Of a stretch of 59,503 nt of DNA, positions 1 to 59,503 are shown piece after piece. The notes under the pieces are model-generated. The model was not told the DNA's origin. It did not search any database and saw nothing but the letters and a program-made list of their open reading frames with translations. The position numbers and the translations under genes were made by a program. This DNA comes from Rhodospirillaceae bacterium SYSU D60007 (GTDB lineage Bacteria; Pseudomonadota; Alphaproteobacteria; Reyranellales; Reyranellaceae), in NCBI GenBank assembly GCA_003574685.1, contig QOCQ01000028.1:1-59503 (forward strand). The letters run 5' to 3'. Position 1 is the stretch's first letter. Each line of letters begins with the position of its first letter.

Positions 1-191
1 TGCTGCAAGCCCTGCGGCCGGCGCCCGCCTGAGAGCCAGGACGTTCGCGCCATGCCGACCCGCGCCTTCACTTCGCCCACGGCCGAGTTCTCACACGGCC
101 TGCTTCGCGGGGAGAAGGGAATACCGTGTATGCGGTGCTCTCGCTCCGCGTGTGTCAGCGGAGCCAGGCGGGTAATCAGGAATGCGAATGT
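1..191. other. Unassigned leading region
   Basis: Before the first repeat there is no supported gene. A plus-strand frame open from the window edge ends at 30-32 with ...LRPAPA and could be the tail of a gene that begins outside the window, but ten codons cannot be assigned. The rest shows no conserved signal I can see. Confidence 0.4.
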
Positions 192-328
192 CCTTCCCCC
201 GGAGGGGGAAGGTGGCGCGCAGCGCCGGAAGGGGGATGCCTCAACAGGGCGGCATCAATAGCGAGACACCGTAGGCGTTGCACCATCCCCCTTCCGCCCT
301 TCGGGCACCTTCCCCCGCCGGGGGAAGG
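192..328. repeat. Interspersed inverted-repeat element, family A (copy 1)
   Basis: Each end is a GC-rich palindrome of about 21 bp beginning CCTTCCCCC and ending GGGGGAAGG. Inside the palindromes lie GGAAGGGGGATG (left) and its near-complement CATCCCCCTTCC (right), so the whole element can fold into a long hairpin. One inner arm carries a GGCGCGCAGCGCC hairpin and the other GCCCGAAGGGC, which gives the element a direction. Three more copies lie at 9486, 17310 and 28893. It contains no credible gene; open frames through it are by-products of its base composition. Confidence 0.85.
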
Positions 329-364
329 TTATTCTGTTCGGATGCGAATGCCCGGCCCTATGCG

Positions 365-697
365 TCAGCCGCGGATCTGGTGGCGGGTCAGTTCCCGTCC
401 GAGCTGGCCGGTGAGGAACATGAAGCACATGCGGTAGTCGCTGGCCAGCGACCACAGCGGGTAGGTGAAGGTCGCCGGGCGGTTCTTTTCAATGAAGAAG
501 TGCGCAGCCCATGCGGCGGCATATCCCGACAGGGGGACGGCAAGCAGCCACCACCAGCTCTGGGTCGCGACCGCCCACACCAGCACGACGATCGACAGGA
601 GGGTGCCGACATAGTGCAGGCCACGGGTCGCAGGCTTCGTATGCTCGCGCAGATAAAAGGGCCAGAACTCGGCGTAGGTCGTGCATGACTTTGCCAT
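365..697 (-). CDS. Mpo1-like / DUF962 membrane protein
   Basis: A 110-residue protein of the DUF962 (YGL010w/Mpo1) family. Visible family features are the N-terminal aromatic segment with REHTKP, a central hydrophobic stretch (about residues 30-66) able to form two membrane helices, the histidine in GLHYVG and the motif [12 protein letters not shown]. Yeast Mpo1 is an iron-dependent dioxygenase that shortens 2-hydroxy fatty acids by alpha-oxidation; whether this bacterial member does the same is inference. It is the last gene of a three-gene run on the minus strand, 12 bases after the stop of the DyP-P450 fusion, so the two are probably co-transcribed. Its length is normal for the family. Confidence 0.82.
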
Positions 698-709
698 ATC
701 CGCCTCCCC

Positions 710-3640
710 CTAGGGATCGAAGCGTACGACGAGGGACTGGTACCGGCCCAGGGCGTCCAAGGCGTTGCCCAGCGGGCCGGCAGCGCGGCGCAGGCCCTTC
801 AGCCCGATGATGGCCCTGACCATCTCCCGCAGAACCGGCGTGGCGACATCCACACCCCGGCAGGCGTGCGGGCCATACCCGAAGTGCAGGTAGTCGCCCT
901 CATTGCGCCCGAAGTCGACGCGATCGGGATCGGTGAACACCCGGTGATCGAACATCGCCGTCTTCAGCAACACGGCCACCATACTGCCCTTGCGTACCGG
1001 CCGGGACCCCGTCTTCAGGTAAGTGTCTGCCGCGCAGCGCCTGAAGAGGATGGGCGCCACGGGATCGAAGCGCAGGACCTCCAGGATGGCCGCATCCAGC
1101 GCGGCGTCATTGCCGGCGGCATCTCGCACCTTCTCCAGGATGTCGGGATGATCGAGCAGGTAGTTGAGGACGTTGGGCAGCGCCTCGACGAGCGTGCCGC
1201 CCATAGCGGTCACGATCTCGGCCAGCAGCAGGCGCACCACGACGCGAAAGCGGTCTTCCTTCAGCGTATACTTGCCCGGATTGAGTCCTGCCAGGCAGCC
1301 CAGCAGTGTCTGATTGGACGGCTTCGCCTCTGCCACCAGCCGATCGAGGTGCCGGAAAAACTCCGCGGTGGTTCGCGCCGCCAGGGCCGCGAGCTCGCGG
1401 GCGTTGGCGATGTTGATGAAGACCTCCGCGAAAGCGATCTGGATCCATGCCGCCAGGGTGGCATAGGGCACGTCCTGGGGCGGCATGTGCGGCAGCACCT
1501 CCAGCCAGTCGGGCGGCACCTGCGAGATATCGAGCTTGTTGAAGAGCGACGCCACGTAGGTGGGCGACGTCCACTCCGGTCCCTTGACGCCATGACAGTG
1601 GCGCGCGACGACCATGGGCACCACCACCGACACGTCGCGCACGACATCAAGTTTGCCGACCGGTCCGTGCCGCGCCAGCAGGGCTTGCATCGCCTGCGCG
1701 GCCACGGTACCGGCAGGGCGCCCGCCGTATTGGCGCGCCGCGTCCTGCCAGATTCGTACCCTTGGCCCGTACTCAGGCTCGCTGACCGGCGCACCCAGCA
1801 TCAACCACTCGCCGCCGGTCATGCGCCGGATACGGTCGTTCTGGTCGCGTGAGGAGAATGCCTGGGCGTTGCCAAGCACCTTTTTCACGAATCTGTGGCG
1901 GCCAACCAGAACAATACCGTCGCTCTCAATCCACGGATCGCTGCCGGGCGGCAGCAACTCCTTGCGGCCAAGTTCGAACAAGGCCTCGGGGTCGATCACC
2001 CGCGGCGTTTCATCGATGGCCGGGTTGTCTTTCTCCTTGGCCGAGTCGAACGTGTCGCCGGCCGCCATCGCGCGCAGCGCCGGCATCGAGGGCATAAAGA
2101 AGTAGTCGCCGCCACGGGTGGTCACGAATCGCGGCAGGTGCGTGTGGGGTGCCGGGCGGTCCGGAACCGCAAAACTGTCCTGCAGATCGCCGCTGTTGGC
2201 GCCGGTGAGCGGGCAGCGCGCCGTGCCAGCGTGACCGACGGCCTCGCCGCCATTGAGCCAGCGCGCCTGCACGAACTCGAACTGCTGATCCAGCCGCGAA
2301 CAGAGCGCGATGAACAGCAAGCCGCGCCTCCCAGCATCATCGGCAGCGCCATACGGAAGGAACTTGCCGCCGTAGCTGATGGAGCGGCGCCATAGCCGAT
2401 GCCGCCGCGCCTCGTCGCGGTTGTTGCTGTCGCGCGGATTGACACGGCGGGCATGTGCGCCCAGCGGACAGCGCCGGCCGCTTGCGTCCGCATCCTGGTA
2501 GCCGAAATCATTGAGCGCATGCCTGGGCAACTCGGCCGTTGGCAGATCGGGCGAGGCCACCAGCGAGGTACCGTTGGGCCAGCGGCCCACCATCTGCGCG
2601 GCCAGCCGTGAATCGCGGCCGGCTGTCTTGTCGTGCTGTGCCAGGAAGCGGCGGAAACCGATGACGTCCTGCTCCAGCTTGCGGAACACCAGGTACGTGC
2701 CGTCCTTGCGCAGGGTTTCGTTGGACGGATCGCGTTGTGTGATCCCGTCCTCGTCGGGGCGTCCCAGCAACAACTCGCCCAGTGCGATCGGATCCCATGT
2801 TCCGCCGGGCCGCGCGGTACCGCCGCCCGGAAGTGGCACCCCCAGGCCGGCATCGGCGAAGGGCTGGCTGACGCCGTCGCGGAAGCCGAAATGCTCGATG
2901 CGGTACGGGCCATCCACTGTGCCGGGATGCATGATCTTCTCGCCCACCTCCACGTGCAGCACGGCAAACCCGAACACGTCTGCCAGCGCGCGCGCCAAAA
3001 TTGTGCTCAACAGAAAACCAGCCATGGGGACGGATTTGAAGCGACTCAGCGGACCGACCACGGGGCCATCTGCGTCAAGGCCCTTGTCCGTCGAAGGCGA
3101 CCGCACCACAAGCGACAGCAGTCCATGGACCTTGCGGTTGCCGAGCCAACCATCCCAGCGCTCGGGCGCCGACTCGCCGAAGTCACCCAGCCGCCCCGCT
3201 CGTGCCGCCATGCCGTCGCAAAAGACCTCGGGGAAGCTTGCCAATGTCGCCTCGTTGACCTGCAGCTCCTTCAGGCCCGTCCAGGTGAATGCCAGGTTCA
3301 CGCTGAAGGGTGGCGGGATACGCGGACCTTTGAGTACGTGCACGTCGGCCTCGGACCAGATCCGCCGTTCTTCCTTCTTCAACTTGAGAAAATCGTCGAT
3401 CCAATCGTTGCGATCCTTGTTCTCGGGCGCGGAACCGGCTCTGGCTGCAGGGATGACCCCGTCCGGCGGATCGACCAGAAGGCGCACAAACTCCCTGAAA
3501 AAGGAGACGTTTGTGACTCGGAAGAACAGATGCAGCGCCACTTCCGGGTTCATGCTGCGCAGCACGTTGGACTGAACGTGCTGGTGGTCCAGCGCGTTGT
3601 CGGACGCCACCGCCAGATTCTCACTCCGGGTCGCTGGCAT
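710..3640 (-). CDS. DyP-type peroxidase / cytochrome P450 fusion protein
   Basis: A 976-residue two-domain haem protein. The N-terminal half (about 20-520) is a dye-decolourising peroxidase. It has the GxxDG motif in FGFRDGVSQP (Asp255 catalytic), the segment GTYLVFRKLEQDV, and CPLGAHARRVNPR, where His396 should be the proximal haem ligand. The C-terminal half (about 540-976) is a P450: K-helix ExxR at Glu854-Arg857 and the haem loop FGYGPHACRG with Cys927. Both haem centres look intact. I chose the ATG at 3640 because AAGGAGG lies just upstream; a longer frame to 3733 would run further into the preceding gene. It overlaps that gene by 20 bases, so the two are likely translationally coupled. 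No signal peptide is seen, so it is probably cytoplasmic. The substrate is unknown. Confidence 0.88.
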   Translation of the reverse strand: MPATRSENLAVASDNALDHQHVQSNVLRSMNPEVALHLFFRVTNVSFFREFVRLLVDPPDGVIPAARAGSAPENKDRNDWIDDFLKLKKEERRIWSEADVHVLKGPRIPPPFSVNLAFTWTGLKELQVNEATLASFPEVFCDGMAARAGRLGDFGESAPERWDGWLGNRKVHGLLSLVVRSPSTDKGLDADGPVVGPLSRFKSVPMAGFLLSTILARALADVFGFAVLHVEVGEKIMHPGTVDGPYRIEHFGFRDGVSQPFADAGLGVPLPGGGTARPGGTWDPIALGELLLGRPDEDGITQRDPSNETLRKDGTYLVFRKLEQDVIGFRRFLAQHDKTAGRDSRLAAQMVGRWPNGTSLVASPDLPTAELPRHALNDFGYQDADASGRRCPLGAHARRVNPRDSNNRDEARRHRLWRRSISYGGKFLPYGAADDAGRRGLLFIALCSRLDQQFEFVQARWLNGGEAVGHAGTARCPLTGANSGDLQDSFAVPDRPAPHTHLPRFVTTRGGDYFFMPSMPALRAMAAGDTFDSAKEKDNPAIDETPRVIDPEALFELGRKELLPPGSDPWIESDGIVLVGRHRFVKKVLGNAQAFSSRDQNDRIRRMTGGEWLMLGAPVSEPEYGPRVRIWQDAARQYGGRPAGTVAAQAMQALLARHGPVGKLDVVRDVSVVVPMVVARHCHGVKGPEWTSPTYVASLFNKLDISQVPPDWLEVLPHMPPQDVPYATLAAWIQIAFAEVFINIANARELAALAARTTAEFFRHLDRLVAEAKPSNQTLLGCLAGLNPGKYTLKEDRFRVVVRLLLAEIVTAMGGTLVEALPNVLNYLLDHPDILEKVRDAAGNDAALDAAILEVLRFDPVAPILFRRCAADTYLKTGSRPVRKGSMVAVLLKTAMFDHRVFTDPDRVDFGRNEGDYLHFGYGPHACRGVDVATPVLREMVRAIIGLKGLRRAAGPLGNALDALGRYQSLVVRFDP

Positions 3641-4361
3641 AGGTCCCGCCCTCCTTCGGGAAATCGCCGGGATAGACGCTGTTCTCCGCCAGGAACCGGT
3701 CGAGCAGGCGGGCGACATCGTCGATGGTGGCACCGTCGGGGCGCCGCGTGCGCGCGATCAGCCGATCGAAGGCGCGTTTGAAGCGATCGAGCTGGCGGAT
3801 GCGCCCGACCGTCAGCTCGGGATAAGCGGCGTAGAACGCATGTGTCGGAATCTGGTGGCGCCTGGCGTAGTCCCAGAACGCCTCGAAGTTGCGCGCGCCG
3901 CCGGGCGGCCAATCCTCGCAATTGCCCCAGATGCGATCGACGTCCTCGCCGAGAAAGACCGAGAACTCCCGCAAGTAGTCCTTGATGTCGCCGTCAAAGT
4001 TCGACGTGAAGAACAGCCACGAGCGGCAGGTGTCGCGCGCAGGTGGCTCGACCTCGCTGTAGTGGAGATATTGCGCCGGCCGCAGGATCAGCCAGCGCGC
4101 GAAGTGGATGGTGGGAAGCTGGCCGATCGGCGTCGGGATGCCGCGCTCGACGCGGCGCTGCACCGACTCCAGGGCACCCCACAGACGCTGCTCGTAGGTG
4201 CGCCCCTCCCCCGCGATGCGGCCGGGCCTGACGGGCGTCAACAGGGTGACCTCGCTGACGCGGCCGATCGTCCTGGATCGGGCCCGCCTCGGCTTCTCCC
4301 CTGCTGGCCCGTGCGACCAGATGCCTGCGCCTGCCAACAGGCCAAGGTCCGACTGTCTCAT
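3621..4361 (-). CDS. Conserved hypothetical protein, companion of the DyP-P450 fusion
   Basis: A 246-residue protein I cannot assign to a named family. Segments such as HFARWLIL, YLHYSEVE and WLFFTSNFDGDIKDYL look like the strand-helix pattern of dimeric alpha-beta barrels, the fold shared by DyP and chlorite-dismutase proteins. A distant relationship to the adjacent peroxidase domain is therefore possible, but this is inference. The C-terminal part is rich in Arg and Asp and has no obvious catalytic motif. I placed the start at the ATG at 4361 because GGGGGAG precedes it by 6 bases; an in-frame ATG at 4436 has no such support. It is the first gene of the minus-strand group and diverges from the patatin gene across 212 bases. 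Confidence 0.6.
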   Translation of the reverse strand: MRQSDLGLLAGAGIWSHGPAGEKPRRARSRTIGRVSEVTLLTPVRPGRIAGEGRTYEQRLWGALESVQRRVERGIPTPIGQLPTIHFARWLILRPAQYLHYSEVEPPARDTCRSWLFFTSNFDGDIKDYLREFSVFLGEDVDRIWGNCEDWPPGGARNFEAFWDYARRHQIPTHAFYAAYPELTVGRIRQLDRFKRAFDRLIARTRRPDGATIDDVARLLDRFLAENSVYPGDFPKEGGTYASDPE

Positions 4362-4573
4362 CCTCCCCTCCCCCAAGGCGCGGCGACAGATCGTGAGCCG
4401 ATCTTCCGCCCTGCTCCGATCCAAGTCAAACCGCACCCGGCAACAGACCGATCACAAGCAGCGATGGCATAGAGCCAGGCCGTGACACCCGCCGGTGCCC
4501 GGGCGTGACGGCGCCGTGACATCGAACTGTGCGCGATGCGATAGTCTCGCCGCCCAGAAGGGGGGAGCCACCA

Positions 4574-5905
4574 ATGAAAGCCGTGATCGCGTTGATGGCG
4601 CTGGCGCTGTTGTCTGCCTGCGGCGAGCCGCGTCCGGCAACGCAACAGGGCAGTGTCTGCCACCAGGTCGCAACCGTCGGCTATGTGCCCTATCCCTGGC
4701 CTGACATCCTGCGCTCACCAGCGGCGATGTTGCGATCGGCGGCACCCCGCCAGGCCGTCGAGGTGCAGCTCCCGGCCGCGCACAACGACTTTCGCGAGGG
4801 CCTGGCGCGGCTCCACAGCGGGCGCATGCGCGGACCTGAACCGCTGCGGGTCCTCGCCGTGTCGGCCGGCGGCAGTTGGGGCGCCTTCTCCCTCGGGTTC
4901 ATCGACGGATGGGGACACAACCAGCGCGATCCGCGCCCGTCATTCGAGATCGTCACGGGCGTCAGCACCGGCGCCATGATTGCGCCCATCGCCTTCCTCG
5001 AGGAGGCAGCGCGCGTGCCTTGTCCGGGCGGCGTGGAATGTCCGCCCGGACTTGTCGGCTTGCGCGAAATCTACGCCAGGCTGACTGACGAGCAGGTAGT
5101 GGAGAAACGCCCGCTTCTCAGCCTGCTGTCCGCCACTTCCGTCTACGGCACCGCGGGCCTGCGCAAGAAGGTCGAGTCCATCGTCAGCCCTGAACTCGTG
5201 GCGCGTATCGCGGCTGAACACAAAAGGGGGCGCTCGCTGCTGGTGATGGCCGTCAATCTCGACAGCGGTATGCCGGAGCCATTCAACCTGACGGAGATCG
5301 CGGCCGGCAGTGGATCCACCGACGCGCGGCGCCAGCGCATCATCGACATCATCATGGCATCGGCCGCGACCCCGATCGCCTTCCCGCCGGTATTCATCGC
5401 TGGCAATATGTACGTGGACGGCGGCGCACGCAGGCACGTCTTCCTGCTCGACCAGGTCGTGACGGCGATCATGGGCGATCCACAGGGCCAGCCGCAGGCG
5501 GGCCTGCAACGCTACACCATCAAACCCGGCGCCCGGCCGGTTGACCTCTCGATCGTGGTCAGTGGCGACATGAAGGTCATGCCTGATTGCACCGGCAAGG
5601 ACGGCCTCGACCTGCTGTCCATTGCGAAACGCACGATGTCGGTGAGCACCGACCAGCTCCTGCGCGACAGCGTCGAGGTGCTGCTGCTCAAGGTTGGTCA
5701 GTCCGGCGGCCGCGCGCGCTTCATCGATGCTGCGAGCCTGGTGAACTATCCCGCCCCTGACGGTGCCCCGTTGCCGGGCGGCGGCCCGTGCACGGTGCCG
5801 CTCCCCGGCGGGGAGATCTTCAACACCCGGCTACAGGCCTGCCTGGACAAGCACGGCTACAGGCTGGGGCAAAGCGACAAGATCCCCTGGCGAACGACGC
5901 CATGA
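4574..5905 (+). CDS. Patatin-like phospholipase lipoprotein
   Basis: A 443-residue predicted lipoprotein with a patatin-type serine hydrolase fold. The signal peptide ends in the lipobox LLSAC with Cys16. Then come the glycine-rich oxyanion loop (GGSWG, 99-103), the nucleophile elbow GVSTG with Ser131, and the catalytic Asp in DGG (282-284). The Ser/Asp dyad is complete. Patatins hydrolyse acyl ester bonds of membrane lipids; the lipoprotein signal suggests attachment to the periplasmic side of a membrane. The ATG at 4574 follows AAGGGGGGAG and directly begins the signal peptide; an upstream in-frame start at 4529 would spoil it. It is transcribed away from the DyP-P450 group and could share its regulation. 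Confidence 0.88.
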   Translation: MKAVIALMALALLSACGEPRPATQQGSVCHQVATVGYVPYPWPDILRSPAAMLRSAAPRQAVEVQLPAAHNDFREGLARLHSGRMRGPEPLRVLAVSAGGSWGAFSLGFIDGWGHNQRDPRPSFEIVTGVSTGAMIAPIAFLEEAARVPCPGGVECPPGLVGLREIYARLTDEQVVEKRPLLSLLSATSVYGTAGLRKKVESIVSPELVARIAAEHKRGRSLLVMAVNLDSGMPEPFNLTEIAAGSGSTDARRQRIIDIIMASAATPIAFPPVFIAGNMYVDGGARRHVFLLDQVVTAIMGDPQGQPQAGLQRYTIKPGARPVDLSIVVSGDMKVMPDCTGKDGLDLLSIAKRTMSVSTDQLLRDSVEVLLLKVGQSGGRARFIDAASLVNYPAPDGAPLPGGGPCTVPLPGGEIFNTRLQACLDKHGYRLGQSDKIPWRTTP

Positions 5906-5915
5906 TACTCATCGT

Positions 5916-6599
5916 TCACCGTTGCGTCCGTTCGGCCAGAAGCCGCGCGACGCCAATCTCTTCGAGGAAGGCGCGGGTGCGGGTGCCGGCCGACTGCGGC
6001 AGGCGCAGGAAGGCGGCGAGGTCGGCGGGGTGATCGATGTCCATGCCGATGCCGGGCTGGCGCACCACGACCGGCTCTATGCCGCAGCGGCGGGCAGCAT
6101 CGAGATGCGGGAAGAAGCTGTTGTCGCCGAAGCGCAGCGGCACCGCATCGGGCGGCGCGCAGAGCACGGCGTTGGAACCGAGATCATCGTGCGCGGGCGC
6201 GATGGTGAAGGACGGCGCCGGCCGGCGCGCCGCCAGCACGGCCTCGATCTCGACGGTGCTTACGGCGGGGATATCGCCGGGCATGGTGAGCATGCCGCCG
6301 CGGCCCTCGCGCAGCAGCAGCCGCGCGCCCGCCATGACGCTGCCGGTGTGGCCCTCGCGCGCACCCTCCGTAACGGTCCGCGCGCCCAGCCGGGTCGCGA
6401 AGGCGATGATGGCAGGATCCAGCGTCACCGCCAGGATGCCGGCCAGGCCGCGCGCGGCGGCGATCGTCTCCAGCACTTCCTTCGCCATGATCCCGGCTAG
6501 CGCGGCCCGCTGAGCGGGCGTCAGGAGCGCGGCCAGGCGCTGCTTGGCACCGTCCAGTTCCTTGACCGGCACCACGGCCCAGATGTCGGCGTCCGCCAT
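5916..6599 (-). CDS. cofC: 2-phospho-L-lactate guanylyltransferase-like protein (CofC/FbiD)
   Basis: A 227-residue nucleotidyltransferase that activates the phosphorylated three-carbon acid (2-phospholactate, phosphoenolpyruvate or 3-phosphoglycerate, depending on lineage) with GTP in coenzyme F420 synthesis. Family features are the N-terminal VPVKELDGAKQRLA signature, LTMPGDIPAV with the metal-binding Asp, and GSNAVLC. The ATG at 6599 overlaps the cofD stop codon by one base; an in-frame GTG lies one codon upstream. It is the last gene of cofE-cofD-cofC, all with coupled ends, and converges on the patatin gene. The substrate cannot be read from sequence with confidence. Confidence 0.92.
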   Translation of the reverse strand: MADADIWAVVPVKELDGAKQRLAALLTPAQRAALAGIMAKEVLETIAAARGLAGILAVTLDPAIIAFATRLGARTVTEGAREGHTGSVMAGARLLLREGRGGMLTMPGDIPAVSTVEIEAVLAARRPAPSFTIAPAHDDLGSNAVLCAPPDAVPLRFGDNSFFPHLDAARRCGIEPVVVRQPGIGMDIDHPADLAAFLRLPQSAGTRTRAFLEEIGVARLLAERTQR

Positions 6600-7549
6600 C
6601 ACCCGCCCCGCGACAGCCGGCCCGCGGCATCCAGCACGACACGCGCCAGCGCCTCGCGCTCCGCCAGCGAGGACATGAGGGTCGGCGCCACCGTTACCGC
6701 GACATCCAGGCCGGCAACCTCGGCTTCATCGACGGGATCCACCACATAGCCTGCGAGCAAATTGCCGTAGCGGCGCGCCACGGTCGCGGCACCGGGCTCG
6801 ATGCCCAGCTCCTGCATTATCTTGGCCGTTGGCCCTTTCACCGCCCGCCCGCCAATGATCGGCGATACCGCCACCACCGGCGCGCCGCAGTTCGCGATGG
6901 CCGCGCGCAGCCCGGGAATAGCCAGGATCGGTTCGATGCTGATGAAGGGGTTGGACGGGCAGATCACCACGGCGCGCACTGCACCCGTTTGCAGCGCAGC
7001 CATCGCTTCGGGCTGCGGGCGCGCAGCAGCCGCGCCGTCGAACGCCAGCGCGCGCACCACGGGCCGGCACTGCCGGCGCACGAAATAGTCCTGGAAGTCG
7101 ATCCAGCCTTCGTCCGTGCGCACCCGCGTGCGCACCCGATCATCGCTCATCGGCAGCACGCGCGGCCCGATGCCCAGCCGGCGACAGAAATCCGCCGTGA
7201 CCTGTGACAGCGTTTCGCCGGCGCGCAACCGGCGCGTGCGCTCGACATGGATGGCAAGGTCGCGATCGCCCAGCCTGAACCAGGTTTCGCCGCCCAGCGC
7301 CGCGATGCTCTCCATGAACGACCAGGTCTCGTCGCGCCGCCCCCAGCCCGTGGCAGGATTGTCGAGACCGGCCAGCGCGTAGGTCAGCGTGTCGATATCG
7401 GGCGAGATGGAGAGCCCGAGATGCTCGAAATCGTCGCCGGTATTGGCGATCACCAGCAGCTCTTCGGGCGGCAGCACGCGGCTCAGCCCCAGCGCCAGCT
7501 TGGCGCCGCCGACTCCGCCGGAGAGCGCCACGACAAGGCCTCGGCTCAT
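6599..7549 (-). CDS. cofD: 2-phospho-L-lactate transferase (CofD/FbiA)
   Basis: A 316-residue enzyme that transfers the activated phospho-acid onto the deazaflavin Fo to make F420-0 (or dehydro-F420-0). The N-terminal LSGGVGGAKLALGL, ANTGDDFEHLGL, DIDTLTYALAGL and CPSNPFISI..ILAIPG segments are the CofD signatures that bind Fo and the nucleotide. I start it at the ATG at 7549, which overlaps the cofE stop (ATGA). A longer frame to 7612 only adds a stretch lying inside cofE. The gene ends one base into the cofC start, so the three genes are tightly coupled. Confidence 0.95.
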   Translation of the reverse strand: MSRGLVVALSGGVGGAKLALGLSRVLPPEELLVIANTGDDFEHLGLSISPDIDTLTYALAGLDNPATGWGRRDETWSFMESIAALGGETWFRLGDRDLAIHVERTRRLRAGETLSQVTADFCRRLGIGPRVLPMSDDRVRTRVRTDEGWIDFQDYFVRRQCRPVVRALAFDGAAAARPQPEAMAALQTGAVRAVVICPSNPFISIEPILAIPGLRAAIANCGAPVVAVSPIIGGRAVKGPTAKIMQELGIEPGAATVARRYGNLLAGYVVDPVDEAEVAGLDVAVTVAPTLMSSLAEREALARVVLDAAGRLSRGG

Positions 7550-8313
7550 CGGAACAGATCCTCGGCCGGCGGCCGGATGGTGCCAGCGACCGGCATGTCC
7601 GGCGCATCCCACGCCAGCCCGCGTACCAGCGCCACCGGCTGACCCTCGTCGCCCTGCCCCATCACCAGCGAGGCCGCCGCCGCGATCTCGTCCGCAAAAC
7701 CGCTGATGCTCACCTGCAGCGCGCGGCCGAACAGATCGGGCTTGCCGCGCAGGTCGATCAGCGCCGGCAGTCCCGCCGCGCCGATGGCAATACCGACGAT
7801 GCCCCGTCGCCAGGCGCGGCCGAAGCTGTCGTTGATGATCACGCCCAGCGGCACGCCGGCATCCGCGGAAAGCCGCGCGCGCAGGGCTTCGGCACTGCCG
7901 TCGGGATCGCGCGGCAGCAGCAGAGCCTGCTCCGGTTGGTCGGCCACGTTCGAGTGATCGACCCCGGCATTGGCCATCACGAAGCCCAGCCGGTGCTCCA
8001 TGATCAGCAGCCCCGGCCGCGCGCGCACCACGCGCACCGACTCCGACAGGATCAGCTCGACCACGCCCGGATCCTTCTGCACCTGGGCAGCGAGCTCGAT
8101 GGCTTTGGCCGACGGCGTGACTGTGGCGAGATCGACCGCCCGCCCCTCGGCCTTGGAGACGATCTTCTGTGCCACGACGAGCACGTCGCGCGCCTGCAGC
8201 CGCAGCGCCGCGCGCTCCAGCGCCGCCTCGATCAGCGCGACGAGATCATCACCCGCCTGCACCATCGGCATGCCCGGCAGCGCCAGGACCTGCACCGCAC
8301 TCGTCCTGGTCAT
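7546..8313 (-). CDS. cofE: Coenzyme F420:L-glutamate ligase (CofE/FbiB-type)
   Basis: A 255-residue GTP-dependent ligase that adds the glutamate tail to F420-0. Recognisable blocks are LVVAQKIVSKAEGR, the ESVRVVRARPGLLIMEHRLGF region, ANAGVDHSN and IINDSFGRAWRRG, all standard for CofE. The length fits the stand-alone archaeal-type enzyme; it lacks the extra C-terminal flavin domain of actinobacterial FbiB. It is the first gene of the F420 operon. The ATG at 8313 has no strong ribosome site. A family B repeat lies directly upstream at 8336, between this operon and the Fgd-like gene on the same strand. Confidence 0.94.
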   Translation of the reverse strand: MTRTSAVQVLALPGMPMVQAGDDLVALIEAALERAALRLQARDVLVVAQKIVSKAEGRAVDLATVTPSAKAIELAAQVQKDPGVVELILSESVRVVRARPGLLIMEHRLGFVMANAGVDHSNVADQPEQALLLPRDPDGSAEALRARLSADAGVPLGVIINDSFGRAWRRGIVGIAIGAAGLPALIDLRGKPDLFGRALQVSISGFADEIAAAASLVMGQGDEGQPVALVRGLAWDAPDMPVAGTIRPPAEDLFR

Positions 8314-8335
8314 GCGGATGACGACCGGCAGAACG

Positions 8336-8422
8336 CTTCATGGTGAGCCTGTCGAACCATGAAGCGCCTTTCGTGGACCGCGGTGCGAACGCCTTCATGG
8401 TTCGACAAGCTCACCATGAAGG
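8336..8422. repeat. Interspersed inverted-repeat element, family B (copy 1)
   Basis: The left arm begins CTTCATGGTGAGCCTGTCG and the right arm is its reverse complement, so the element folds into one long hairpin around a 20-30 base spacer. Each arm is also a small palindrome by itself (CTTCATGGT...ACCATGAAG). Further copies lie at 15859, 24328 and 56204. It sits in the gap between cofE and the Fgd-like gene. Confidence 0.88.
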
Positions 8423-8456
8423 CTATTTCGATGCCGTGAGCCATAGCCCCAATTCC

Positions 8457-9461
8457 TCACCCGAACTTGCGGCGCAGGCGGGGGAGGACTTGTTCGCCGT
8501 AGAGGCGCAGGAAGCGGGGCTGGTCGGGGCCGGGCGCGTGGAAGACGAGGTGGCGGAACCCCAGCTTGACGTAGGCGCCGATCTTCTCGACATGCTCATC
8601 GGGATCGGTCGAGACGATCCAGCGGCTGGCGGCCCGCTCCAGCGGCAGGGCATTGGCGAGCTTCTCCATCTCGGCCGGATCCTCCACCGACATCTTCTCC
8701 TCGGCGGAAAGGGCCAGCGCCGCCCAGTGCCGCGTATCCTGCAGGGCGCGCTCGCGGTCGGTGTCGAACGACACCTTGACCTCGATCATATGGTCGTAGG
8801 TGTCGGCCTTGCCCGGCGTCTCGGCCAGCCCCTCGGCGACCTTGGGCAGCAGCGTCTCGGTGTAGAGATCCCACTTCTTGCCGCTGGTGCAGATGAAGCC
8901 CTCGGCGCTGCGGCCGGCATACTTCGCCACCAGCGCGCCCGCCGCCGCGACATAGATCGGCACCGGCGTCGCGGGACGGTCGTAGATGGTCGCCTTCTCG
9001 GTGCGGTAGTACTGGCCCTCGAAGCTGACGCGCTCCTCCGTCCACAGCTTGCGGATCAGCACCACCGACTCGCGCAGCCGCGCGAAGCGTTCCTTGAACT
9101 CGGGCCAGGGTTGCCCCGTGGCCGGCACCTCGTTCAGCGACTCGCCGGTGCCGATGCCCAGCACAACGCGTCCGGGAAACATCGCGCCCAGCGTGCCGAA
9201 GGCCTGGGCGACGATCGAGGGGTGATAGCGGAAGGTCGGCGTCAGCACGCTGGTGCCCATGATGACACGCGAGGTGCGCGCGCCCAGGGCACCCAGCCAG
9301 ACGATCGACGAGGGCGCGTGCCCGTCATTGTGCTTCCACGGCTGGAAGTGATCGCTGATGAACACCGAGTCGAAGCCCGACGATTCGGCGAGACACGCGA
9401 ACTCCAGCAGCGGGCCGGGCGCGAACTGCTCGGCGGATGCCTTGTATCCGAGTTTCAGCAC
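8457..9461 (-). CDS. F420-dependent glucose-6-phosphate dehydrogenase-like LLM oxidoreductase
   Basis: A 334-residue luciferase-like (TIM barrel) flavin/F420 enzyme. It closely follows the Fgd pattern: [14 protein letters not shown] at the N-terminus, ISDHFQPW (His and Trp of the Fgd active site), [42 protein letters not shown] and GFICTSGK. Fgd oxidises glucose-6-phosphate and reduces F420; related enzymes use other sugars or alcohols, so the substrate is not proven. The GTG at 9461 is preceded by AGGGAG. The longer frame to 9614 reads into a family A repeat and is not coding. The gene shares a strand with cofEDC and probably supplies or uses reduced F420. Confidence 0.9.
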
Positions 9462-9485
9462 TGGCGATCTCCCTGCCACCACAAA

Positions 9486-9611
9486 CCTTCCTCCGGAGGG
9501 GGAAGGTGGCGCGCAGCGCCGGAAGGGGGATGCCTCAACAAACGCGGCGCCGCAAGTGTGGCAAGATCCCCCTTCCGCCCCTTCGGGGCACCTTCCCCCT
9601 CCGGGGGAAGG
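9486..9611. repeat. Interspersed inverted-repeat element, family A (copy 2)
   Basis: Same architecture and orientation as the copy at 192: terminal CCTTCCTCC/GGGGGAAGG palindromes, inner GGAAGGGGGATG and its complement, the GGCGCGCAGCGCC hairpin on the left and a CCCCTTCGGGG hairpin on the right. It fills almost all of the gap between the two F420-dependent oxidoreductase genes, ending 13 bases before the stop of the next gene. Confidence 0.87.
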
Positions 9612-9623
9612 CAATGCGACGGT

Positions 9624-10484
9624 TCACGTATCGGCCAGCTCTGTGATGATGCGGTCGCGGGCGGCGAGGTCGCCGTCTTCGTGGACCGGCTGGAGGCAGA
9701 CGTGGGTGGCGCCGGCGGCGATGTGCTTGCGCAGGCCCGCGCGCACCGTGTCGGCATCGCCCCACAGCACCATGGCGTCGATGAAGCGGTCGCTGCCACC
9801 GCCCGCTAGCTCGTCCTCGGTGAAGCCCAGCCGTAGCCAGTTGTTGCGGTAGTTGGGTAGCACCATGTAGCGCTCCAGTTCCTTGCGGCCGAGCGCGCGC
9901 GCCTTCGCCGGATCGGTTTCCAGGGTGACCTTCTGTTCCACCGCGAGGATCTTCGAGGGCCCGAGGATCTTCGCGGCAATCGCCGTGTGGTCAGGCGTCA
10001 CGTTGTAGGGCACGGCGCCGCGCGATTTCCCGGCGCTCAGCGCCAGCATCTTCGGGCCCAGCGCCGCCACCACGATCGGCCAGGTCTCGGCGCCGGGCTG
10101 GTCCTTCATGATGCCGTCGAGATAGGCGCGCATGGCGGGCAGCGGCTTGTCGTAGCGATGGCCGCGCACGCCCTCCACCATCGGCGCGTGGCTGACGCCC
10201 AGGCCGAGAATGAAGCGGTCCTCGTAGAGCCGGCTCAGCGTCGCCAGCCCGCGGCGCGCGGTGAAGGGATCACGCGCATAGATGCTGGCAATCGAGCTGC
10301 CGATCATCAGCCGGCGGCTGTTCTGCAGCAGGAAGCCGGCCAGCGACAGAGACTCGTAGCCGCGCGATTCGGGATACCAGAAGGCGGAATAGCCGCAGCC
10401 CTCGATGGTCTGCATCAGCGCGCGCAATTGCGGCCCGTCGAGCCGGTCGGTCGGATACCAGACGCCCAGATGTCCCAGCGGCAT
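9624..10484 (-). CDS. LLM-class F420-dependent oxidoreductase
   Basis: A 286-residue luciferase-like monooxygenase-family protein resembling the LLM F420 oxidoreductases of the TIGR03620 type. Visible motifs are LGVWYPTD, FWYPESRGYES, IGSSIASIYARDP and FILGLGVSHAPMVEG. The ATG at 10484 is preceded by GAGGAGGGTGTGAC and follows the MFS gene stop by one base, so they are coupled. The longer frame reaching 10646 lies inside that MFS gene. Substrate unknown. The nearby F420 genes make F420 rather than FMN the likely cofactor. Confidence 0.85.
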   Translation of the reverse strand: MPLGHLGVWYPTDRLDGPQLRALMQTIEGCGYSAFWYPESRGYESLSLAGFLLQNSRRLMIGSSIASIYARDPFTARRGLATLSRLYEDRFILGLGVSHAPMVEGVRGHRYDKPLPAMRAYLDGIMKDQPGAETWPIVVAALGPKMLALSAGKSRGAVPYNVTPDHTAIAAKILGPSKILAVEQKVTLETDPAKARALGRKELERYMVLPNYRNNWLRLGFTEDELAGGGSDRFIDAMVLWGDADTVRAGLRKHIAAGATHVCLQPVHEDGDLAARDRIITELADT

Positions 10485-10485
10485 G

Positions 10486-11769
10486 TCACACCCTCCTCGC
10501 CACATGCGCCGGCGCCGGCGCGTCCGGCGCCGCCTCGCCGGCAGCCTCACGATAGCCGGGCCGCCATAGCGCCGGCCAGCGCCAGGCACAGAACACCAGC
10601 GCCGCCACGGCGCAGGCGGCGCTGCCGGCGACAGCCGCGGGCGCACCGAGCTGCGAGGCGAGCCAGCCCATATGCAGCGTGCCGATCTGGCCGAGACCGA
10701 TGGTCGTGGTCAGCACGCCCATGAGACCGGGCCGGCGGTCGGCCGGCGTATGCGCCAGCACCTGCGTGCTTTGCATGGCGGCGAACCACGACATGCCGCC
10801 GCCCGCCAGGATCAGCGCCAGCACGGAGAGCATGTAGGAGCCGGAGAGGCCGAAGCCGATGGCACCCAGCGCCACCGCGAAGGAGCCGGCGAGGAAGGCG
10901 CGGCCGAACCATGCCGGGCGCACGAGCGCCGTCAGGATCACGGCGCCCAGCATGGCGCCCAGGCCTTCGACCGAGGACAGCAGGCCGACATCGGCGGGCG
11001 ATGCATGCAGTATGTCCTTGCCGATAACGGGGATCATGCTGGCGTAGGGAAAGCCAAAGAAGTTCAGGCAGAGGCTCACGGCAAGCACGCCGCAGATAAC
11101 CGGGCTGCCGCGCACGATGGCCAGACTCTCGATGAAGTCATCGCGCAGGCGCGGGCTGACGCGGGCGGCGGCCGACAGCGTGGCCGGCAAACCGAGCGCC
11201 AGGATCAAGGCGGCGCCGAAACAGACGACGCCCAGGGCGAAGGGTGCGCCCACGCCCCAGGCCGCATAGAGCGCGCCGCCCGCGAAGGGGCCTGCCAGCC
11301 GCAGGGCGTTGATCGTGGCCCAGTCGAAGCTCATCGCGGTGCCGGTGTTGGCCGTGCCCACCACGGTGCAGATCAGGGTGCGGCGCACCGGGTTCTCGGA
11401 GCTCCAGTAGGCGCCGACGATCAGCGCACCGGCGGCCACATGCCAGACCTCGAGCAGATCGAGAAAGGCCAGCCCCGCCAGAACCGCGTAGGTCGTGCCG
11501 ATCACGGCCAGCCCGAAGCGGATCAGCCGGACCAGCGGCACGCGCGTCGCCAGCATGCCGAACAGCACGCCGGCGATCATCGGCACCATGCGCATGAAGG
11601 TGACGACGGCAACCCAGGCGGGCGAGCCGGTGACATCGAAGACGTAGATTCCAGCGACGACGATGTCGAGCCAGCGCATGACGCCGGTTGCCGCGCCAAT
11701 CAGCCACAGCCGCCGAAACCCGCCATCCGCCAACAGCCCGCGCAACCCGCTTTCCGGCGCCACGTCCAC
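10486..11769 (-). CDS. MFS transporter
   Basis: A 427-residue inner-membrane transporter of the major facilitator superfamily with about twelve hydrophobic segments between residues 18 and 405, and a soluble Ala/Pro-rich tail. Sequence such as RLIRFGLAVIG after the second to third helix and the GxxxG-rich helices suggest the drug/metabolite exporter type (MFS_3-like), but the substrate cannot be read. Translation seems to begin at the GTG at 11769; the ribosome site is weak. It is coupled to the downstream LLM oxidoreductase, so the pair may import or export the compound that enzyme acts on. Confidence 0.82.
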   Translation of the reverse strand: MDVAPESGLRGLLADGGFRRLWLIGAATGVMRWLDIVVAGIYVFDVTGSPAWVAVVTFMRMVPMIAGVLFGMLATRVPLVRLIRFGLAVIGTTYAVLAGLAFLDLLEVWHVAAGALIVGAYWSSENPVRRTLICTVVGTANTGTAMSFDWATINALRLAGPFAGGALYAAWGVGAPFALGVVCFGAALILALGLPATLSAAARVSPRLRDDFIESLAIVRGSPVICGVLAVSLCLNFFGFPYASMIPVIGKDILHASPADVGLLSSVEGLGAMLGAVILTALVRPAWFGRAFLAGSFAVALGAIGFGLSGSYMLSVLALILAGGGMSWFAAMQSTQVLAHTPADRRPGLMGVLTTTIGLGQIGTLHMGWLASQLGAPAAVAGSAACAVAALVFCAWRWPALWRPGYREAAGEAAPDAPAPAHVARRV

Positions 11770-11830
11770 TCCGTCCGTGTTTCGTCGCGGGACAGTCTAG
11801 TGGATCGCCCGCGCCCGCCGCGCGCTTCGA

Positions 11831-11848
11831 CAGGGCAAGCCTGCCCTG
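11831..11848 (-). terminator. Possible terminator hairpin after galM
   Basis: A perfect 7-bp stem (CAGGGCA/TGCCCTG) with a 4-base loop lies 21 bases past the galM stop codon on the minus strand. No T-run follows, so it is only a weak candidate. Confidence 0.28.
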
Positions 11849-11868
11849 CCCTGCGCGCAGCATTCGGC

Positions 11869-12945
11869 TTACGGCGCGGGGAAGCGCAGGATCGTGGTCG
11901 AGCGGAACGTCGCGCCGCGCCGCAGCACCGTCGAGGGGAACGCGGGCTGGTTCGGGGAGTCCGGGAAGTGCTGGGTCTCCAGGCAGAAGCCGTAGCGGCG
12001 ATGATAGCGGCGGTCGTCGTAGCCAACGTCGCTGCCGTCGAGGAAGTTGCCGCTGTAGAACTGCACGCCGGGCTCGGTGGTCCACACTTCCATCACCCGC
12101 CTTGAAGCAGGCTCGCGCACGCGGGCGGCGAGGTGCGGCGCGCCGCCGGCGCCCTCCAGCACGAAGTTATGGTCGTAGCCGCCGGCCATCACAAGCTGCG
12201 GATCGGGCGCGTCAATGCGCGCGCCGATCGGCATCGGCTGGCGGAAGTCCAGCGGCGTCCCCGCGACGGAGCGCAACTCGCCAGTGGGAATGAGCTCCGC
12301 GTCAACCGGCGTGAAGCGCTCCGCCGCGATCATCACCTCGTGCCCCAGCACGTCACCCGCACCGGCGCCGGCGAGGTTGAAGTAGGCATGGTTGCTGAGA
12401 TTGACGACGGTGGGCCGGTCGGTCGTCGCGCTGTAGTCAATGCGCAAGCCATTCGCCTCCAGCGCGTACCGGACGCGCACGTCGAGCGTGCCGGGAAAGC
12501 CCTGGTCGCCGTCCGGGCTGACGTGCCGCAACACGATCGCCGGCGTCTCGCCCTCTTCCCGCGATTCGATCTGCCAGGGCACGCGATCGAATCCGACCGG
12601 ACCACCGTGCAGGGCGTGTCCACCGCTATTGGCCGGAATGCAGTACGCAATGCCGTCAAGCGTGAACCGGCCATGGGCGATCCGGTTGGCGTAGCGGCCG
12701 ACGATGCCGCCGATATGCGCGCCCGACCGCAGGTAGCCACCGAGCGTGTCGAAGCCCAGCACGACATTCGCCGGACGGCCCGCCGCGTCCGGCACCTGCA
12801 GCGCGGCCAGAGTCGCACCCCAGGTCAGCACCGTGACCTCAAGGCCGCTGGCGCCGCGCAGCGTGATCCGCTCCACATCGCGGCCGTCGGCCAGCTTTCC
12901 GAATGGCACGCACGTGATACGATTCGTCACCACTATCCCTCGCAC
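11869..12945 (-). CDS. galM: Aldose 1-epimerase (mutarotase)
   Basis: A 358-residue galactose mutarotase family enzyme that interconverts alpha and beta anomers of aldohexoses. Family motifs: TWGATLAALQVPD, VVLGFDTLGGY, GGIVGRYANRIAHGRF (active-site Asn-Arg), ANSGGHALHGG, LSNHAYFNLAG (catalytic His) and GVQFYSGNFLDG; the late Glu lies in CLETQHFPDSPNQP. The frame opens with a GTG at 12945, but further GTGs at 12933 and 12930 fit better with the GAGGG just upstream, so the true start may be a few codons in. It is divergent from a META-domain lipoprotein across only about 20 bases. Confidence 0.93.
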   Translation of the reverse strand: MRGIVVTNRITCVPFGKLADGRDVERITLRGASGLEVTVLTWGATLAALQVPDAAGRPANVVLGFDTLGGYLRSGAHIGGIVGRYANRIAHGRFTLDGIAYCIPANSGGHALHGGPVGFDRVPWQIESREEGETPAIVLRHVSPDGDQGFPGTLDVRVRYALEANGLRIDYSATTDRPTVVNLSNHAYFNLAGAGAGDVLGHEVMIAAERFTPVDAELIPTGELRSVAGTPLDFRQPMPIGARIDAPDPQLVMAGGYDHNFVLEGAGGAPHLAARVREPASRRVMEVWTTEPGVQFYSGNFLDGSDVGYDDRRYHRRYGFCLETQHFPDSPNQPAFPSTVLRRGATFRSTTILRFPAP

Positions 12946-12965
12946 ACCCGGATCCGGAGCGCAGC

Positions 12966-13406
12966 ATGATCAAGCCGGCCGCCGTCGCCCTTGCCGCCGT
13001 CGCCCTTCTGGCGGCGTGCAGCCCGTCCGGCGGCGCGCATGACGGCAGGGGCACCCTCGCCGGCTCGTCCTGGCGCCTCGTCGAGCTGCAATCGAACGAC
13101 GATACCATTGGTGTCGTGCGCCCGCGCGATCCGTCAAGATACACGATGACCCTCGGCGCGGACGGCAGGGCCTCCCTGCGGCTGGACTGCAATCGCGCCG
13201 GCGGCCAGTGGCGCTCGCCCACGCCCGGCGAGATCACCTTCACGCCGCTGGCGATGACCCGCGCCGCCTGCCCCGAGGGGTCACTCGACACCCGCGTGGC
13301 CCGCGAACTGGAGTACGTGCGCAGCTACCTGCGGGAAGGCGACCGGCTGCGGCTGACCCTGATGGCCGACGGCGGCAGCCAGCTCTGGACGCGCGCGGCA
13401 CCGTAG
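12966..13406 (+). CDS. META-domain lipoprotein
   Basis: A 146-residue predicted lipoprotein. The N-terminus has a short charged start, a hydrophobic core and a lipobox LLAAC (Cys18). The rest matches the META/HslJ pattern: SSWRLVEL, MTLGADGRASLRLDCNRAGG, FTPLAMTRAACPEGSLD and a final LRLTLMADGGSQLWTR. Such proteins are envelope-associated and of unclear function; HslJ is linked to heat and novobiocin tolerance in E. coli. The ATG at 12966 is preceded by CCGGAGCG. Confidence 0.82.
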   Translation: MIKPAAVALAAVALLAACSPSGGAHDGRGTLAGSSWRLVELQSNDDTIGVVRPRDPSRYTMTLGADGRASLRLDCNRAGGQWRSPTPGEITFTPLAMTRAACPEGSLDTRVARELEYVRSYLREGDRLRLTLMADGGSQLWTRAAP

Positions 13407-13519
13407 CCCGGCAGCCCACTGGACACATCGCGGAGCCTTCCCTATAAGCGTGCCCGCCAACCGGCGGGGCACCCCGCCGCGGCCAAGGTCCGGCACGTCG
13501 ACGATGCCGGCGCCCACGG

Positions 13520-13595
13520 GCCCAGGTAGCTCAGTTGGTAGAGCATGCGACTGAAAATCGCAGTGTCGGTGGTTCGATTCCGCCCCTGGGCACCA
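13520..13595 (+). tRNA. tRNA-Phe (GAA)
   Basis: A complete 76-base cloverleaf: acceptor GCCCAGG/CCTGGGC, D-stem GCTC/GAGC, anticodon stem TGCGA/TCGCA with loop CTGAAAA (anticodon GAA at 13553-13555), T-stem GGTGG/CCGCC with loop TTCGATT, and an encoded CCA end. It stands alone, with no other tRNA beside it. Confidence 0.97.
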
Positions 13596-13648
13596 TTCTT
13601 CCAAGCGCCAGTGACGAGAGCCAGAAAGAGCAGCGCGACCTGTCGCGT

Positions 13649-13987
13649 TCAATCGGTGGGCACCTCCATGCCGTGGTGGTGCACCTCGATCAGCTTGCCG
13701 TCCTTGTCCTTGCCCGTGATCAGCCACTGCGAGCGGGTCATCGCGAAATCGCCGGCAATGGTCGTGTGGTGGGTCACCACGTCCATGTGAGGCTTGAGCC
13801 CGATATAGGCCGCCATGGTGGCGCGGATGCCGTCGGCGCCGCGGGCAATGCTGGTGCCGCCGTGCACTTCGTCGAGTTGCACGATGGAGGCCTCGGGGTG
13901 ATACAGCGCCGCGGCTGCATCCATGTCCTGGGCGTTGAAGGCGCGGGCCAGCCAGAGATTGGAGAGTTCGGGAGAGGGAGAGCCCAT
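13649..13987 (-). CDS. NTF2-like / SnoaL-like domain protein
   Basis: A 112-residue protein of the nuclear-transport-factor-2-like fold. The pattern LWLARAFNAQDMDAAAALYHPEA is the typical first helix and strand, followed by an ARGADGIRATMAAYI helix and a barrel of strands ending in HHHGMEV. Such proteins are small isomerases, dehydratases or ligand binders; no specific role can be given. The ATG at 13987 follows CAGGAG at good spacing. Longer frames to 14071 lack a ribosome site. It converges on the tRNA-Phe gene. Confidence 0.72.
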   Translation of the reverse strand: MGSPSPELSNLWLARAFNAQDMDAAAALYHPEASIVQLDEVHGGTSIARGADGIRATMAAYIGLKPHMDVVTHHTTIAGDFAMTRSQWLITGKDKDGKLIEVHHHGMEVPTD

Positions 13988-14244
13988 GGCTATTCTCCTG
14001 CGTTTCATTCTGCCGAGATGGTTCGTGGCCCTGGGTAATGCGATCTGCATCGATGCCACCCCGCGCTGCATTCACGCACAGGCCGGCGCAGGGCCGATCG
14101 GAATACGGTCACATTTGTTGCTCGCACCTTGTCCGGTTCCGCTGCCAGACCATCTCCCGATCAGCCACAGGCGATGCGCAGCGCATGGAAATCGCACTGC
14201 AACCGCCAGGCACAGCCACCGCCTGATCCGGAGGTTTGAAGGCC
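13988..14244. other. Intergenic region between divergent genes
   Basis: 257 bases between the NTF2-like and DUF899 genes, presumably holding both promoters. I see no strong promoter consensus, repeat or RNA here. The last bases (GGAGG at 14230-14234) are the ribosome site of the DUF899 gene. Confidence 0.5.
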
Positions 14245-15057
14245 ATGACCATGACAACCGGCAATGGACGCAAAGGCAGACAGCCTGCAATGATCACCCC
14301 AGCGGTCGTGTCGCCAGAGGCGTGGGAGGCGGCCCGTCAGCTGCTCCTCGTGAAGGAGAAGGCACACACGCGCGCCCGTGACGCGCTCGCCGCAGAGCGC
14401 CGGCGAATGCCGTGGATGGCCGTGGAAAGGGCGTATGCGTTCGAGGGACCCGCGGGCAAAGCCAGCCTGTCCGATCTGTTCGACGGCCGGCGTCAACTGA
14501 TCGTCTATCGCGCCTTTTTCGAGCCAGGCGTGTTCGGCTGGCCCGACCACGCCTGCCGGGGCTGCTCCATGCTTGCCGACCAGGTCGCCCACGTCGCTCA
14601 TCTGAACGCCCGCGACACCACGCTCGTGTTCGTCTCCCGTGCCCCTCAGGCGGACGTTGCGCGGTTGAAGGCGCGGATGGGCTGGGAAATGCCCTGGTTC
14701 ACCCTGACGGACAGCTTCGACGCGGACTTCGGCGTGGGCGAGTGGCACGGGACCAACGTCTTCTACCGCGACGGCGATCGCGTGTTCCGCACCTACTTCA
14801 TCAATAACCGCGGCGACGAGCAGATGGGAAATACCTGGAACTACCTCGACATCACGCCGCTGGGCCGGCAGGAGCTGTGGGAGGATTCGCCCGAGGGCTA
14901 TCCCCAGACCCCGCCCTACAAGTGGTGGAACTGGCACGACAGCTACGTCCCGGATGCACCGCCCGACAAGAAGGGTCGAAGTGTCGGACGCCGGGGAGGC
15001 GGCTTTCCGGAAACGACGCTGGAGCACAAAGCCATGAAGCGAGGTTCAGAACTTTGA
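14245..15057 (+). CDS. DUF899 family thioredoxin-like protein
   Basis: A 270-residue protein of the DUF899 family, which has a thioredoxin-like fold. Typical pieces are a helical N-terminus (residues about 10-50) with EKAHTRARDALAAERRRMPW, LSDLFDGRRQLIVYRAFF, the CRGCSML centre in place of a classical CxxC, LVFVSRAPQAD and WHGTNVFYRDGDRVFRTY. It is probably a cytoplasmic redox protein; no reaction is established for the family that I can state. I chose the ATG at 14245 after GGAGG; a TTG three codons earlier is less likely. Its 3' end overlaps the convergent neighbour by 12 bases. Confidence 0.85.
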   Translation: MTMTTGNGRKGRQPAMITPAVVSPEAWEAARQLLLVKEKAHTRARDALAAERRRMPWMAVERAYAFEGPAGKASLSDLFDGRRQLIVYRAFFEPGVFGWPDHACRGCSMLADQVAHVAHLNARDTTLVFVSRAPQADVARLKARMGWEMPWFTLTDSFDADFGVGEWHGTNVFYRDGDRVFRTYFINNRGDEQMGNTWNYLDITPLGRQELWEDSPEGYPQTPPYKWWNWHDSYVPDAPPDKKGRSVGRRGGGFPETTLEHKAMKRGSEL

Positions 15058-15801
15058 GAACAGGCTGGTGAAGCCGTAGAGCTTGTCGGTGATGCCATTG
15101 GTGCGGAGCGCGTGCCAGTAGGTGGCGACGTTGATCGAGATGACCGGCTTGTCCAGCCAGCGCTCGGCCTCGTCGGCGATGCGGGCCATCGGCAGGTTGG
15201 CGCCGAACTGCACGATGGCCTCGACGTCCGGGCCGTCGATGGCCTTGATGGCGTTGATCATGTCGCGCGCGGTGACCACTGAATACGTGGTCGGGCTCTT
15301 GCCGCGCATGTGGTTGTAGCGGACGATCTCGTAGCCCGCGGCGCCGAACACGCCCACCATCTTCGGCTCGATGCTGGGGAAGTAGGGCTCCATGATGGCG
15401 ATGCGGCGCCTGACGCCGTGCAGCTTCAGCGCCGCAAAGACCGCGTCGGTGGCGATGGCCACCGGGATGTCATGGCCCGCGACCTTGCGGATGCGCTGCT
15501 TCAGCTCCTCGCCCCATTCGGCATTGCCGCCCCACACCGAAAGCGCGGAAATGCCGAGGATGAAGGCGTTGGGCCGGCAATCAATCACGCTCGCCACCGC
15601 CGGTTCCAGTGCGGCGTCGATCAGGCGGATGGATTCGTCAAAGTCCTCGTTGGTGCGGATCTGCAGATCGGGGATCACCATGCGGCCGAGATGATTGGTG
15701 ACGCCGGGCGGGCGCATGTCGTCATACTCCGGCTGCACGACGGTATTGGTGGACGGCGTGGTGATGCCGAAGGCCATGCGCCAGGCGAGATAGTCACGCA
15801 T
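15046..15801 (-). CDS. Maleate isomerase / arylmalonate decarboxylase family protein lacking both cysteines
   Basis: A 251-residue Asp/Glu-racemase-superfamily protein. It keeps the family frame (FGITTPSTNTVVQPEY at the N-terminus, RRIAIMEPY in the middle, KPVISINVATYWHALR near the C-terminus). In maleate isomerase and arylmalonate decarboxylase a catalytic cysteine lies after the ILGISALS-like strand, and the usual SCTN-type motif is here FGANLP. I see no cysteine at either place; the only one is in IDCRPN. The chemistry may therefore differ. It follows the TRAP transporter genes on the same strand, separated by a family B repeat, so its substrate may be what that transporter imports. Confidence 0.75.
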   Translation of the reverse strand: MRDYLAWRMAFGITTPSTNTVVQPEYDDMRPPGVTNHLGRMVIPDLQIRTNEDFDESIRLIDAALEPAVASVIDCRPNAFILGISALSVWGGNAEWGEELKQRIRKVAGHDIPVAIATDAVFAALKLHGVRRRIAIMEPYFPSIEPKMVGVFGAAGYEIVRYNHMRGKSPTTYSVVTARDMINAIKAIDGPDVEAIVQFGANLPMARIADEAERWLDKPVISINVATYWHALRTNGITDKLYGFTSLFSKF

Positions 15802-15858
15802 CGGCGGTCCTCCCTACTCCATTGGGGTGTTCGCTGGCGTACGCCGGGTTAGAGAACG

Positions 15859-15942
15859 CTTCATGGTGAGCTTGTCGAACCATGAAGCCCCGGCACTGCC
15901 GCAGTCTGACGCCTTCATGGTTCGACAGGCTCACCATGAAGG
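15859..15942. repeat. Interspersed inverted-repeat element, family B (copy 2)
   Basis: Left arm CTTCATGGTGAGCTTGTCG and right arm ending CTCACCATGAAGG, near-perfect reverse complements, as in the copy at 8336. It lies between the TRAP large permease and the maleate-isomerase-like gene. Confidence 0.88.
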
Positions 15943-15981
15943 CTATTCCGAAGCGGTGCCTCGGGCATCAGACTTCTCCAT

Positions 15982-17283
15982 TCAGCCGCGCATCGTGGTG
16001 GGCAGCCAGAGCGCGATTTCGGGCCAGAAGCAGAGCAGCAGGATGACCAGCAGCATCAGCCCGACATAGGGGGCCGAGCCGATCGCGACCTCGGAGAATT
16101 TGTGCCCGCCGGAGATGCCGTGGATGGTGAAGAGGTTGAGGCCCACCGGCGGCGTAATCTGCCCCAGCTCGATCAGCACGGTGAGGATGACGCCGAACCA
16201 GATCAGGTCGAAGCCGAACACCTTCACCACCGGCAGCAGCACCGGCAGCGTCATGTAGATCATCGAGATGCCATCGACGAAGCAGCCGAGGATCACGTAC
16301 AGCACGACCAGCGCCAGGAAGAACGTCCACTTGCCGAGGCCGGCTCCCATGATCCATTCGCTGACCGCGCGGCTGACTCCGGAGTATGTGAGCGCCGTCG
16401 ACAGGATCTGTGCGCCGATGATGATCAGCGCCACCATGCAGGTAGTCTTGACGGTCGACATCAGCGCTTCGCTGAAGATGCGGCGGTTGAAGCGGCGGTA
16501 GCCGACCGCCAGCACGATGGCACCGGCGGCGCCCAGCGCCGAGGCCTCGGTCGGCGTGGCAATGCCGGCATAGATGCTGCCCAGCACCAGCACCAGCAGG
16601 CCCAGCACCGGGAAGACGTGCAGTGCCTCGCCGGTTTGCCGCTTGCCCGCCGCGGCGTCGCGTGGCGGCGCATAGTGCGGCTTGGCCAGCAGCAGGCAGG
16701 CGATGAAGATCATGAAGATCACAGCCATCAGCAGGCCCGGCAGCACGCCGGCGATGAACAGCCGGGCGATCGACTCTTCGACCAGGGCGCCGTACAGCAC
16801 CATGATGATGCTGGGCGGGATCAGGATGCCCAGCGTGCCGCCCGCGGCCAGCGAGCCGAACACGGTGCGCGGTTCGTAGCCGCGCGACAGCATCTCGGGA
16901 ATCGCCACGGTGCCGACAGTGGCCGCGGTGGCGACGCTCGATCCAGAGACGGCGGAGAACACCGCGCAGCTTGCGATGTTGGCGTGCAGCAGCCCGCCCG
17001 GCAGACGGCCGAGCAGCACCACGACGCCGCGATAGAAATAGCTGCTGACTCCGCTGCGCAGGATGACCTCGCCCATCAGCAGGAACATCGGCACGGCCAC
17101 GAGGATGTAGCTGTTGGCGTTGTTCCAGATCACCGAGGACAGCGCCGTCAGCCCCAGCACGCCCTTGCTAAGCCACAGGACAAGCACGCCGCAGATGCCG
17201 AGCGCGAAGGCGGTCCACTGCCCCGCCATCAGCATGACGGCAAGGCTCGCGACCAGCACCAGGGTCAGAAGTTCAAGGCTCAT
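15982..17283 (-). CDS. TRAP transporter large permease (DctM)
   Basis: A 433-residue integral membrane protein of the DctM family with about 12 hydrophobic segments. Signatures include FLLMGEVILRSGVS, CAVFSAVSGSSVATAATVGTVAIPEM, GSLAAGGTLGILIPPSIIMVLYG, the GIATPTEASALGA motif, and ELGQITPPVGLNLF near the C-terminus. It forms the sodium-driven channel subunit that works with DctQ and the periplasmic binding protein. I start at the ATG at 17283; the longer frame to 17415 reads through a family A repeat. That repeat separates it from dctQ, which may weaken transcription or coordinate it differently. Confidence 0.93.
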   Translation of the reverse strand: MSLELLTLVLVASLAVMLMAGQWTAFALGICGVLVLWLSKGVLGLTALSSVIWNNANSYILVAVPMFLLMGEVILRSGVSSYFYRGVVVLLGRLPGGLLHANIASCAVFSAVSGSSVATAATVGTVAIPEMLSRGYEPRTVFGSLAAGGTLGILIPPSIIMVLYGALVEESIARLFIAGVLPGLLMAVIFMIFIACLLLAKPHYAPPRDAAAGKRQTGEALHVFPVLGLLVLVLGSIYAGIATPTEASALGAAGAIVLAVGYRRFNRRIFSEALMSTVKTTCMVALIIIGAQILSTALTYSGVSRAVSEWIMGAGLGKWTFFLALVVLYVILGCFVDGISMIYMTLPVLLPVVKVFGFDLIWFGVILTVLIELGQITPPVGLNLFTIHGISGGHKFSEVAIGSAPYVGLMLLVILLLCFWPEIALWLPTTMRG

Positions 17284-17309
17284 GGACTCTATGTCAGCCA
17301 GGTCATTCC

Positions 17310-17435
17310 CCTTCCCCCGGAGGGGGAAGGTGCCCCGAAGGGGCGGAAGGGGGATGGTGCAACACCTGCGGCGTCGTGCCCGTTGAGGCATCCCCCTTCC
17401 GGCGCTGCGCGCCACCTTCCCCCTCCGGGGGAAGG
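17310..17435. repeat. Interspersed inverted-repeat element, family A (copy 3)
   Basis: Terminal CCTTCCCCC...GGGGGAAGG palindromes as at 192, but the inner arms are swapped: the CCCCGAAGGGG hairpin is on the left and the GGCGCTGCGCGCC hairpin on the right, so this copy is in the opposite orientation to copies 1 and 2. It lies within the TRAP operon between the large and small permease genes. Confidence 0.87.
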
Positions 17436-17478
17436 CTTATGAGGGGGCGCAGGGGCGATCTCATATTCGGATGCCGGG

Positions 17479-17991
17479 TCAGGGGATGTGGCGGACGCGG
17501 GCGATGATCCAGGAGAGGAGCTGCAGCAGCAGGACGGCGCTGCCCAGCACCATCACCGATTGCGGGATCCATTCGGGCGTCTCGATCACCGACACCGCCC
17601 GCGTGTCATGGTTGAAGGCGTAGATCACGTGGCGGGTGCAGACCCAGAGCATGACAGCCGTGAAGACGAAGGCGGTCAGCACGATCAGCCAGCGAAGCGC
17701 CTGCCTGAGCGTGCCGGTCGCGCGGTCATACAGGATCTCCACGCGGATGAAGCCGCCTTCGCGCAACGCCCAGGCCAGGCCGAAGAAGATCGCGGCGGCG
17801 TTGAGATAGCCCGCGATCTCGTCAGTCACCAGCAGCGAGGCCTGGAACTGCCGCAGCACCGTCTCGGCACAGACGATCACCAGGATGGCGACGATGGAGA
17901 GGCCCGCCAGCACGCCGCAGAACTGCGCGACGCGTCCGACCCAGCGGTCGATCGCGCTGCCGGGCGGCGGGTTCTCCAGACTGTCCGTCAC
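17479..17991 (-). CDS. TRAP transporter small permease (DctQ)
   Basis: A 170-residue membrane protein with four hydrophobic helices, the usual size and layout of DctQ. The family's core pattern is visible in IVCAETVLRQFQASLLVTDEIAGYLNAAAIFFGLAWALREGGFIRVEIL. The start is a GTG at 17991 that overlaps the stop of the binding-protein gene (GTGA), giving translational coupling. A longer frame to 18057 lies inside that gene. Confidence 0.92.
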   Translation of the reverse strand: MTDSLENPPPGSAIDRWVGRVAQFCGVLAGLSIVAILVIVCAETVLRQFQASLLVTDEIAGYLNAAAIFFGLAWALREGGFIRVEILYDRATGTLRQALRWLIVLTAFVFTAVMLWVCTRHVIYAFNHDTRAVSVIETPEWIPQSVMVLGSAVLLLQLLSWIIARVRHIP

Positions 17992-18998
17992 TTGCCGAGC
18001 GCCGTGCGGACCTCCTTGAGCATGGCCGAGCCGCTTTCGCCATGTGAGGCCGCCCACTCCTCCCAGTAGGGCCGCATCATGGCGATGAGGGCGTCGATCT
18101 GCTCCTTGGGCGGCACGAAGAGGTCGACCTTGTGCTTCGTCTTGAGCGCTTCCATATCCCGCGCCTCGTCGCCGAGATTGGCGGCGCGGAAGCGCGGCGC
18201 ATAGTCCTTCGCCACGGCATCGAGCTTGGCGCGCAGATCGGCATCGAGCTTCTCGTAGGCGTCGAGGTTGACGATCGTATAGTCAGGGCCGCCGATATGG
18301 ATGTCGCCCAGCCAGCCCCATTCGACGAACTCGTACCACTTGGCGCCGATCACGTTGAAGGCCGCCGTCATGAATCCCTCGGCCACGCCGCGCTCCATCG
18401 CCACCGGCACCTCCGCCGTGGTCAGACTGACGGACGACGCGCCCAGCCGCTTCAGCATCTCGGCCTGCTTGCCGTCGGTGGAGCGGATCTTGCGGCCCTT
18501 GAAATCCTCCAGCGTGCGGATCGGCTTGCCGCGGCCGAACATGTTCTGCACCGGCCACGTATGATAGAAGAGGTTCTTCACGCCCGACTTCGCGAACAGC
18601 GGCGCCGTGTACTTGTCGATGATCGGCCAGACCTTCTCCAGCTCCTCGCCGCTGCGCACCAGGAAGGGCAGGCTGGTCATCGAGGAGAGCGGCAGGGCGC
18701 CGGAAATGAAGCCCTGGTAGGCCTCGGCAAGCTGCACCTGGCCGGCGCCCGCGACCTTCACCACCTCGGTGGCGCGGAACGGCAACTCGCCCGCCGGCCG
18801 CACGACGATCTCCAGCCTGCCGCCGGTCGCCTTCTTCACCTCCTCGGCGAACGCGTTGTAGCGCAGCGTGATCGGATGCGTGACGCCGGTCATGGCGTAC
18901 ATGTCCCACTTCGTTTTCGACTGCGCCAACGCATGGCCGCCCGATGCAGCGGCGCCGAGCACGCCCAGCACGACGGAACGCCTGTGAATCCGCTGCAT
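17988..18998 (-). CDS. TRAP transporter substrate-binding protein (DctP)
   Basis: A 336-residue periplasmic binding protein. It has an N-terminal export signal with an HRRSVVLG twin-arginine-like start and an ALAQS cleavage region near residue 25. The DctP core follows: WPIIDKYTAPLFAKSG, the GRKIRSTDGKQAEMLKRLGAS segment with the family Arg that salt-bridges carboxylate ligands, TTAEVPVAMERGVAEGF, and GPDYTIVNLDAYEKL. The ligand is probably an organic acid but cannot be named. The ATG at 18998 follows GGGAGG. It is the first gene of the TRAP operon and diverges from the UGSC selenoprotein gene. Confidence 0.92.
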   Translation of the reverse strand: MQRIHRRSVVLGVLGAAASGGHALAQSKTKWDMYAMTGVTHPITLRYNAFAEEVKKATGGRLEIVVRPAGELPFRATEVVKVAGAGQVQLAEAYQGFISGALPLSSMTSLPFLVRSGEELEKVWPIIDKYTAPLFAKSGVKNLFYHTWPVQNMFGRGKPIRTLEDFKGRKIRSTDGKQAEMLKRLGASSVSLTTAEVPVAMERGVAEGFMTAAFNVIGAKWYEFVEWGWLGDIHIGGPDYTIVNLDAYEKLDADLRAKLDAVAKDYAPRFRAANLGDEARDMEALKTKHKVDLFVPPKEQIDALIAMMRPYWEEWAASHGESGSAMLKEVRTALGK

Positions 18999-19075
18999 TT
19001 CGATCCTCCCTGCGCCATCCGGTGGCGATTTGCCGGCACCGTCCCATTCACGCCGCAACGCTGTCAATATCAACT

Positions 19076-19089
19076 CGCATCGCGATGCG
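19076..19089. promoter_or_regulatory. 14-bp palindrome in the TRAP / UGSC divergent promoter region
   Basis: CGCATCGCGATGCG is a perfect 14-bp palindrome 78 bases upstream of the dctP start and 93 bases upstream of the UGSC start. It lies in the only stretch (18999-19182) that can hold both promoters. The position fits an operator for a regulator controlling both operons. No regulator gene is adjacent. This is inference from symmetry and location. Confidence 0.4.
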
Positions 19090-19182
19090 CGAAACGCCGC
19101 CTTGCAAAAAACACGTCACGCGGATGCGCGCCGCGCGCTAGAGAAAGCGACGCGAAGCAATCAGGAATCGGAGGAAACGGCG

Positions 19183-20919
19183 ATGGCCCGTCGGAACAGC
19201 AGCGACTATGCCGTGGTCTGGCCGCGCAGCGCCAAGGCGGTGGACATCAAACCTCTCTCTCCGCGGCTGGATACGATTGACGGCAAGACGATTGCCTTCC
19301 TGTGGGACGATCTGTTCCGCGGCGACGAGATCTGGCCGATCCTCAAGCAGGAGCTCTCCAGCCGCTACAACGATGTAAACTTCATCGACCATGACGCGTT
19401 CGGCTCCACGCATGGCGACGAGGAGCATCGCGTGCTCGCCGAGTTGCCGGAGAAGATCCGGTCGATGAAGATCGACGCGGTCGTCTCCGGCATGGGGTGT
19501 TGAGGGAGCTGCACGCCCGCCGTGTTGCGGGTCAGCGCGATTGCCGAACAGGCCGGCGTGCCCACCTCCTCGCTGTGCTGCGAGGGTTTTCTGGGCCAGG
19601 CCAAGACGACCTCTGTGGGGCTGGGCTATCCCAACCTCGCGCTTGCCACCGTGCCGGGGCACGTCGACGTGCAGACCGCCGACGAGCTGCGCGCCAATGT
19701 GCTGGGCACCACGGTGGAGCACGTGATCCGCAACCTCACCGGCGAGATCGCGGCGGTGCAGGCTGTCGCCGATCCCGATCCGGACGAGATCGTGTTCGAA
19801 GGCAGCTTCGAGGAGGTCAACCGGCTGTTCCTGGAGAATGGCTGGAGCGATGGCCTGCCGATCGTGCCGCCGACCAAGGAGAAGGTCGCCGAGTTCCTTG
19901 CCTTCACCGATCTGCCGCCGGACCACGCCATCGGCAAGCTGCTGCCGGACAACCGGCTGGCCACGGTGTGGAACGTGGCCGTGAACGGCGTCATGGCGGG
20001 ATGCCGGCCGGAATACATGCCGATCCTGGTGGCGCTGGTCGAGGCGATGGCCGATCCGCAATACGGCGTCGAGCATTCCGGCAACACGCCAGGCGCCGAG
20101 ACCCTGATCGTGCTGAACGGGCCGCTGATCAGGGAGCTTCGCTTCAACTACGAGCAGGGCGCGCTGCGCGACGGCTTCCAGCCCAACACCTCGATCGGCC
20201 GGTTCTGGCGGCTTTACCTGCGCAACGTCGCGGGCTTCCTGCCGCACCAGAACGACAAGGGCACGTTCGGCAACACGTGGCGCGTGGTGCTGGCGGAGAA
20301 CGAGGACAGCCTCGCCCGGATGAAGTGGCCCACCATCGCTGCCGACATGGGCGCGCCGGCGGGCGAGAGCGCGGTCACGATCTCGCGCTTTACCGGTGGC
20401 AACGTCATCGTCTCGGTGTTCGGCGACAGCGCCGAGAAGGTCCTGCCCTATCTCGGCAACGCGCTGGTGACTCACACCGGCTGGGAGCTGGTGTTCACGG
20501 TCGGCATGGCGACGGGCACCTACCGGCCGCTGCTGGTGTTGAGCCCGCTGATTGCCGAGACCATCGCCAAAACGATGACCAAGCGTGACGTGCAGCACTG
20601 GCTCTACGAGAATGCGCGCATGCCGGCGCACCTCTTCGAGAAATATCTCTGGGGCTGGACCAACCTGGTGCCGGGCAAGCGCACGCTCAACGACTGGGCG
20701 CGCATGGGCAAGATCCCGAAGGTGTTCGCGGGCAATGACCCTAACCGGCTGGTGCCGGTGGTGACCAAGCCGGAGCACATCATGATCGCGGTCTCGGGCG
20801 ATCCCCTGCGCTCGAACTGTTATCTCTTCGTGCATAACGGCATGCTGGGCTTTCCCACGACGAAGACCGTGAAGCTGCCGCAGGGCTGGCGGAGCAAATT
20901 GCGCGACGCCCAGGCATGA
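19183..20919 (+). CDS. UGSC-family selenoprotein with fused C-terminal domain (UGA at 19501-19503 read as Sec)
   Basis: A 578-residue protein if the in-frame TGA at 19501-19503 is read as selenocysteine. The N-terminal domain (1-195) runs through the TGA as GMGC-U-GSCTP, with Sec107 and Cys110, exactly the motif that names the UGSC family; Sec-G-S-Cys is a likely redox centre. The reading frame is the same on both sides and the protein family continues without a break. A hairpin fits a bacterial SECIS at 19508-19536. A second domain (about 200-578; FLENGWSDGLPIVPPT, NAVMAGCRPEYMPI) resembles the whole of the next gene product. The ATG at 19183 follows GGAGG. Automatic callers would split this into two genes. 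It overlaps the next gene by 4 bases (ATGA). Function unknown. Confidence 0.88.
19508..19536 (+). promoter_or_regulatory. Candidate bacterial SECIS element of the UGSC gene
   Basis: Directly after the in-frame TGA, the RNA can fold as GCTG (19508-19511) with CAGC (19533-19536), a short internal bulge, then CCCGC (19516-19520) with GCGGG (19527-19531), and a six-base loop CGTGTT. The loop starts 18 bases after the UGA and has G at its second position, within the size and distance range known for SelB-binding bacterial SECIS hairpins. Confidence 0.7.
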
Positions 20920-22157
20920 AGGACGACGGCAGCCTGTGGATCGTGGTCCCCACGGGCCAGCAGGCTGCGGGCGGCTGGATCGACGACACGCTGAAGCAGC
21001 GCGCCATCGAGCAGGGCCAGGGCGCACGCGTGCCGCTGGCCGCCGACTTCCCGCGCCAGCGCGTCGAGGTGGTCCGTGGCCCAAGTGCCGAAGCGCGCCT
21101 TCAGGAGCTGTTCCTGCGACGCGGCTGGAGCGATGGCCTGCCCGTCGTGCCGCCCACCGTGGCGCGCGTGCGGGAAGCGCTTGCCTTCACGGACAGGGCG
21201 CCAACTGACGTGCTGGGCGAGGTCGAGCCGCTGAAGGGTCTCGCCACCGTCGAGAAGATCGCGGCCAACGCCGTCATGGCGGGCTGCCGGCCGGAGTACC
21301 TGCCGGTGGTGTTGGCGGCGGTCGAATGCGTGCTCGATCCGGCCTTCAACATGCGCGGCGTGCAGACCACCGACGAGAACGTGGCGCCGCTGCTGGTCGT
21401 GAATGGACCCGTGGCACGCGAGCTCGCCATCAACGGCGGCTTCGGCGTGCTGGGTCCGGGCTGGCAGGCCAACGCCACGATCGGGCGCGCCGTGCGGCTG
21501 GTGATGAACAACCTCGGCGGCGGCTGGCCGGGCGCCGTGAGCTTTGCAGGCCTGGGCCAACCCGGCCGCTACACGCTCTGCCTGGCAGAGAACGAGGCGC
21601 AGAGCCCGTGGGCGCCCCTGCATACTGAGGCCGGGCTGTCGGCTGACGCCAGTGCCGTCACCGTGACGCGCGCGGAGTCGGTGATGAACGTCACCGGCGG
21701 GCTGGCTGAAATCGCCAGCCTGATGGGCTCGGCGGCCTCGGGCTTCGGCATCTTGTGGAGCGGCCGGCCCACGGTGCTGATCGCACCCGCCGTCGCGACT
21801 GAGTGCGCGCGGCGCGGCATGGGCAAGGACGAAGTACGACGGTTCTTGTGGGAGCGCGGCCGCTGGCGGCGCGAGGACTGGCAGAACTCCTGGCTGACCG
21901 AACGCATCCTCGCCAACCGGCCCTGGCCTGACTGGGTGCAGGCCGCAGCCGCAACAGGCGACATCCCGCCGGCGCGTTCGCCGGATGATATCGTGCTGGT
22001 CGTGGCCGGCGGCGATATTCCGATCCCGCAGAATGCCTACTGCCCGTCATGGGGTTTTCCGCCGGCCTGCATCACGCGCGAGGTGCGCCTGCCGGCGGGC
22101 TGGACAACGCTGCTGGCGGATGCAAGGGAAGCCGCGGCAGGCCTGGTCGCAAGGTAG
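20916..22157 (+). CDS. Paralogue of the UGSC protein's C-terminal domain, function unknown
   Basis: A 413-residue protein that aligns by eye with residues about 205-578 of the upstream selenoprotein: FLRRGWSDGLPVVPPT, NAVMAGCRPEYLPVV, and the shared order of VVNGP, NATIGR and CLAEN segments. The cysteine in AGCRPEY is conserved in both and may be functional. It has an N-terminal extension of about 60 residues and no UGSC motif. Translation starts in the stop codon of the preceding gene (ATGA), so the two proteins are probably made together, possibly as partners. I know no characterised function for this domain. No signal peptide is visible. Confidence 0.78.
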   Translation: MKDDGSLWIVVPTGQQAAGGWIDDTLKQRAIEQGQGARVPLAADFPRQRVEVVRGPSAEARLQELFLRRGWSDGLPVVPPTVARVREALAFTDRAPTDVLGEVEPLKGLATVEKIAANAVMAGCRPEYLPVVLAAVECVLDPAFNMRGVQTTDENVAPLLVVNGPVARELAINGGFGVLGPGWQANATIGRAVRLVMNNLGGGWPGAVSFAGLGQPGRYTLCLAENEAQSPWAPLHTEAGLSADASAVTVTRAESVMNVTGGLAEIASLMGSAASGFGILWSGRPTVLIAPAVATECARRGMGKDEVRRFLWERGRWRREDWQNSWLTERILANRPWPDWVQAAAATGDIPPARSPDDIVLVVAGGDIPIPQNAYCPSWGFPPACITREVRLPAGWTTLLADAREAAAGLVAR

Positions 22158-22169
22158 GGATTTTCGGAC

Positions 22170-23087
22170 GTGGCAGGAACAAGCTTCGACATCGCGGTGA
22201 TCGGCGGCGGCATCGCCGGCCTCACGGCGGCCCATCACGCGGCGCTGGCGGGCGCTTCGGTGGTGCACTTCGTCGAGGATGGCCTGCCGGGCGGGCTGGT
22301 GATCAACGTCGGCGCGCTTGACGGCTGGCCGGCAGCAGGTCCTGTTGGCGGCGCGGAACTGGCGGCCGGCCTGATGGGCCAGAACGAGGAGCTGGGCGTT
22401 ACGCTGGTTCCCTCACGGATCGACAGGCTGGAAGGCGGCGCGACCAGGACGCTTCACGGTGCGGACGGCGTCTGGCGCGCGCGGCAAGTCATCCTCGCCA
22501 CGGGTGCGACACTGAAGACGCTGGACGTGCCGGGCGCAGAACGGCTGGCGGGGCGCGGCGTGTCGCAATGCGCGTGGTGCGACGGCGGCCTCTACCGCGA
22601 TGCCGATGTCGTGGTGGCAGGCGGCGGCGATTCGGCGCTGTCGGAGGCGCTGCATCTTGGCGCGTTCGCGCGCACCATAACGATCGTCACGCGCGGCGAG
22701 CGCTTCCGTGCGCGCAATCACTACGTCTCGCGCATCGCCAGCGATGAGCGGTATCACCTGCGATGGGCCAGCGAGATCGTCGAGGTTTCGGGCGCGGACG
22801 GAGTCGAAAGCGTGCGCGTGCGCGACCGCGAGTCCGGAACGCACGAGGACATCCCCTGCACGGGGCTGTTCGTGTTCGTGGGGCTGACTCCCAATGCCGG
22901 ACTCGCGGGCCCCGAAATTGCCCGCGACGCCGGCGGCTTCCTGGTCACGGATGCCAATTTCGAGGCGGCGGCGCCCGGCGTCTTCGCGATCGGCGCGGTG
23001 CGATCCGGCTACGGCGGCCGGCTCACCCAGGCCGTCGGCGAGGCCACGACCGCGGCCGAAATCGCGGCCGCCCGCTGCGAGAGCTGA
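22170..23087 (+). CDS. Thioredoxin-reductase-like FAD-dependent oxidoreductase
   Basis: A 305-residue two-dinucleotide-domain flavoprotein of the low-molecular-weight thioredoxin reductase type. FAD binding: IGGGIAGLTAAHHA (11-24) and a late GVFAIGAVR. The redox disulfide is CAWC (Cys134, Cys137), with Trp where the usual sequence is CATC. The second nucleotide site is VVAGGGDSALSEALHLG. The usual HRRxxxR NADPH phosphate-binding motif is replaced by TRGERFRA, so the electron donor may not be NADPH. It probably reduces the selenoprotein or a thiol partner encoded in the same operon. It starts at a GTG at 22170, 12 bases after the previous stop, with a weak ribosome site. Confidence 0.88.
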   Translation: MAGTSFDIAVIGGGIAGLTAAHHAALAGASVVHFVEDGLPGGLVINVGALDGWPAAGPVGGAELAAGLMGQNEELGVTLVPSRIDRLEGGATRTLHGADGVWRARQVILATGATLKTLDVPGAERLAGRGVSQCAWCDGGLYRDADVVVAGGGDSALSEALHLGAFARTITIVTRGERFRARNHYVSRIASDERYHLRWASEIVEVSGADGVESVRVRDRESGTHEDIPCTGLFVFVGLTPNAGLAGPEIARDAGGFLVTDANFEAAAPGVFAIGAVRSGYGGRLTQAVGEATTAAEIAAARCES

Positions 23088-23216
23088 GGCCGGCCGATTT
23101 TCGCCTCGCGACGCGGCTTGCTGGGCATGGCTGGCCTGCCGAAAGCGCCTTTACAAAAGGTCAGGGCGTCCGGACACTTGAGATGCAAGAGCCAGCATCA
23201 CGCCGGAGGAAGCGGA

Positions 23217-24320
23217 ATGACCAAGCGGCCGATCTCGGCGGATTCGCACGTCACCGAACCGCCCAACTGCTTCATCGACCATATCGAGCCGGCCTTTCGC
23301 GACCGCGCCCCGAGCATGACCCGCGATCCCCAGCGCGGCGACATCTATGTCGTGCCCGGCATGACCTCAACGATCCCGGTGTCGCTATCCTCCGGCGCCG
23401 GCCGGCCGGCCGAGGAGCTGAGCACCATTGGCGCGCGCTTCGAGGAGCTGCACCGCGGCGGCTGGGATGCCAAGGCGCGGCTGGCCGACCAGGATCGCGA
23501 CGGCGTCGCTGCCGAACTGGTCTATCCCTCCGTCGGCATGGTGCTCTGCAATCACGAGGATCTCGACTACAAGCGCGCCTGCATGCAGGCCTACAACCGC
23601 TGGCTGGAGGGTTTCTGCGCCGACGCGCCCGGCCGCGTTTTCGGGCTGGGCCAGACGGCAATGCGCACCGTCGAGGAGGGCATCGAGGATCTGCGGGCCA
23701 TCAAGGCGGTGGGTTTCAAGGGCGCGATGCTGCCCGGCTGCCCCGGCCAGGAAGACTATGACAGCCGCATCTACGATCCTTTCTGGGAGGCGGCCGTCGA
23801 TCTCGGCCTGCCGCTCTCGTTCCACATCCTGACATCGAAGACGGATGGGCTGGGCAAGCCGCGCGGGCCGAAGATCAACGCCTTCCTGTCGATCATCCGC
23901 GGCAACCAGGACATCCTGGGCATGCTGGTGTTCTCGGGCGTCTTCCAGCGGCACCCGAAGCTGAAGGTGGTCTGCGTCGAGGCCGATGCCGGCTGGGCGC
24001 CGCACTACATGTACCGCATGGACCATGCCTACAAGCGGCACCGTCACTGGCTGAAGGGCCGCGAGCTGGAGAAGCTGCCCAGCGACTATTTCCGCGAGAA
24101 CATCTACCTCACCTTCCAGGACGACTGGACGGCCTTCCAGTTCGCGCACCAGATCAATCACGAACGCCTGATGTGGGCCAGCGACTTCCCGCACAGCGAC
24201 TCGACCTGGCCCGACAGCCAGAAGGTGATCGCCGAGCAGACCAGCCATCTCTCGGCCGACGTGCGCGACCGCATCCTGCACGACAACGTCGCCGAGCTGT
24301 ACGGCATCTCGGTGCAGTGA
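23217..24320 (+). CDS. Amidohydrolase family protein (ACMSD-like)
   Basis: A 367-residue TIM-barrel metal hydrolase/decarboxylase of the amidohydrolase-2 family. It has the shortened N-terminal metal motif SADSHVTEP (D-x-H), a barrel histidine in LSFHILTS, VVCVEADAGWAPHYMYRMDHAY, and the catalytic Asp in MWASDFPHSDSTWP. Relatives include aminocarboxymuconate-semialdehyde decarboxylase and related decarboxylases, so a carboxylate substrate is plausible but not shown. The ATG at 23217 is preceded by CCGGAGGA; the frame extends upstream without a ribosome site. A 129-base gap separates it from the flavoprotein gene; it may be the last operon gene or have its own promoter. Confidence 0.85.
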   Translation: MTKRPISADSHVTEPPNCFIDHIEPAFRDRAPSMTRDPQRGDIYVVPGMTSTIPVSLSSGAGRPAEELSTIGARFEELHRGGWDAKARLADQDRDGVAAELVYPSVGMVLCNHEDLDYKRACMQAYNRWLEGFCADAPGRVFGLGQTAMRTVEEGIEDLRAIKAVGFKGAMLPGCPGQEDYDSRIYDPFWEAAVDLGLPLSFHILTSKTDGLGKPRGPKINAFLSIIRGNQDILGMLVFSGVFQRHPKLKVVCVEADAGWAPHYMYRMDHAYKRHRHWLKGRELEKLPSDYFRENIYLTFQDDWTAFQFAHQINHERLMWASDFPHSDSTWPDSQKVIAEQTSHLSADVRDRILHDNVAELYGISVQ

Positions 24321-24327
24321 CGAATAG

Positions 24328-24411
24328 CCTTCATGGTGAGCTTGTCGAACCATGAAGGCGCGGAAGCGGCAGTGCGGACCGCTTCATGGTTCGACAAGCT
24401 CACCATGAAGC
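24328..24411. repeat. Interspersed inverted-repeat element, family B (copy 3)
   Basis: CCTTCATGGTGAGCTTGTCG on the left and its reverse complement on the right, as at 8336. It lies only 8 bases past the amidohydrolase stop codon, between that gene and the convergent yacG, where it could act as a bidirectional transcript end. Confidence 0.88.
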
Positions 24412-24445
24412 GGTTCTTTGGCGCCAGCCGTTGGTCCTCCTAAAG

Positions 24446-24636
24446 CTACCGGTCCTCGTCGTCGCTGTCGGACGGTCTTTCGTCGGTGGGGACGCGGTAG
24501 CCTTCCTTGAGCCAGCGGCCGAGGTCGATATCGGCGCAGCGCTTCGAGCAGAAGGGCTTATGGGCGTCTGACGGCGGCTTGCCGCAGATCGGGCATTTGG
24601 CGTGAGCCCCCACGACGCGCAGCGGCGGCCGGCTGT

Positions 24637-24640
<4 letters not shown>
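24446..24640 (-). CDS. yacG: DNA gyrase inhibitor / zinc protein YacG
   Basis: A 64-residue zinc-ribbon protein with the YacG signature: CPICGKP (first two zinc cysteines) and FCSKRCADIDLGRWL (second pair). YacG binds GyrB and inhibits gyrase in E. coli. It overlaps the stop of the RNase G gene, as is common in alphaproteobacteria, and ends the conserved housekeeping run read on this strand. Confidence 0.93.
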
Positions 24641-25851
<1,211 letters not shown>

Positions 25852-25867
25852 GGTGCTCCCGGATGCA

Positions 25868-26461
25868 TCAGTGCTCGCGCCACCAGCCGGCGCCCTTCAG
25901 CAGGTTGACGGTCTCGTGCAAAGGCAGGCCCACAACATTGCTGTACGAACCGGACAGGAACGAAACGAAGGCGGCGGCGCGGCCCTGGATGGCGTAGCCG
26001 CCGGCCTTGCCGTGCCATTCCCCGCTGCGAATGTAGGCATCGGTCTCCGCCGCGTCCAAGCGCTTGAAGCGCACGATCGATGTTACCAGCGTTTGCCGCG
26101 TGATTCCGCCGGGACCGATGAGGCAGACACCGCCCAGCACCCGGTGCCGCCGTCCCGAGAGCAGCGCAAGGCACCGCCGCGCCTCGGCTTCGCTCTGCGC
26201 CTTGGGCAGGATCCGCCGGCCGCTGGCAACCACCGTGTCGGCGCCCAGGATGATGCTGTCCGGATGGCGCGCTGCAATCGTGCGTGCCTTGGCGAGTGCC
26301 AGCCGGCGTGCGTGATCTACCGGCAATTCGCGCGCCAGCGGCGTCTCGTCAACATCGGCGGCCTCGATGGCACAGGGCTCGATGCCGAGCTGCCGCAACA
26401 GATCACGCCGCCGCGGCGAGGCCGAAGCCAGGACGAGAGGACAGGTAGTCAGCGTCTGCAC
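25868..26461 (-). CDS. maf: Maf-family nucleotide pyrophosphatase
   Basis: A 197-residue house-cleaning phosphatase that hydrolyses non-canonical or UTP/dTTP-type nucleotides to monophosphates. Maf motifs: LASASPRRRDLLRQLGI at the N-terminus, VDETPLARELP, ILGADTVVASGRRIL with the catalytic Asp, and KAGGYAIQGRAAAFV with the conserved Gln. The length is normal. It is followed by rng after 16 bases. In many alphaproteobacteria infA precedes maf; here the 108-base gap to the next gene is too short to hold it. Confidence 0.93.
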   Translation of the reverse strand: MQTLTTCPLVLASASPRRRDLLRQLGIEPCAIEAADVDETPLARELPVDHARRLALAKARTIAARHPDSIILGADTVVASGRRILPKAQSEAEARRCLALLSGRRHRVLGGVCLIGPGGITRQTLVTSIVRFKRLDAAETDAYIRSGEWHGKAGGYAIQGRAAAFVSFLSGSYSNVVGLPLHETVNLLKGAGWWREH

Positions 26462-26569
26462 AAGGGGCCGGCGTTCATGGTTGCGCTGCTTGAACCGGAA
26501 ACTATGCGGCCCTGGTCAGATTGTGGCGTGCCACGACATTCACGCGATCGCCCCGCGAAGTCAATCACC

Positions 26570-27022
26570 TCACACCTCGACACCGAAACTGCCGCCAAAG
26601 CGGCGCCGCATGCGGCTGGCAAGAATCTCGCGCACCTCGCGATAGGCTTCCATCCGGCGCATGCGATCGGACTCTACAACGCTGGGATCCGGCACCGGCC
26701 AGTATTCGACAGTTGTCGCGCTGTCGCGCGTCAGCTCGAGAGCCGCGTGATGCGCCTCTGGCGACAGCGTGATGATGAGCTCGAACTCCGAGGGGTCGAT
26801 CTGGTCAAGCGTCTTCGCGGCATGCCGGTGAATGTCCACGCCGACTTCATCGAGCACCGATACCACAAAGGAGTCGAGGCTGCCGGCACGCACGCCGGCC
26901 GAGTCGAAATAGGCTCGCGTGCCGTACAGCCGCTTGGCCAGCGCCTCCGCCATGGGCGAGCGCACTGAATTCAGGGTGCAGGCAAACAGCACGCTGGACG
27001 GCAGGTTGCTCATCGCCGCCAT
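26570..27022 (-). CDS. Low-molecular-weight protein phosphatase family protein
   Basis: A 150-residue protein of the LMW tyrosine phosphatase / arsenate reductase fold. The phosphate loop is FACTLNSVRSPMAE (C-x5-R-S), and the acid loop is PVPDPS near residue 110. It probably acts as a phosphatase; arsenate reduction is an alternative. The frame opens at the ATG at 27022; an ATG three codons in is also possible. Neither has a clear ribosome site, and coupling to the upstream UPF0262 gene, which ends 4 bases before, may explain that. Confidence 0.87.
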   Translation of the reverse strand: MAAMSNLPSSVLFACTLNSVRSPMAEALAKRLYGTRAYFDSAGVRAGSLDSFVVSVLDEVGVDIHRHAAKTLDQIDPSEFELIITLSPEAHHAALELTRDSATTVEYWPVPDPSVVESDRMRRMEAYREVREILASRMRRRFGGSFGVEV

Positions 27023-27026
27023 GCCG

Positions 27027-27503
27027 TCATGTGCGAGCCAGCAGGGCGCAGATCAGGGTGAACAGCCGGCGTGATGTATCGTGGTCGATCTCGATCTTGC
27101 CGGCCAGGCGCTCGCGCAGCACCTCGGAGCCTTCGTTGTGGAGTCCGCGGCGGCCCATGTCGAGCGCCTCGATCTGCGAGGGGCTGAGCTTCTTGATCGC
27201 GGCATAATAGCTCTCGCAGATCATGAAGTAGTCCTTCACGACCTTGCGGAAGGGAGTCAGCGACAAAACGATGTCGCGCAGCTTGCGGCCGCTTTCGTTG
27301 CGCACGTCAAACAGCAGGCGGCTGTCGTGAATCGCCAGATGCAACCGATAGGGCCCGTCGGCGCCACTGAGCCTGAAGCTGTTTTCCTCCAGCAGGTCAA
27401 AGATCGCCACCTGGCGCTCGTGCTCCGCCTCGGGCGAGCGGGCCGCCATCGTGGCCTCGTCGAGCACGATATCGATGACCTTGTGGCGACGACTGGCAGC
27501 CAT
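27027..27503 (-). CDS. UPF0262 family protein
   Basis: A 158-residue cytoplasmic protein of the UPF0262 family, found almost only in alphaproteobacteria between hisD and the small phosphatase gene, as here. Recognisable segments are [72 protein letters not shown] and [15 protein letters not shown]. No enzyme activity is known to me. Confidence 0.93.
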
Positions 27504-27530
27504 CGCACTACATCGGCGCTTCGCCGCGCA

Positions 27531-28850
27531 TCACGACCGGTTGGTACGGATGGCAACCGAGCGGCCATGCGCCGGCAGCCCTTCCGCAGCAGCAAGCGTG
27601 ACGGCAGCCGGCCCGATGCGGGCCAGCGCATCGGCATCGCAGGACACGATCGAGGTGCGCTTCAGGAAATCGGCGACCCCAAGCCCCGAGGAGAAGCGCG
27701 CCGTGCGCGACGTGGGCAGCACGTGGTTGGTTCCGGCCACATAATCGCCCACCGCTTCCGGCGTGTACCGGCCCACGAAGATCGCGCCGGCGTGGCGGAT
27801 GCGTTGCAGCAGCGCCTCGGCCGGACCTGCATCGAGGCAGAGCTCGACGTGTTCGGCCGCAATGCGGTCCACGATCGGGGCGCAGTCCGCCAGCGACGGG
27901 ACTTCTATGATCGCGCCGTTGCCATACCAGCTCCGCCGCGCCCTGTCGGCCGTCTCCAGGCCCCTCAACTCATGCTCGACCGCGCGGCACACGGCGTCCG
28001 CAAAAGCGGCATCGTCGCAGATCAGGATCGATTGCGCCGACTCGTCGTGCTCGGCCTGCGACAGCAGGTCGGCGGCGATCCATGAGGGATCGTTCTGCGC
28101 GTCGGCCACCACCAGGATTTCCGACGGTCCCGCGATCAGGTCGATGCCCACCTTGCCGAACACCAGCCGCTTGGCCGCCGCGACATAGGCGTTGCCCGGC
28201 CCGACGATCTTGTCGACTGGCGCGATCGTCGCCGTGCCCCAGGCCAGCGCCGCCACCGCCTGCGCGCCGCCGATGCGGTAGATCTCGTCAATGCCGGCGA
28301 CCTGCGCCGCACACATCACCAGCGGATTGAGCGCACCGCCGGGCGTGGGCGCCACCATCGCCACGCGGCGGACGCCCGCGACCCTGGCGGGGATGGCGTT
28401 CATCAGCACCGACGATGGGTAGGCTGCCTTGCCGCCGGGCACGTAAAGGCCCACCGCATCCAGCGGCGTGAAGCGCGCGCCCAGCCGCACACCGGCGGCG
28501 TCGGTGAACGCGATGTCGGCCGGCAGCAGCTTGCGATGGTAAGCCTCGATCCGCGCTGCGGCGAACTCGATGGCGGCCCGCTCCTCGGCCGACACCTGCG
28601 ATGCTGCACGCCCGATCTCGGCAGCATCCAGGCGCAACGTTTCGGCCGTCACTGCGACGCCGTCGAACCGCCGGGTGTACTCGACCACGGCCGCATCGCC
28701 GCGCTGCCGGACATCGGCCACGATCTTGCGCACAACCGCATCCACATCGACGCCGCTGTCCCGGTCCCGGTCGAGAAACGCCGAAAAGCGCGCATCGAAA
28801 TCCGCCGTCCGCGCATCCAAGCGCAACGGTCCGCTAGCGCCCGCCGACAT
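27531..28850 (-). CDS. hisD: Histidinol dehydrogenase
   Basis: A 439-residue zinc enzyme that makes the last two oxidations of histidine synthesis (histidinol to histidine, using NAD). Family blocks: VGLYVPGGKAAYPSSVLMNAIPA, VGPGNAYVAAAKRLVFG, IDLIAGPSEILVVAD, SQAEHDESAQSIL (zinc-binding Gln/His), GAIFVGRYTPEAVGDYVAGTNHVLPT and the final LPAHGRSVAIR. I chose the ATG at 28850; the open frame continues upstream through a family A repeat, which is not coding. That repeat separates it from hisG. Confidence 0.95.
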   Translation of the reverse strand: MSAGASGPLRLDARTADFDARFSAFLDRDRDSGVDVDAVVRKIVADVRQRGDAAVVEYTRRFDGVAVTAETLRLDAAEIGRAASQVSAEERAAIEFAAARIEAYHRKLLPADIAFTDAAGVRLGARFTPLDAVGLYVPGGKAAYPSSVLMNAIPARVAGVRRVAMVAPTPGGALNPLVMCAAQVAGIDEIYRIGGAQAVAALAWGTATIAPVDKIVGPGNAYVAAAKRLVFGKVGIDLIAGPSEILVVADAQNDPSWIAADLLSQAEHDESAQSILICDDAAFADAVCRAVEHELRGLETADRARRSWYGNGAIIEVPSLADCAPIVDRIAAEHVELCLDAGPAEALLQRIRHAGAIFVGRYTPEAVGDYVAGTNHVLPTSRTARFSSGLGVADFLKRTSIVSCDADALARIGPAAVTLAAAEGLPAHGRSVAIRTNRS

Positions 28851-28892
28851 CTTCGCCCCCGATGTGAGGCAGGGCATTCGCACACAAAACTG

Positions 28893-29031
28893 CCTTCCCC
28901 CGGAGGGGGAAGGTGCCCGAAGGGCGGAAGGGGGATGTCTCAACCCGCGCGGTGTTTCGTCTCTGACGCCGTGCTTGTAGAGGCATCCCCCTTCCGGCGC
29001 TGGCGCGCCACCTTCCCCCTCCGGGGGAAGG
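28893..29031. repeat. Interspersed inverted-repeat element, family A (copy 4)
   Basis: Same orientation as copy 3: GCCCGAAGGGC hairpin on the left, GGCGCTGGCGCGCC on the right, with the standard terminal palindromes. It occupies nearly the whole gap between hisG and hisD, in the middle of a probable operon. Confidence 0.87.
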
Positions 29032-29053
29032 CCTGTCGGAACCCCGTGCGGTG

Positions 29054-29761
29054 TCAGGCGGCATCGGCGATCAGGCCGCGGGCGGCGGCGCGGAAGCGCT
29101 CGATCCAGGCGCCGATCACTTCCGGCCGGGTCTTGAGCGCGGCGCGATTGACGATGAAGCGCGAGGACACCTCGGCAATGCGCTCGATCTCCTTCAGGCC
29201 GTTCTCCTGAAGCGTACGGCCACTGGACACCAGATCGACGATGCGGTGGCACAGGCCCAGCGTGGGCGCGAGCTCCATGGCGCCGTTCAGCTTGATGCAC
29301 TCGGCCTGCACGCCGCGTGCCGCAAAGTGCCGCCGGGTCAGTTCGGGATACTTGGTGGCAATGCGGATATGACTCCAGCGCGAAGGGTCATCGCTGGCGG
29401 CAAGATCGGCCGGCTCAGCTACTGACAGGCGGCAGCGGCCGATACCCAGATCGACCGGCGCGTAGATCTCGTTGAAGTCGAACTCCATGAGCACGTCGCT
29501 GCCGCAGATGCCAAGCTGGGCGGCGCCAAAGGCCACGAAGGTGGCGACGTCGAACGAGCGCACGCGGATGATGTCGACATCCGGCCGGCTGGTAGTGAAG
29601 CGCAGGGCCCGCGCGTTCTCGTCGTGAAAGGATGGTTCCGGATCAATGCCGGCGGCGTGCAGCAGCGGGGCGGACTCCGTCAGAATCCGGCCCTTGGGCA
29701 GGGCCAGGATCAGCTTGTCGCTGCCGCTTTCCGGGGCGTCGCCCCTCGCCTCTTCGTTCAC
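29054..29761 (-). CDS. hisG: ATP phosphoribosyltransferase, short form
   Basis: A 235-residue HisG that starts histidine synthesis by joining ATP and PRPP. It has [11 protein letters not shown], the [22 protein letters not shown] region, [44 protein letters not shown] (PRPP loop) and the closing helices. It stops where the short form does, without the C-terminal regulatory domain, and short HisG needs HisZ as a partner; no hisZ is in this window. Translation appears to start at a GTG at 29761 with CGGAG upstream. Confidence 0.94.
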
Positions 29762-29812
29762 GCCTCGTACTCCGGGAAGCCGGTTCGCGCCGGTGAGCGG
29801 TCGCTACCACAA

Positions 29813-30268
29813 TCAGCTTGCGGCGTCGACATCCGCGCCAGGGTGCGACGGCCGCCAGCGGGTCGGCCACGGATCGCCCAGATCCTCCAGGCGGCACAGC
29901 AGCTTCGGCGCCTCCACCCGGATCGTGCGGTGCGCGGCGAAACGCAGCAGCACCACGCTCTTTTCGGCGTCGGCCGGTTCGGCATCCACCGATAGAAGCT
30001 CGAGAAGCCGGTCGGGCTCGCCCAGCGGCACGTCAACATGCCGCACCGAATCGACCTCGTGGAACACCAGCGCACTATGGGTCCGCGACCACGACCCCTC
30101 GGCATCCGGTGGCGCTTCCCAGCGGAAGCGGTTGAGCACCAGGGCAAGCTGCCGGTCGTCCGCGAACCAGCCGATGTCCTTGATCGCCACCAGCGAGTCC
30201 TGGGTGGCGGCGGAGATCACCTGCAGGTCGTCGGAATCGAACGCACGCAGCTTCAGCTTGCCGGCCAT
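29813..30268 (-). CDS. DUF2948 family protein
   Basis: A 151-residue protein of the DUF2948 family, found in alphaproteobacteria next to murA and the his genes. It has the family pattern: LKLRAFDSDDLQVISAATQD at the N-terminus, DIGWFADDRQLALVLNRFRWE in the middle, and a final strand pair with RLEDLGDPWPTRWRPSH. Function unknown. The ATG at 30268 lies 9 bases after the murA stop codon; a TTG at 30280 is a less likely start. Confidence 0.9.
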   Translation of the reverse strand: MAGKLKLRAFDSDDLQVISAATQDSLVAIKDIGWFADDRQLALVLNRFRWEAPPDAEGSWSRTHSALVFHEVDSVRHVDVPLGEPDRLLELLSVDAEPADAEKSVVLLRFAAHRTIRVEAPKLLCRLEDLGDPWPTRWRPSHPGADVDAAS

Positions 30269-30276
30269 GGCCTGTT

Positions 30277-31560
<1,284 letters not shown>

Positions 31561-31572
31561 GGTCCCGGTCCT

Positions 31573-32127
31573 TCAGATCCGCGGCAGCGTCACGCCGCGC
31601 TGCCCCTGGTACTTGCCTGCCTTGTCGCGATACGACACCTCACAGGGCTCATCGCCCTGCAGGAACAGGAACTGGCAGGCGCCCTCGTTGGCGTAGACCC
31701 GGGCGGGCAGCGGCGTGGTATTGGAGAACTCCAGCGTCACGTGGCCTTCCCACTCGGGCTCCAGCGGCGTCACGTTCACGATGATGCCGCAACGCGCATA
31801 GGTCGATTTGCCGACGCAGATCACCAGCACGTCGCGCGGGATGCGGAAGTACTCCACGGTGCTGGCCAGCGCGAAGCTGTTGGGCGGGATGATGCAGACG
31901 TCGGTCTCGCGATCGACGAAGCTGTTGGCCGTGAAGTTCTTGGGATCGACGACGGCGCTGTCGACATTGGTGAAGATCTTGAACTGGTTGCCCACGCGCG
32001 CGTCGTAGCCGTAGGAAGAGACGCCGTAGGAGATGACGCCTTCGCGCTTCTGGGCATCCACGTAGGGCTCGATCATGCCATGTTCGAGCGCCATCTTGCG
32101 GATCCAGCGATCCGACATGATCGCCAT
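31573..32127 (-). CDS. dcd: dCTP deaminase
   Basis: A 184-residue trimeric enzyme that deaminates dCTP to dUTP, the main source of dUMP in many bacteria. Motifs: [15 protein letters not shown], the Arg/Glu region [31 protein letters not shown], and the C-terminal lid [12 protein letters not shown] place the start at the ATG at 32127, preceded by TGAGGT, which gives the normal length; the frame continues upstream by 25 codons without support. It is 12 bases upstream of murA. Confidence 0.95.
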
Positions 32128-32198
32128 GCCAACCTCATGGGCGCCGCGGAGAGGGAACAATCGGCGCGACGGGGTTGTAACGCCCCGCGCCGGGGTGC

Positions 32199-32390
32199 TC
32201 AACCGCTTCGCTTCCCCTTGGCGGAATTGTCCTCAGCGGGACCGCTGTCACCGCCGCCCTCGGCCTTGGCGCGGGCCTGGGCCTTGCGGCGCAGCAGATT
32301 GTCGCGCAGCGCACGGGCCAGCCGCTGTTCCCGTTCCATCTTGCCGACTACCCTGTCCGAGGGTTCGGATTTTCCCGGCGATTTGCCCAT
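32199..32390 (-). CDS. Small basic hypothetical protein
   Basis: A 63-residue, highly charged protein ([15 protein letters not shown]..., then a helix rich in Arg, Lys and Ala, then an acidic stretch). It has no membrane segment or known motif. The start is taken at the ATG at 32390, without a clear ribosome site. It lies between coaA and dcd on the same strand, 71 bases from dcd. Its composition and compact placement argue for a real gene, but no family can be named. Confidence 0.55.
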
Positions 32391-32429
32391 AACGGATTGA
32401 CTTGTAAGGTGTTTTTGGAGGGACGCCAA

Positions 32430-33392
32430 CTACAGCTTGCGCAGCATCACCTCCTCCACGAGGTGGCTCGCGCCCTTGCTCAGGATCAGGTCGGCCCGCT
32501 GTCGGGTCGGCAGAATGTTCTCGCGCAGGTTGACCAGGTTGATGCGGCTCCAGATCGAGATGGCCGTCTCCACGGCCTCCGCCTCGCTGAGGGCAGCGTA
32601 TTTGTGAAAATGCGAGCGCGGATCACGGAACGTGGTTTCCCGCAGTGTCATGAACCGGGCCACGTACCAGTGCCGCAGGACATCCTCGTCGGCATCGACA
32701 TAGATCGAGAAATCGAAAAAGTCGGAGACGAAGGGGATTGCCTTGCCGTCGCGCGGCAGGCGCGCGGGCTGCAGCACGTTCAGCCCCTCGAAAATCAGGA
32801 TGTCCGGGCGGTCCACGATCACGTGCTGGCCGGGCACGATGTCGTAGGACAGGTGCGAATAGACCGGCGCCGCCACGTGCCGCAGGCCGGCCTTCACATC
32901 GTGCAGGAAGCGGCGCATCGCGGGCATGTCGTAACTCTCGGGAAAGCCCTTGCGCTCCATCAGCCCGGCCCCCTCGAGCTGCGTCCGGGGAAACAGGAAG
33001 CCGTCGGTGGTCACCAGGTCCACCCGCGGCATGTCGGGCCAGCGCGCCAGCAGCGCCTGCAGCACGCGTGCGGTCGTCGACTTGCCGACCGCGACCGAGC
33101 CTGCGATGCCGATGATGTAGGGCACCTTGCCATCCTGCGTGCCGAGAAAGCGGCTGCGCCCGCGTGACAGCTCCTGGCTGGCGGCCACGTGCAGCGCCAG
33201 CAGCCGCGACAGCGGCAGATAGATCTCCTCGACCTCGCGCGGATCCAGGCGATCGTTCAGCGAGCGCAGCCTGTCGAGTTCCGCCGGTGTCAGCGGATCG
33301 GGCGTATTCTCCCGCAGTGCCGCCCACTCCGCGCGTGCGAAGCGCCGATAGGGCGACGGCTCGTCTGCTGCACCATTCTGCCTCTGTGCCAT
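32430..33392 (-). CDS. coaA: Pantothenate kinase, type I
   Basis: A 320-residue kinase of the first step of coenzyme A synthesis. It has the P-loop [37 protein letters not shown] with the catalytic Asp, [29 protein letters not shown] and [12 protein letters not shown], all diagnostic of CoaA. The ATG at 33392 is preceded by GAGGAG; the in-frame start 10 codons upstream is unsupported. Its neighbours on this strand are pcaG upstream and the small basic protein downstream. Confidence 0.96.
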
Positions 33393-33422
33393 GACTCCTC
33401 GGCGGAAGGTCCTTGCCGCCAC

Positions 33423-33998
33423 TCAGCAGTCGAGGAACACCGTCTCCTTGTCGCCCTGCATGGCGATGTCCCAGCGGTACTCGGCCGTCCCGTTGGCGCG
33501 CTGCGCGATCAGCGTCGCGCGGCGTGCGGGATCGTCAACCAGGCCAAGCACGGGATCGGCGGCGTTGGCAGCCGTCTCATCCGAGAAATAGATGCGGGTG
33601 TAGAGGTGCTTCAGCAGGCCGCGCATGAACAGCGCCACCAGGATGTGCGGCGCCTGCAGGCTGTTGCCCGGGCCCGGCACGGCGCCGGGCTTGACGGTGG
33701 TGAACCGGAACACGCCGTCCTTGTCGGTGCCGATACGGCCGTAGCCGGTAAAGCTCGCATCCTTCGGCTTGTCCTGCCGGTCCTCCGCATGGGCATAGCG
33801 TCCATGGGCATCGGCCTGCCAGACCTCGAGCACGGCGTCAGGAATTGGTGCGCCGTCGCCATCGGTGACGCGGCCAGTGATGACGATGCGCTCACCCGCC
33901 GTGGCGCCGGCGGCAAGATCGTTGGTGATCAGCCAGTTGAGCCCGATTGAATAGTAGGGACCCACCGTCTGCGAGGGGGTGGGCAGCAGCTTGCTCAT
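33423..33998 (-). CDS. pcaG: Protocatechuate 3,4-dioxygenase alpha subunit
   Basis: A 191-residue subunit of the ring-cleaving dioxygenase that converts protocatechuate to 3-carboxymuconate. Typical sequence: PTPSQTVGPYYSIGL at the N-terminus, ITGRVTDGDGAPIPDAVLEVWQADAHGRY, FRFTTVKPGAVP and HILVALFMRGLLKHLYTRIYF. As in other alpha subunits, the metal ligands are absent and lie on the beta subunit. The ATG at 33998 follows GGGGATG, one base after the pcaH stop codon. Confidence 0.94.
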   Translation of the reverse strand: MSKLLPTPSQTVGPYYSIGLNWLITNDLAAGATAGERIVITGRVTDGDGAPIPDAVLEVWQADAHGRYAHAEDRQDKPKDASFTGYGRIGTDKDGVFRFTTVKPGAVPGPGNSLQAPHILVALFMRGLLKHLYTRIYFSDETAANAADPVLGLVDDPARRATLIAQRANGTAEYRWDIAMQGDKETVFLDC

Positions 33999-33999
33999 G

Positions 34000-34701
34000 T
34001 CACATCCCCATCGGCGTGGCGTCACGGCCGCGCAGAACGATGTCGAAGCGGTAGCCCAGCGCGAACTCCGGTACCGTCGAATCAAGGTCGAACGTGCTGA
34101 TCATGCGCTCCCGCGCACGGGCATCCGTCACGCAGTTGAAGATCGGATCGAACGGCAGCAGCGGATCACCGGGAAAGTACATCTGCGTCACCAGCCGGGT
34201 CAGGAAGCTGGGCCCGAACAGCGAGAAATGCAGATGCGCCGGCCGCCAGGCGTTGGGATGGTTGCGCCACGGATAGGCGCCCGGCTTGATAGTGACGAAT
34301 CTGTAGGTGCCGTCCGCGGCGGTGATGCAGCGACCGGCACCGGTGAAATTGGGGTCGATCGGCGCATCGTGCTGGTCGTTGTCATGCAGATAGCGGCCCG
34401 TGGCGTTGCACTGCCACAGCTCGACCAGCGTGTTCGGCACCGGCCGGCCGTCGCCATCCAGCACGCGGCCGGTCAAGACGATGCGCTCGCCGATCGGCTG
34501 ACCGGCATGGCCTTTGGTGAGATCATTGTCGTCCGCGCCCACGCGCTCGTGCCCGTAGACGGGGCCGGTAATCTCCGTCAGCGTATGCGGCACCAGCACC
34601 AGCTTCTTCGTCGGCGAGCGCTTGACCGACGAGCCATAGGCCGGGTGCAGGTATTCAGGCTGGGTACCCGGCTGATTGCGCCGATAGCCGACTACGTCCA
34701 T
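34000..34701 (-). CDS. pcaH: Protocatechuate 3,4-dioxygenase beta subunit
   Basis: A 233-residue catalytic subunit holding the non-haem ferric iron. The four ligands are all visible: Tyr in NATGRYLHDND, Tyr in KPGAYPW, and two His in WRPAHLHFSLFG. The ATG at 34701 follows GGGAGGAAG; a frame to 34851 has no start support and runs into atuA. The pair pcaH-pcaG shows that the host can open protocatechuate rings by ortho cleavage. The remaining pca genes are not in this window, so they must lie elsewhere. Confidence 0.95.
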   Translation of the reverse strand: MDVVGYRRNQPGTQPEYLHPAYGSSVKRSPTKKLVLVPHTLTEITGPVYGHERVGADDNDLTKGHAGQPIGERIVLTGRVLDGDGRPVPNTLVELWQCNATGRYLHDNDQHDAPIDPNFTGAGRCITAADGTYRFVTIKPGAYPWRNHPNAWRPAHLHFSLFGPSFLTRLVTQMYFPGDPLLPFDPIFNCVTDARARERMISTFDLDSTVPEFALGYRFDIVLRGRDATPMGM

Positions 34702-34768
34702 GACTTCCTCCCTCGGGCATGCCGCCAGTAATGGACCGGCCCCAAGGTGCTGGTCAATGCGGCGCAAG

Positions 34769-36595
34769 TCACGCCGCGCGCTGGCCGCCCCTGAGCTCCT
34801 GCGCCACGGCGGGCGGCACGCGTACCGGCATGTCGAGCAGCATCTGGGCAAAGGCCTTGGCCAGCGGATCGGCCTTCAGCGAGGCCATGCCCCCGCCGCC
34901 CAGCGCCTCGCGCAGCAGAAAATTGAACCCGCCAATGCCCGGCAGTCGCCAGCGCGTCACCTTGCCCTTGATACGATGGGCGAACCACTTCGCCACCGCC
35001 TCCTCCGTGACCTCGGCATCGAGGATCGGCACGTATTCCGGCTTGCGCGCGAAGATGCCGATATTGGCGTTGTCCCCCTTGTCGCCGGAGCGGCCATAGG
35101 CCAGCGCCACCAGCGGCACGGTTTCCGTCGCAGCGTTCGGCCCCGTTGTCGGCAAAGGCGGTGCGGGTGGCTCCTCCCGCGGCAGCAGGCCGGCGTGGAA
35201 GCCGCCTGGCGGCGCCGCCGGCTCGACCGGGATCGTGCGGCCGCCGATCTCGACCGTGACGGGAACCATCGCCTTGGGCACCAGGCACGAGAACATGCGG
35301 ATCACCGGCGAGGGTGCCACACGGCCGGCGCCGAACGAACCGGACATGCCCACGACGCCGCCGGTCGCCATGGGCGCGATCTCGCGGCCCAGCAGCGCGA
35401 GCGCCTCCTTCTGGTCGTGGCGGGCCGCGATCTTCACCACCACCTCGCGCACGTCGCGCGCGCGGCTGTGCGGACCGTAGGTGTCCTCGCCGCCGATCAC
35501 CTCGATGCTGACCTCGCGGTAGTCGCCAAGGTTCTTCTCCCGGAACATGCGCCGCGTCTTGCTGATGATCATCTCGGCGCTGTGCCGGCCCTTGGCGATG
35601 GCGTCGATGCCGCCCAGCATGAAGATCGAGCTGAACTTGAACCCGTCGGGCCAGGTCGTGGAAACCTTGTAACTGTCGGTCGGCGGCCGCCCCCGTGCGC
35701 CCGAGACGCGCACCCTGTCCTTGCCGACCTGCTCGTAGCGGGCCTGCGTGAAGTCGCAAGCCACGTCAGGCACGAGATAGGCGCGGGGATCGCCGATCTC
35801 GTACAGCATCTGCTCGGCAACCGTGGCCGTGGTGATCAGGCCGCCGGTGCCTTCCGGCTTGGAGAGCACGAAGCTGCCGTCCGCCGATACTTCCGCGATG
35901 GGAAAGCCCATGTTGTCGTAGCCTGGCACCAGCCGCCAGTCGGTGAAATTGCCGCCGTTGCACTGCGCACCGCATTCGAGGATATGGCCGACGAGCGTGC
36001 CTGCGGCCAGCCGGTCGAAATCCTCCAGGCTCCAGCCGAACTCGTGGATCAACGGCCCCAGGGTGACCGCCGAGTCCACGCACCTGCCGGTTATCACCAC
36101 GTCGGCGCCCTCCGCCAGCGCGCGGGCAATGGGAAAGCCGCCGAGATAGGCGTTCATGCTGGTGATCTTCGCCGGCAGGGCTGCGTCGCCGTCCATCTCC
36201 TTCACGCCGGCATCGCGGAACTTCTGCACCTCCGGCAGCAGATCATCGCCCAGCACCAGCGCCACGTTGAGGGTGACGCCAGCGGCCTCGCACGCCTTCA
36301 GCACTGCATCACGGCAGGCCTGCGGGTTCACACCGCCGGCATTGGTAATGACCTTGATGTTCTTGTCCGCGATCTCGCGCGCCAGCGGCGCCATCACGGC
36401 CGTGACGAAGTCTGTCGCGTAGCCGCCCTGCGGGTTGCGCAGCTTCTGCGCCGCCATGATCGACATGGTGACTTCAGCCAGGTAGTCGCTGACGAGATAA
36501 TCGATATTGCCATGCCGCACGAGCTGGACGGCCGCCGTCTCGGTGTCTCCCCAGAAACCCGAGCTGCCGCCGATGCGGACCGTCTTCGTCGCCAT
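34769..36595 (-). CDS. AtuA-like acyclic terpene utilisation family protein (DUF1446)
   Basis: A 608-residue protein of the DUF1446/AtuA family. Family segments: IGGSSGFWGDTETAAVQLV and YLVSDYLAEVTMSIM at the N-terminus, VITNAGGVNPQACRDAV, DVVITGRCVDSAVTLGPLIHEFGW and the C-terminal AYGRSGDKGDNANIGIFARKPEY. AtuA is required in Pseudomonas for citronellol/geraniol breakdown, but its reaction is not firmly known. The ATG at 36595 follows GGGAGGAGAAC. It is downstream of an enoyl-CoA hydratase gene by 23 bases, and that pair is the usual partnership in acyl-CoA breakdown. Confidence 0.88.
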   Translation of the reverse strand: MATKTVRIGGSSGFWGDTETAAVQLVRHGNIDYLVSDYLAEVTMSIMAAQKLRNPQGGYATDFVTAVMAPLAREIADKNIKVITNAGGVNPQACRDAVLKACEAAGVTLNVALVLGDDLLPEVQKFRDAGVKEMDGDAALPAKITSMNAYLGGFPIARALAEGADVVITGRCVDSAVTLGPLIHEFGWSLEDFDRLAAGTLVGHILECGAQCNGGNFTDWRLVPGYDNMGFPIAEVSADGSFVLSKPEGTGGLITTATVAEQMLYEIGDPRAYLVPDVACDFTQARYEQVGKDRVRVSGARGRPPTDSYKVSTTWPDGFKFSSIFMLGGIDAIAKGRHSAEMIISKTRRMFREKNLGDYREVSIEVIGGEDTYGPHSRARDVREVVVKIAARHDQKEALALLGREIAPMATGGVVGMSGSFGAGRVAPSPVIRMFSCLVPKAMVPVTVEIGGRTIPVEPAAPPGGFHAGLLPREEPPAPPLPTTGPNAATETVPLVALAYGRSGDKGDNANIGIFARKPEYVPILDAEVTEEAVAKWFAHRIKGKVTRWRLPGIGGFNFLLREALGGGGMASLKADPLAKAFAQMLLDMPVRVPPAVAQELRGGQRAA

Positions 36596-36618
36596 GTTCT
36601 CCTCCCGACCTGAGCGGG

Positions 36619-37398
36619 TCAGCCGCGCTTGCGATTGATGAACGCCGTCATCTTCTCGGTGTGCTCGCCCGTGGTTACCGACTCTGCAAAAGAGTCGATG
36701 CCGGCCTGGATGGCGCCGGCCAGCGGCAGCTCCTCCCAGCGGCGCATCAGCGCCTTCTGGGCGCGCACCGCCTGTCGCGTGCCGTCAAGGATCGACTGGA
36801 CGCAGCGATCGATGGCGGCGCCGATCTCCGATGCCTTCACAACTTCCTCAAGGAGGCCCCACGCCTCGGCCTTGCGTGCGCCAATATTCTCCGCCGTCAG
36901 CAGCAGCCACGAGGTGTGGCCCCATCCGATCAGGCGCGGCAGCAGTGCCGCTTCGATGACCGACGGCACACCGACGCGGACCTCCGGCATGCCGAAGACA
37001 GCACTGTCAGTCGCGATCCGGATATCGCAGGCAGCCGCCACCTCCAGCCCGGCACCCAGCGTGTAGCCCTCCAGCCGCGCGACCACCGGCACGGGACAGT
37101 CGCGGATTGCCTGGCAAAGCTTGTGGACGTGCGTGATGAAGGCACGTCCCTCCTCGGCCGTCTTCAGGCCGGCCATGTGCCGGATGTCGGCCCCGCCGAT
37201 GAAGGCCTTGCCACCCACGCCCGAGAACACGACGGCGCGCAGCTCATCATCGCGTGAAAGCTGCTCAAAGGCGCCGATCAGATCATCCAGTGCCGGCGGG
37301 TTCACCACGTTCAGCCGCCGTGCGTTGTCAAACACGACGTGCGCGACGGTGCCGCCCTTGCGCGTCTCGCGCACGATCTCGACCTTGTGCTCGGCCAC
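36619..37398 (-). CDS. Enoyl-CoA hydratase/isomerase family protein
   Basis: A 259-residue crotonase-fold protein that probably hydrates or rearranges an unsaturated acyl-CoA. Oxyanion-hole motifs are AFIGGADIRHMAG and YTLGAGLEVAAACDIRIA, followed by FGMPEVRVGVPS, where a catalytic Glu is kept (in PEV). The start is a GTG at 37398 after GGAGGTACGGAC. Its genomic link with the AtuA homologue suggests a role in terpenoid or branched-chain acyl-CoA degradation. It diverges from the double-hotdog gene. Confidence 0.88.
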   Translation of the reverse strand: MAEHKVEIVRETRKGGTVAHVVFDNARRLNVVNPPALDDLIGAFEQLSRDDELRAVVFSGVGGKAFIGGADIRHMAGLKTAEEGRAFITHVHKLCQAIRDCPVPVVARLEGYTLGAGLEVAAACDIRIATDSAVFGMPEVRVGVPSVIEAALLPRLIGWGHTSWLLLTAENIGARKAEAWGLLEEVVKASEIGAAIDRCVQSILDGTRQAVRAQKALMRRWEELPLAGAIQAGIDSFAESVTTGEHTEKMTAFINRKRG

Positions 37399-37498
37399 GT
37401 CCGTACCTCCATTCGCAGGGCGAAAGCGCCAGCCGCTTCCGTCGCCGCGCCTTTTCCCTTAGTACAGCGCAAACATGTGTTCACAAGAGGGAATTGCC

Positions 37499-38440
37499 GT
37501 GCCGGACGCGCTGCTGGCGCCCGACCTGTCGGGCTACAATGTCTTCGATCCGAGCGATCCCTTCGAGGACTATGTCGGCCCTATCTATTATCGCCGGCTG
37601 GATCACGGCGTTCACTGCCTGATGCCGACCGAGGCACGCCACGCCAATGGCGGCAGCGCACTGCATGGCGGCGTGCTGTTGACCTTCGCCGACTATGCCC
37701 TCTGCGCAGCGGCGGGTTACGCGGCCTCCGGCGGCCAGATGCCCGGCAGCTTCGCCATGACGCTCAGCCTCACGGTGCAGTTTCTGGCAGGCGGCAAGAT
37801 CGGGGCTCCGATCGAATCGATGGGCGAAGCCAGCCAGGTCACCGGGCGATTAGCCTTCGTACGGGGTTCGGTGACACAACACGGCCGGCGGCTGGTGACC
37901 TATAGCGGCGTCTGCCGGCATGTCGCGCGCGACAAGGCCATGGGCCGGCGCAGCGACAACGGACTTGTGGCCGTGCCCGGCGGCACGCGTCCTCCCGGTC
38001 CGCCCGAAAACGTGCCGGTGCCGCAAGGCTATGTCCCGGTGTTGCGGCCCAGCCCCTTCACCACGGCACTGGGCCCGGTGTTCTATTGTCAGGAAGGCGA
38101 ACAGGTGCACGTAGTGCAGCCGACCTTCCCCTACATGCTCAACTCCGGCGCGTCCTTCCACGGCGGCATGCTCATGACCTTCGCCGACAATGCGCTCTGC
38201 ACCAGCATTGCGGCCAACACCGGCAAGGCGCCTTGGACCGCCACCTTCTCGGCCGAGTTCCTCGCCGGCAGCAACATTGGTGCGCCGCTGGAATCGGCCG
38301 TCGATCTTGCGCGGGTTTCGCGTTCCCTGGCTTTCACGACCGGCGTCGTGACGCAGGCCGGCAAGAAGCTGTTGAGCTACAGCGCCACGGTCGCCCTAAA
38401 GGACTGGGACGGCGCGCGTCCGCCGGGCTCGGCCGCATGA
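37499..38440 (+). CDS. Double-hotdog PaaI-like thioesterase
   Basis: A 313-residue protein made of two tandem hotdog domains, roughly 1-155 and 175-313. Each has the PaaI-like core motif: ALHGGVLLTFADYALC in the first and SFHGGMLMTFADNALC in the second, followed by matching strands (FLAGGKIGAPIES; FLAGSNIGAPLES). This is a genuine internal duplication. Such proteins usually hydrolyse acyl-CoA thioesters. The GTG at 37499 has GAGGG seven bases upstream; an in-frame ATG at 37475 lacks a ribosome site. It overlaps the next hotdog gene at ATGA. Confidence 0.85.
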   Translation: MPDALLAPDLSGYNVFDPSDPFEDYVGPIYYRRLDHGVHCLMPTEARHANGGSALHGGVLLTFADYALCAAAGYAASGGQMPGSFAMTLSLTVQFLAGGKIGAPIESMGEASQVTGRLAFVRGSVTQHGRRLVTYSGVCRHVARDKAMGRRSDNGLVAVPGGTRPPGPPENVPVPQGYVPVLRPSPFTTALGPVFYCQEGEQVHVVQPTFPYMLNSGASFHGGMLMTFADNALCTSIAANTGKAPWTATFSAEFLAGSNIGAPLESAVDLARVSRSLAFTTGVVTQAGKKLLSYSATVALKDWDGARPPGSAA

Positions 38441-38902
38441 CCGCGCCTGTCGGGACTGCGGCAGAGATACCGCCACACTTCGAATTGCTGCGTGACGAAA
38501 GCGGCTTCGGCCGCCTTGTCGGCCCACTCTACATCCGCAAGCCGGGCGAGGGCCGCACCTTCGCCTGGGGCTTCCGCGCGGCGGACAAGCACCTCAACCC
38601 GGGTGGCGTCGTGCATGGCGGCATGCTGGTCACCTTCGCCGACCAGTGCTTCGGCGCACTCGCCTGGTTTGCCGCCGGCCGCAAGCCCTGCACGACCATC
38701 GATCTGTCGGCCAGTTTTCGTTTCACCCGGGATGCCGGGCGACTGGATCGAGTGCACCGGCAAGGTCAGCCGAACGACGCGGGACCTCGTCTTCGTGACT
38801 GGCCGCATCACCGCCGGCGAGCGTACGCTGGTCGACCTCAAGGGTATCTGGAAGCGACTGGACCGCTGGCTCAGCCCCGACGCCAGACCATCACGAAGCT
38901 GA
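38437..38902 (+). pseudogene. PaaI-like hotdog thioesterase with a frameshift
   Basis: A single hotdog domain, starting at the ATG that overlaps the previous stop. The first frame gives PPHFELLRDESGFGRLVGPLYIRK, VVHGGMLVTFADQCFGALAW and TTIDLSASFRFTR, then turns into nonsense. From about 38730 a different frame gives the expected continuation PGDWIECTGKVSRTTRDLVFVTGRITAGER...GIWKRL. Removing one G from the GGG at 38729-38731 restores a normal protein of about 155 residues. This is either a true frameshift or a base-calling error. Its 3' end overlaps the convergent methyltransferase gene by 32 bases. Confidence 0.72.
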
Positions 38903-39563
38903 CGGGCCAGTGCAGGAACTGACGCCATTTCGGCTTCGTCTCCAGCCAGCGTTCGTCGATCACGCATTCACGAAATTCGACAAGCGACAGCCCGCTGGCC
39001 TGTCCCGCGGCGTACTGCTCGCTGAACAGATGCACGTAGCTCCGGATGGTGACCGCTTCACCGTCGTCGCGATGAAAGTGCGTTGGCAGACCGCTCATCA
39101 GGAAGAAGGGATGATAGCCGACGAGCACGAAATGGCCTCCCCTCACCAGAAGGCGCGCCGCTTCGCGATAGACCGGGGCAAGCTCGGCCAGGTGCTCGTC
39201 CGCCAGCCCCATCGTGCACAGATCGCAGGATGCTCCGGCGAACGGCGTCCCGGCGACGTCACCAATCTGCAGGGACCGGTACACGCCCTTCTCCGCGGCA
39301 CGCGCCAGCATCTGGACAGTGAGGTCGATTCCGTCGATCAGCCGGACGCCCTTCATCGCCAGCCAGGCACCGGTGCGACCGGTACCACAGGCAAGATCGA
39401 TGGCTTGCCGAATGTCGGCCCAGCCGATCGACACGAGCGACTCCAGCAGCGGCCGATCGAGGCCGGCGGCAACGGTCTCCTCGTAGCTCACCGCCCATTC
39501 GCCATATCCCGCCGCCGCATCGACGACCGGATACCGTCGCTTGTCAAACAGCGCTGCATCCAT
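38871..39563 (-). CDS. SAM-dependent methyltransferase
   Basis: A 230-residue class I methyltransferase. The SAM-binding motif is AIDLACGTGRTGAWLAMKG (residues about 53-71), with acidic motif II in LIDGIDLTVQML and motif III in LLVRGGHFVLVGYHPF. The C-terminal part (HFHRDDGEAVTIRSYVHLFSEQY) is the substrate region, and the acceptor is not recognisable. The ATG at 39563 lies 14 bases after the TPR gene stop codon on the same strand, so the two are likely co-transcribed. The open frame continues upstream inside the TPR gene and is ignored. Confidence 0.85.
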   Translation of the reverse strand: MDAALFDKRRYPVVDAAAGYGEWAVSYEETVAAGLDRPLLESLVSIGWADIRQAIDLACGTGRTGAWLAMKGVRLIDGIDLTVQMLARAAEKGVYRSLQIGDVAGTPFAGASCDLCTMGLADEHLAELAPVYREAARLLVRGGHFVLVGYHPFFLMSGLPTHFHRDDGEAVTIRSYVHLFSEQYAAGQASGLSLVEFRECVIDERWLETKPKWRQFLHWPVSFVMVWRRG

Positions 39564-39577
39564 TGCGCAATTCCGAA

Positions 39578-40126
39578 TCAGGTCTTCTGCCGCGCGAGCT
39601 TGCGCTTCAGCTCCTCGATATGGGCGCGCAGGCCTTCGGCATGCGGGTTGTGCTTGATGCACTCCTCGTAGGCGCGGATCGCCGGCTCGTACTGCCCGCG
39701 CTCCTCGAAGATCATGCCCAGGCCCGACCATGCACCGAAGTGGCGCGGCTCCAGTGCCACTGTCTTCTGGATGTCCGCCACCGACGCGTCGTGGTCGCCA
39801 CGCATCCAGTGCACGGTCGCACGCTTGTTCCAGGCTTCGGCGAAATCGGGGGCCTTCTCGATCAGCGCGGTGAACGTCGCGACCGCGCCATCGAGATCGC
39901 GCGACTGCATCTGCGCAAGGCCGCGCGCCATGAGCTGGTCGAGCGCCGGATCGCCCGAGGCGGTCCAGGTTTCCCAGATCGCCTGGACCAGCAGGCGCGC
40001 CTGCAGGGGGTCGCTCACCGTCTTCAGCCGGGCGAACAGGCCGTCGAGGGCAGGATCCTTCTGGGTGGCCATGGCAGGCACCGCGAGGCTGGCGGCAAGA
40101 ACAAGCGTGAGAGCGAAGCGGCGCAT
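39578..40126 (-). CDS. Exported tetratricopeptide-repeat protein
   Basis: A 182-residue protein with a signal peptide (MRRFALTLVLAASLAVPAMA, cleavage near residue 20) followed by three or so TPR-like helical pairs. These are QMQSRDLDGAVATFTALIEKAPDFAEAWNKRATV, WMRGDHDASVADIQKTVALEPRHFGAWSGLG and ERGQYEPAIRAYEECIKHNP. TPRs bind protein partners; this one acts in the periplasm. The partner is not known. Confidence 0.85.
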   Translation of the reverse strand: MRRFALTLVLAASLAVPAMATQKDPALDGLFARLKTVSDPLQARLLVQAIWETWTASGDPALDQLMARGLAQMQSRDLDGAVATFTALIEKAPDFAEAWNKRATVHWMRGDHDASVADIQKTVALEPRHFGAWSGLGMIFEERGQYEPAIRAYEECIKHNPHAEGLRAHIEELKRKLARQKT

Positions 40127-40276
40127 CGATCTCTCCGGTCGTCAAGGCGACACCGGAGTATAACGCAGGCTAAAGGGGTGAGCGGGTGGGTTTATGCTCG
40201 CTGTGCCCAAGGTCGCCTTCGGCAGCGGCGGCGCATGAGCGCCGCCATCCGGCGTTTAAATATAGGCTTGAGGTTT

Positions 40277-40290
40277 GATAGCAAACTATC
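40277..40290. promoter_or_regulatory. Palindrome upstream of fitAB-like genes (possible operator)
   Basis: GATAG-CAAA-CTATC is an inverted repeat in the AT-rich stretch that precedes the antitoxin gene, 42 bases before its start. TTTGATA also occurs twice nearby (40274 and 40294). FitA-type antitoxins bind such sites to repress their own operon. The local AT-richness contrasts with the surrounding DNA. Confidence 0.42.
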
Positions 40291-40331
40291 TAATTTGATA
40301 TTATTGCGATCATTCATCGGAAAATGCAATC

Positions 40332-40586
40332 ATGCCCGCCGTCACGATCAGGAACCTGTCCGAGGCCACGCACCGCGCCCTCAAAGTGCGGGCGGCCCAG
40401 CGCGGCCGGAGCACCGAAGCCGAAATGCGCGAAATCCTGGAGTCCGCCGTGCGTCCCGACACCCGGCTGCGTATTGGCACCGCTCTCGCCGAGCGCAGCC
40501 GTCGTCTTGGCCTGACCAATGAAGACGTCGATGCGCTCGAACAGACTCGCGACAGGACGCCCGCGAAGCCAATGAGCTTCGCATGA
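40332..40586 (+). CDS. FitA-like ribbon-helix-helix antitoxin
   Basis: An 84-residue protein with an N-terminal ribbon-helix-helix DNA-binding domain: PAVTIRNLSEATHRALKVRAAQRGRSTEAEMREILESA. The C-terminal tail (about 55-84) is flexible and charged, as expected for the toxin-neutralising part. It overlaps the toxin gene at ATGA, the usual antitoxin-first order. It should repress the operon through the upstream palindrome and inhibit the PIN-domain toxin. Confidence 0.88.
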   Translation: MPAVTIRNLSEATHRALKVRAAQRGRSTEAEMREILESAVRPDTRLRIGTALAERSRRLGLTNEDVDALEQTRDRTPAKPMSFA

Positions 40587-41005
40587 TCCTCCTTGATACC
40601 AATGTCGTCTCGGAGGCCATGAAACCTTCGCCGGACGTGATCGTGCAGGCGTGGCTCGACGAGCAGGCGGCCGAAACCCTCTACCTCTCCAGCGTAACGA
40701 TAGCCGAACTGATGTTCGGGATCGGCGCGCTCCCGGACGGCAAGCGCAAGGCCAGGCTTTCCGACGCGCTGGACGGCGTGATGGAGCTGTTCGAAGGGCG
40801 CGTTCTGCCTTTTGACGTGGACGCAGCACGTCGCTACGCCGAGCTCGCTGTCAAAGCGCGCGCGGCGGGAAAGGGCTTTCCTGCTCCTGACGGTTACATC
40901 GCCGCGATCGCCGCTTCGCAAGGCTTTGCCGTTGCGACACGCGACGGGAGCGCGTTTCTCGCCACCGGCCTCGAGGTCATCGATCCATGGGTCATGGAAC
41001 GCTGA
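40583..41005 (+). CDS. FitB/VapC-like PIN-domain toxin
   Basis: A 140-residue PIN-domain ribonuclease. Acidic active-site residues are all in place: Asp5 in LLDTNVVSE, Glu in TIAELMFGI, Asp in PAPDGYIAAIAA and the Asp/Asn-type motif ATRDGSAF. The protein length and order fit FitB. Such toxins cleave RNA (tRNA or rRNA) when free of antitoxin. The target is not known. Both genes are intact and may stabilise the nearby region. Confidence 0.88.
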   Translation: MILLDTNVVSEAMKPSPDVIVQAWLDEQAAETLYLSSVTIAELMFGIGALPDGKRKARLSDALDGVMELFEGRVLPFDVDAARRYAELAVKARAAGKGFPAPDGYIAAIAASQGFAVATRDGSAFLATGLEVIDPWVMER

Positions 41006-41014
41006 TAATCCGGG

Positions 41015-42400
41015 CTAGCCACGGAGAAGATGCCAGCCAAGGCCGGCAGCGGCACCGCCCGCCAGCACGATAAACAGACCTGCGTTGAACCGCAGCATGG
41101 CCAGCAGCGCCACTATCGCAACCACCGCGAAGAACGGATCGAACGTCGACCAGACCGGCACATCCAGCGACAGCGGCCCGAGGGTGAACGCCTCGACGCG
41201 CGCAAACAGCGTGCGGGCGGCGAACCACAGGGCAAGATTGAGGATGACGCCCACCACGGCGGCGGTGATCGCCGACAAGGCGCCGTCGAGCAGCCGGATG
41301 CCGCGCAAGGCTTCGATCCAGGGACCGCCAAGAAAAATCCAGAGGAAGCACGGCGCAAACGTGACCCACACGACCAGCGTTGCCCCCAGGGCACCGGCAA
41401 CGAACGGATCGAGCCCGCCCGGCTGCCCGTAGGCGGCGAGGAAGCCGACATACTCCAGCACGAGGATCAGCGGACCCGGCGTGGTCTCGGCCAGCGCCAA
41501 CCCGTCGAGCATCTGGCCCGGCGAGATCCAGCCATAAGTTTCGACCGCCGCCTGCGCGACATAGGCCAGCACCGCGTAGGCACCGCCGAAGGACAGCACC
41601 GCCATCTTGCTGAAATAGAGGGCGCTCTGGGTGAACACGTTCGACGGACCGGCCAGCACCAGCAGTGCGACCACCGGCGCCGCCCACAGCCCGCCCCATA
41701 GGGCAAGGGTCGCTACCGCCCGTGCCGGCGATGGCCGCAGATGCTCCGGCGTCTCCTCACCGATCACGGTGCCATTGCCGGTATCCGCGTGTGTCACCGG
41801 CTTGAAGGCGGATGGCATCAGCCAGCTCCCCGCCAGGCCGATGACGGCCGCGCCCAGCACGATCAGCGGGAAAGGCACGTTGAAGGCATAGATGCCGAGA
41901 AAGGCCAGCGCCGCGATGAGCCACATCACCGGCGTTCCGAGCGCCCGCTTGCCGAGACGCTGCACGGCCTGAACGACGATCGCCAGCACCACCGGCTTGA
42001 GGCCGTAGAACAACGCCGCTACCAGCGGCACGCTGTACCAGCCGGCGTAGAGGATCGACAGCCCAAGGATCGCGAAGAAGCCCGGCAGCACGAACAGCGT
42101 GCCCGCGACCAGCCCGCCGCGGACCTTGTGCAGCAGCCAGCCGACATAGGTCGCAAGCTGTTGCGCTTCCGGGCCGGGCAGCAGCATGCAGTAGTTGAGC
42201 GCATGCAGGAACCGCCGCTCGCCGATCCATCGCTTCTCGTCCACCAGAATGCGGTGCATCAGCGCGATCTGCCCCGCCGGCCCGCCGAAGCTCAGCAGAC
42301 CGATGCGCAGCCAGACCCGAAACGCCTCGCCGAAAGTGGGATGCGCGGGCGCTTCGGATTCAGCCGCATCTTGCGCCGCCGTTGGCGCCGCGACGCTCAT
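41015..42400 (-). CDS. chrA: Chromate transporter ChrA
   Basis: A 461-residue membrane protein of the CHR family, made of two homologous halves of about six helices each. The halves carry the matching motifs LRIGLLSFGGPAGQIALMH and YFSKMAVLSFGGAYAVLAYV, plus LPGPEAQQLATYVGW and TTPGPLILVLEYVGF. ChrA exports chromate and confers resistance. It overlaps the stop of chrB (ATGA-type), so the two are co-translated. It converges on the toxin gene. Confidence 0.95.
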   Translation of the reverse strand: MSVAAPTAAQDAAESEAPAHPTFGEAFRVWLRIGLLSFGGPAGQIALMHRILVDEKRWIGERRFLHALNYCMLLPGPEAQQLATYVGWLLHKVRGGLVAGTLFVLPGFFAILGLSILYAGWYSVPLVAALFYGLKPVVLAIVVQAVQRLGKRALGTPVMWLIAALAFLGIYAFNVPFPLIVLGAAVIGLAGSWLMPSAFKPVTHADTGNGTVIGEETPEHLRPSPARAVATLALWGGLWAAPVVALLVLAGPSNVFTQSALYFSKMAVLSFGGAYAVLAYVAQAAVETYGWISPGQMLDGLALAETTPGPLILVLEYVGFLAAYGQPGGLDPFVAGALGATLVVWVTFAPCFLWIFLGGPWIEALRGIRLLDGALSAITAAVVGVILNLALWFAARTLFARVEAFTLGPLSLDVPVWSTFDPFFAVVAIVALLAMLRFNAGLFIVLAGGAAAGLGWHLLRG

Positions 42401-43374
42401 TGCCTCTTCCCTTTCTTCACGCCGGCCGCGAAGGCGTCATAGAGACCATCAAGGATGTCAGCCCCGCGCGCCAGCCGCGCATCGTCGTCGAGAGAGCCGG
42501 TTGCAAGCGCGCCCATCAACGTGGCCACGCCCGCGGTTTCGGGACGGCCATAGCGATCATCCTTGAGGTCAATGTCGTGCACGATCTCGGCAATGGCGGC
42601 CAGCGCCGCGTCGTCCAGCCCGGCACGGTGCAGGAGCGTCTCGAAGGTACAGCGGTCGCCCTCATGGGTGAACTCGCCCTCGAACATATCGAAGCGCAGC
42701 TCCCCTGCTTCGGGCTTGTAACCGCGCCCGTCGACGAACCTGAAGCGGGCCTGCGGATCGATGAAACGCCGGATCAGCCAGGCGCTGGCAATGCGGTCGA
42801 CCGCCACATTGCGGCGCGTCACCCAGGTCCGGTTGCGCCAAATACCCGCTTCCGTGGTGCCAGTCATGGTTGCCTCCGCGTGGTCGCCGCCCGTCAGACG
42901 GCACTCGAGGTCCGCGATCAGGGCAGCGGCTGTTTGCCGCCCGGCAGCGCCGAAGAAGTCGATGGCAGCAATTTTGTCCGCCCGCCTGCCCAGCCGTTCG
43001 GTGCGCGTGCGGGCCTCGTCGGTACTCAGCTCGCGCCAGGCCTTGGCAAGCTGGCGGGCCTCGGTGGCAATTTCGTTCCAATCCGCCTCGCGCGCGACGT
43101 CGAACAATCCGATCACCTCGGCATCCCCCAGCCCGCTGAGGAAGCGCGCATCGAGAATCGTGGCCTCGCCCCCACCGGCGACGATCTCCTGCGCCAGCCA
43201 CTGGAAATCCTCCAGCGCGGCCTCCGTCGCAGGCAGCGCATAGACCGAATTCTTGACAGCGACGGCACCCAGCGCCTGGAGCCGGCGCCAGATCTTGACG
43301 CGGAAATAGGCCGGCTGCGGTGGCAGCTGGTGCAGCAGCAGAAACCAGGTGCGGGTGTCGGCGGTCTCCGTCAC
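42397..43374 (-). CDS. chrB: Chromate resistance regulator ChrB
   Basis: A 325-residue ChrB protein: an N-terminal domain (about 1-165) with WFLLLHQLPPQPAYFRVKIWRRLQALGAVAVKNSVYALP, and a C-terminal domain (from about 175) with WVTRRNVAVDRIASAWLIRRFIDPQARFRFV and EGEFTHEGDRCTFETLL. ChrB acts as a chromate-responsive regulator and is required for full resistance. It overlaps chrA and is divergent from the SOD-rhodanese gene. Confidence 0.93.
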   Translation of the reverse strand: MTETADTRTWFLLLHQLPPQPAYFRVKIWRRLQALGAVAVKNSVYALPATEAALEDFQWLAQEIVAGGGEATILDARFLSGLGDAEVIGLFDVAREADWNEIATEARQLAKAWRELSTDEARTRTERLGRRADKIAAIDFFGAAGRQTAAALIADLECRLTGGDHAEATMTGTTEAGIWRNRTWVTRRNVAVDRIASAWLIRRFIDPQARFRFVDGRGYKPEAGELRFDMFEGEFTHEGDRCTFETLLHRAGLDDAALAAIAEIVHDIDLKDDRYGRPETAGVATLMGALATGSLDDDARLARGADILDGLYDAFAAGVKKGKRQ

Positions 43375-43386
43375 ATCTTTGTGTAT

Positions 43387-43441
43387 AACATATGTTTCAC
43401 GAAAAGCAACACTTGTATCAATTACCGGATAAGCATAGCAT
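43387..43441. promoter_or_regulatory. Divergent promoter region of the chr cluster with a 10-bp palindrome
   Basis: This AT-rich intergenic stretch contains the perfect palindrome AACATATGTT (43387-43396), placed over the spacer of a possible minus-strand promoter for chrB (TTGCTT, 16 bases, TATACA). On the plus strand TTGTAT (43413) and TAGCAT (43436), 17 bases apart, could drive the SOD-rhodanese gene. A ChrB-type repressor binding at the palindrome would be consistent with chromate control, but this is inferred from position only. Confidence 0.4.
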
Positions 43442-43465
43442 CAGGCCATCGCCAGGGAGAGATCA

Positions 43466-44437
43466 ATGAGCCGCCACGCCCGGCCCTTGCCCTTCAAGCC
43501 GTCGCGCCTGCGCAACCTTTCGCCGCGGCTGATTGCCAGCCACTACGAGAACAACTACGGCGGCGCGGTGCGGCGGCTGAACGCCATCCGCGCCCAACTG
43601 ACGTCGATGGACGCCGCATCGACGCCCGGCTTCGTCCTCAACGGGCTCAAGCGCGAAGAGCTTGTCGCGGCCAACTCCGCCGACCTGCACGAGCTCTATT
43701 TCGACGGGTTGGGCGGCGAGGGCGTGATCCCGGCCGGGATGGAAGCGGCACTGGCACGAGACTTCGGATCAGCCGAAGGCTGGCGCCGCGAGTTCGTCGC
43801 CATGGGCAAGGCGCTGGGTGGCGGCTCCGGCTGGGTGTTGCTGAGCCTGGGCCTGTCCGACGCCAGGCTGCGCAATGTCTGGGCCGCCGACCACACGCAC
43901 GCCGTGGCGCTCGGCATGCCCATCCTGGCGCTCGACATGTACGAGCACGCCTATCACCTCGACTTCGGTGCCAACGCGGGCGCCTATGTCGAGGCGTTCA
44001 TGGCCAACATCGCCTGGAACCGCGTTGCGCAGCGCCACGCGGCTGCGACGCCCCTGCTGGCGTCGACGGACACCGCCACACCGATGGAAATCGATGGCGT
44101 GCCGATCATTGACGTCGACGCCGCCCATGCGCTGCTGACCGATCCGACCGTCGCGGTCATCGACGCGCGCATGGACGATGACTATGCCATGCAGCACACG
44201 ACCTTGCCCGGCGCGCGTCATTTCGCACCCGAGCAGCTCGACGCGCTGGCGACTGCGGTGCCGAAGGGCGGCAAGGCACTGGTCTATTGCGCCTACGGCT
44301 TCGAGATCGGCCGCACCGCGGCACTGCGCCTGCGGCGCCAGGGGGTCGATGCCGTCGTGGTACGCGGCGGCATCGCCGCCTGGCGAGCCGACGGCTTTCC
44401 CACCGTGCCGGGACCACAGGAGGGAGGACCATCATGA
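43466..44437 (+). CDS. Superoxide dismutase (Fe/Mn type) - rhodanese fusion, ChrC-like
   Basis: A 323-residue fusion. The first domain (about 1-195) is of the Fe/Mn superoxide dismutase type found as ChrC in chromate operons. Metal-ligand candidates are His in LIASHYENNYGG, His in DLHELYF, and Asp and His in LDMYEHAYHLDFG; GGGSGWVLL and WAADHTHAV are also family marks. The second domain (about 205-323) is a rhodanese with active-site Cys275 in YCAYGFEIGR. The rhodanese half suggests sulfur transfer or thiol handling during chromate stress. It lacks a signal peptide. It overlaps the next ChrB-like gene at ATGA. Confidence 0.9.
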   Translation: MSRHARPLPFKPSRLRNLSPRLIASHYENNYGGAVRRLNAIRAQLTSMDAASTPGFVLNGLKREELVAANSADLHELYFDGLGGEGVIPAGMEAALARDFGSAEGWRREFVAMGKALGGGSGWVLLSLGLSDARLRNVWAADHTHAVALGMPILALDMYEHAYHLDFGANAGAYVEAFMANIAWNRVAQRHAAATPLLASTDTATPMEIDGVPIIDVDAAHALLTDPTVAVIDARMDDDYAMQHTTLPGARHFAPEQLDALATAVPKGGKALVYCAYGFEIGRTAALRLRRQGVDAVVVRGGIAAWRADGFPTVPGPQEGGPS

Positions 44438-44886
44438 AGTGGGTGACCCGCGAACGCCCGAAGATTGACCGGCTGGCCTGTCCATGGCTGATCGCGCGTT
44501 TCATCGACAAGGAACCGGAGTTCCTCTACGTGCCGCCGGCCGAGGTAGCCGCCACGGCGGAGCAATCGGGCGCGATCCCCTACGACGTGCCAGGTGTGAA
44601 GCTCAGCCATGTCGACGAGCTGTGCAGTTTCGACGCCTTTCTGAACATGTACAGGCTCGACGATCCGGCGCTGCGCCAGCTCGCCCTCATCGTGCGCGGC
44701 GCGGACACATCGCGCCTGGACCTGACGCCGCAATCGGCCGGCCTGTTCGCGATTTCGCTGGGACTGTCGTCCGTCTTCGCCGACGACCACGCCATGCTGC
44801 GCTGGGCCATGACCATGTACGATGCGCTCTACGCCTGGTGCCGCGACCTCCGGGGCGAGACGCACGCCTGGCCGCCGAAAATGTGA
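44434..44886 (+). CDS. ChrB C-terminal-domain chromate resistance protein
   Basis: A 150-residue protein equivalent to the C-terminal half of ChrB: WVTRERPKIDRLACPWLIARFIDKEPEFLYV and HVDELCSFDAFL resemble segments of the full-length ChrB encoded at 42397. Unlike that protein, it has no N-terminal domain and keeps two cysteines near the motif (RLACPWL; ELCSF). It begins in the stop codon of the SOD-rhodanese gene and is presumably co-translated. Its role, regulator or accessory protein, is not settled. Confidence 0.88.
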   Translation: MKWVTRERPKIDRLACPWLIARFIDKEPEFLYVPPAEVAATAEQSGAIPYDVPGVKLSHVDELCSFDAFLNMYRLDDPALRQLALIVRGADTSRLDLTPQSAGLFAISLGLSSVFADDHAMLRWAMTMYDALYAWCRDLRGETHAWPPKM

Positions 44887-44978
44887 CGTACACGATGCCA
44901 TGACGTCGCTGGCTTCAAATGTCACCACCACCGGGTCGCCCGCGGCCGGCCCGCCGCCTGCTACGGCGGCGGATCCAG

Positions 44979-45258
44979 CGCCACGACCTGTCTCTGCCTC
45001 GCGGCCGTCGGCTACGCATTCATCGGCATGAACACCCTGACCCAGGCCTTCCAGGCCATGGATCAGACCTTGTGGCCACTGCTTGCCGTCGCAAGCCGCG
45101 CCGCCGTCCTCGCCATCGGCGGGTGGGTCGTCGTCGCCTTCACGGACAGCGGCGTGACCGGCCTTGCGTTCGTGACGGCTCTGGGTCTGGCGCTTGCCGG
45201 CGGGACAATTGCGGCAGCCTTCCGGCTGCGTCTGCGCCGCAAGCTGGAGGCGTCGTGA
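44979..45258 (+). pseudogene. 3' remnant of a MATE-family efflux transporter gene
   Basis: The frame that ends at 45258 encodes CLAAVGYAFIGM, then TQAFQAMDQTLWPLL and two hydrophobic stretches (AVLAIGGWVVVAF; GLAFVTALGLALAGGTIAAAF) with a basic tail. This matches only the last helices of MATE exporters, where AVGYAFxG and QAFxGAG are typical. Upstream the frame is not MATE-like and soon reaches a stop, so the first nine or so helices are missing. The 76-residue open frame from the ATG at 45028 could still be translated. Confidence 0.58.
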
Positions 45259-46196
45259 TGACCGGTTCGCCCTTGCGCCACGCGGGGTATGTCGATCTGC
45301 CGGAACACCGGGCAAAGGGCGGCTTCGACCATGCCGCCGTCCATGGCGCCAGCGGCCATGTCTACGTCGCGCACACCGCGAACGACGCAATCGACGTCTT
45401 CGATCCCGCGGACCGGCGGTACCTCTTCTCGATCCCGGACTTGCCCGGCGCGGCGGGTATCCTGGTGAGCGATGAGGGCCAGTTGGTCATCGTCTCGAAC
45501 CGCGCGGCCAACACGATCGGCGTGTTCGCGCCGGGGCCAAGTCCCCCGGTTCGACGGATCGCGGTCGGCATGCGCCCCAATGGCCTTGCCTACGATCCTC
45601 GCCGGCAGATGGTGCTGGCGGCGAACGTCGGTGATCCGGCCGTGCCCGGCTCGCACACAGTGTCGATCGTCGGCCTGGGCCCGGATGGCGTGCGCGCGGA
45701 TATCCCGGTCCCGGGGCGCACGCGCTGGGCGATCTTCGATCCCGGACCGGAACTCTTCTACGTGAACATTGCCGACCCTGCCGTGATCGTCGTGCTCGAT
45801 CCGCGGCAGCCGGACAGGATCGCCTGCACCTTCGCCGTTCCTCACGCCGGTCCGCACGGCCTTGATCTCGACGGCGCCACGCATCGGCTCTTCTGTGCGT
45901 GCGACGCCGGTGTGCTCGTCACCCTGGACGCCCGATCGGGGAGCGTCCTTGGTGAAGAGTCGCTCACCGGCGCGCCCGACGTCGTCTTCTTCAACGGCCA
46001 GCGCCAGCAGCTCTACGTCGCCGTGGGTGATCCGGGCGTCATCGACGTCTTCTCGACCTCGACGATGGAGAGGCTGGCATCTGTCGAGACGGAGGCGGGA
46101 GCGCACACGACGGCCCTCTCGCCAGCCGGTGACCGGCTCTATGCCTTCCTGCCGCGGACGCATCGGGCGGCGATCTACGACATCGCGAGCGACTAG
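45258..46196 (+). CDS. YncE-like beta-propeller protein
   Basis: A 312-residue protein with repeated blade-like units: HVYVAHTANDAIDVFDPADRRYLFSIP, QLVIVSNRAANTIGVF, MVLAANVGDP...HTVSIV, LFYVNIADPAVIVVLDP and QLYVAVGDPGVIDVFSTSTMERL. This spacing, about 40 residues per unit, is that of the seven-bladed YVTN/YncE group. There is no clear signal peptide, although such proteins are often exported. The ATG at 45258 shares its A with the stop of the MATE remnant (TGATG). A binding or scaffold role is likely; the ligand is unknown. Confidence 0.8.
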   Translation: MTGSPLRHAGYVDLPEHRAKGGFDHAAVHGASGHVYVAHTANDAIDVFDPADRRYLFSIPDLPGAAGILVSDEGQLVIVSNRAANTIGVFAPGPSPPVRRIAVGMRPNGLAYDPRRQMVLAANVGDPAVPGSHTVSIVGLGPDGVRADIPVPGRTRWAIFDPGPELFYVNIADPAVIVVLDPRQPDRIACTFAVPHAGPHGLDLDGATHRLFCACDAGVLVTLDARSGSVLGEESLTGAPDVVFFNGQRQQLYVAVGDPGVIDVFSTSTMERLASVETEAGAHTTALSPAGDRLYAFLPRTHRAAIYDIASD

Positions 46197-46284
46197 CCAT
46201 GCTCATGGTCACCGCGATGCAGCGACCGACGCTGATCCGACATGCGCGCTGTCGGGCGGCCGGATATGAAGCGGGAGAGCGAAC

Positions 46285-47277
46285 ATGACGCAGGATGGCC
46301 TGTTGGTGCTGTCGCGCGCCGAGATCGAGCGGCTCCTGTCGTTCAGCGACTATGTCGACGCTGTCGAAGCAGCACTGCGTGCAGCAGCCGCCAGCCGCGC
46401 CGTGGGGCCGCCAGCCTCGGCCCTGCACGTGGCCGACGGTTCGTTCCATGTCAAGGCCGGCGCGCTGATCGACGACTGTGGCGCTGTCGTCGCGATCAAG
46501 CTCAACGGCAACTTCCCCGGCAATCCAGCCGCCCATCGCCTGCCGACGGTGCAGGGCGTGATCTACCTCGCCGATGGCAGTAACGGCCGCCCACTGGCGT
46601 TGATGGACTCGATCGAGATCACGATCAACCGCACCGGCGCGGCCACGACGCTGGCGGCGCGTCACCTGGCGCGCGCCGACTCGCGCGTGGCGACAATCTG
46701 CGGCGCGGGCGTTCAGGGGCGGATCCAGGCAGTCGCCATCGCCGCGGCCGCCCGGCCCGAGCGGCTCCATGTCTGGGATGCCCGGCCTGAGGCGGCAACC
46801 GCGCTGGCCGCAGACCTGGCCCGAGACCTGCGGCTTGACGTGCGTGCCAGCCGCGATCTGGCGCCGGTGCGCGACAGCGACATCGTCGTCACCTGCACGT
46901 CAGCGCGACAAGCCTTCCTGATGCGGGAACTGGTGCGGCCCGGTACCTTCATCGCCGCGGTCGGCGCCGACAACGCCGACAAGCAGGAGATCGACCCCGC
47001 GCTGTTCGCGTGTGCGCGTGTCGTAGTCGATTCGCTGGAGCAGTGTGCGGAGATCGGCGACCTGCACCACGCGCTGTCGGCGGGCGCCATAACTCGCGAC
47101 GCCGTCCATGCGACGCTAGCCGAGCTCGTGGCAGGCGAGAAGCCGGGTCGCCGCGATGCGCGCGAGATCACGTTGTTCGACAGCACCGGCCTTGGATTGC
47201 AGGACATCGCGGCGGCCGGTGCGCTCTATCGCCGGGCACTGGCGCAGGGCGTCGGCGTGCGGCTGGCCGTGAACTGA
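46285..47277 (+). CDS. Ornithine cyclodeaminase / mu-crystallin family protein
   Basis: A 330-residue NAD(P)-dependent protein of the OCD/mu-crystallin family. The N-terminal substrate domain has the GPPASALHV and FHVKAGA regions with AIKLNGNFPGNPA. The Rossmann motif is ATICGAGVQGRIQAVAIAAA (about residues 136-155), and the SDIVVTCTSA and FIAAVGADNADKQEID segments follow. Members act as ornithine cyclodeaminase, alanine dehydrogenase or imine reductase; the substrate cannot be chosen here. The ATG at 46285 is preceded by GGGAGAGC. It is 41 bases upstream of the GST gene. Confidence 0.9.
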   Translation: MTQDGLLVLSRAEIERLLSFSDYVDAVEAALRAAAASRAVGPPASALHVADGSFHVKAGALIDDCGAVVAIKLNGNFPGNPAAHRLPTVQGVIYLADGSNGRPLALMDSIEITINRTGAATTLAARHLARADSRVATICGAGVQGRIQAVAIAAAARPERLHVWDARPEAATALAADLARDLRLDVRASRDLAPVRDSDIVVTCTSARQAFLMRELVRPGTFIAAVGADNADKQEIDPALFACARVVVDSLEQCAEIGDLHHALSAGAITRDAVHATLAELVAGEKPGRRDAREITLFDSTGLGLQDIAAAGALYRRALAQGVGVRLAVN

Positions 47278-47318
47278 CAGAGGCCGGGCTCACAGACCAG
47301 CGTGATCAGGGAAAAGGC

Positions 47319-48011
47319 ATGACCGATGTGATCCTGTACGGCTTTCAGCGCAGCACCTACGTCAACGTGGCGCGGCTGGTGCTGCTGGCCAAGGGTGTGC
47401 CCTTCGAGTTCCACGACACCGAGACCGTGATGCGGGCACCAGGTGGGTGGACCCTGCATCCGTTCGGACGGGTCCCGGTGCTGTTGCACGACGATTTCCT
47501 GCTGTGGGAGACGGCAGCCATCGTCACCTACATCGACGAGGCGTTCGCGGGTCCGCCGCTGCAGCCCGCCTGCGCGCGCCGCCGGGCCGCGATGCGCGCC
47601 TGGATCGGCAGCGTCGACTCCTACTACTATCCCTGGATCGTGTTTCATCTGGTGCACGAGCGGCTGGTCTTCCACGAACTGGGCATTCCCGCCGACGAGC
47701 AGGCCGTGATGCGTGCCCTGCCGGAGATCCGGCGCGCCCTGGCGGTACTAGAGCAGCATCTCGCCGCCAATCGGAGCTTCCTGGCCGACGATGCACCGAG
47801 CCTGGCGGACTACTTCATGCTGCCGTCGCTGACGGCGCTGGGCTTCACGGACGAGGGGCGCGACATGCTTGCCCAGACGCCGGCGGTCGCGCGCTGGCTT
47901 GCGGCCATGGCGGCACTTCCGGCCGTTCAGCGGCTGCGCGCCATGCTGCCGCCGCCGGTTCCGATCGAGCATGCACGGCACTGGGTACAGATACATCGTC
48001 CCGCAGCCTGA
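47319..48011 (+). CDS. Glutathione S-transferase family protein
   Basis: A 230-residue GST. The N-terminal thioredoxin-like domain (1-80) has VILYGFQRSTYVNVARLVLLAKGVPFEFH, with RSTY in the usual catalytic Ser/Tyr position, and LHPFGRVPVLLHDDFLLWETAAIVTYID, which holds the glutathione-binding VP and ExS/ExA motif. The all-helical second domain follows, with the N-capping Asp in PSLADYFMLPSL. It may conjugate or reduce electrophiles produced under chromate or oxidative stress. The ATG at 47319 is preceded by GGGAAAAGGC. Confidence 0.9.
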   Translation: MTDVILYGFQRSTYVNVARLVLLAKGVPFEFHDTETVMRAPGGWTLHPFGRVPVLLHDDFLLWETAAIVTYIDEAFAGPPLQPACARRRAAMRAWIGSVDSYYYPWIVFHLVHERLVFHELGIPADEQAVMRALPEIRRALAVLEQHLAANRSFLADDAPSLADYFMLPSLTALGFTDEGRDMLAQTPAVARWLAAMAALPAVQRLRAMLPPPVPIEHARHWVQIHRPAA

Positions 48012-48084
48012 GGTGGGAGCCACACCGCGCAACCAGCGTTGAAACAGAACACGGGGAATTGGGAATTGTTCTGGGAAGATCGCC

Positions 48085-48735
48085 ATGTCCCCGACTCGTC
48101 AGCTGTCCGTCACCGTTGCACTACTGAGCGCTCATCTCACAACGTGCGCGCTGGCGCAGGAAACGCACAGCGTGCCCCTGCTGACCTCGTCCGGTGCGGT
48201 TGCGTGTACGCCGGCACTAACCGGTGGCGGGAAGCCGGTCCGCTGGGAAGCCGTTGGAGCGCCGGACATGCCAAGCGGTCGCGCCATTGCCGAGACAACA
48301 CGCGACCCCACGAGCGCACGCTATCCACTGTGCATTCATGAAAACATCTCGGCCGCGAACGTCGACGTCATGCTGAGGTTCAGGCCGGTTGACGGCAAGG
48401 TCGATCAGGCCGGCGGCATCGTGGTCAGGCTGCGCGATCCCGGCACCTACTATGTCGTGCGTGCCAACGCTCTCGAAGACAACGTGCGCCTTTACCACGT
48501 GATCAAAGGTGTGCGCCGCCAGTTCGCAGGCAAGGACGGTGTCAAAGTGGCAGCAGGCCGATGGCATACCTTACGCCTGCGCCTTGCCGGTGACGCGTTC
48601 GAGGTGTTCTTTGACGGCCAATCAATGTTCACGGCGCGCGACACGCGCATTGCCGCGCCAGGAAAGGTCGCCGTGTGGACGAAGTCCGACAGCGTGACGC
48701 AGTTCGGCGAAATGACAGTGAGCGTCCTGCCATGA
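48085..48735 (+). CDS. Exported LamG/DUF1080-like protein
   Basis: A 216-residue protein with a signal peptide (about 1-24, ending CALAQ). The rest is a beta-sandwich of the concanavalin/DUF1080 type: RWEAVGAPDMPSGRAIAETT, VDVMLRFRPVDG, GIVVRLRDPGTYYVVRANALEDNVRLYHV, AAGRWHTLRLRLAGDAFEVFFDGQSMFTA and GKVAVWTKSDSVTQFGEM. Such domains bind or cleave sugars, but no catalytic residues can be assigned. It lies between the GST gene and the exported SOD gene on the same strand. Confidence 0.75.
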   Translation: MSPTRQLSVTVALLSAHLTTCALAQETHSVPLLTSSGAVACTPALTGGGKPVRWEAVGAPDMPSGRAIAETTRDPTSARYPLCIHENISAANVDVMLRFRPVDGKVDQAGGIVVRLRDPGTYYVVRANALEDNVRLYHVIKGVRRQFAGKDGVKVAAGRWHTLRLRLAGDAFEVFFDGQSMFTARDTRIAAPGKVAVWTKSDSVTQFGEMTVSVLP

Positions 48736-48814
48736 CGCATTGCGGCCCTGTCAGCAACGCACGCCAAAGCATTCACCCACAGCGTTCCTGCACTCCCTTC
48801 GGAAGGAGCTGGTC

Positions 48815-49519
48815 ATGACGGCAGCCTCGCGCAGACATCTCATCGAAACCGCTGCTGCCCTGGGCATCGCGACACTGGCGACAAGTGCCGCCCGGGCGCA
48901 AACGGCGCCGGTCACACGCAGCGCCACGCCATACAAGGTCAAGCCGTTGCCGTTTGACCCGCAGAGGATCGCCGGCCTCTCGGAGCGTCTGCTGATCAGC
49001 CACTACGAGAACAACTATGGTGGCGCCGTGAAGCGCCTCAATGCCATCTCCGAACAGATCGCATCGCTTGACCCTGAGAAGACGCCGGCCTTCGTGGTGA
49101 GCGGGCTGAAGCGCGAAGAGTTGATCGCTTACAACTCGATGGTGCTGCACGAGCTCTATTTTGCAGGATTGGGCGAAGAAAGCCGACCGGGTGAACGGCT
49201 TGCTGCGGCTCTGGAGCGTGACTTCGGCAGCTTCGAGCGCTGGCGTGCGGAATTCACCGCAATAGGCCGGGCACTCGGTGGCGGATCGGGCTGGGTGCTC
49301 TTGACATGGTCATCGCGTGACAACCGGCTGCTCAATACCTGGGCTGCGGATCACACGCAAACACCGGCCGGAGGCACGGCCATTCTGGCGCTCGACATGT
49401 ACGAGCATGCCTATCACATGGACTATGGCGCGAAAGCCGCGGACTATGTCGCCGCCTTCCTGCGCGCCATCCGTTGGGCCAACGCTGACGCATTATTCGC
49501 CCGGGGGAGCCGAGGCTGA
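48815..49519 (+). CDS. Exported Fe/Mn-type superoxide dismutase (ChrC-like paralogue)
   Basis: A 234-residue SOD with a twin-arginine-like signal (SRRHLIETAAALGIATLATSAARAQ) and the same core as the SOD domain at 43466: LLISHYENNYGGAVKRLNAI, LKREELIAYNSMVLHELYF, GRALGGGSGWVLL, NTWAADHTQ and LDMYEHAYHMDYG. The metal ligands (His, His, Asp, His) are kept. The signal peptide would deliver it to the periplasm after folding and metal loading. The ATG at 48815 follows GGAAGGAG. It has no rhodanese domain, so the cluster encodes one cytoplasmic and one exported version. Confidence 0.9.
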   Translation: MTAASRRHLIETAAALGIATLATSAARAQTAPVTRSATPYKVKPLPFDPQRIAGLSERLLISHYENNYGGAVKRLNAISEQIASLDPEKTPAFVVSGLKREELIAYNSMVLHELYFAGLGEESRPGERLAAALERDFGSFERWRAEFTAIGRALGGGSGWVLLTWSSRDNRLLNTWAADHTQTPAGGTAILALDMYEHAYHMDYGAKAADYVAAFLRAIRWANADALFARGSRG

Positions 49520-49537
49520 GAGGCCGGACGTACGGCT

Positions 49538-50335
49538 TTAGCAACGCCCAGCCAGCAGCGCCTGCGCCATCTCGGCGAAGCCGTCACCGGAGCGCTGCGT
49601 CGTGATCCAGCGCGGCAGGTGCGTCATGCGATCGGCGAAGTCGCGCACGTTGGCGACGCCGATGGCGTTGGGAAAGTAGCCGAACATCGGCGCGTCGTTG
49701 GGCGAATCGCCGGCGAACACGTAGCGCTCGCGCCCGGCATCGAGATCGACGCCGAACTGCTCCTGCATCATCAGCGTCGTGGTCGTGAGCTTGTCGTAGT
49801 CGCCGAACCAGCCATTGACGTGGATCGAGCTGATCTTGGCATGCGCACCATGCGCCTCGAAGATCGCCACGATCCGATCGACTGATTCGCGCGGCAGCGC
49901 CGGCACATCCTCGCAGATATCAATGGCGAGATCGGCCAGCCGATAGGGTTGGTCCGACGCGATGCCCGCGCCCGGCACCTCGCGCAACACCTGTGCGCGG
50001 ACCGCCTCAAGGCGCCGCCGGCCTTCAGCGCGTTCGGAATCCGACTGCACGAAGCGCGTGCGCAGCCTGCCGCCATCGCGATCAGGCCACATCCAGAAGG
50101 CGCCGTTCTCGCCGACAACGGCGTCGACCGGCCACATGCGCGCGATGTGATCGCACCAGCCTGCCGGCCTGCCCGTGACCGGCACAACCAGCAAGCCCGC
50201 CGCCTTCAGCGACTCCAGCGCAGCATAGGCTGCGGCCGTCAGACTGCTGTCGGTGGTCAGCGTTTCGTCGATGTCGGTGAAGACCCCACGGATCAGGCGC
50301 CGGTCGGCGGCAGGGAACGCTGCAAGCGGTGTCAC
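49538..50335 (-). CDS. HAD-IIB family phosphatase
   Basis: A 265-residue haloacid-dehalogenase-type phosphatase of the Cof/MPGP subgroup. Motif I is GVFTDIDETLTTDSS (nucleophile and acid Asp), motif II lies in LLVVPVTGRPAGW, a C2-type cap follows, and motif IV is FAGDSPNDAPMFGYFPNAIGVANV. Relatives dephosphorylate sugar phosphates such as mannosyl-3-phosphoglycerate or sucrose phosphate; the substrate is not clear. I place the start at the GTG at 50335, which has AGGAAGGA six bases upstream; frames to 50380 or 50443 lack a ribosome site. Confidence 0.85.
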   Translation of the reverse strand: MTPLAAFPAADRRLIRGVFTDIDETLTTDSSLTAAAYAALESLKAAGLLVVPVTGRPAGWCDHIARMWPVDAVVGENGAFWMWPDRDGGRLRTRFVQSDSERAEGRRRLEAVRAQVLREVPGAGIASDQPYRLADLAIDICEDVPALPRESVDRIVAIFEAHGAHAKISSIHVNGWFGDYDKLTTTTLMMQEQFGVDLDAGRERYVFAGDSPNDAPMFGYFPNAIGVANVRDFADRMTHLPRWITTQRSGDGFAEMAQALLAGRC

Positions 50336-50553
50336 GCCATCCTTCCTCTTCAAAGTCCCGGCTGCGGGACTGCGCACCATAGCCGCACGGCTGACAATCT
50401 GGAAAGCAACTGAAGACGCCCGAGGCGCTCTTGGGCGAACCACACGAAGGTCACACCCGATATACGTGCATGGCCTCTAGCGTCGCAAACGCTCGGGATA
50501 TGCGCGAAGCATCTCGCAGAAGGTTCGCGCGCACACTCGACCTGGAGTTGGCG

Positions 50554-51993
50554 ATGCCAGTGTTCAGAGGCACAGCGGGCGATGACATCCTGAACGGAAC
50601 GGACGATGACGATCTGCTCTTCGGTTTCGACGGCCGGGACCGGCTCTTTGGCCTTGGTGGCAATGATGGCCTGTTCGGTGGTCCCGGCGACGACCACCTC
50701 GACGGCGGCGATGGCGATGATGGGCTCAACGGTGGCGACGGCCGGGACTTCATCAACGGTGGCTTTGGCGACGATGTGATCGATGGTGCCAGCGGCAACG
50801 ACGAGTTGTGGGCCTTGCCCGGCAATGATGTCGTCCGCGGTGGCCTGGGACACGACCGCCTGTTCGGCAATGACGGCAACGACCAGCTTCTGGGCGAGGA
50901 CGGCAACGATCTCATCGACGCCGGCAACGGGCGCGACTTCGTCAATGGCGGCTTCGGCAACGACTCGATCACCGGCGGGGCGGGCAATGACGAGCTCTGG
51001 GCATTGCCCGGCGACGATATGGTGACCGGTGACGACGGCAACGACCGCATCTTCGGCAATGACGGTTTCGACACGCTGGGCGGCGGCTTCGGCAACGATC
51101 TGCTTGACGGCGGCAGCGATACAGGCCTGCTGTCAGGCGATCACGTCCTGATCTTTGATGGCGCTGACGAATACGGTGTGCGGGTGCGCGGCGATGCCCT
51201 GACCGGCAGCGACCGTGGCGGTAATGATGACATCAGGGGTGGCGCAGCGGACGATCTCATCGCCGGCGACGCGGTGGGGCTTACCGATACGGCCGCCGGC
51301 GGCGACGACCGGATCGAGGGCGGCGGCGGCAATGACCAGCTCTACGGTGACGCCTATATCGAATTCCTCCCCCGCCCACGGCCCGAGCCGCAGCCTGGTG
51401 AGCCGGCCACCTTCCTGATCCCCGAACGGGGCATGGGCGAAAATGCCCGTGGCGGCAACGACATCATCAACGGCGGCATCGGGGACGATGTGGTAGTCGG
51501 CGATGCCGTCAACTTTGTCGAAAGCATCTTCCTGGACGATGCGCCGAGTGCTGCCATTGGGGGCGACGACGTGCTGAGCGGCGGCGAGAGCAATGACATC
51601 ATTGCCGGCGACGCACGCGATCTGATGGCCGACAACGCCCGTGGCGGCAACGACGTCCTTTACGGAGGGAATGACGATGATCAGTTGTTCGGGGACTCGC
51701 CCTCCATGAGATTTGGCACTGTCGGCGGCGCGGATGAGCTGCACGGCGACGCAGGCGATGACTTTCTGTTCGGCAATCTGGGCGATGATGTCCTGGATGG
51801 CGGCCAGGGCAACGACTATCTCGACGGCGGCGCCGGCAATGATACGGCCACCTTTAGCGGCGCAGCGGATGACTATCAGGTGAGCCAATCCCCCTATGGA
51901 TGGCTCGTGACTGAAGTTGCCACGGGAGAGGCGGATAGCCTGATTGACATCGAGTTCCTGGTCTTCGGCAATACGGACTCCCCGATTGCCTAG
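50554..51993 (+). CDS. RTX-type calcium-binding repeat protein
   Basis: A 479-residue protein built almost wholly of glycine-aspartate nonapeptides (GGxGxDxLx), in a first run covering about residues 5-195 and further blocks at about 215-280, 305-380 and 395-440. No enzymatic domain is visible. Such repeats fold into calcium beta-rolls once outside the cell. There is no N-terminal signal peptide; the C-terminal end (FSGAADDYQV...IDIEFLVFGN) is typical of type I secreted RTX proteins. No type I transporter genes are adjacent. The ATG at 50554 follows CTGGAG. It may be an adhesin or surface-layer-like protein. Confidence 0.87.
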   Translation: MPVFRGTAGDDILNGTDDDDLLFGFDGRDRLFGLGGNDGLFGGPGDDHLDGGDGDDGLNGGDGRDFINGGFGDDVIDGASGNDELWALPGNDVVRGGLGHDRLFGNDGNDQLLGEDGNDLIDAGNGRDFVNGGFGNDSITGGAGNDELWALPGDDMVTGDDGNDRIFGNDGFDTLGGGFGNDLLDGGSDTGLLSGDHVLIFDGADEYGVRVRGDALTGSDRGGNDDIRGGAADDLIAGDAVGLTDTAAGGDDRIEGGGGNDQLYGDAYIEFLPRPRPEPQPGEPATFLIPERGMGENARGGNDIINGGIGDDVVVGDAVNFVESIFLDDAPSAAIGGDDVLSGGESNDIIAGDARDLMADNARGGNDVLYGGNDDDQLFGDSPSMRFGTVGGADELHGDAGDDFLFGNLGDDVLDGGQGNDYLDGGAGNDTATFSGAADDYQVSQSPYGWLVTEVATGEADSLIDIEFLVFGNTDSPIA

Positions 51994-52034
51994 ACAGCCA
52001 TCCAGGCGGACGATTCTGGCCATGGCGTATCGCG

Positions 52035-52059
52035 GCGAAGGGCTGTAAAAGCCCTTCGC
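52035..52059 (+). terminator. Hairpin between the RTX gene and purB
   Basis: A perfect 10-bp stem (GCGAAGGGCT/AGCCCTTCGC) with a five-base loop GTAAA. It lies 42 bases after the RTX stop codon and just before the purB ribosome site. It has no U-run, so it may end the RTX transcript weakly or shape the purB leader. Confidence 0.42.
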
Positions 52060-52075
52060 ACGGAAAGAGGCCAGG

Positions 52076-53401
52076 ATGATCCCCCGCTACAGCCGTCCGG
52101 AAATGGCGGCGATCTGGGAACCGCAGAACCGGTTCCGCATCTGGTGCGAGATCGAAGCGCATGCCTGCGACGCCATGGCGGAGCTGGGCGTGATTCCCAA
52201 GGCAGCGGCGGCGGCAATCCGCGAGGGCGGCAAGAAGGCCATGGCGGCCATGGCGGCCGACCCCGCGATCCACGTCGCCAAAATAGACGCGATCGAGCGG
52301 GTCACCCGGCACGACGTGATCGCCTTCCTGACCTGGCTGGGCGAATTCGTCGGCCCCGAGTCGCGCTTCGTGCACCAGGGCATGACGTCGTCGGACGTGC
52401 TCGACACCACGCTTGCCGTGCAACTCGTCCAGGCCGCCGATCTGCTGCTGGAAGACGTCGACCGGGTCATGGCCGCCCTGAAGAAGCGCGCCTTCGAGTT
52501 CAAGGACACGCCGACGATCGGCCGCAGCCACGGCATTCACGCCGAACCCACCACCTTTGGCGTGAAGCTGGCGGGCCACTACGCCGCCTTCGCGCGCTGC
52601 AAGGCGCGGCTGGCAGCGGCGCGTGCCGATGTCGCCACCTGCGCCATCTCCGGCGCGGTCGGTACGTTCGCCAACATCGATCCGCGTGTCGAGGCGCATG
52701 TCGCCGCGAAGCTGGGCCTGATCCCTGAAACGGTTTCGACGCAGGTGATCCCGCGCGACCGGCATGCGCAGTTCTTCGCGACGCTGGGCGTGATCGCCGG
52801 CTGCGTGGAGAACCTCGCGATCGAGATCCGCCATCTGCAACGCACCGAGGTACGCGAGGCCGAGGAGTTCTTCTCGCCCGGGCAGAAGGGAAGCTCGGCA
52901 ATGCCCCACAAGCGCAACCCCGTGCTGACCGAGAACCTGACGGGCCTGGCGCGCCTGGTGCGCGGCTATGTCGTGCCAGCGCTGGAGAACCAGGCGCTAT
53001 GGCACGAGCGCGACATCTCGCACTCCTCCGTGGAGCGCACGATCGGGCCGGACGCCACGGTCACGCTCGATTTCGCCCTCGTCAGGCTGAGGGGGGTTGT
53101 CGAGAACCTCGTCGTCTACCCCGAGCGGATGAAGGCCAACCTCGATTCGCTGGGCGGGCTGGTATTTTCGCAGCGCGTGCTGCTGGCCCTGACCCAGAAG
53201 GGCATGAGCCGGGAGGCCGCCTACGCCGCCGTCCAGCGCAATGCGATGGAAAGCTGGAAGGGCAACGCGTCATTCATGGCGCTGTGCCGGGCCGATGCCG
53301 AGATTCGCGAGCACCTGGCCGACGACGAACTCGTGGCCCTGTTCGACCTGCGCTACCACACGCAGCACGTCGACACGATCTTCCGGCGGGTCTTCGGCTA
53401 G
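52076..53401 (+). CDS. purB: Adenylosuccinate lyase
   Basis: A 441-residue lyase that acts twice in purine synthesis, cleaving SAICAR and adenylosuccinate to release fumarate. Motifs: the N-terminal YSRPEMAAIWEPQNRFRIWCEIE, HDVIAFLTWLGE, GMTSSDVLDTTLAVQL, TIGRSHGIHAEPTTFG with the catalytic His, and the family signature loop GSSAMPHKRNPV, which carries the catalytic Ser. It is complete and of normal length. It precedes the ATPase inhibitor gene, which is convergent; purC, purS and purQ follow about 4 kb further on. Confidence 0.97.
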   Translation: MIPRYSRPEMAAIWEPQNRFRIWCEIEAHACDAMAELGVIPKAAAAAIREGGKKAMAAMAADPAIHVAKIDAIERVTRHDVIAFLTWLGEFVGPESRFVHQGMTSSDVLDTTLAVQLVQAADLLLEDVDRVMAALKKRAFEFKDTPTIGRSHGIHAEPTTFGVKLAGHYAAFARCKARLAAARADVATCAISGAVGTFANIDPRVEAHVAAKLGLIPETVSTQVIPRDRHAQFFATLGVIAGCVENLAIEIRHLQRTEVREAEEFFSPGQKGSSAMPHKRNPVLTENLTGLARLVRGYVVPALENQALWHERDISHSSVERTIGPDATVTLDFALVRLRGVVENLVVYPERMKANLDSLGGLVFSQRVLLALTQKGMSREAAYAAVQRNAMESWKGNASFMALCRADAEIREHLADDELVALFDLRYHTQHVDTIFRRVFG

Positions 53402-53417
53402 CGAAGCGGCCGCCAGC

Positions 53418-53747
53418 CTACTTCGACTCGTTCATCAACTGCTCCTTCGCCTCGTCGAGCAGCTTCGTCATCTGTTTGCGCAGCGTGGCGGCATCGGTCG
53501 GCTTGCCGCCGGCCTCCAGGTCCTTCATCACCTTGTGCAGCACGTCCTCGTCGCCCGGCTTGTCGAAATCCGCCAGCACGACCTCCTTGGCGTAGGCTTC
53601 CGCCGCATCGCCCGACTTGCCGAGCTGCGCTGCCGCCCACAGGCCCAGCAGCTTGTTGCGCCGGTTGTTCACCTTGAACTGCAGCTCCTGATCCTTCTGG
53701 AACTTGGTTTCAAAGCCCTTCTTGCGATCGTCGAAGGTGGTGGACAT
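53418..53747 (-). CDS. DUF1476 / ATPase inhibitor subunit zeta
   Basis: A 109-residue helical protein of the DUF1476 family. In Paracoccus the corresponding protein is the zeta subunit that inhibits the F1-ATPase. Sequence marks are STTFDDRKKGFETKFQKDQELQFKVNNRRNKLLGLWAA at the N-terminus (the inhibitory part), AYAKEVVLADFDKPGDEDVLHKVM and a C-terminal charged helix. The gene is found beside purB and purC in alphaproteobacteria. The ATG at 53747 follows AGGAG at long spacing. Confidence 0.92.
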   Translation of the reverse strand: MSTTFDDRKKGFETKFQKDQELQFKVNNRRNKLLGLWAAAQLGKSGDAAEAYAKEVVLADFDKPGDEDVLHKVMKDLEAGGKPTDAATLRKQMTKLLDEAKEQLMNESK

Positions 53748-53908
53748 CGCGGCGCATCTCCTGGCTGTCGTCATCGGCGGCGGCAGCGCCGCCAGCCTTA
53801 TATAGCGATGCGGCCGGTGCGGCGCCACCCTGCACCGCCGGCATTGCCGGCGTGGCCGCCGCAATGGCACAGTGCCGCGGCAAGCCGACACACCGGGATG
53901 GGACCGCC

Positions 53909-54766
53909 ATGGACGACGCAGCTCCCGATTATCGCGCATGGCTCGGCCAGCGCCGCACCAGCGAGGATTTTATCGCGCCATTTCCGCCCAAGGCACTGAT
54001 CGCGGCGTTCGACACGGACGATCCCGAACCCAAAGTCGGCGATCTGCTGCCGCCGGTCTGGCACTGGCTTTATTTCCTCGATACGGCGCCCATGTCGAAG
54101 CTCGGGCGCGACGGCATGCCGACGGGCGGCGGCTTTCTGCCGCCGGTGCCCCTGCCGCGGCGCATGTGGGCCGGCACGCAATTCACCTTCCACGAGGCGC
54201 CGCTGCGCATCGGCGATTCGGTGCGGCGCGAGCAGGAAGTCGCGAGCATCGAGCCCAAGACCGGCTCGACGGGCCAGATGGTGATCGTCACGCAGCGCAG
54301 CCGCATCTACGGGCCGGCCGGGCTCGCCGTTACGGAAGAACGCGGAACGGTATTCCGCGAGGACGCAAAGCCGGGCGAGAAACAGAAGGAGCCGCGGCCC
54401 GCCCCTGCCGACGCGACCTGGTCGAAGCAGATCATGCCGGACCCGGTCCTGCTGTTCAGGTTCTCGGCGCTCACCTTCAATCCCCACCGCATCCACTACG
54501 ACCACCCCTACGTGACGGGCGTGGAGGGCTATCCCGGCCTGCTGGTGCATGGGCCGCTGATGAGCCTGCTGCAGATCGAGCTGGCGCGCCGGTCCAATCC
54601 CGGCCGCAGGATCGCCGCCTATGCCTGCCGGGCGCTGGCACCGGTCTACGCCAATGCGCCTTTCTCGGTCCAGGCCCGCGCCGAGGCCGACGGTTCGGTC
54701 ACGACCTGGATCGCCGAGTCGAAGGGCGGCATGGCGCAGCAGGGCAAGGTGACGTTTGCGTCCTGA
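53909..54766 (+). CDS. MaoC-like hotdog dehydratase (mesaconyl-C4-CoA hydratase / HTD2-like)
   Basis: A 285-residue double-hotdog hydratase/dehydratase of the FAS1-DH/MaoC type. The N-terminal half has DLLPPVWHWLYFLDTAPMSKLG and PLPRRMWAGTQFTF; the C-terminal half has the active-site stretch LTFNPHRIHYDHPYVTGVEGYPGLLVHGPL. Related enzymes hydrate mesaconyl-C4-CoA or an enoyl thioester. The ATG at 53909 follows GGGATGGGACC. It is 32 bases upstream of the selenoprotein gene on the same strand, so acyl-CoA or acid metabolism may be linked to it. Confidence 0.85.
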   Translation: MDDAAPDYRAWLGQRRTSEDFIAPFPPKALIAAFDTDDPEPKVGDLLPPVWHWLYFLDTAPMSKLGRDGMPTGGGFLPPVPLPRRMWAGTQFTFHEAPLRIGDSVRREQEVASIEPKTGSTGQMVIVTQRSRIYGPAGLAVTEERGTVFREDAKPGEKQKEPRPAPADATWSKQIMPDPVLLFRFSALTFNPHRIHYDHPYVTGVEGYPGLLVHGPLMSLLQIELARRSNPGRRIAAYACRALAPVYANAPFSVQARAEADGSVTTWIAESKGGMAQQGKVTFAS

Positions 54767-54798
54767 TTGCAAGGACGACCATTCACGAGGAGTACCGC

Positions 54799-55356
54799 AT
54801 GCCGCGTATCCGCGAGATCACCGACGATGGTGGCGATCCGATCCTGGCTGAAGTGTTCGACAAAGAACGCCAGGCGTTCGGCGACCTGATGAACACGACG
54901 AAGGTCATGGCGCATTGCCCGGCGATCATGATTGCCGCCAAGCGGCTGAGCGCAGCGTTCGAGAAATCGAACCTGCTGCCGGCGCAGCTCCGGGCACTGG
55001 TCTATCTGCGGGTCGCGACCATCAACGGCTGTCCCTTCTGAATCGACATCAACGCATCACGTGTGATGCAGGGCGAGGAAGGCGAAGCGAAAATGCGCGC
55101 CATCGCCGATTGGCGGTCCAGCACGCTGTTCAGCGCCGCCGAGCGTGCGGCGCTGGAGTATGCCGAGCGCATGACCATCACCGGCGAGAAGGTCGATGAC
55201 GCGCTCTTCGCGCAGCTCCAGGCGCATTTCAACGAAGCGCAGGTCGTGGAGCTCACGGCGGCCGTGGCGCTGGAGAATTTCCGCAGCAAGTTCAACGTCC
55301 CCCTGCAGGTGGAGGCACAGGGCTTCTGTATCGTGCCGCAGCGGCAGGAAGGATAA
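54799..55356 (+). CDS. AhpD-like (carboxymuconolactone decarboxylase family) selenoprotein, C-x-x-Sec (UGA at 55039-55041)
   Basis: A 185-residue AhpD/CMD-fold protein if the TGA at 55039-55041 is read as selenocysteine. Up to the TGA the protein reads LVYLRVATINGCPF; after it, in the same frame, IDINASRVMQGEEGEAK, AERAALEYAERMT and LTAAVALENFRSKFN, the usual second half of the family. The normal CxxC redox site (GCPFCIDIN) is here Cys78-Pro-Phe-Sec81. Other family members are of this length, so stopping at the TGA would give an 80-residue fragment. A SECIS-like hairpin follows. The histidine usually four residues after the second cysteine is Asn85. The ATG at 54799 follows GAGGAG. A peroxidase- or thiol-reductase-like role is likely. 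Confidence 0.87.
55054..55069 (+). promoter_or_regulatory. Candidate bacterial SECIS element of the AhpD-like gene
   Basis: GCATCA-CGTG-TGATGC: a perfect six-base-pair stem with a four-base loop CGTG, whose second base is G. The loop starts 19 bases after the UGA, nearly the same as for the UGSC gene (18), and both loops contain CGTG. The size and distance fit SelB-dependent SECIS hairpins. Confidence 0.68.
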
Positions 55357-55362
55357 CGACCG

Positions 55363-56115
55363 ATGGACTTGCAGCTCGCGGACAAGACGGCGCTGGTCAC
55401 CGGCGCCAGCGCCGGCATCGGCCGCGGCATCGCCAGGGCACTGGCACGCGAGGGCGTGCGCGTGGGGATTGCCGCCCGCCGCCGCGACCGGCTGGAGGCC
55501 CTGGCGGGCGAGATCGCCGCGGCCGGTGGTGCCGCGCCCGTCATCATCGAATGCGACCTGATGCGCGAGGATGCGCCCGCCACCATTGCCGGGCAGGCGC
55601 TGGAAGCCCTGGGTGGCGTCGACATTCTGGTCAACAACGCCGGCGGCAGCCGGGCCTTCGCGCTGCACACGCCGGAGCCGCAATGGACCGAGGCGCTGAC
55701 GCTGAACTTCATCCGCCAGCGGCAACTTGCCGATCGGCTGATCGACCAGATGATTGCGCGCAAGTGGGGGCGCATCATCAATATCACCGGCAAGTCCGAG
55801 CCGGACGGCATCAACGGCGCCTTCTGCGCCAAGGCGGCCATGCACTCCTGGGCCAAGGGGCTCTCGCGCGAGGTCGGCCGCCACGGCATCACCGTGAACT
55901 GCATTCCGCCCGGCCGCATTCACAGCGAGCAGATCCTGCGCAACTACACCCCGGAATACCGGCAGTGGCAGGCGGAGCATGAGATCCCGATGGGCCGCTA
56001 TGGCGAGCCGGAAGACATCGCCGACCTGGTCTGCTTCCTCGCCTCGCCGCGTGCCGGCTACATCACCGGCACCCTGATCCCGGTCGACGGCGGCCTGCGC
56101 CGCTACCAGTTCTAG
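55363..56115 (+). CDS. SDR-family oxidoreductase lacking the catalytic tyrosine
   Basis: A 250-residue short-chain dehydrogenase/reductase. The cofactor site is intact (TGASAGIGRGIARALA at residues about 13-28, and VDILVNNAGG). In place of the YxxxK motif there is AFCAK (residues about 145-150), and the preceding INISS is INITG, so the catalytic Ser and Tyr seem to be missing. The C-terminal half (GITVNCIPPGRIHSEQIL; TGTLIPVDGGLR) is normal. It may bind NAD(P) without being a classic dehydrogenase, or use other residues. It is 6 bases downstream of the AhpD-like selenoprotein. Confidence 0.82.
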   Translation: MDLQLADKTALVTGASAGIGRGIARALAREGVRVGIAARRRDRLEALAGEIAAAGGAAPVIIECDLMREDAPATIAGQALEALGGVDILVNNAGGSRAFALHTPEPQWTEALTLNFIRQRQLADRLIDQMIARKWGRIINITGKSEPDGINGAFCAKAAMHSWAKGLSREVGRHGITVNCIPPGRIHSEQILRNYTPEYRQWQAEHEIPMGRYGEPEDIADLVCFLASPRAGYITGTLIPVDGGLRRYQF

Positions 56116-56203
56116 TCGGGCCTCCTCCCGTTGCGGATGAAGCCGTTCGCATAGCTGACTACCCCGCTGGCTCCGCCGAGCTACGGTCGCTAGCAGAAGT
56201 ACG

Positions 56204-56288
56204 CTTCATGGTGAGCCTGTCGAACCATGAAGCGGCCACATCGGCAGCCGTGAGACGCCTTCATGGTTCGACAGGCTCACCATGAAGG
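56204..56288. repeat. Interspersed inverted-repeat element, family B (copy 4)
   Basis: The same pair of arms as at 8336, CTTCATGGTGAGCCTGTCG at the left and its complement at the right. It lies in the 260-base gap between the SDR gene and the convergent ferritin-like gene. Confidence 0.88.
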
Positions 56289-56376
56289 CTTATTCAATGC
56301 TGTGATCGTACGACCGCAAGGTCCTTCGCTTCGCTCAGGACGATGGAAAACCTCGCTGCGCCCGGAGAGGCGTCGG

Positions 56377-57516
56377 TTATTCCGCGGCGGCGGCGGGCGG
56401 CCTGGCGATGTCCTTGCTGACGATGCGGCGGCGTTTCGCGTTGATCTCGCGCAGGCTGACCATCATCTCCTCGGCGATGACGTCGCCGGGCATCTCGTCG
56501 CTCTCGCTCGCCAGCTCCTTCATGTCGACCCAGACGCCGTAGAGCGGCTTCGTCCGGTCCGTGATGATGCCGGCGTGCAGCAGGGTCTTGATCAGCACGC
56601 GGAACAGGTCGGTGCCTTCCTGCATGCGCTCACGCCGGATATCGTCAGTGAACGCCTCCTTCAACGCATCGCGCGCCCATTGCCAGTCGATGCCGTATTT
56701 CTCGAAGACCGGCTTCTTCTGCTCGGCATTGACCAGGTTGAACAGCAGGACCTGGAAGACCTGCGCCGTCCAGTCCTCGACCTTGCGATGCTCTTCCTTC
56801 GTCAGATGCCGGATGGTCTTCTGGGCCCAGATGCGGCCAAAGCGGTGATGAAAGGCCTCGTCGCTCATCACGAGCTGGATCAGCCGGCGCAGGGTCGGAT
56901 CGTTCGTCTTCGCATTGATCGTGGCGAAGGCGCCCATGGCGAGTCCCTCCACCAGCATCTGCATGCCGACGATCTTCTTGTAGACCTCGTGTGCGGTCAC
57001 CAGCTCGGTGAGCAGGTTGCCGAGCGTTGGGCCCACCGGCAGCGGCTCGCCCCAGCGGGCAGTGACGTAGCGCGTAAAGCCGCTGACGTGGCGCGCCTCC
57101 TCGCGCGCCTGGTTAGCGGCATATTCCTGCGCCCCGGGATCGAGCAGGATGTGGCACAGGCTGGCCGAAAGGGACAGCGCACCCTGCTCCCCATGCAGGA
57201 TGCTCGACATCGAGAAGTGCATGAGATCGTTGGCGAAGCGGATGCGCTTCTCCGCTGGCACCCTGTCCGCCACCGCGCAGTTCAGCTCGAGGAACTGATC
57301 CTCGGGCATGATGAGCTGCCGGTCGATGTCGAACGGCGCATCGAAATCGATGTAGGCCTTGTCCAGCGGATCCCAGAAATGATCGTGGGTCTGGGAGATG
57401 ATGGCGTCGAAAGCCCCGGAGCGCCGGCCATACCGCGGCACCGCCATCATGGCCGGAAAATCGTCGGGCGCCGCGGTATCGTAGGCCGCGTCGTAAGTGA
57501 TCTGCTCGCTCGCCAT
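56377..57516 (-). CDS. Ferritin-like di-iron protein
   Basis: A 379-residue helical protein with a di-iron binding pattern: Glu in SILHGEQGALSL, the ExxH motif EARH in REEARHVSGF, Glu in VTAHEVYKK, and a second ExxH, EAFH, in SDEAFHHRFG. This arrangement is like that of ferritin-like oxygenases such as AurF (p-aminobenzoate N-oxygenase) and aldehyde-forming oxygenases. The function is not known. The ATG at 57516 follows GGAG at 7 bases. It is convergent with the SDR gene and divergent from purC. Confidence 0.75.
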   Translation of the reverse strand: MASEQITYDAAYDTAAPDDFPAMMAVPRYGRRSGAFDAIISQTHDHFWDPLDKAYIDFDAPFDIDRQLIMPEDQFLELNCAVADRVPAEKRIRFANDLMHFSMSSILHGEQGALSLSASLCHILLDPGAQEYAANQAREEARHVSGFTRYVTARWGEPLPVGPTLGNLLTELVTAHEVYKKIVGMQMLVEGLAMGAFATINAKTNDPTLRRLIQLVMSDEAFHHRFGRIWAQKTIRHLTKEEHRKVEDWTAQVFQVLLFNLVNAEQKKPVFEKYGIDWQWARDALKEAFTDDIRRERMQEGTDLFRVLIKTLLHAGIITDRTKPLYGVWVDMKELASESDEMPGDVIAEEMMVSLREINAKRRRIVSKDIARPPAAAAE

Positions 57517-57749
57517 CTCGTTCTCCAGCAGGCCAATGGCCAAACTAGCTGAAGAGCCCATCAAATACAATGTGACGCTGCCGTCATTTTTGCCAAAAAT
57601 CGCGTCAATTCACGGTCTTGGCCGCAACCCGACGGGCGGGAAAACACCGGCAGCGCTTGTTGCGCCGCAACGGAGCGCCCTGCTAGAACCCGCTTGCCCG
57701 GGGCTGGCCCGCTCCGGCACGGGGCGCACCGGCGCCCCCGGAGATCGCC

Positions 57750-58517
57750 ATGAGCAGCCGCCGCCGCCGCATCTACGAGGGGAAGGCCAAGATCCTGTAC
57801 GAGGGGCCGGAACCCGGCACCATCGTCCAGTACTTCAAGGACGACGCCACGGCCTTCAACAACCAGAAGAAAGGCACGATCACCGGCAAGGGGGTCATCA
57901 ACAACCGCATCAGCGAATATCTGATGACGCGGCTGAACGAGATCGGCGTGCCGACCCATTTCATCCGCCGGCTCAACATGCGCGAGCAGCTCGTCCGGCA
58001 GGTCGAGATCATCCCGCTGGAAGTCGTCGTGCGCAATGTTGCCGCAGGCTCGCTGGCGCAGCGGTTCGGTATCCCCGAAGGGCAGGCGCTGCCGCGGTCG
58101 ATCCTGGAATTCTATTACAAGAACGACCAGCTTGGCGATCCGATGGTGACCGAGGAGCATATCACCGCCTTTGGATGGGCCACGCCGCAGGACATCGACG
58201 ACATTGTCGCACTGGCCCTGCGGGTGAACGATTTCCTTTCCGGCCTGTTCCTGGGGATCGGCATCAAGCTGATCGACTTCAAGGTCGAGTTCGGCCGGCT
58301 CTACGAGGAGGACATGGTCCGGGTTGTGCTGGCGGACGAGATCAGTCCGGATTCCTGCCGTCTCTGGGACCTGAAGACCAACGAGAAGATGGACAAGGAC
58401 CGCTTCCGCCGCGACCTCGGGCGGGTGGAGGAAGCCTACCAGGAGGTCGCCCGCCGCCTGGGAATCCTGCTCGACCCCGGCGCCGGCGACCACCGCGGTC
58501 CTGCGACCGTGCAATGA
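57750..58517 (+). CDS. purC: Phosphoribosylaminoimidazole-succinocarboxamide synthase
   Basis: A 255-residue SAICAR synthetase of purine synthesis. Motifs: [12 protein letters not shown] near the start (ATP loop), [53 protein letters not shown] and [14 protein letters not shown]. It follows GGAGATCGCC. It is the first gene of the purC-purS-purQ run, with purS 25 bases after its stop. Confidence 0.97.
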
Positions 58518-58542
58518 CTATATGAGTGATCTGGAGTCGGCG

Positions 58543-58785
58543 ATGAAGGCGCGCGTGCATGTCACCCTGAAAACCGGCGTGCTTGACCCGCAGGGCAAGG
58601 CGATCGGCAACGCGCTTCACCGGCTCGGCTTTCCCGAGGTCGGGGAAGTCCGGCAGGGCAAGTTCATCGAGGTGGAGCTGGCCGAAACCGACCCCGAGCG
58701 GGCAAAGGCACGGCTGGACGAGATGTGCCGCCGGCTGCTCGCCAACACCGTGATCGAAAATTACCGCATCGAGCTCGCGGGCTGA
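58543..58785 (+). CDS. purS: Phosphoribosylformylglycinamidine synthase subunit PurS
   Basis: An 80-residue PurS, the small subunit that joins PurL and PurQ in FGAM synthase. The sequence ([42 protein letters not shown]) is typical in every part. The ATG at 58543 is preceded by TGGAG at 7 bases; an upstream ATG at 58522 is possible but would add an unusual tail. Confidence 0.94.
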
Positions 58786-58834
58786 CGGCAACGCGAACGC
58801 CAGCCCATCCCTTCTGTCATCCGGAAACAGCGCA

Positions 58835-59503
58835 ATGAAATCCGCCGTCCTCGTCTTCCCCGGCACCAACCGCGAGAATGACATCGCGGGCGCCATCGAA
58901 CGCAGCTCCGGGGTGAAGCCGCATATGGTGTGGCATGGCGACAGCGATCTGCCCAAGATCGACCTGATCGTGGTGCCCGGCGGCTTCTCCTACGGCGATT
59001 ATCTGCGCTGCGGGGCCATGGCCGCGCATTCGCCCATCATGCGCGAGGTCAAGACGCGCGCCGAGCGTGGCGTGCCGGTGCTCGCGGTGTGCAATGGCTT
59101 CCAGATCGTTGCCGAAGTCGGGCTGGTACCGGGTGTGCTGATGCGCAACGCGCACCTGCAGTTTGTCTGCGGCGATGTGCATCTGAAGGTCGAGACCAGC
59201 CAGAGCCTGTTCACCAACCGCTACCAGGCCGGGCAGGTGATCCGCGTGCCCGTGGCGCATGCCGAGGGCAACTACTTTGCCGACGAAGACACGTTGAAGC
59301 GTCTTGAGGACCGGGGGCAGGTCGCCTTCCGCTATTGCGATGCCGCCGGCGATGTGGCGGCCGGCAACCCCAACGGCTCGATCCGCAACATCGCCGGCGT
59401 CTTCAACGATACCAAGACCGTGCTCGGCATGATGCCGCATCCGGAAAACGCCACCGAGCCGCTGTTCGGCGGCACCGATGGCAAGCCCCTCTTCGAGGCG
59501 CTC
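58835..59503 (+). CDS. purQ: Phosphoribosylformylglycinamidine synthase subunit PurQ, partial
   Basis: The first 223 codons of PurQ, the glutaminase subunit of FGAM synthase; the window ends just before the stop. It has [44 protein letters not shown] with nucleophile Cys86, and the catalytic pair in [13 protein letters not shown]. All active-site residues are present. It follows purS by 49 bases. purL presumably follows, beyond the window. Confidence 0.96.

Follow-up and report, generated by a model that had tools for sequence, protein, structure and literature searches.

A UGSC-family selenoprotein fused to a recurrent partner domain, with a possible reductase operon around it

The fusion gene, its UGA codon and the selenocysteine machinery

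The window, which is the whole analysed stretch of 59,503 nucleotides, carries a gene at 19183..20919 on the forward strand, with a Shine-Dalgarno-like GGAGGAAA (19170..19177, same strand) ahead of its ATG. When the in-frame TGA at 19501..19503 is translated as U, the frame reads C106-U107-G-S-C110, selenocysteine (Sec) being residue 107, and the next stop is found at 20917-20919. The product has 578 residues and a predicted mass of 63.5 kDa. The preliminary description had joined the two same-phase frames and the TGA between them into one UGSC-family protein. The family search agreed with this, as a single PF24696 (UGSC) domain with a predicted Rossmann/flavodoxin-like alpha/beta fold matched both sides of the TGA, with 92 bits against a gathering score of 25. 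Because this domain covers residues 11-186 (19213..19740, forward strand), the TGA lies inside a single domain. The equivalog model NF041046 was missed (47.6 vs 125 bits), indicating that the UGSC domain of the fusion belongs to a divergent branch of the family; two of the six stand-alone UGSC copies scanned passed that cut-off.

A true stop, arising from a nonsense mutation or a sequencing error, or two separate proteins produced from the two frames, could give the same arrangement. The window is GC-rich and TGA-split frames are frequent in it by chance, as evidenced by 75 frame pairs in which both members stay open for at least 90 codons, 74 of them besides the fusion. We compared the locus with relatives retrieved by a pattern scan of one genome per species (84,980 species), which gave 28 loci. 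One of these (L038) starts downstream of the TGA site. The other 27 cover the site, and all 27 have TGA at the homologous codon; together with the translation, this bears out the placement of the TGA exactly at the U of U-G-S-C. No further stop was seen in 25 of the 27, and the frame breaks further on in L040 and L042. The closest relatives carry the names Reyranella, Vineibacter, Enhydrobacter and Rhodospirillales and are mostly metagenome-assembled genomes (MAGs); from them the genome of the window is judged to be Reyranella-like. Reyranella soli and Vineibacter terrae are represented by loci L023 and L041. Since both the TGA and the stem described below are conserved among relatives, a chance origin of the TGA is ruled out. 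The retention of the TGA in every relative covering it, the one domain that crosses it and the Sec machinery of the genome make a true stop very improbable. From this sequence evidence, the codon at 19501-19503 almost certainly specifies selenocysteine, and the gene encodes a selenoprotein of the UGSC family. Gene callers that take UGA as a stop split such genes, and the enzyme is therefore easily missed.

Two of the related loci bear labels that look wrong. The UGSC operons of L029 (labelled Klebsiella pneumoniae) and L032 (a MAG labelled Bordetella parapertussis) resemble those in records of Betaproteobacteria.

Downstream of the UGA, a SECIS-like stem-loop, GCCCGC-CGUGUU-GCGGGU, occupies 19515..19532 of the forward strand (bases 12-29 after the UGA), with a looser lower stem in which 19508-19511 pairs with 19533-19536. 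The loop (19521-19526) begins at the 18th base past the TGA, which is where a hairpin with a CGTGTT loop had been placed from the sequence. Conservation was assessed after aligning the window with the DNA of the 27 loci (28 sequences in all, 27 distinct rows). The six-pair core stem was paired in 98.8% of the cells, and five of its six pairs, CCCGC/GCGGG, were invariant. The pair below these was A-U, G-U or G-C in 25 of the 27 distinct rows, and the lower stem was less conserved, with 73% of cells paired. The window hairpin folded no better than its shuffles (z 0.45 and -0.30), and hairpin stability was thus rejected as proof of recoding. Among the four relatives folded, L028 (z -6.40) and L035 (-2.12) were clearly beyond the shuffles, and L026 and L030 were not (about -1.1, the weakest of the four being -1.06). 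An Rfam search of 19300-19800 returned no SECIS family and one sRNA match at chance level. These bases could also be kept constant by selection on the encoded protein, so that the hairpin is supporting and not decisive evidence. Judged by its conservation, the element directly 3' of the UGA qualifies as a putative bacterial SECIS hairpin.

The genome of the window (5.3 Mb, 58 contigs, 99.8% complete) encodes SelB on contig C7 (449.7 bits, cut-off 242). A tRNA-Sec adjoins it (75.6 bits, cut-off 47 of the Rfam model), and ARAGORN agrees; the Rfam model is not fully specific, as two further sites of this genome score above its cut-off (50.3 and 48.8 bits) and so do 5 of 14 control genomes. The region around SelB also contains genes for SelA and for SelD fused to an oxidoreductase, both scoring over their cut-offs, along with formate dehydrogenase genes. 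The recoding claim of the preliminary description had hinged on selB and tRNA-Sec; selA, selB, selD and tRNA-Sec are all found in the genome.

SelB was found in 35 of the 40 other UGSC genomes (34 above the cut-off). Among the five without SelB, the U site is Cys in two (G143 and G277), the UGSC match of two others (G690 and G722) lacks TGA, and one (G408, 77% complete) has TGA in UGSC. SelB was found in G617, yet its sole UGSC match is without TGA. Overall, 94 of the 99 UGSC matches contain one TGA, counted anywhere within the match. When the U site itself was checked at 37 loci, TGA was seen in 22 and Cys in three rows (two genomes), and 12 fell outside the pattern used, of which L063 and L070 have TGA. 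This pattern of SelB against TGA or Cys indicates that Sec use tracks SelB closely, not perfectly. In 5 of the 40 other genomes searched, SelB and a UGSC gene are no more than 7.3 kb apart, and at L059 both SelB and SelA adjoin the UGSC operon. At L028, a thioredoxin-reductase-like gene lies upstream of the UGSC fusion between two SelB-type genes (1-1320 and 3067-5022), as though the operon carried a SelB copy along with it. The UGSC relative of G277 (L055/L052, contig C6, about 12789-13246), with Cys at U, has an in-frame TGA about 30 codons on and looks decayed or misassembled.

The partner domain and the neighbouring genes

The second part of the fusion, at about residues 194-578 (19762..20916, forward strand), contains a conserved Cys274. 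We refer to it as the partner domain. As had been noticed earlier, it is repeated in the next gene; the identity is 32%. This second gene (gene 2; 20916..22157, forward strand) is Sec-free, and its start overlaps the stop of the fusion (ATGA). A UGSC domain fused to an extra domain named 'Unknown_1' is already mentioned in the passages found of the 2008 Global Ocean Sampling (GOS) study (PMC2398784), and the partner domain is probably the same. Gene 2 stands beside the fusion at 25 of 27 fusion loci, the exceptions being L022 and L039; a separate gene 2 was without match at L022, L038 and L039.

The pairing of the two domains was examined in a class sample of 381 genomes, using the partner-domain profile at E up to 1e-6 and PF24696 at E up to 0.001. 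Each was found in 38 genomes, and the 38 were identical. Among 398 genomes of the phylum, the fusion profile and PF24696 picked the identical five. Both are co-occurrence counts among genomes that share families. On the level of single genes, 79 of 99 UGSC matches lay within 500 bases of a partner match (fused copies included), all 79 on the same strand and with a median gap of 58 bases. The partner scoring in the class sample covered mostly five candidate genes per genome. Of the 20 UGSC matches that had no partner nearby, 17 fall in genomes where five partner matches were recorded, and G454 and G678 account for the remaining three. From these comparisons, the partner domain seems to accompany UGSC obligatorily.

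We compared 18 diverse partner domains with Pfam and NCBIfam. No model was matched by more than one of them (best E 0.036), and PrdA and GrdE models were not among the matches. The structure predicted for gene 2 (pLDDT 84.1) gave weak matches in a structure search, none at E 0.001 and with an rmsd above 11 for the best hits. Identification of the partner domain through the libraries and the PDB was thus rejected, as the matches were weak and scattered. One Cys is kept in 17 of the 18 partner domains, and two further Cys columns are kept in 14 and 6 of the 18; the second Cys column is Val in the fusion form. A thioredoxin-like domain precedes the partner domain at L060 (Pfam thioredoxin, E 0.0008, under the cut-off), and a weaker one precedes it at L059 (best E 0.059, another model).

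Downstream of gene 2, a thioredoxin-reductase-like (TrxR-like) flavoprotein with a CAWC motif is encoded at 22170..23087 on the forward strand; it scores under the TIGR01292 cut-off. The strict pattern C-A-x-C-D-G-G occurs at five of the nine loci scanned, the window having CAWCDGG. A TrxR-like gene was found at 22 of the 28 related loci. It was not found at L029, L031, L039 and L038, and the sequences of L017 and L030 end too early to judge. L029 has a different pyridine nucleotide-disulphide oxidoreductase downstream. L038 begins within the partner domain, and neither gene 2 nor a TrxR-like gene was found in the 6 kb downstream of it; L021, on another contig of the same MAG, has both.

On the reverse strand, the fusion is flanked by a TRAP transporter, comprising the solute-binding protein DctP (17988..19003), DctQ (17479..18057) and DctM (15982..17340), followed by an arylmalonate decarboxylase/EutA-like protein (15046..15801). 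DctP-type genes were seen at 13 of 29 loci and the EutA-like gene at 6 of 29, counting the window and taking flanks of up to 6 kb in the relatives. The next gene downstream of the TrxR-like gene, an amidohydrolase (PF04909; 23211..24320, forward strand), had no match at any of the 28 related loci and is probably outside the UGSC system. A DUF899 protein (PF05988; 14236-15057) adjoins the EutA-like gene and was likewise unmatched at the 28 related loci.

Fold and kinship of the UGSC domain

Eleven UGSC domains were scanned against 18,950 NCBIfam models. In seven of them (the window, L062, L066, L028, L033, L039 and L025), a model of the GrdB/PrdB group was the only or best further match, over the Sec site and with E from 0.0014 to 0.061; five of these seven are of the fusion type and mutually related. 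The remaining four had no NCBIfam match beyond the UGSC family's own. L039 gave two unrelated matches besides (E 0.14 and 0.16). In Pfam at E up to 10, the UGSC domain of the window was without a GRDB match, and its other match was an unrelated enolase-type model (MR_MLE_C, E 0.0083). The cut-offs of TIGR01917, TIGR01918, TIGR04483, GrdF and GrdH were all missed by UGSC, with 10-18 bits against 65-800.

We next compared the two families as profiles. GRDB-family matches were found in 8 of the 398 genomes of the phylum (L072-L079). The GRDB alignment held seven of these eight proteins, that from the window's own genome (L075) being dropped because its frame ends before the Cys site; all seven are of the Cys type, with PNCPVCHQ or PNCPICHQ. 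The alignment of 16 UGSC domains left out the G277 relative on account of its internal TGA. Using hhalign, the U-G-S-C of UGSC was aligned on the C-P-V-C of GRDB, with a score of 34.75, an E of 2.4e-4 and a probability of 44%. The best of 150 column shuffles reached 26.0, the reversed template 11.7 and the partner domain 20.1. Subsets of UGSC alone gave E 0.022 (fusion type) and 0.012 (stand-alone) against GRDB. These results suggest that UGSC is likely a remote relative of the glycine and proline reductase selenoproteins GrdB and PrdB. Like UGSC, the GrdB/PrdB proteins (PF07355, TIGR01918, TIGR04483) place Sec or Cys in a UxxC between a strand and a helix. They belong to dithiol-fed enzymes, and the neighbours of UGSC suggest the same for it. 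In contrast, UGSC is under every family cut-off tested, and its partner domain showed no likeness to PrdA/GrdE in the library scans. By sequence, UGSC appears to work like GrdB/PrdB but not to be a member of that family.

In the structure that AlphaFold predicts for the fusion (pLDDT 85.3, pTM 0.87), Sec sits in the loop from strand 99-105 to helix 110-123, within a domain of five strand-helix units, which we read as a predicted Rossmann- or flavodoxin-like fold. A structure search with the whole model gave matches such as MetH, azoreductase and quinone reductase, at low TM-scores and none at E 0.001 or better, and thioredoxin was absent among the 50 matches listed. A sequence search of solved structures gave no credible relative of the fusion (best E 0.021). 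Thioredoxin-like selenoproteins have the UxxC motif and a TrxR-like neighbour in common with the UGSC fusion. They differ from it in the predicted order of secondary structure, and UGSC had no thioredoxin-family match in the scans. A thioredoxin fold for UGSC was rejected on these two grounds.

With the UGSC-containing selenoproteins (PF24696, NF041046; GOS 2008), the fusion shares the Sec-containing UGSC motif, the full-length domain and the SECIS-like hairpin. It differs from stand-alone UGSC around the motif, reading CUGSCTPAVLR where the six aligned copies have DUGSC or DCGSC and then HD.

A proposed reductase and its alternatives

In D-proline reductase, a dithiol is the reductant for the cleavage of a C-N bond, and Sec and a pyruvoyl group are carried by different proteins; this enzyme is said not to use thioredoxin, and glycine reductase does use it (PMC10298544). 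UGSC, the partner domain and the TrxR-like protein resemble the layout of these reductases, and we therefore propose that the locus encodes a reductase that depends on selenocysteine, is fed by a dithiol and acts on a small molecule imported by the cell. As a whole and with its mechanism included, this proposal could fall either way. The recoding step is its firmest part: SelB would almost certainly deliver Sec-tRNA at this UGA (19501) with the aid of the downstream hairpin. UGSC would be the catalytic half of a two-part enzyme and the partner domain the other half, the two being joined in one chain here and encoded by neighbouring genes elsewhere. The partner domain may bind an imported small acid or amine, with the substrate site located in it or shared with it. 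In the way put forward for glycine and D-proline reductase, the Sec selenolate would attack a carbon and expel a leaving group; Cys110 would resolve the Se intermediate to give a selenenylsulfide. The TrxR-like flavoprotein, directly or via a dithiol carrier, would then restore the selenolate with NAD(P)H. For such an electron supply speak the TrxR-like gene at 22 loci, the other disulfide reductase at L029 and the thioredoxin-like domains at L060 and, more weakly, L059. Comparison among genomes shows the UGSC-partner pairing and the neighbours and argues strongly for the recoding; we infer the chemistry, the roles of Cys110 and Cys274, the electron route and the substrate. Against the reductase count the four loci without a TrxR-like match, the three without a match to a separate gene 2, the UGSC scores far under the GrdB/PrdB cut-offs, the absence of PrdA/GrdE likeness from the library scans of the partner domain, and the statement that D-proline reductase does not use thioredoxin. 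The hosts are probably aerobic, which also counts against it, as the known reductases are anaerobic.

Two other functions were weighed. UGSC might be a general thiol-disulfide or peroxide oxidoreductase with an antioxidant role, as suggested by the 2008 view of a likely thioredoxin-like fold. UxxC is a common redox motif and is taken as such in the passages found of PMC2398784, and TrxR-like and thioredoxin-like neighbours fit this role. The predicted strand and helix order, the structure matches listed and the family scans are not those of a thioredoxin, and a metabolic enzyme is the better fit for a constant partner, transporter neighbours and as many as eight copies in a genome, so that we regard the antioxidant role as doubtful. 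Alternatively, the partner domain could itself be the enzyme, for instance a hydro-lyase or a cyclic amide hydrolase, and UGSC merely its reducing or activating subunit. The gene-2 model weakly matches Fe-S fumarate hydratase (E 0.017) and the Toblerone-fold cyclic amide hydrolases (E 0.06), hydantoinase A or B lies near three loci, one of which also has an Asp/Glu/hydantoin racemase, and the conserved Cys columns of the partner domain may form an Fe-S site in the stand-alone forms. Set against this are the Val in the second Cys column of the fusion form and the quality of the structure matches given above. We consider it unlikely that the partner domain is the enzyme in this sense.

If the reductase is accepted, UGSC and its partner may, more tentatively, constitute a third and widespread class of reductases with selenocysteine, alongside the glycine and D-proline enzymes. 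This class would probably occur in aerobic bacteria. Every paralog would cleave a different imported substrate by reduction, drawing its electrons from a dedicated enzyme that resembles thioredoxin reductase, and the window would represent the one-chain form of the class.

The preliminary description held that UGSC-type selenoproteins have no established function, and the literature passages found record none. Our search took in the open literature, and the passages found in it contain no link of UGSC to glycine or proline reductase. They do show that the UGSC family and the fusion are already in print, and the present gene adds a member. What appears to be new is the partner domain as a seemingly obligate companion of UGSC, the probable remote relation of UGSC to GrdB/PrdB in place of the thioredoxin likeness assumed in 2008, and an operon that adds a second partner-domain gene and a TrxR-like flavoprotein beside a TRAP transporter. 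A Sec domain joined to a near-constant partner suggests a substrate-specific reducing enzyme in a group long without a function, and the constant partner, the GrdB/PrdB likeness and the neighbouring reductase make the question of function directly testable.

A hydantoin-type substrate is a lead only, because the Hydantoinase_B cluster was seen solely at L026, L039 and L041. An M81 metallopeptidase (MlrC) lies a few kb downstream of the fusion at L033, L034, L036 and L037, the family having been checked in Pfam at L034. Several UGSC copies per genome, three in that of the window and up to eight in another, fit substrate-specific enzymes, and the paralogs within one genome may serve different substrates. 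In the genome of the window, the two other UGSC loci (L058:6758-8581 and L071:5547-8084) have partner-domain genes of their own, and the surroundings of the three copies are the TRAP transporter described here, an aromatic amino acid lyase (contig C34) and an ABC transporter (contig C12).
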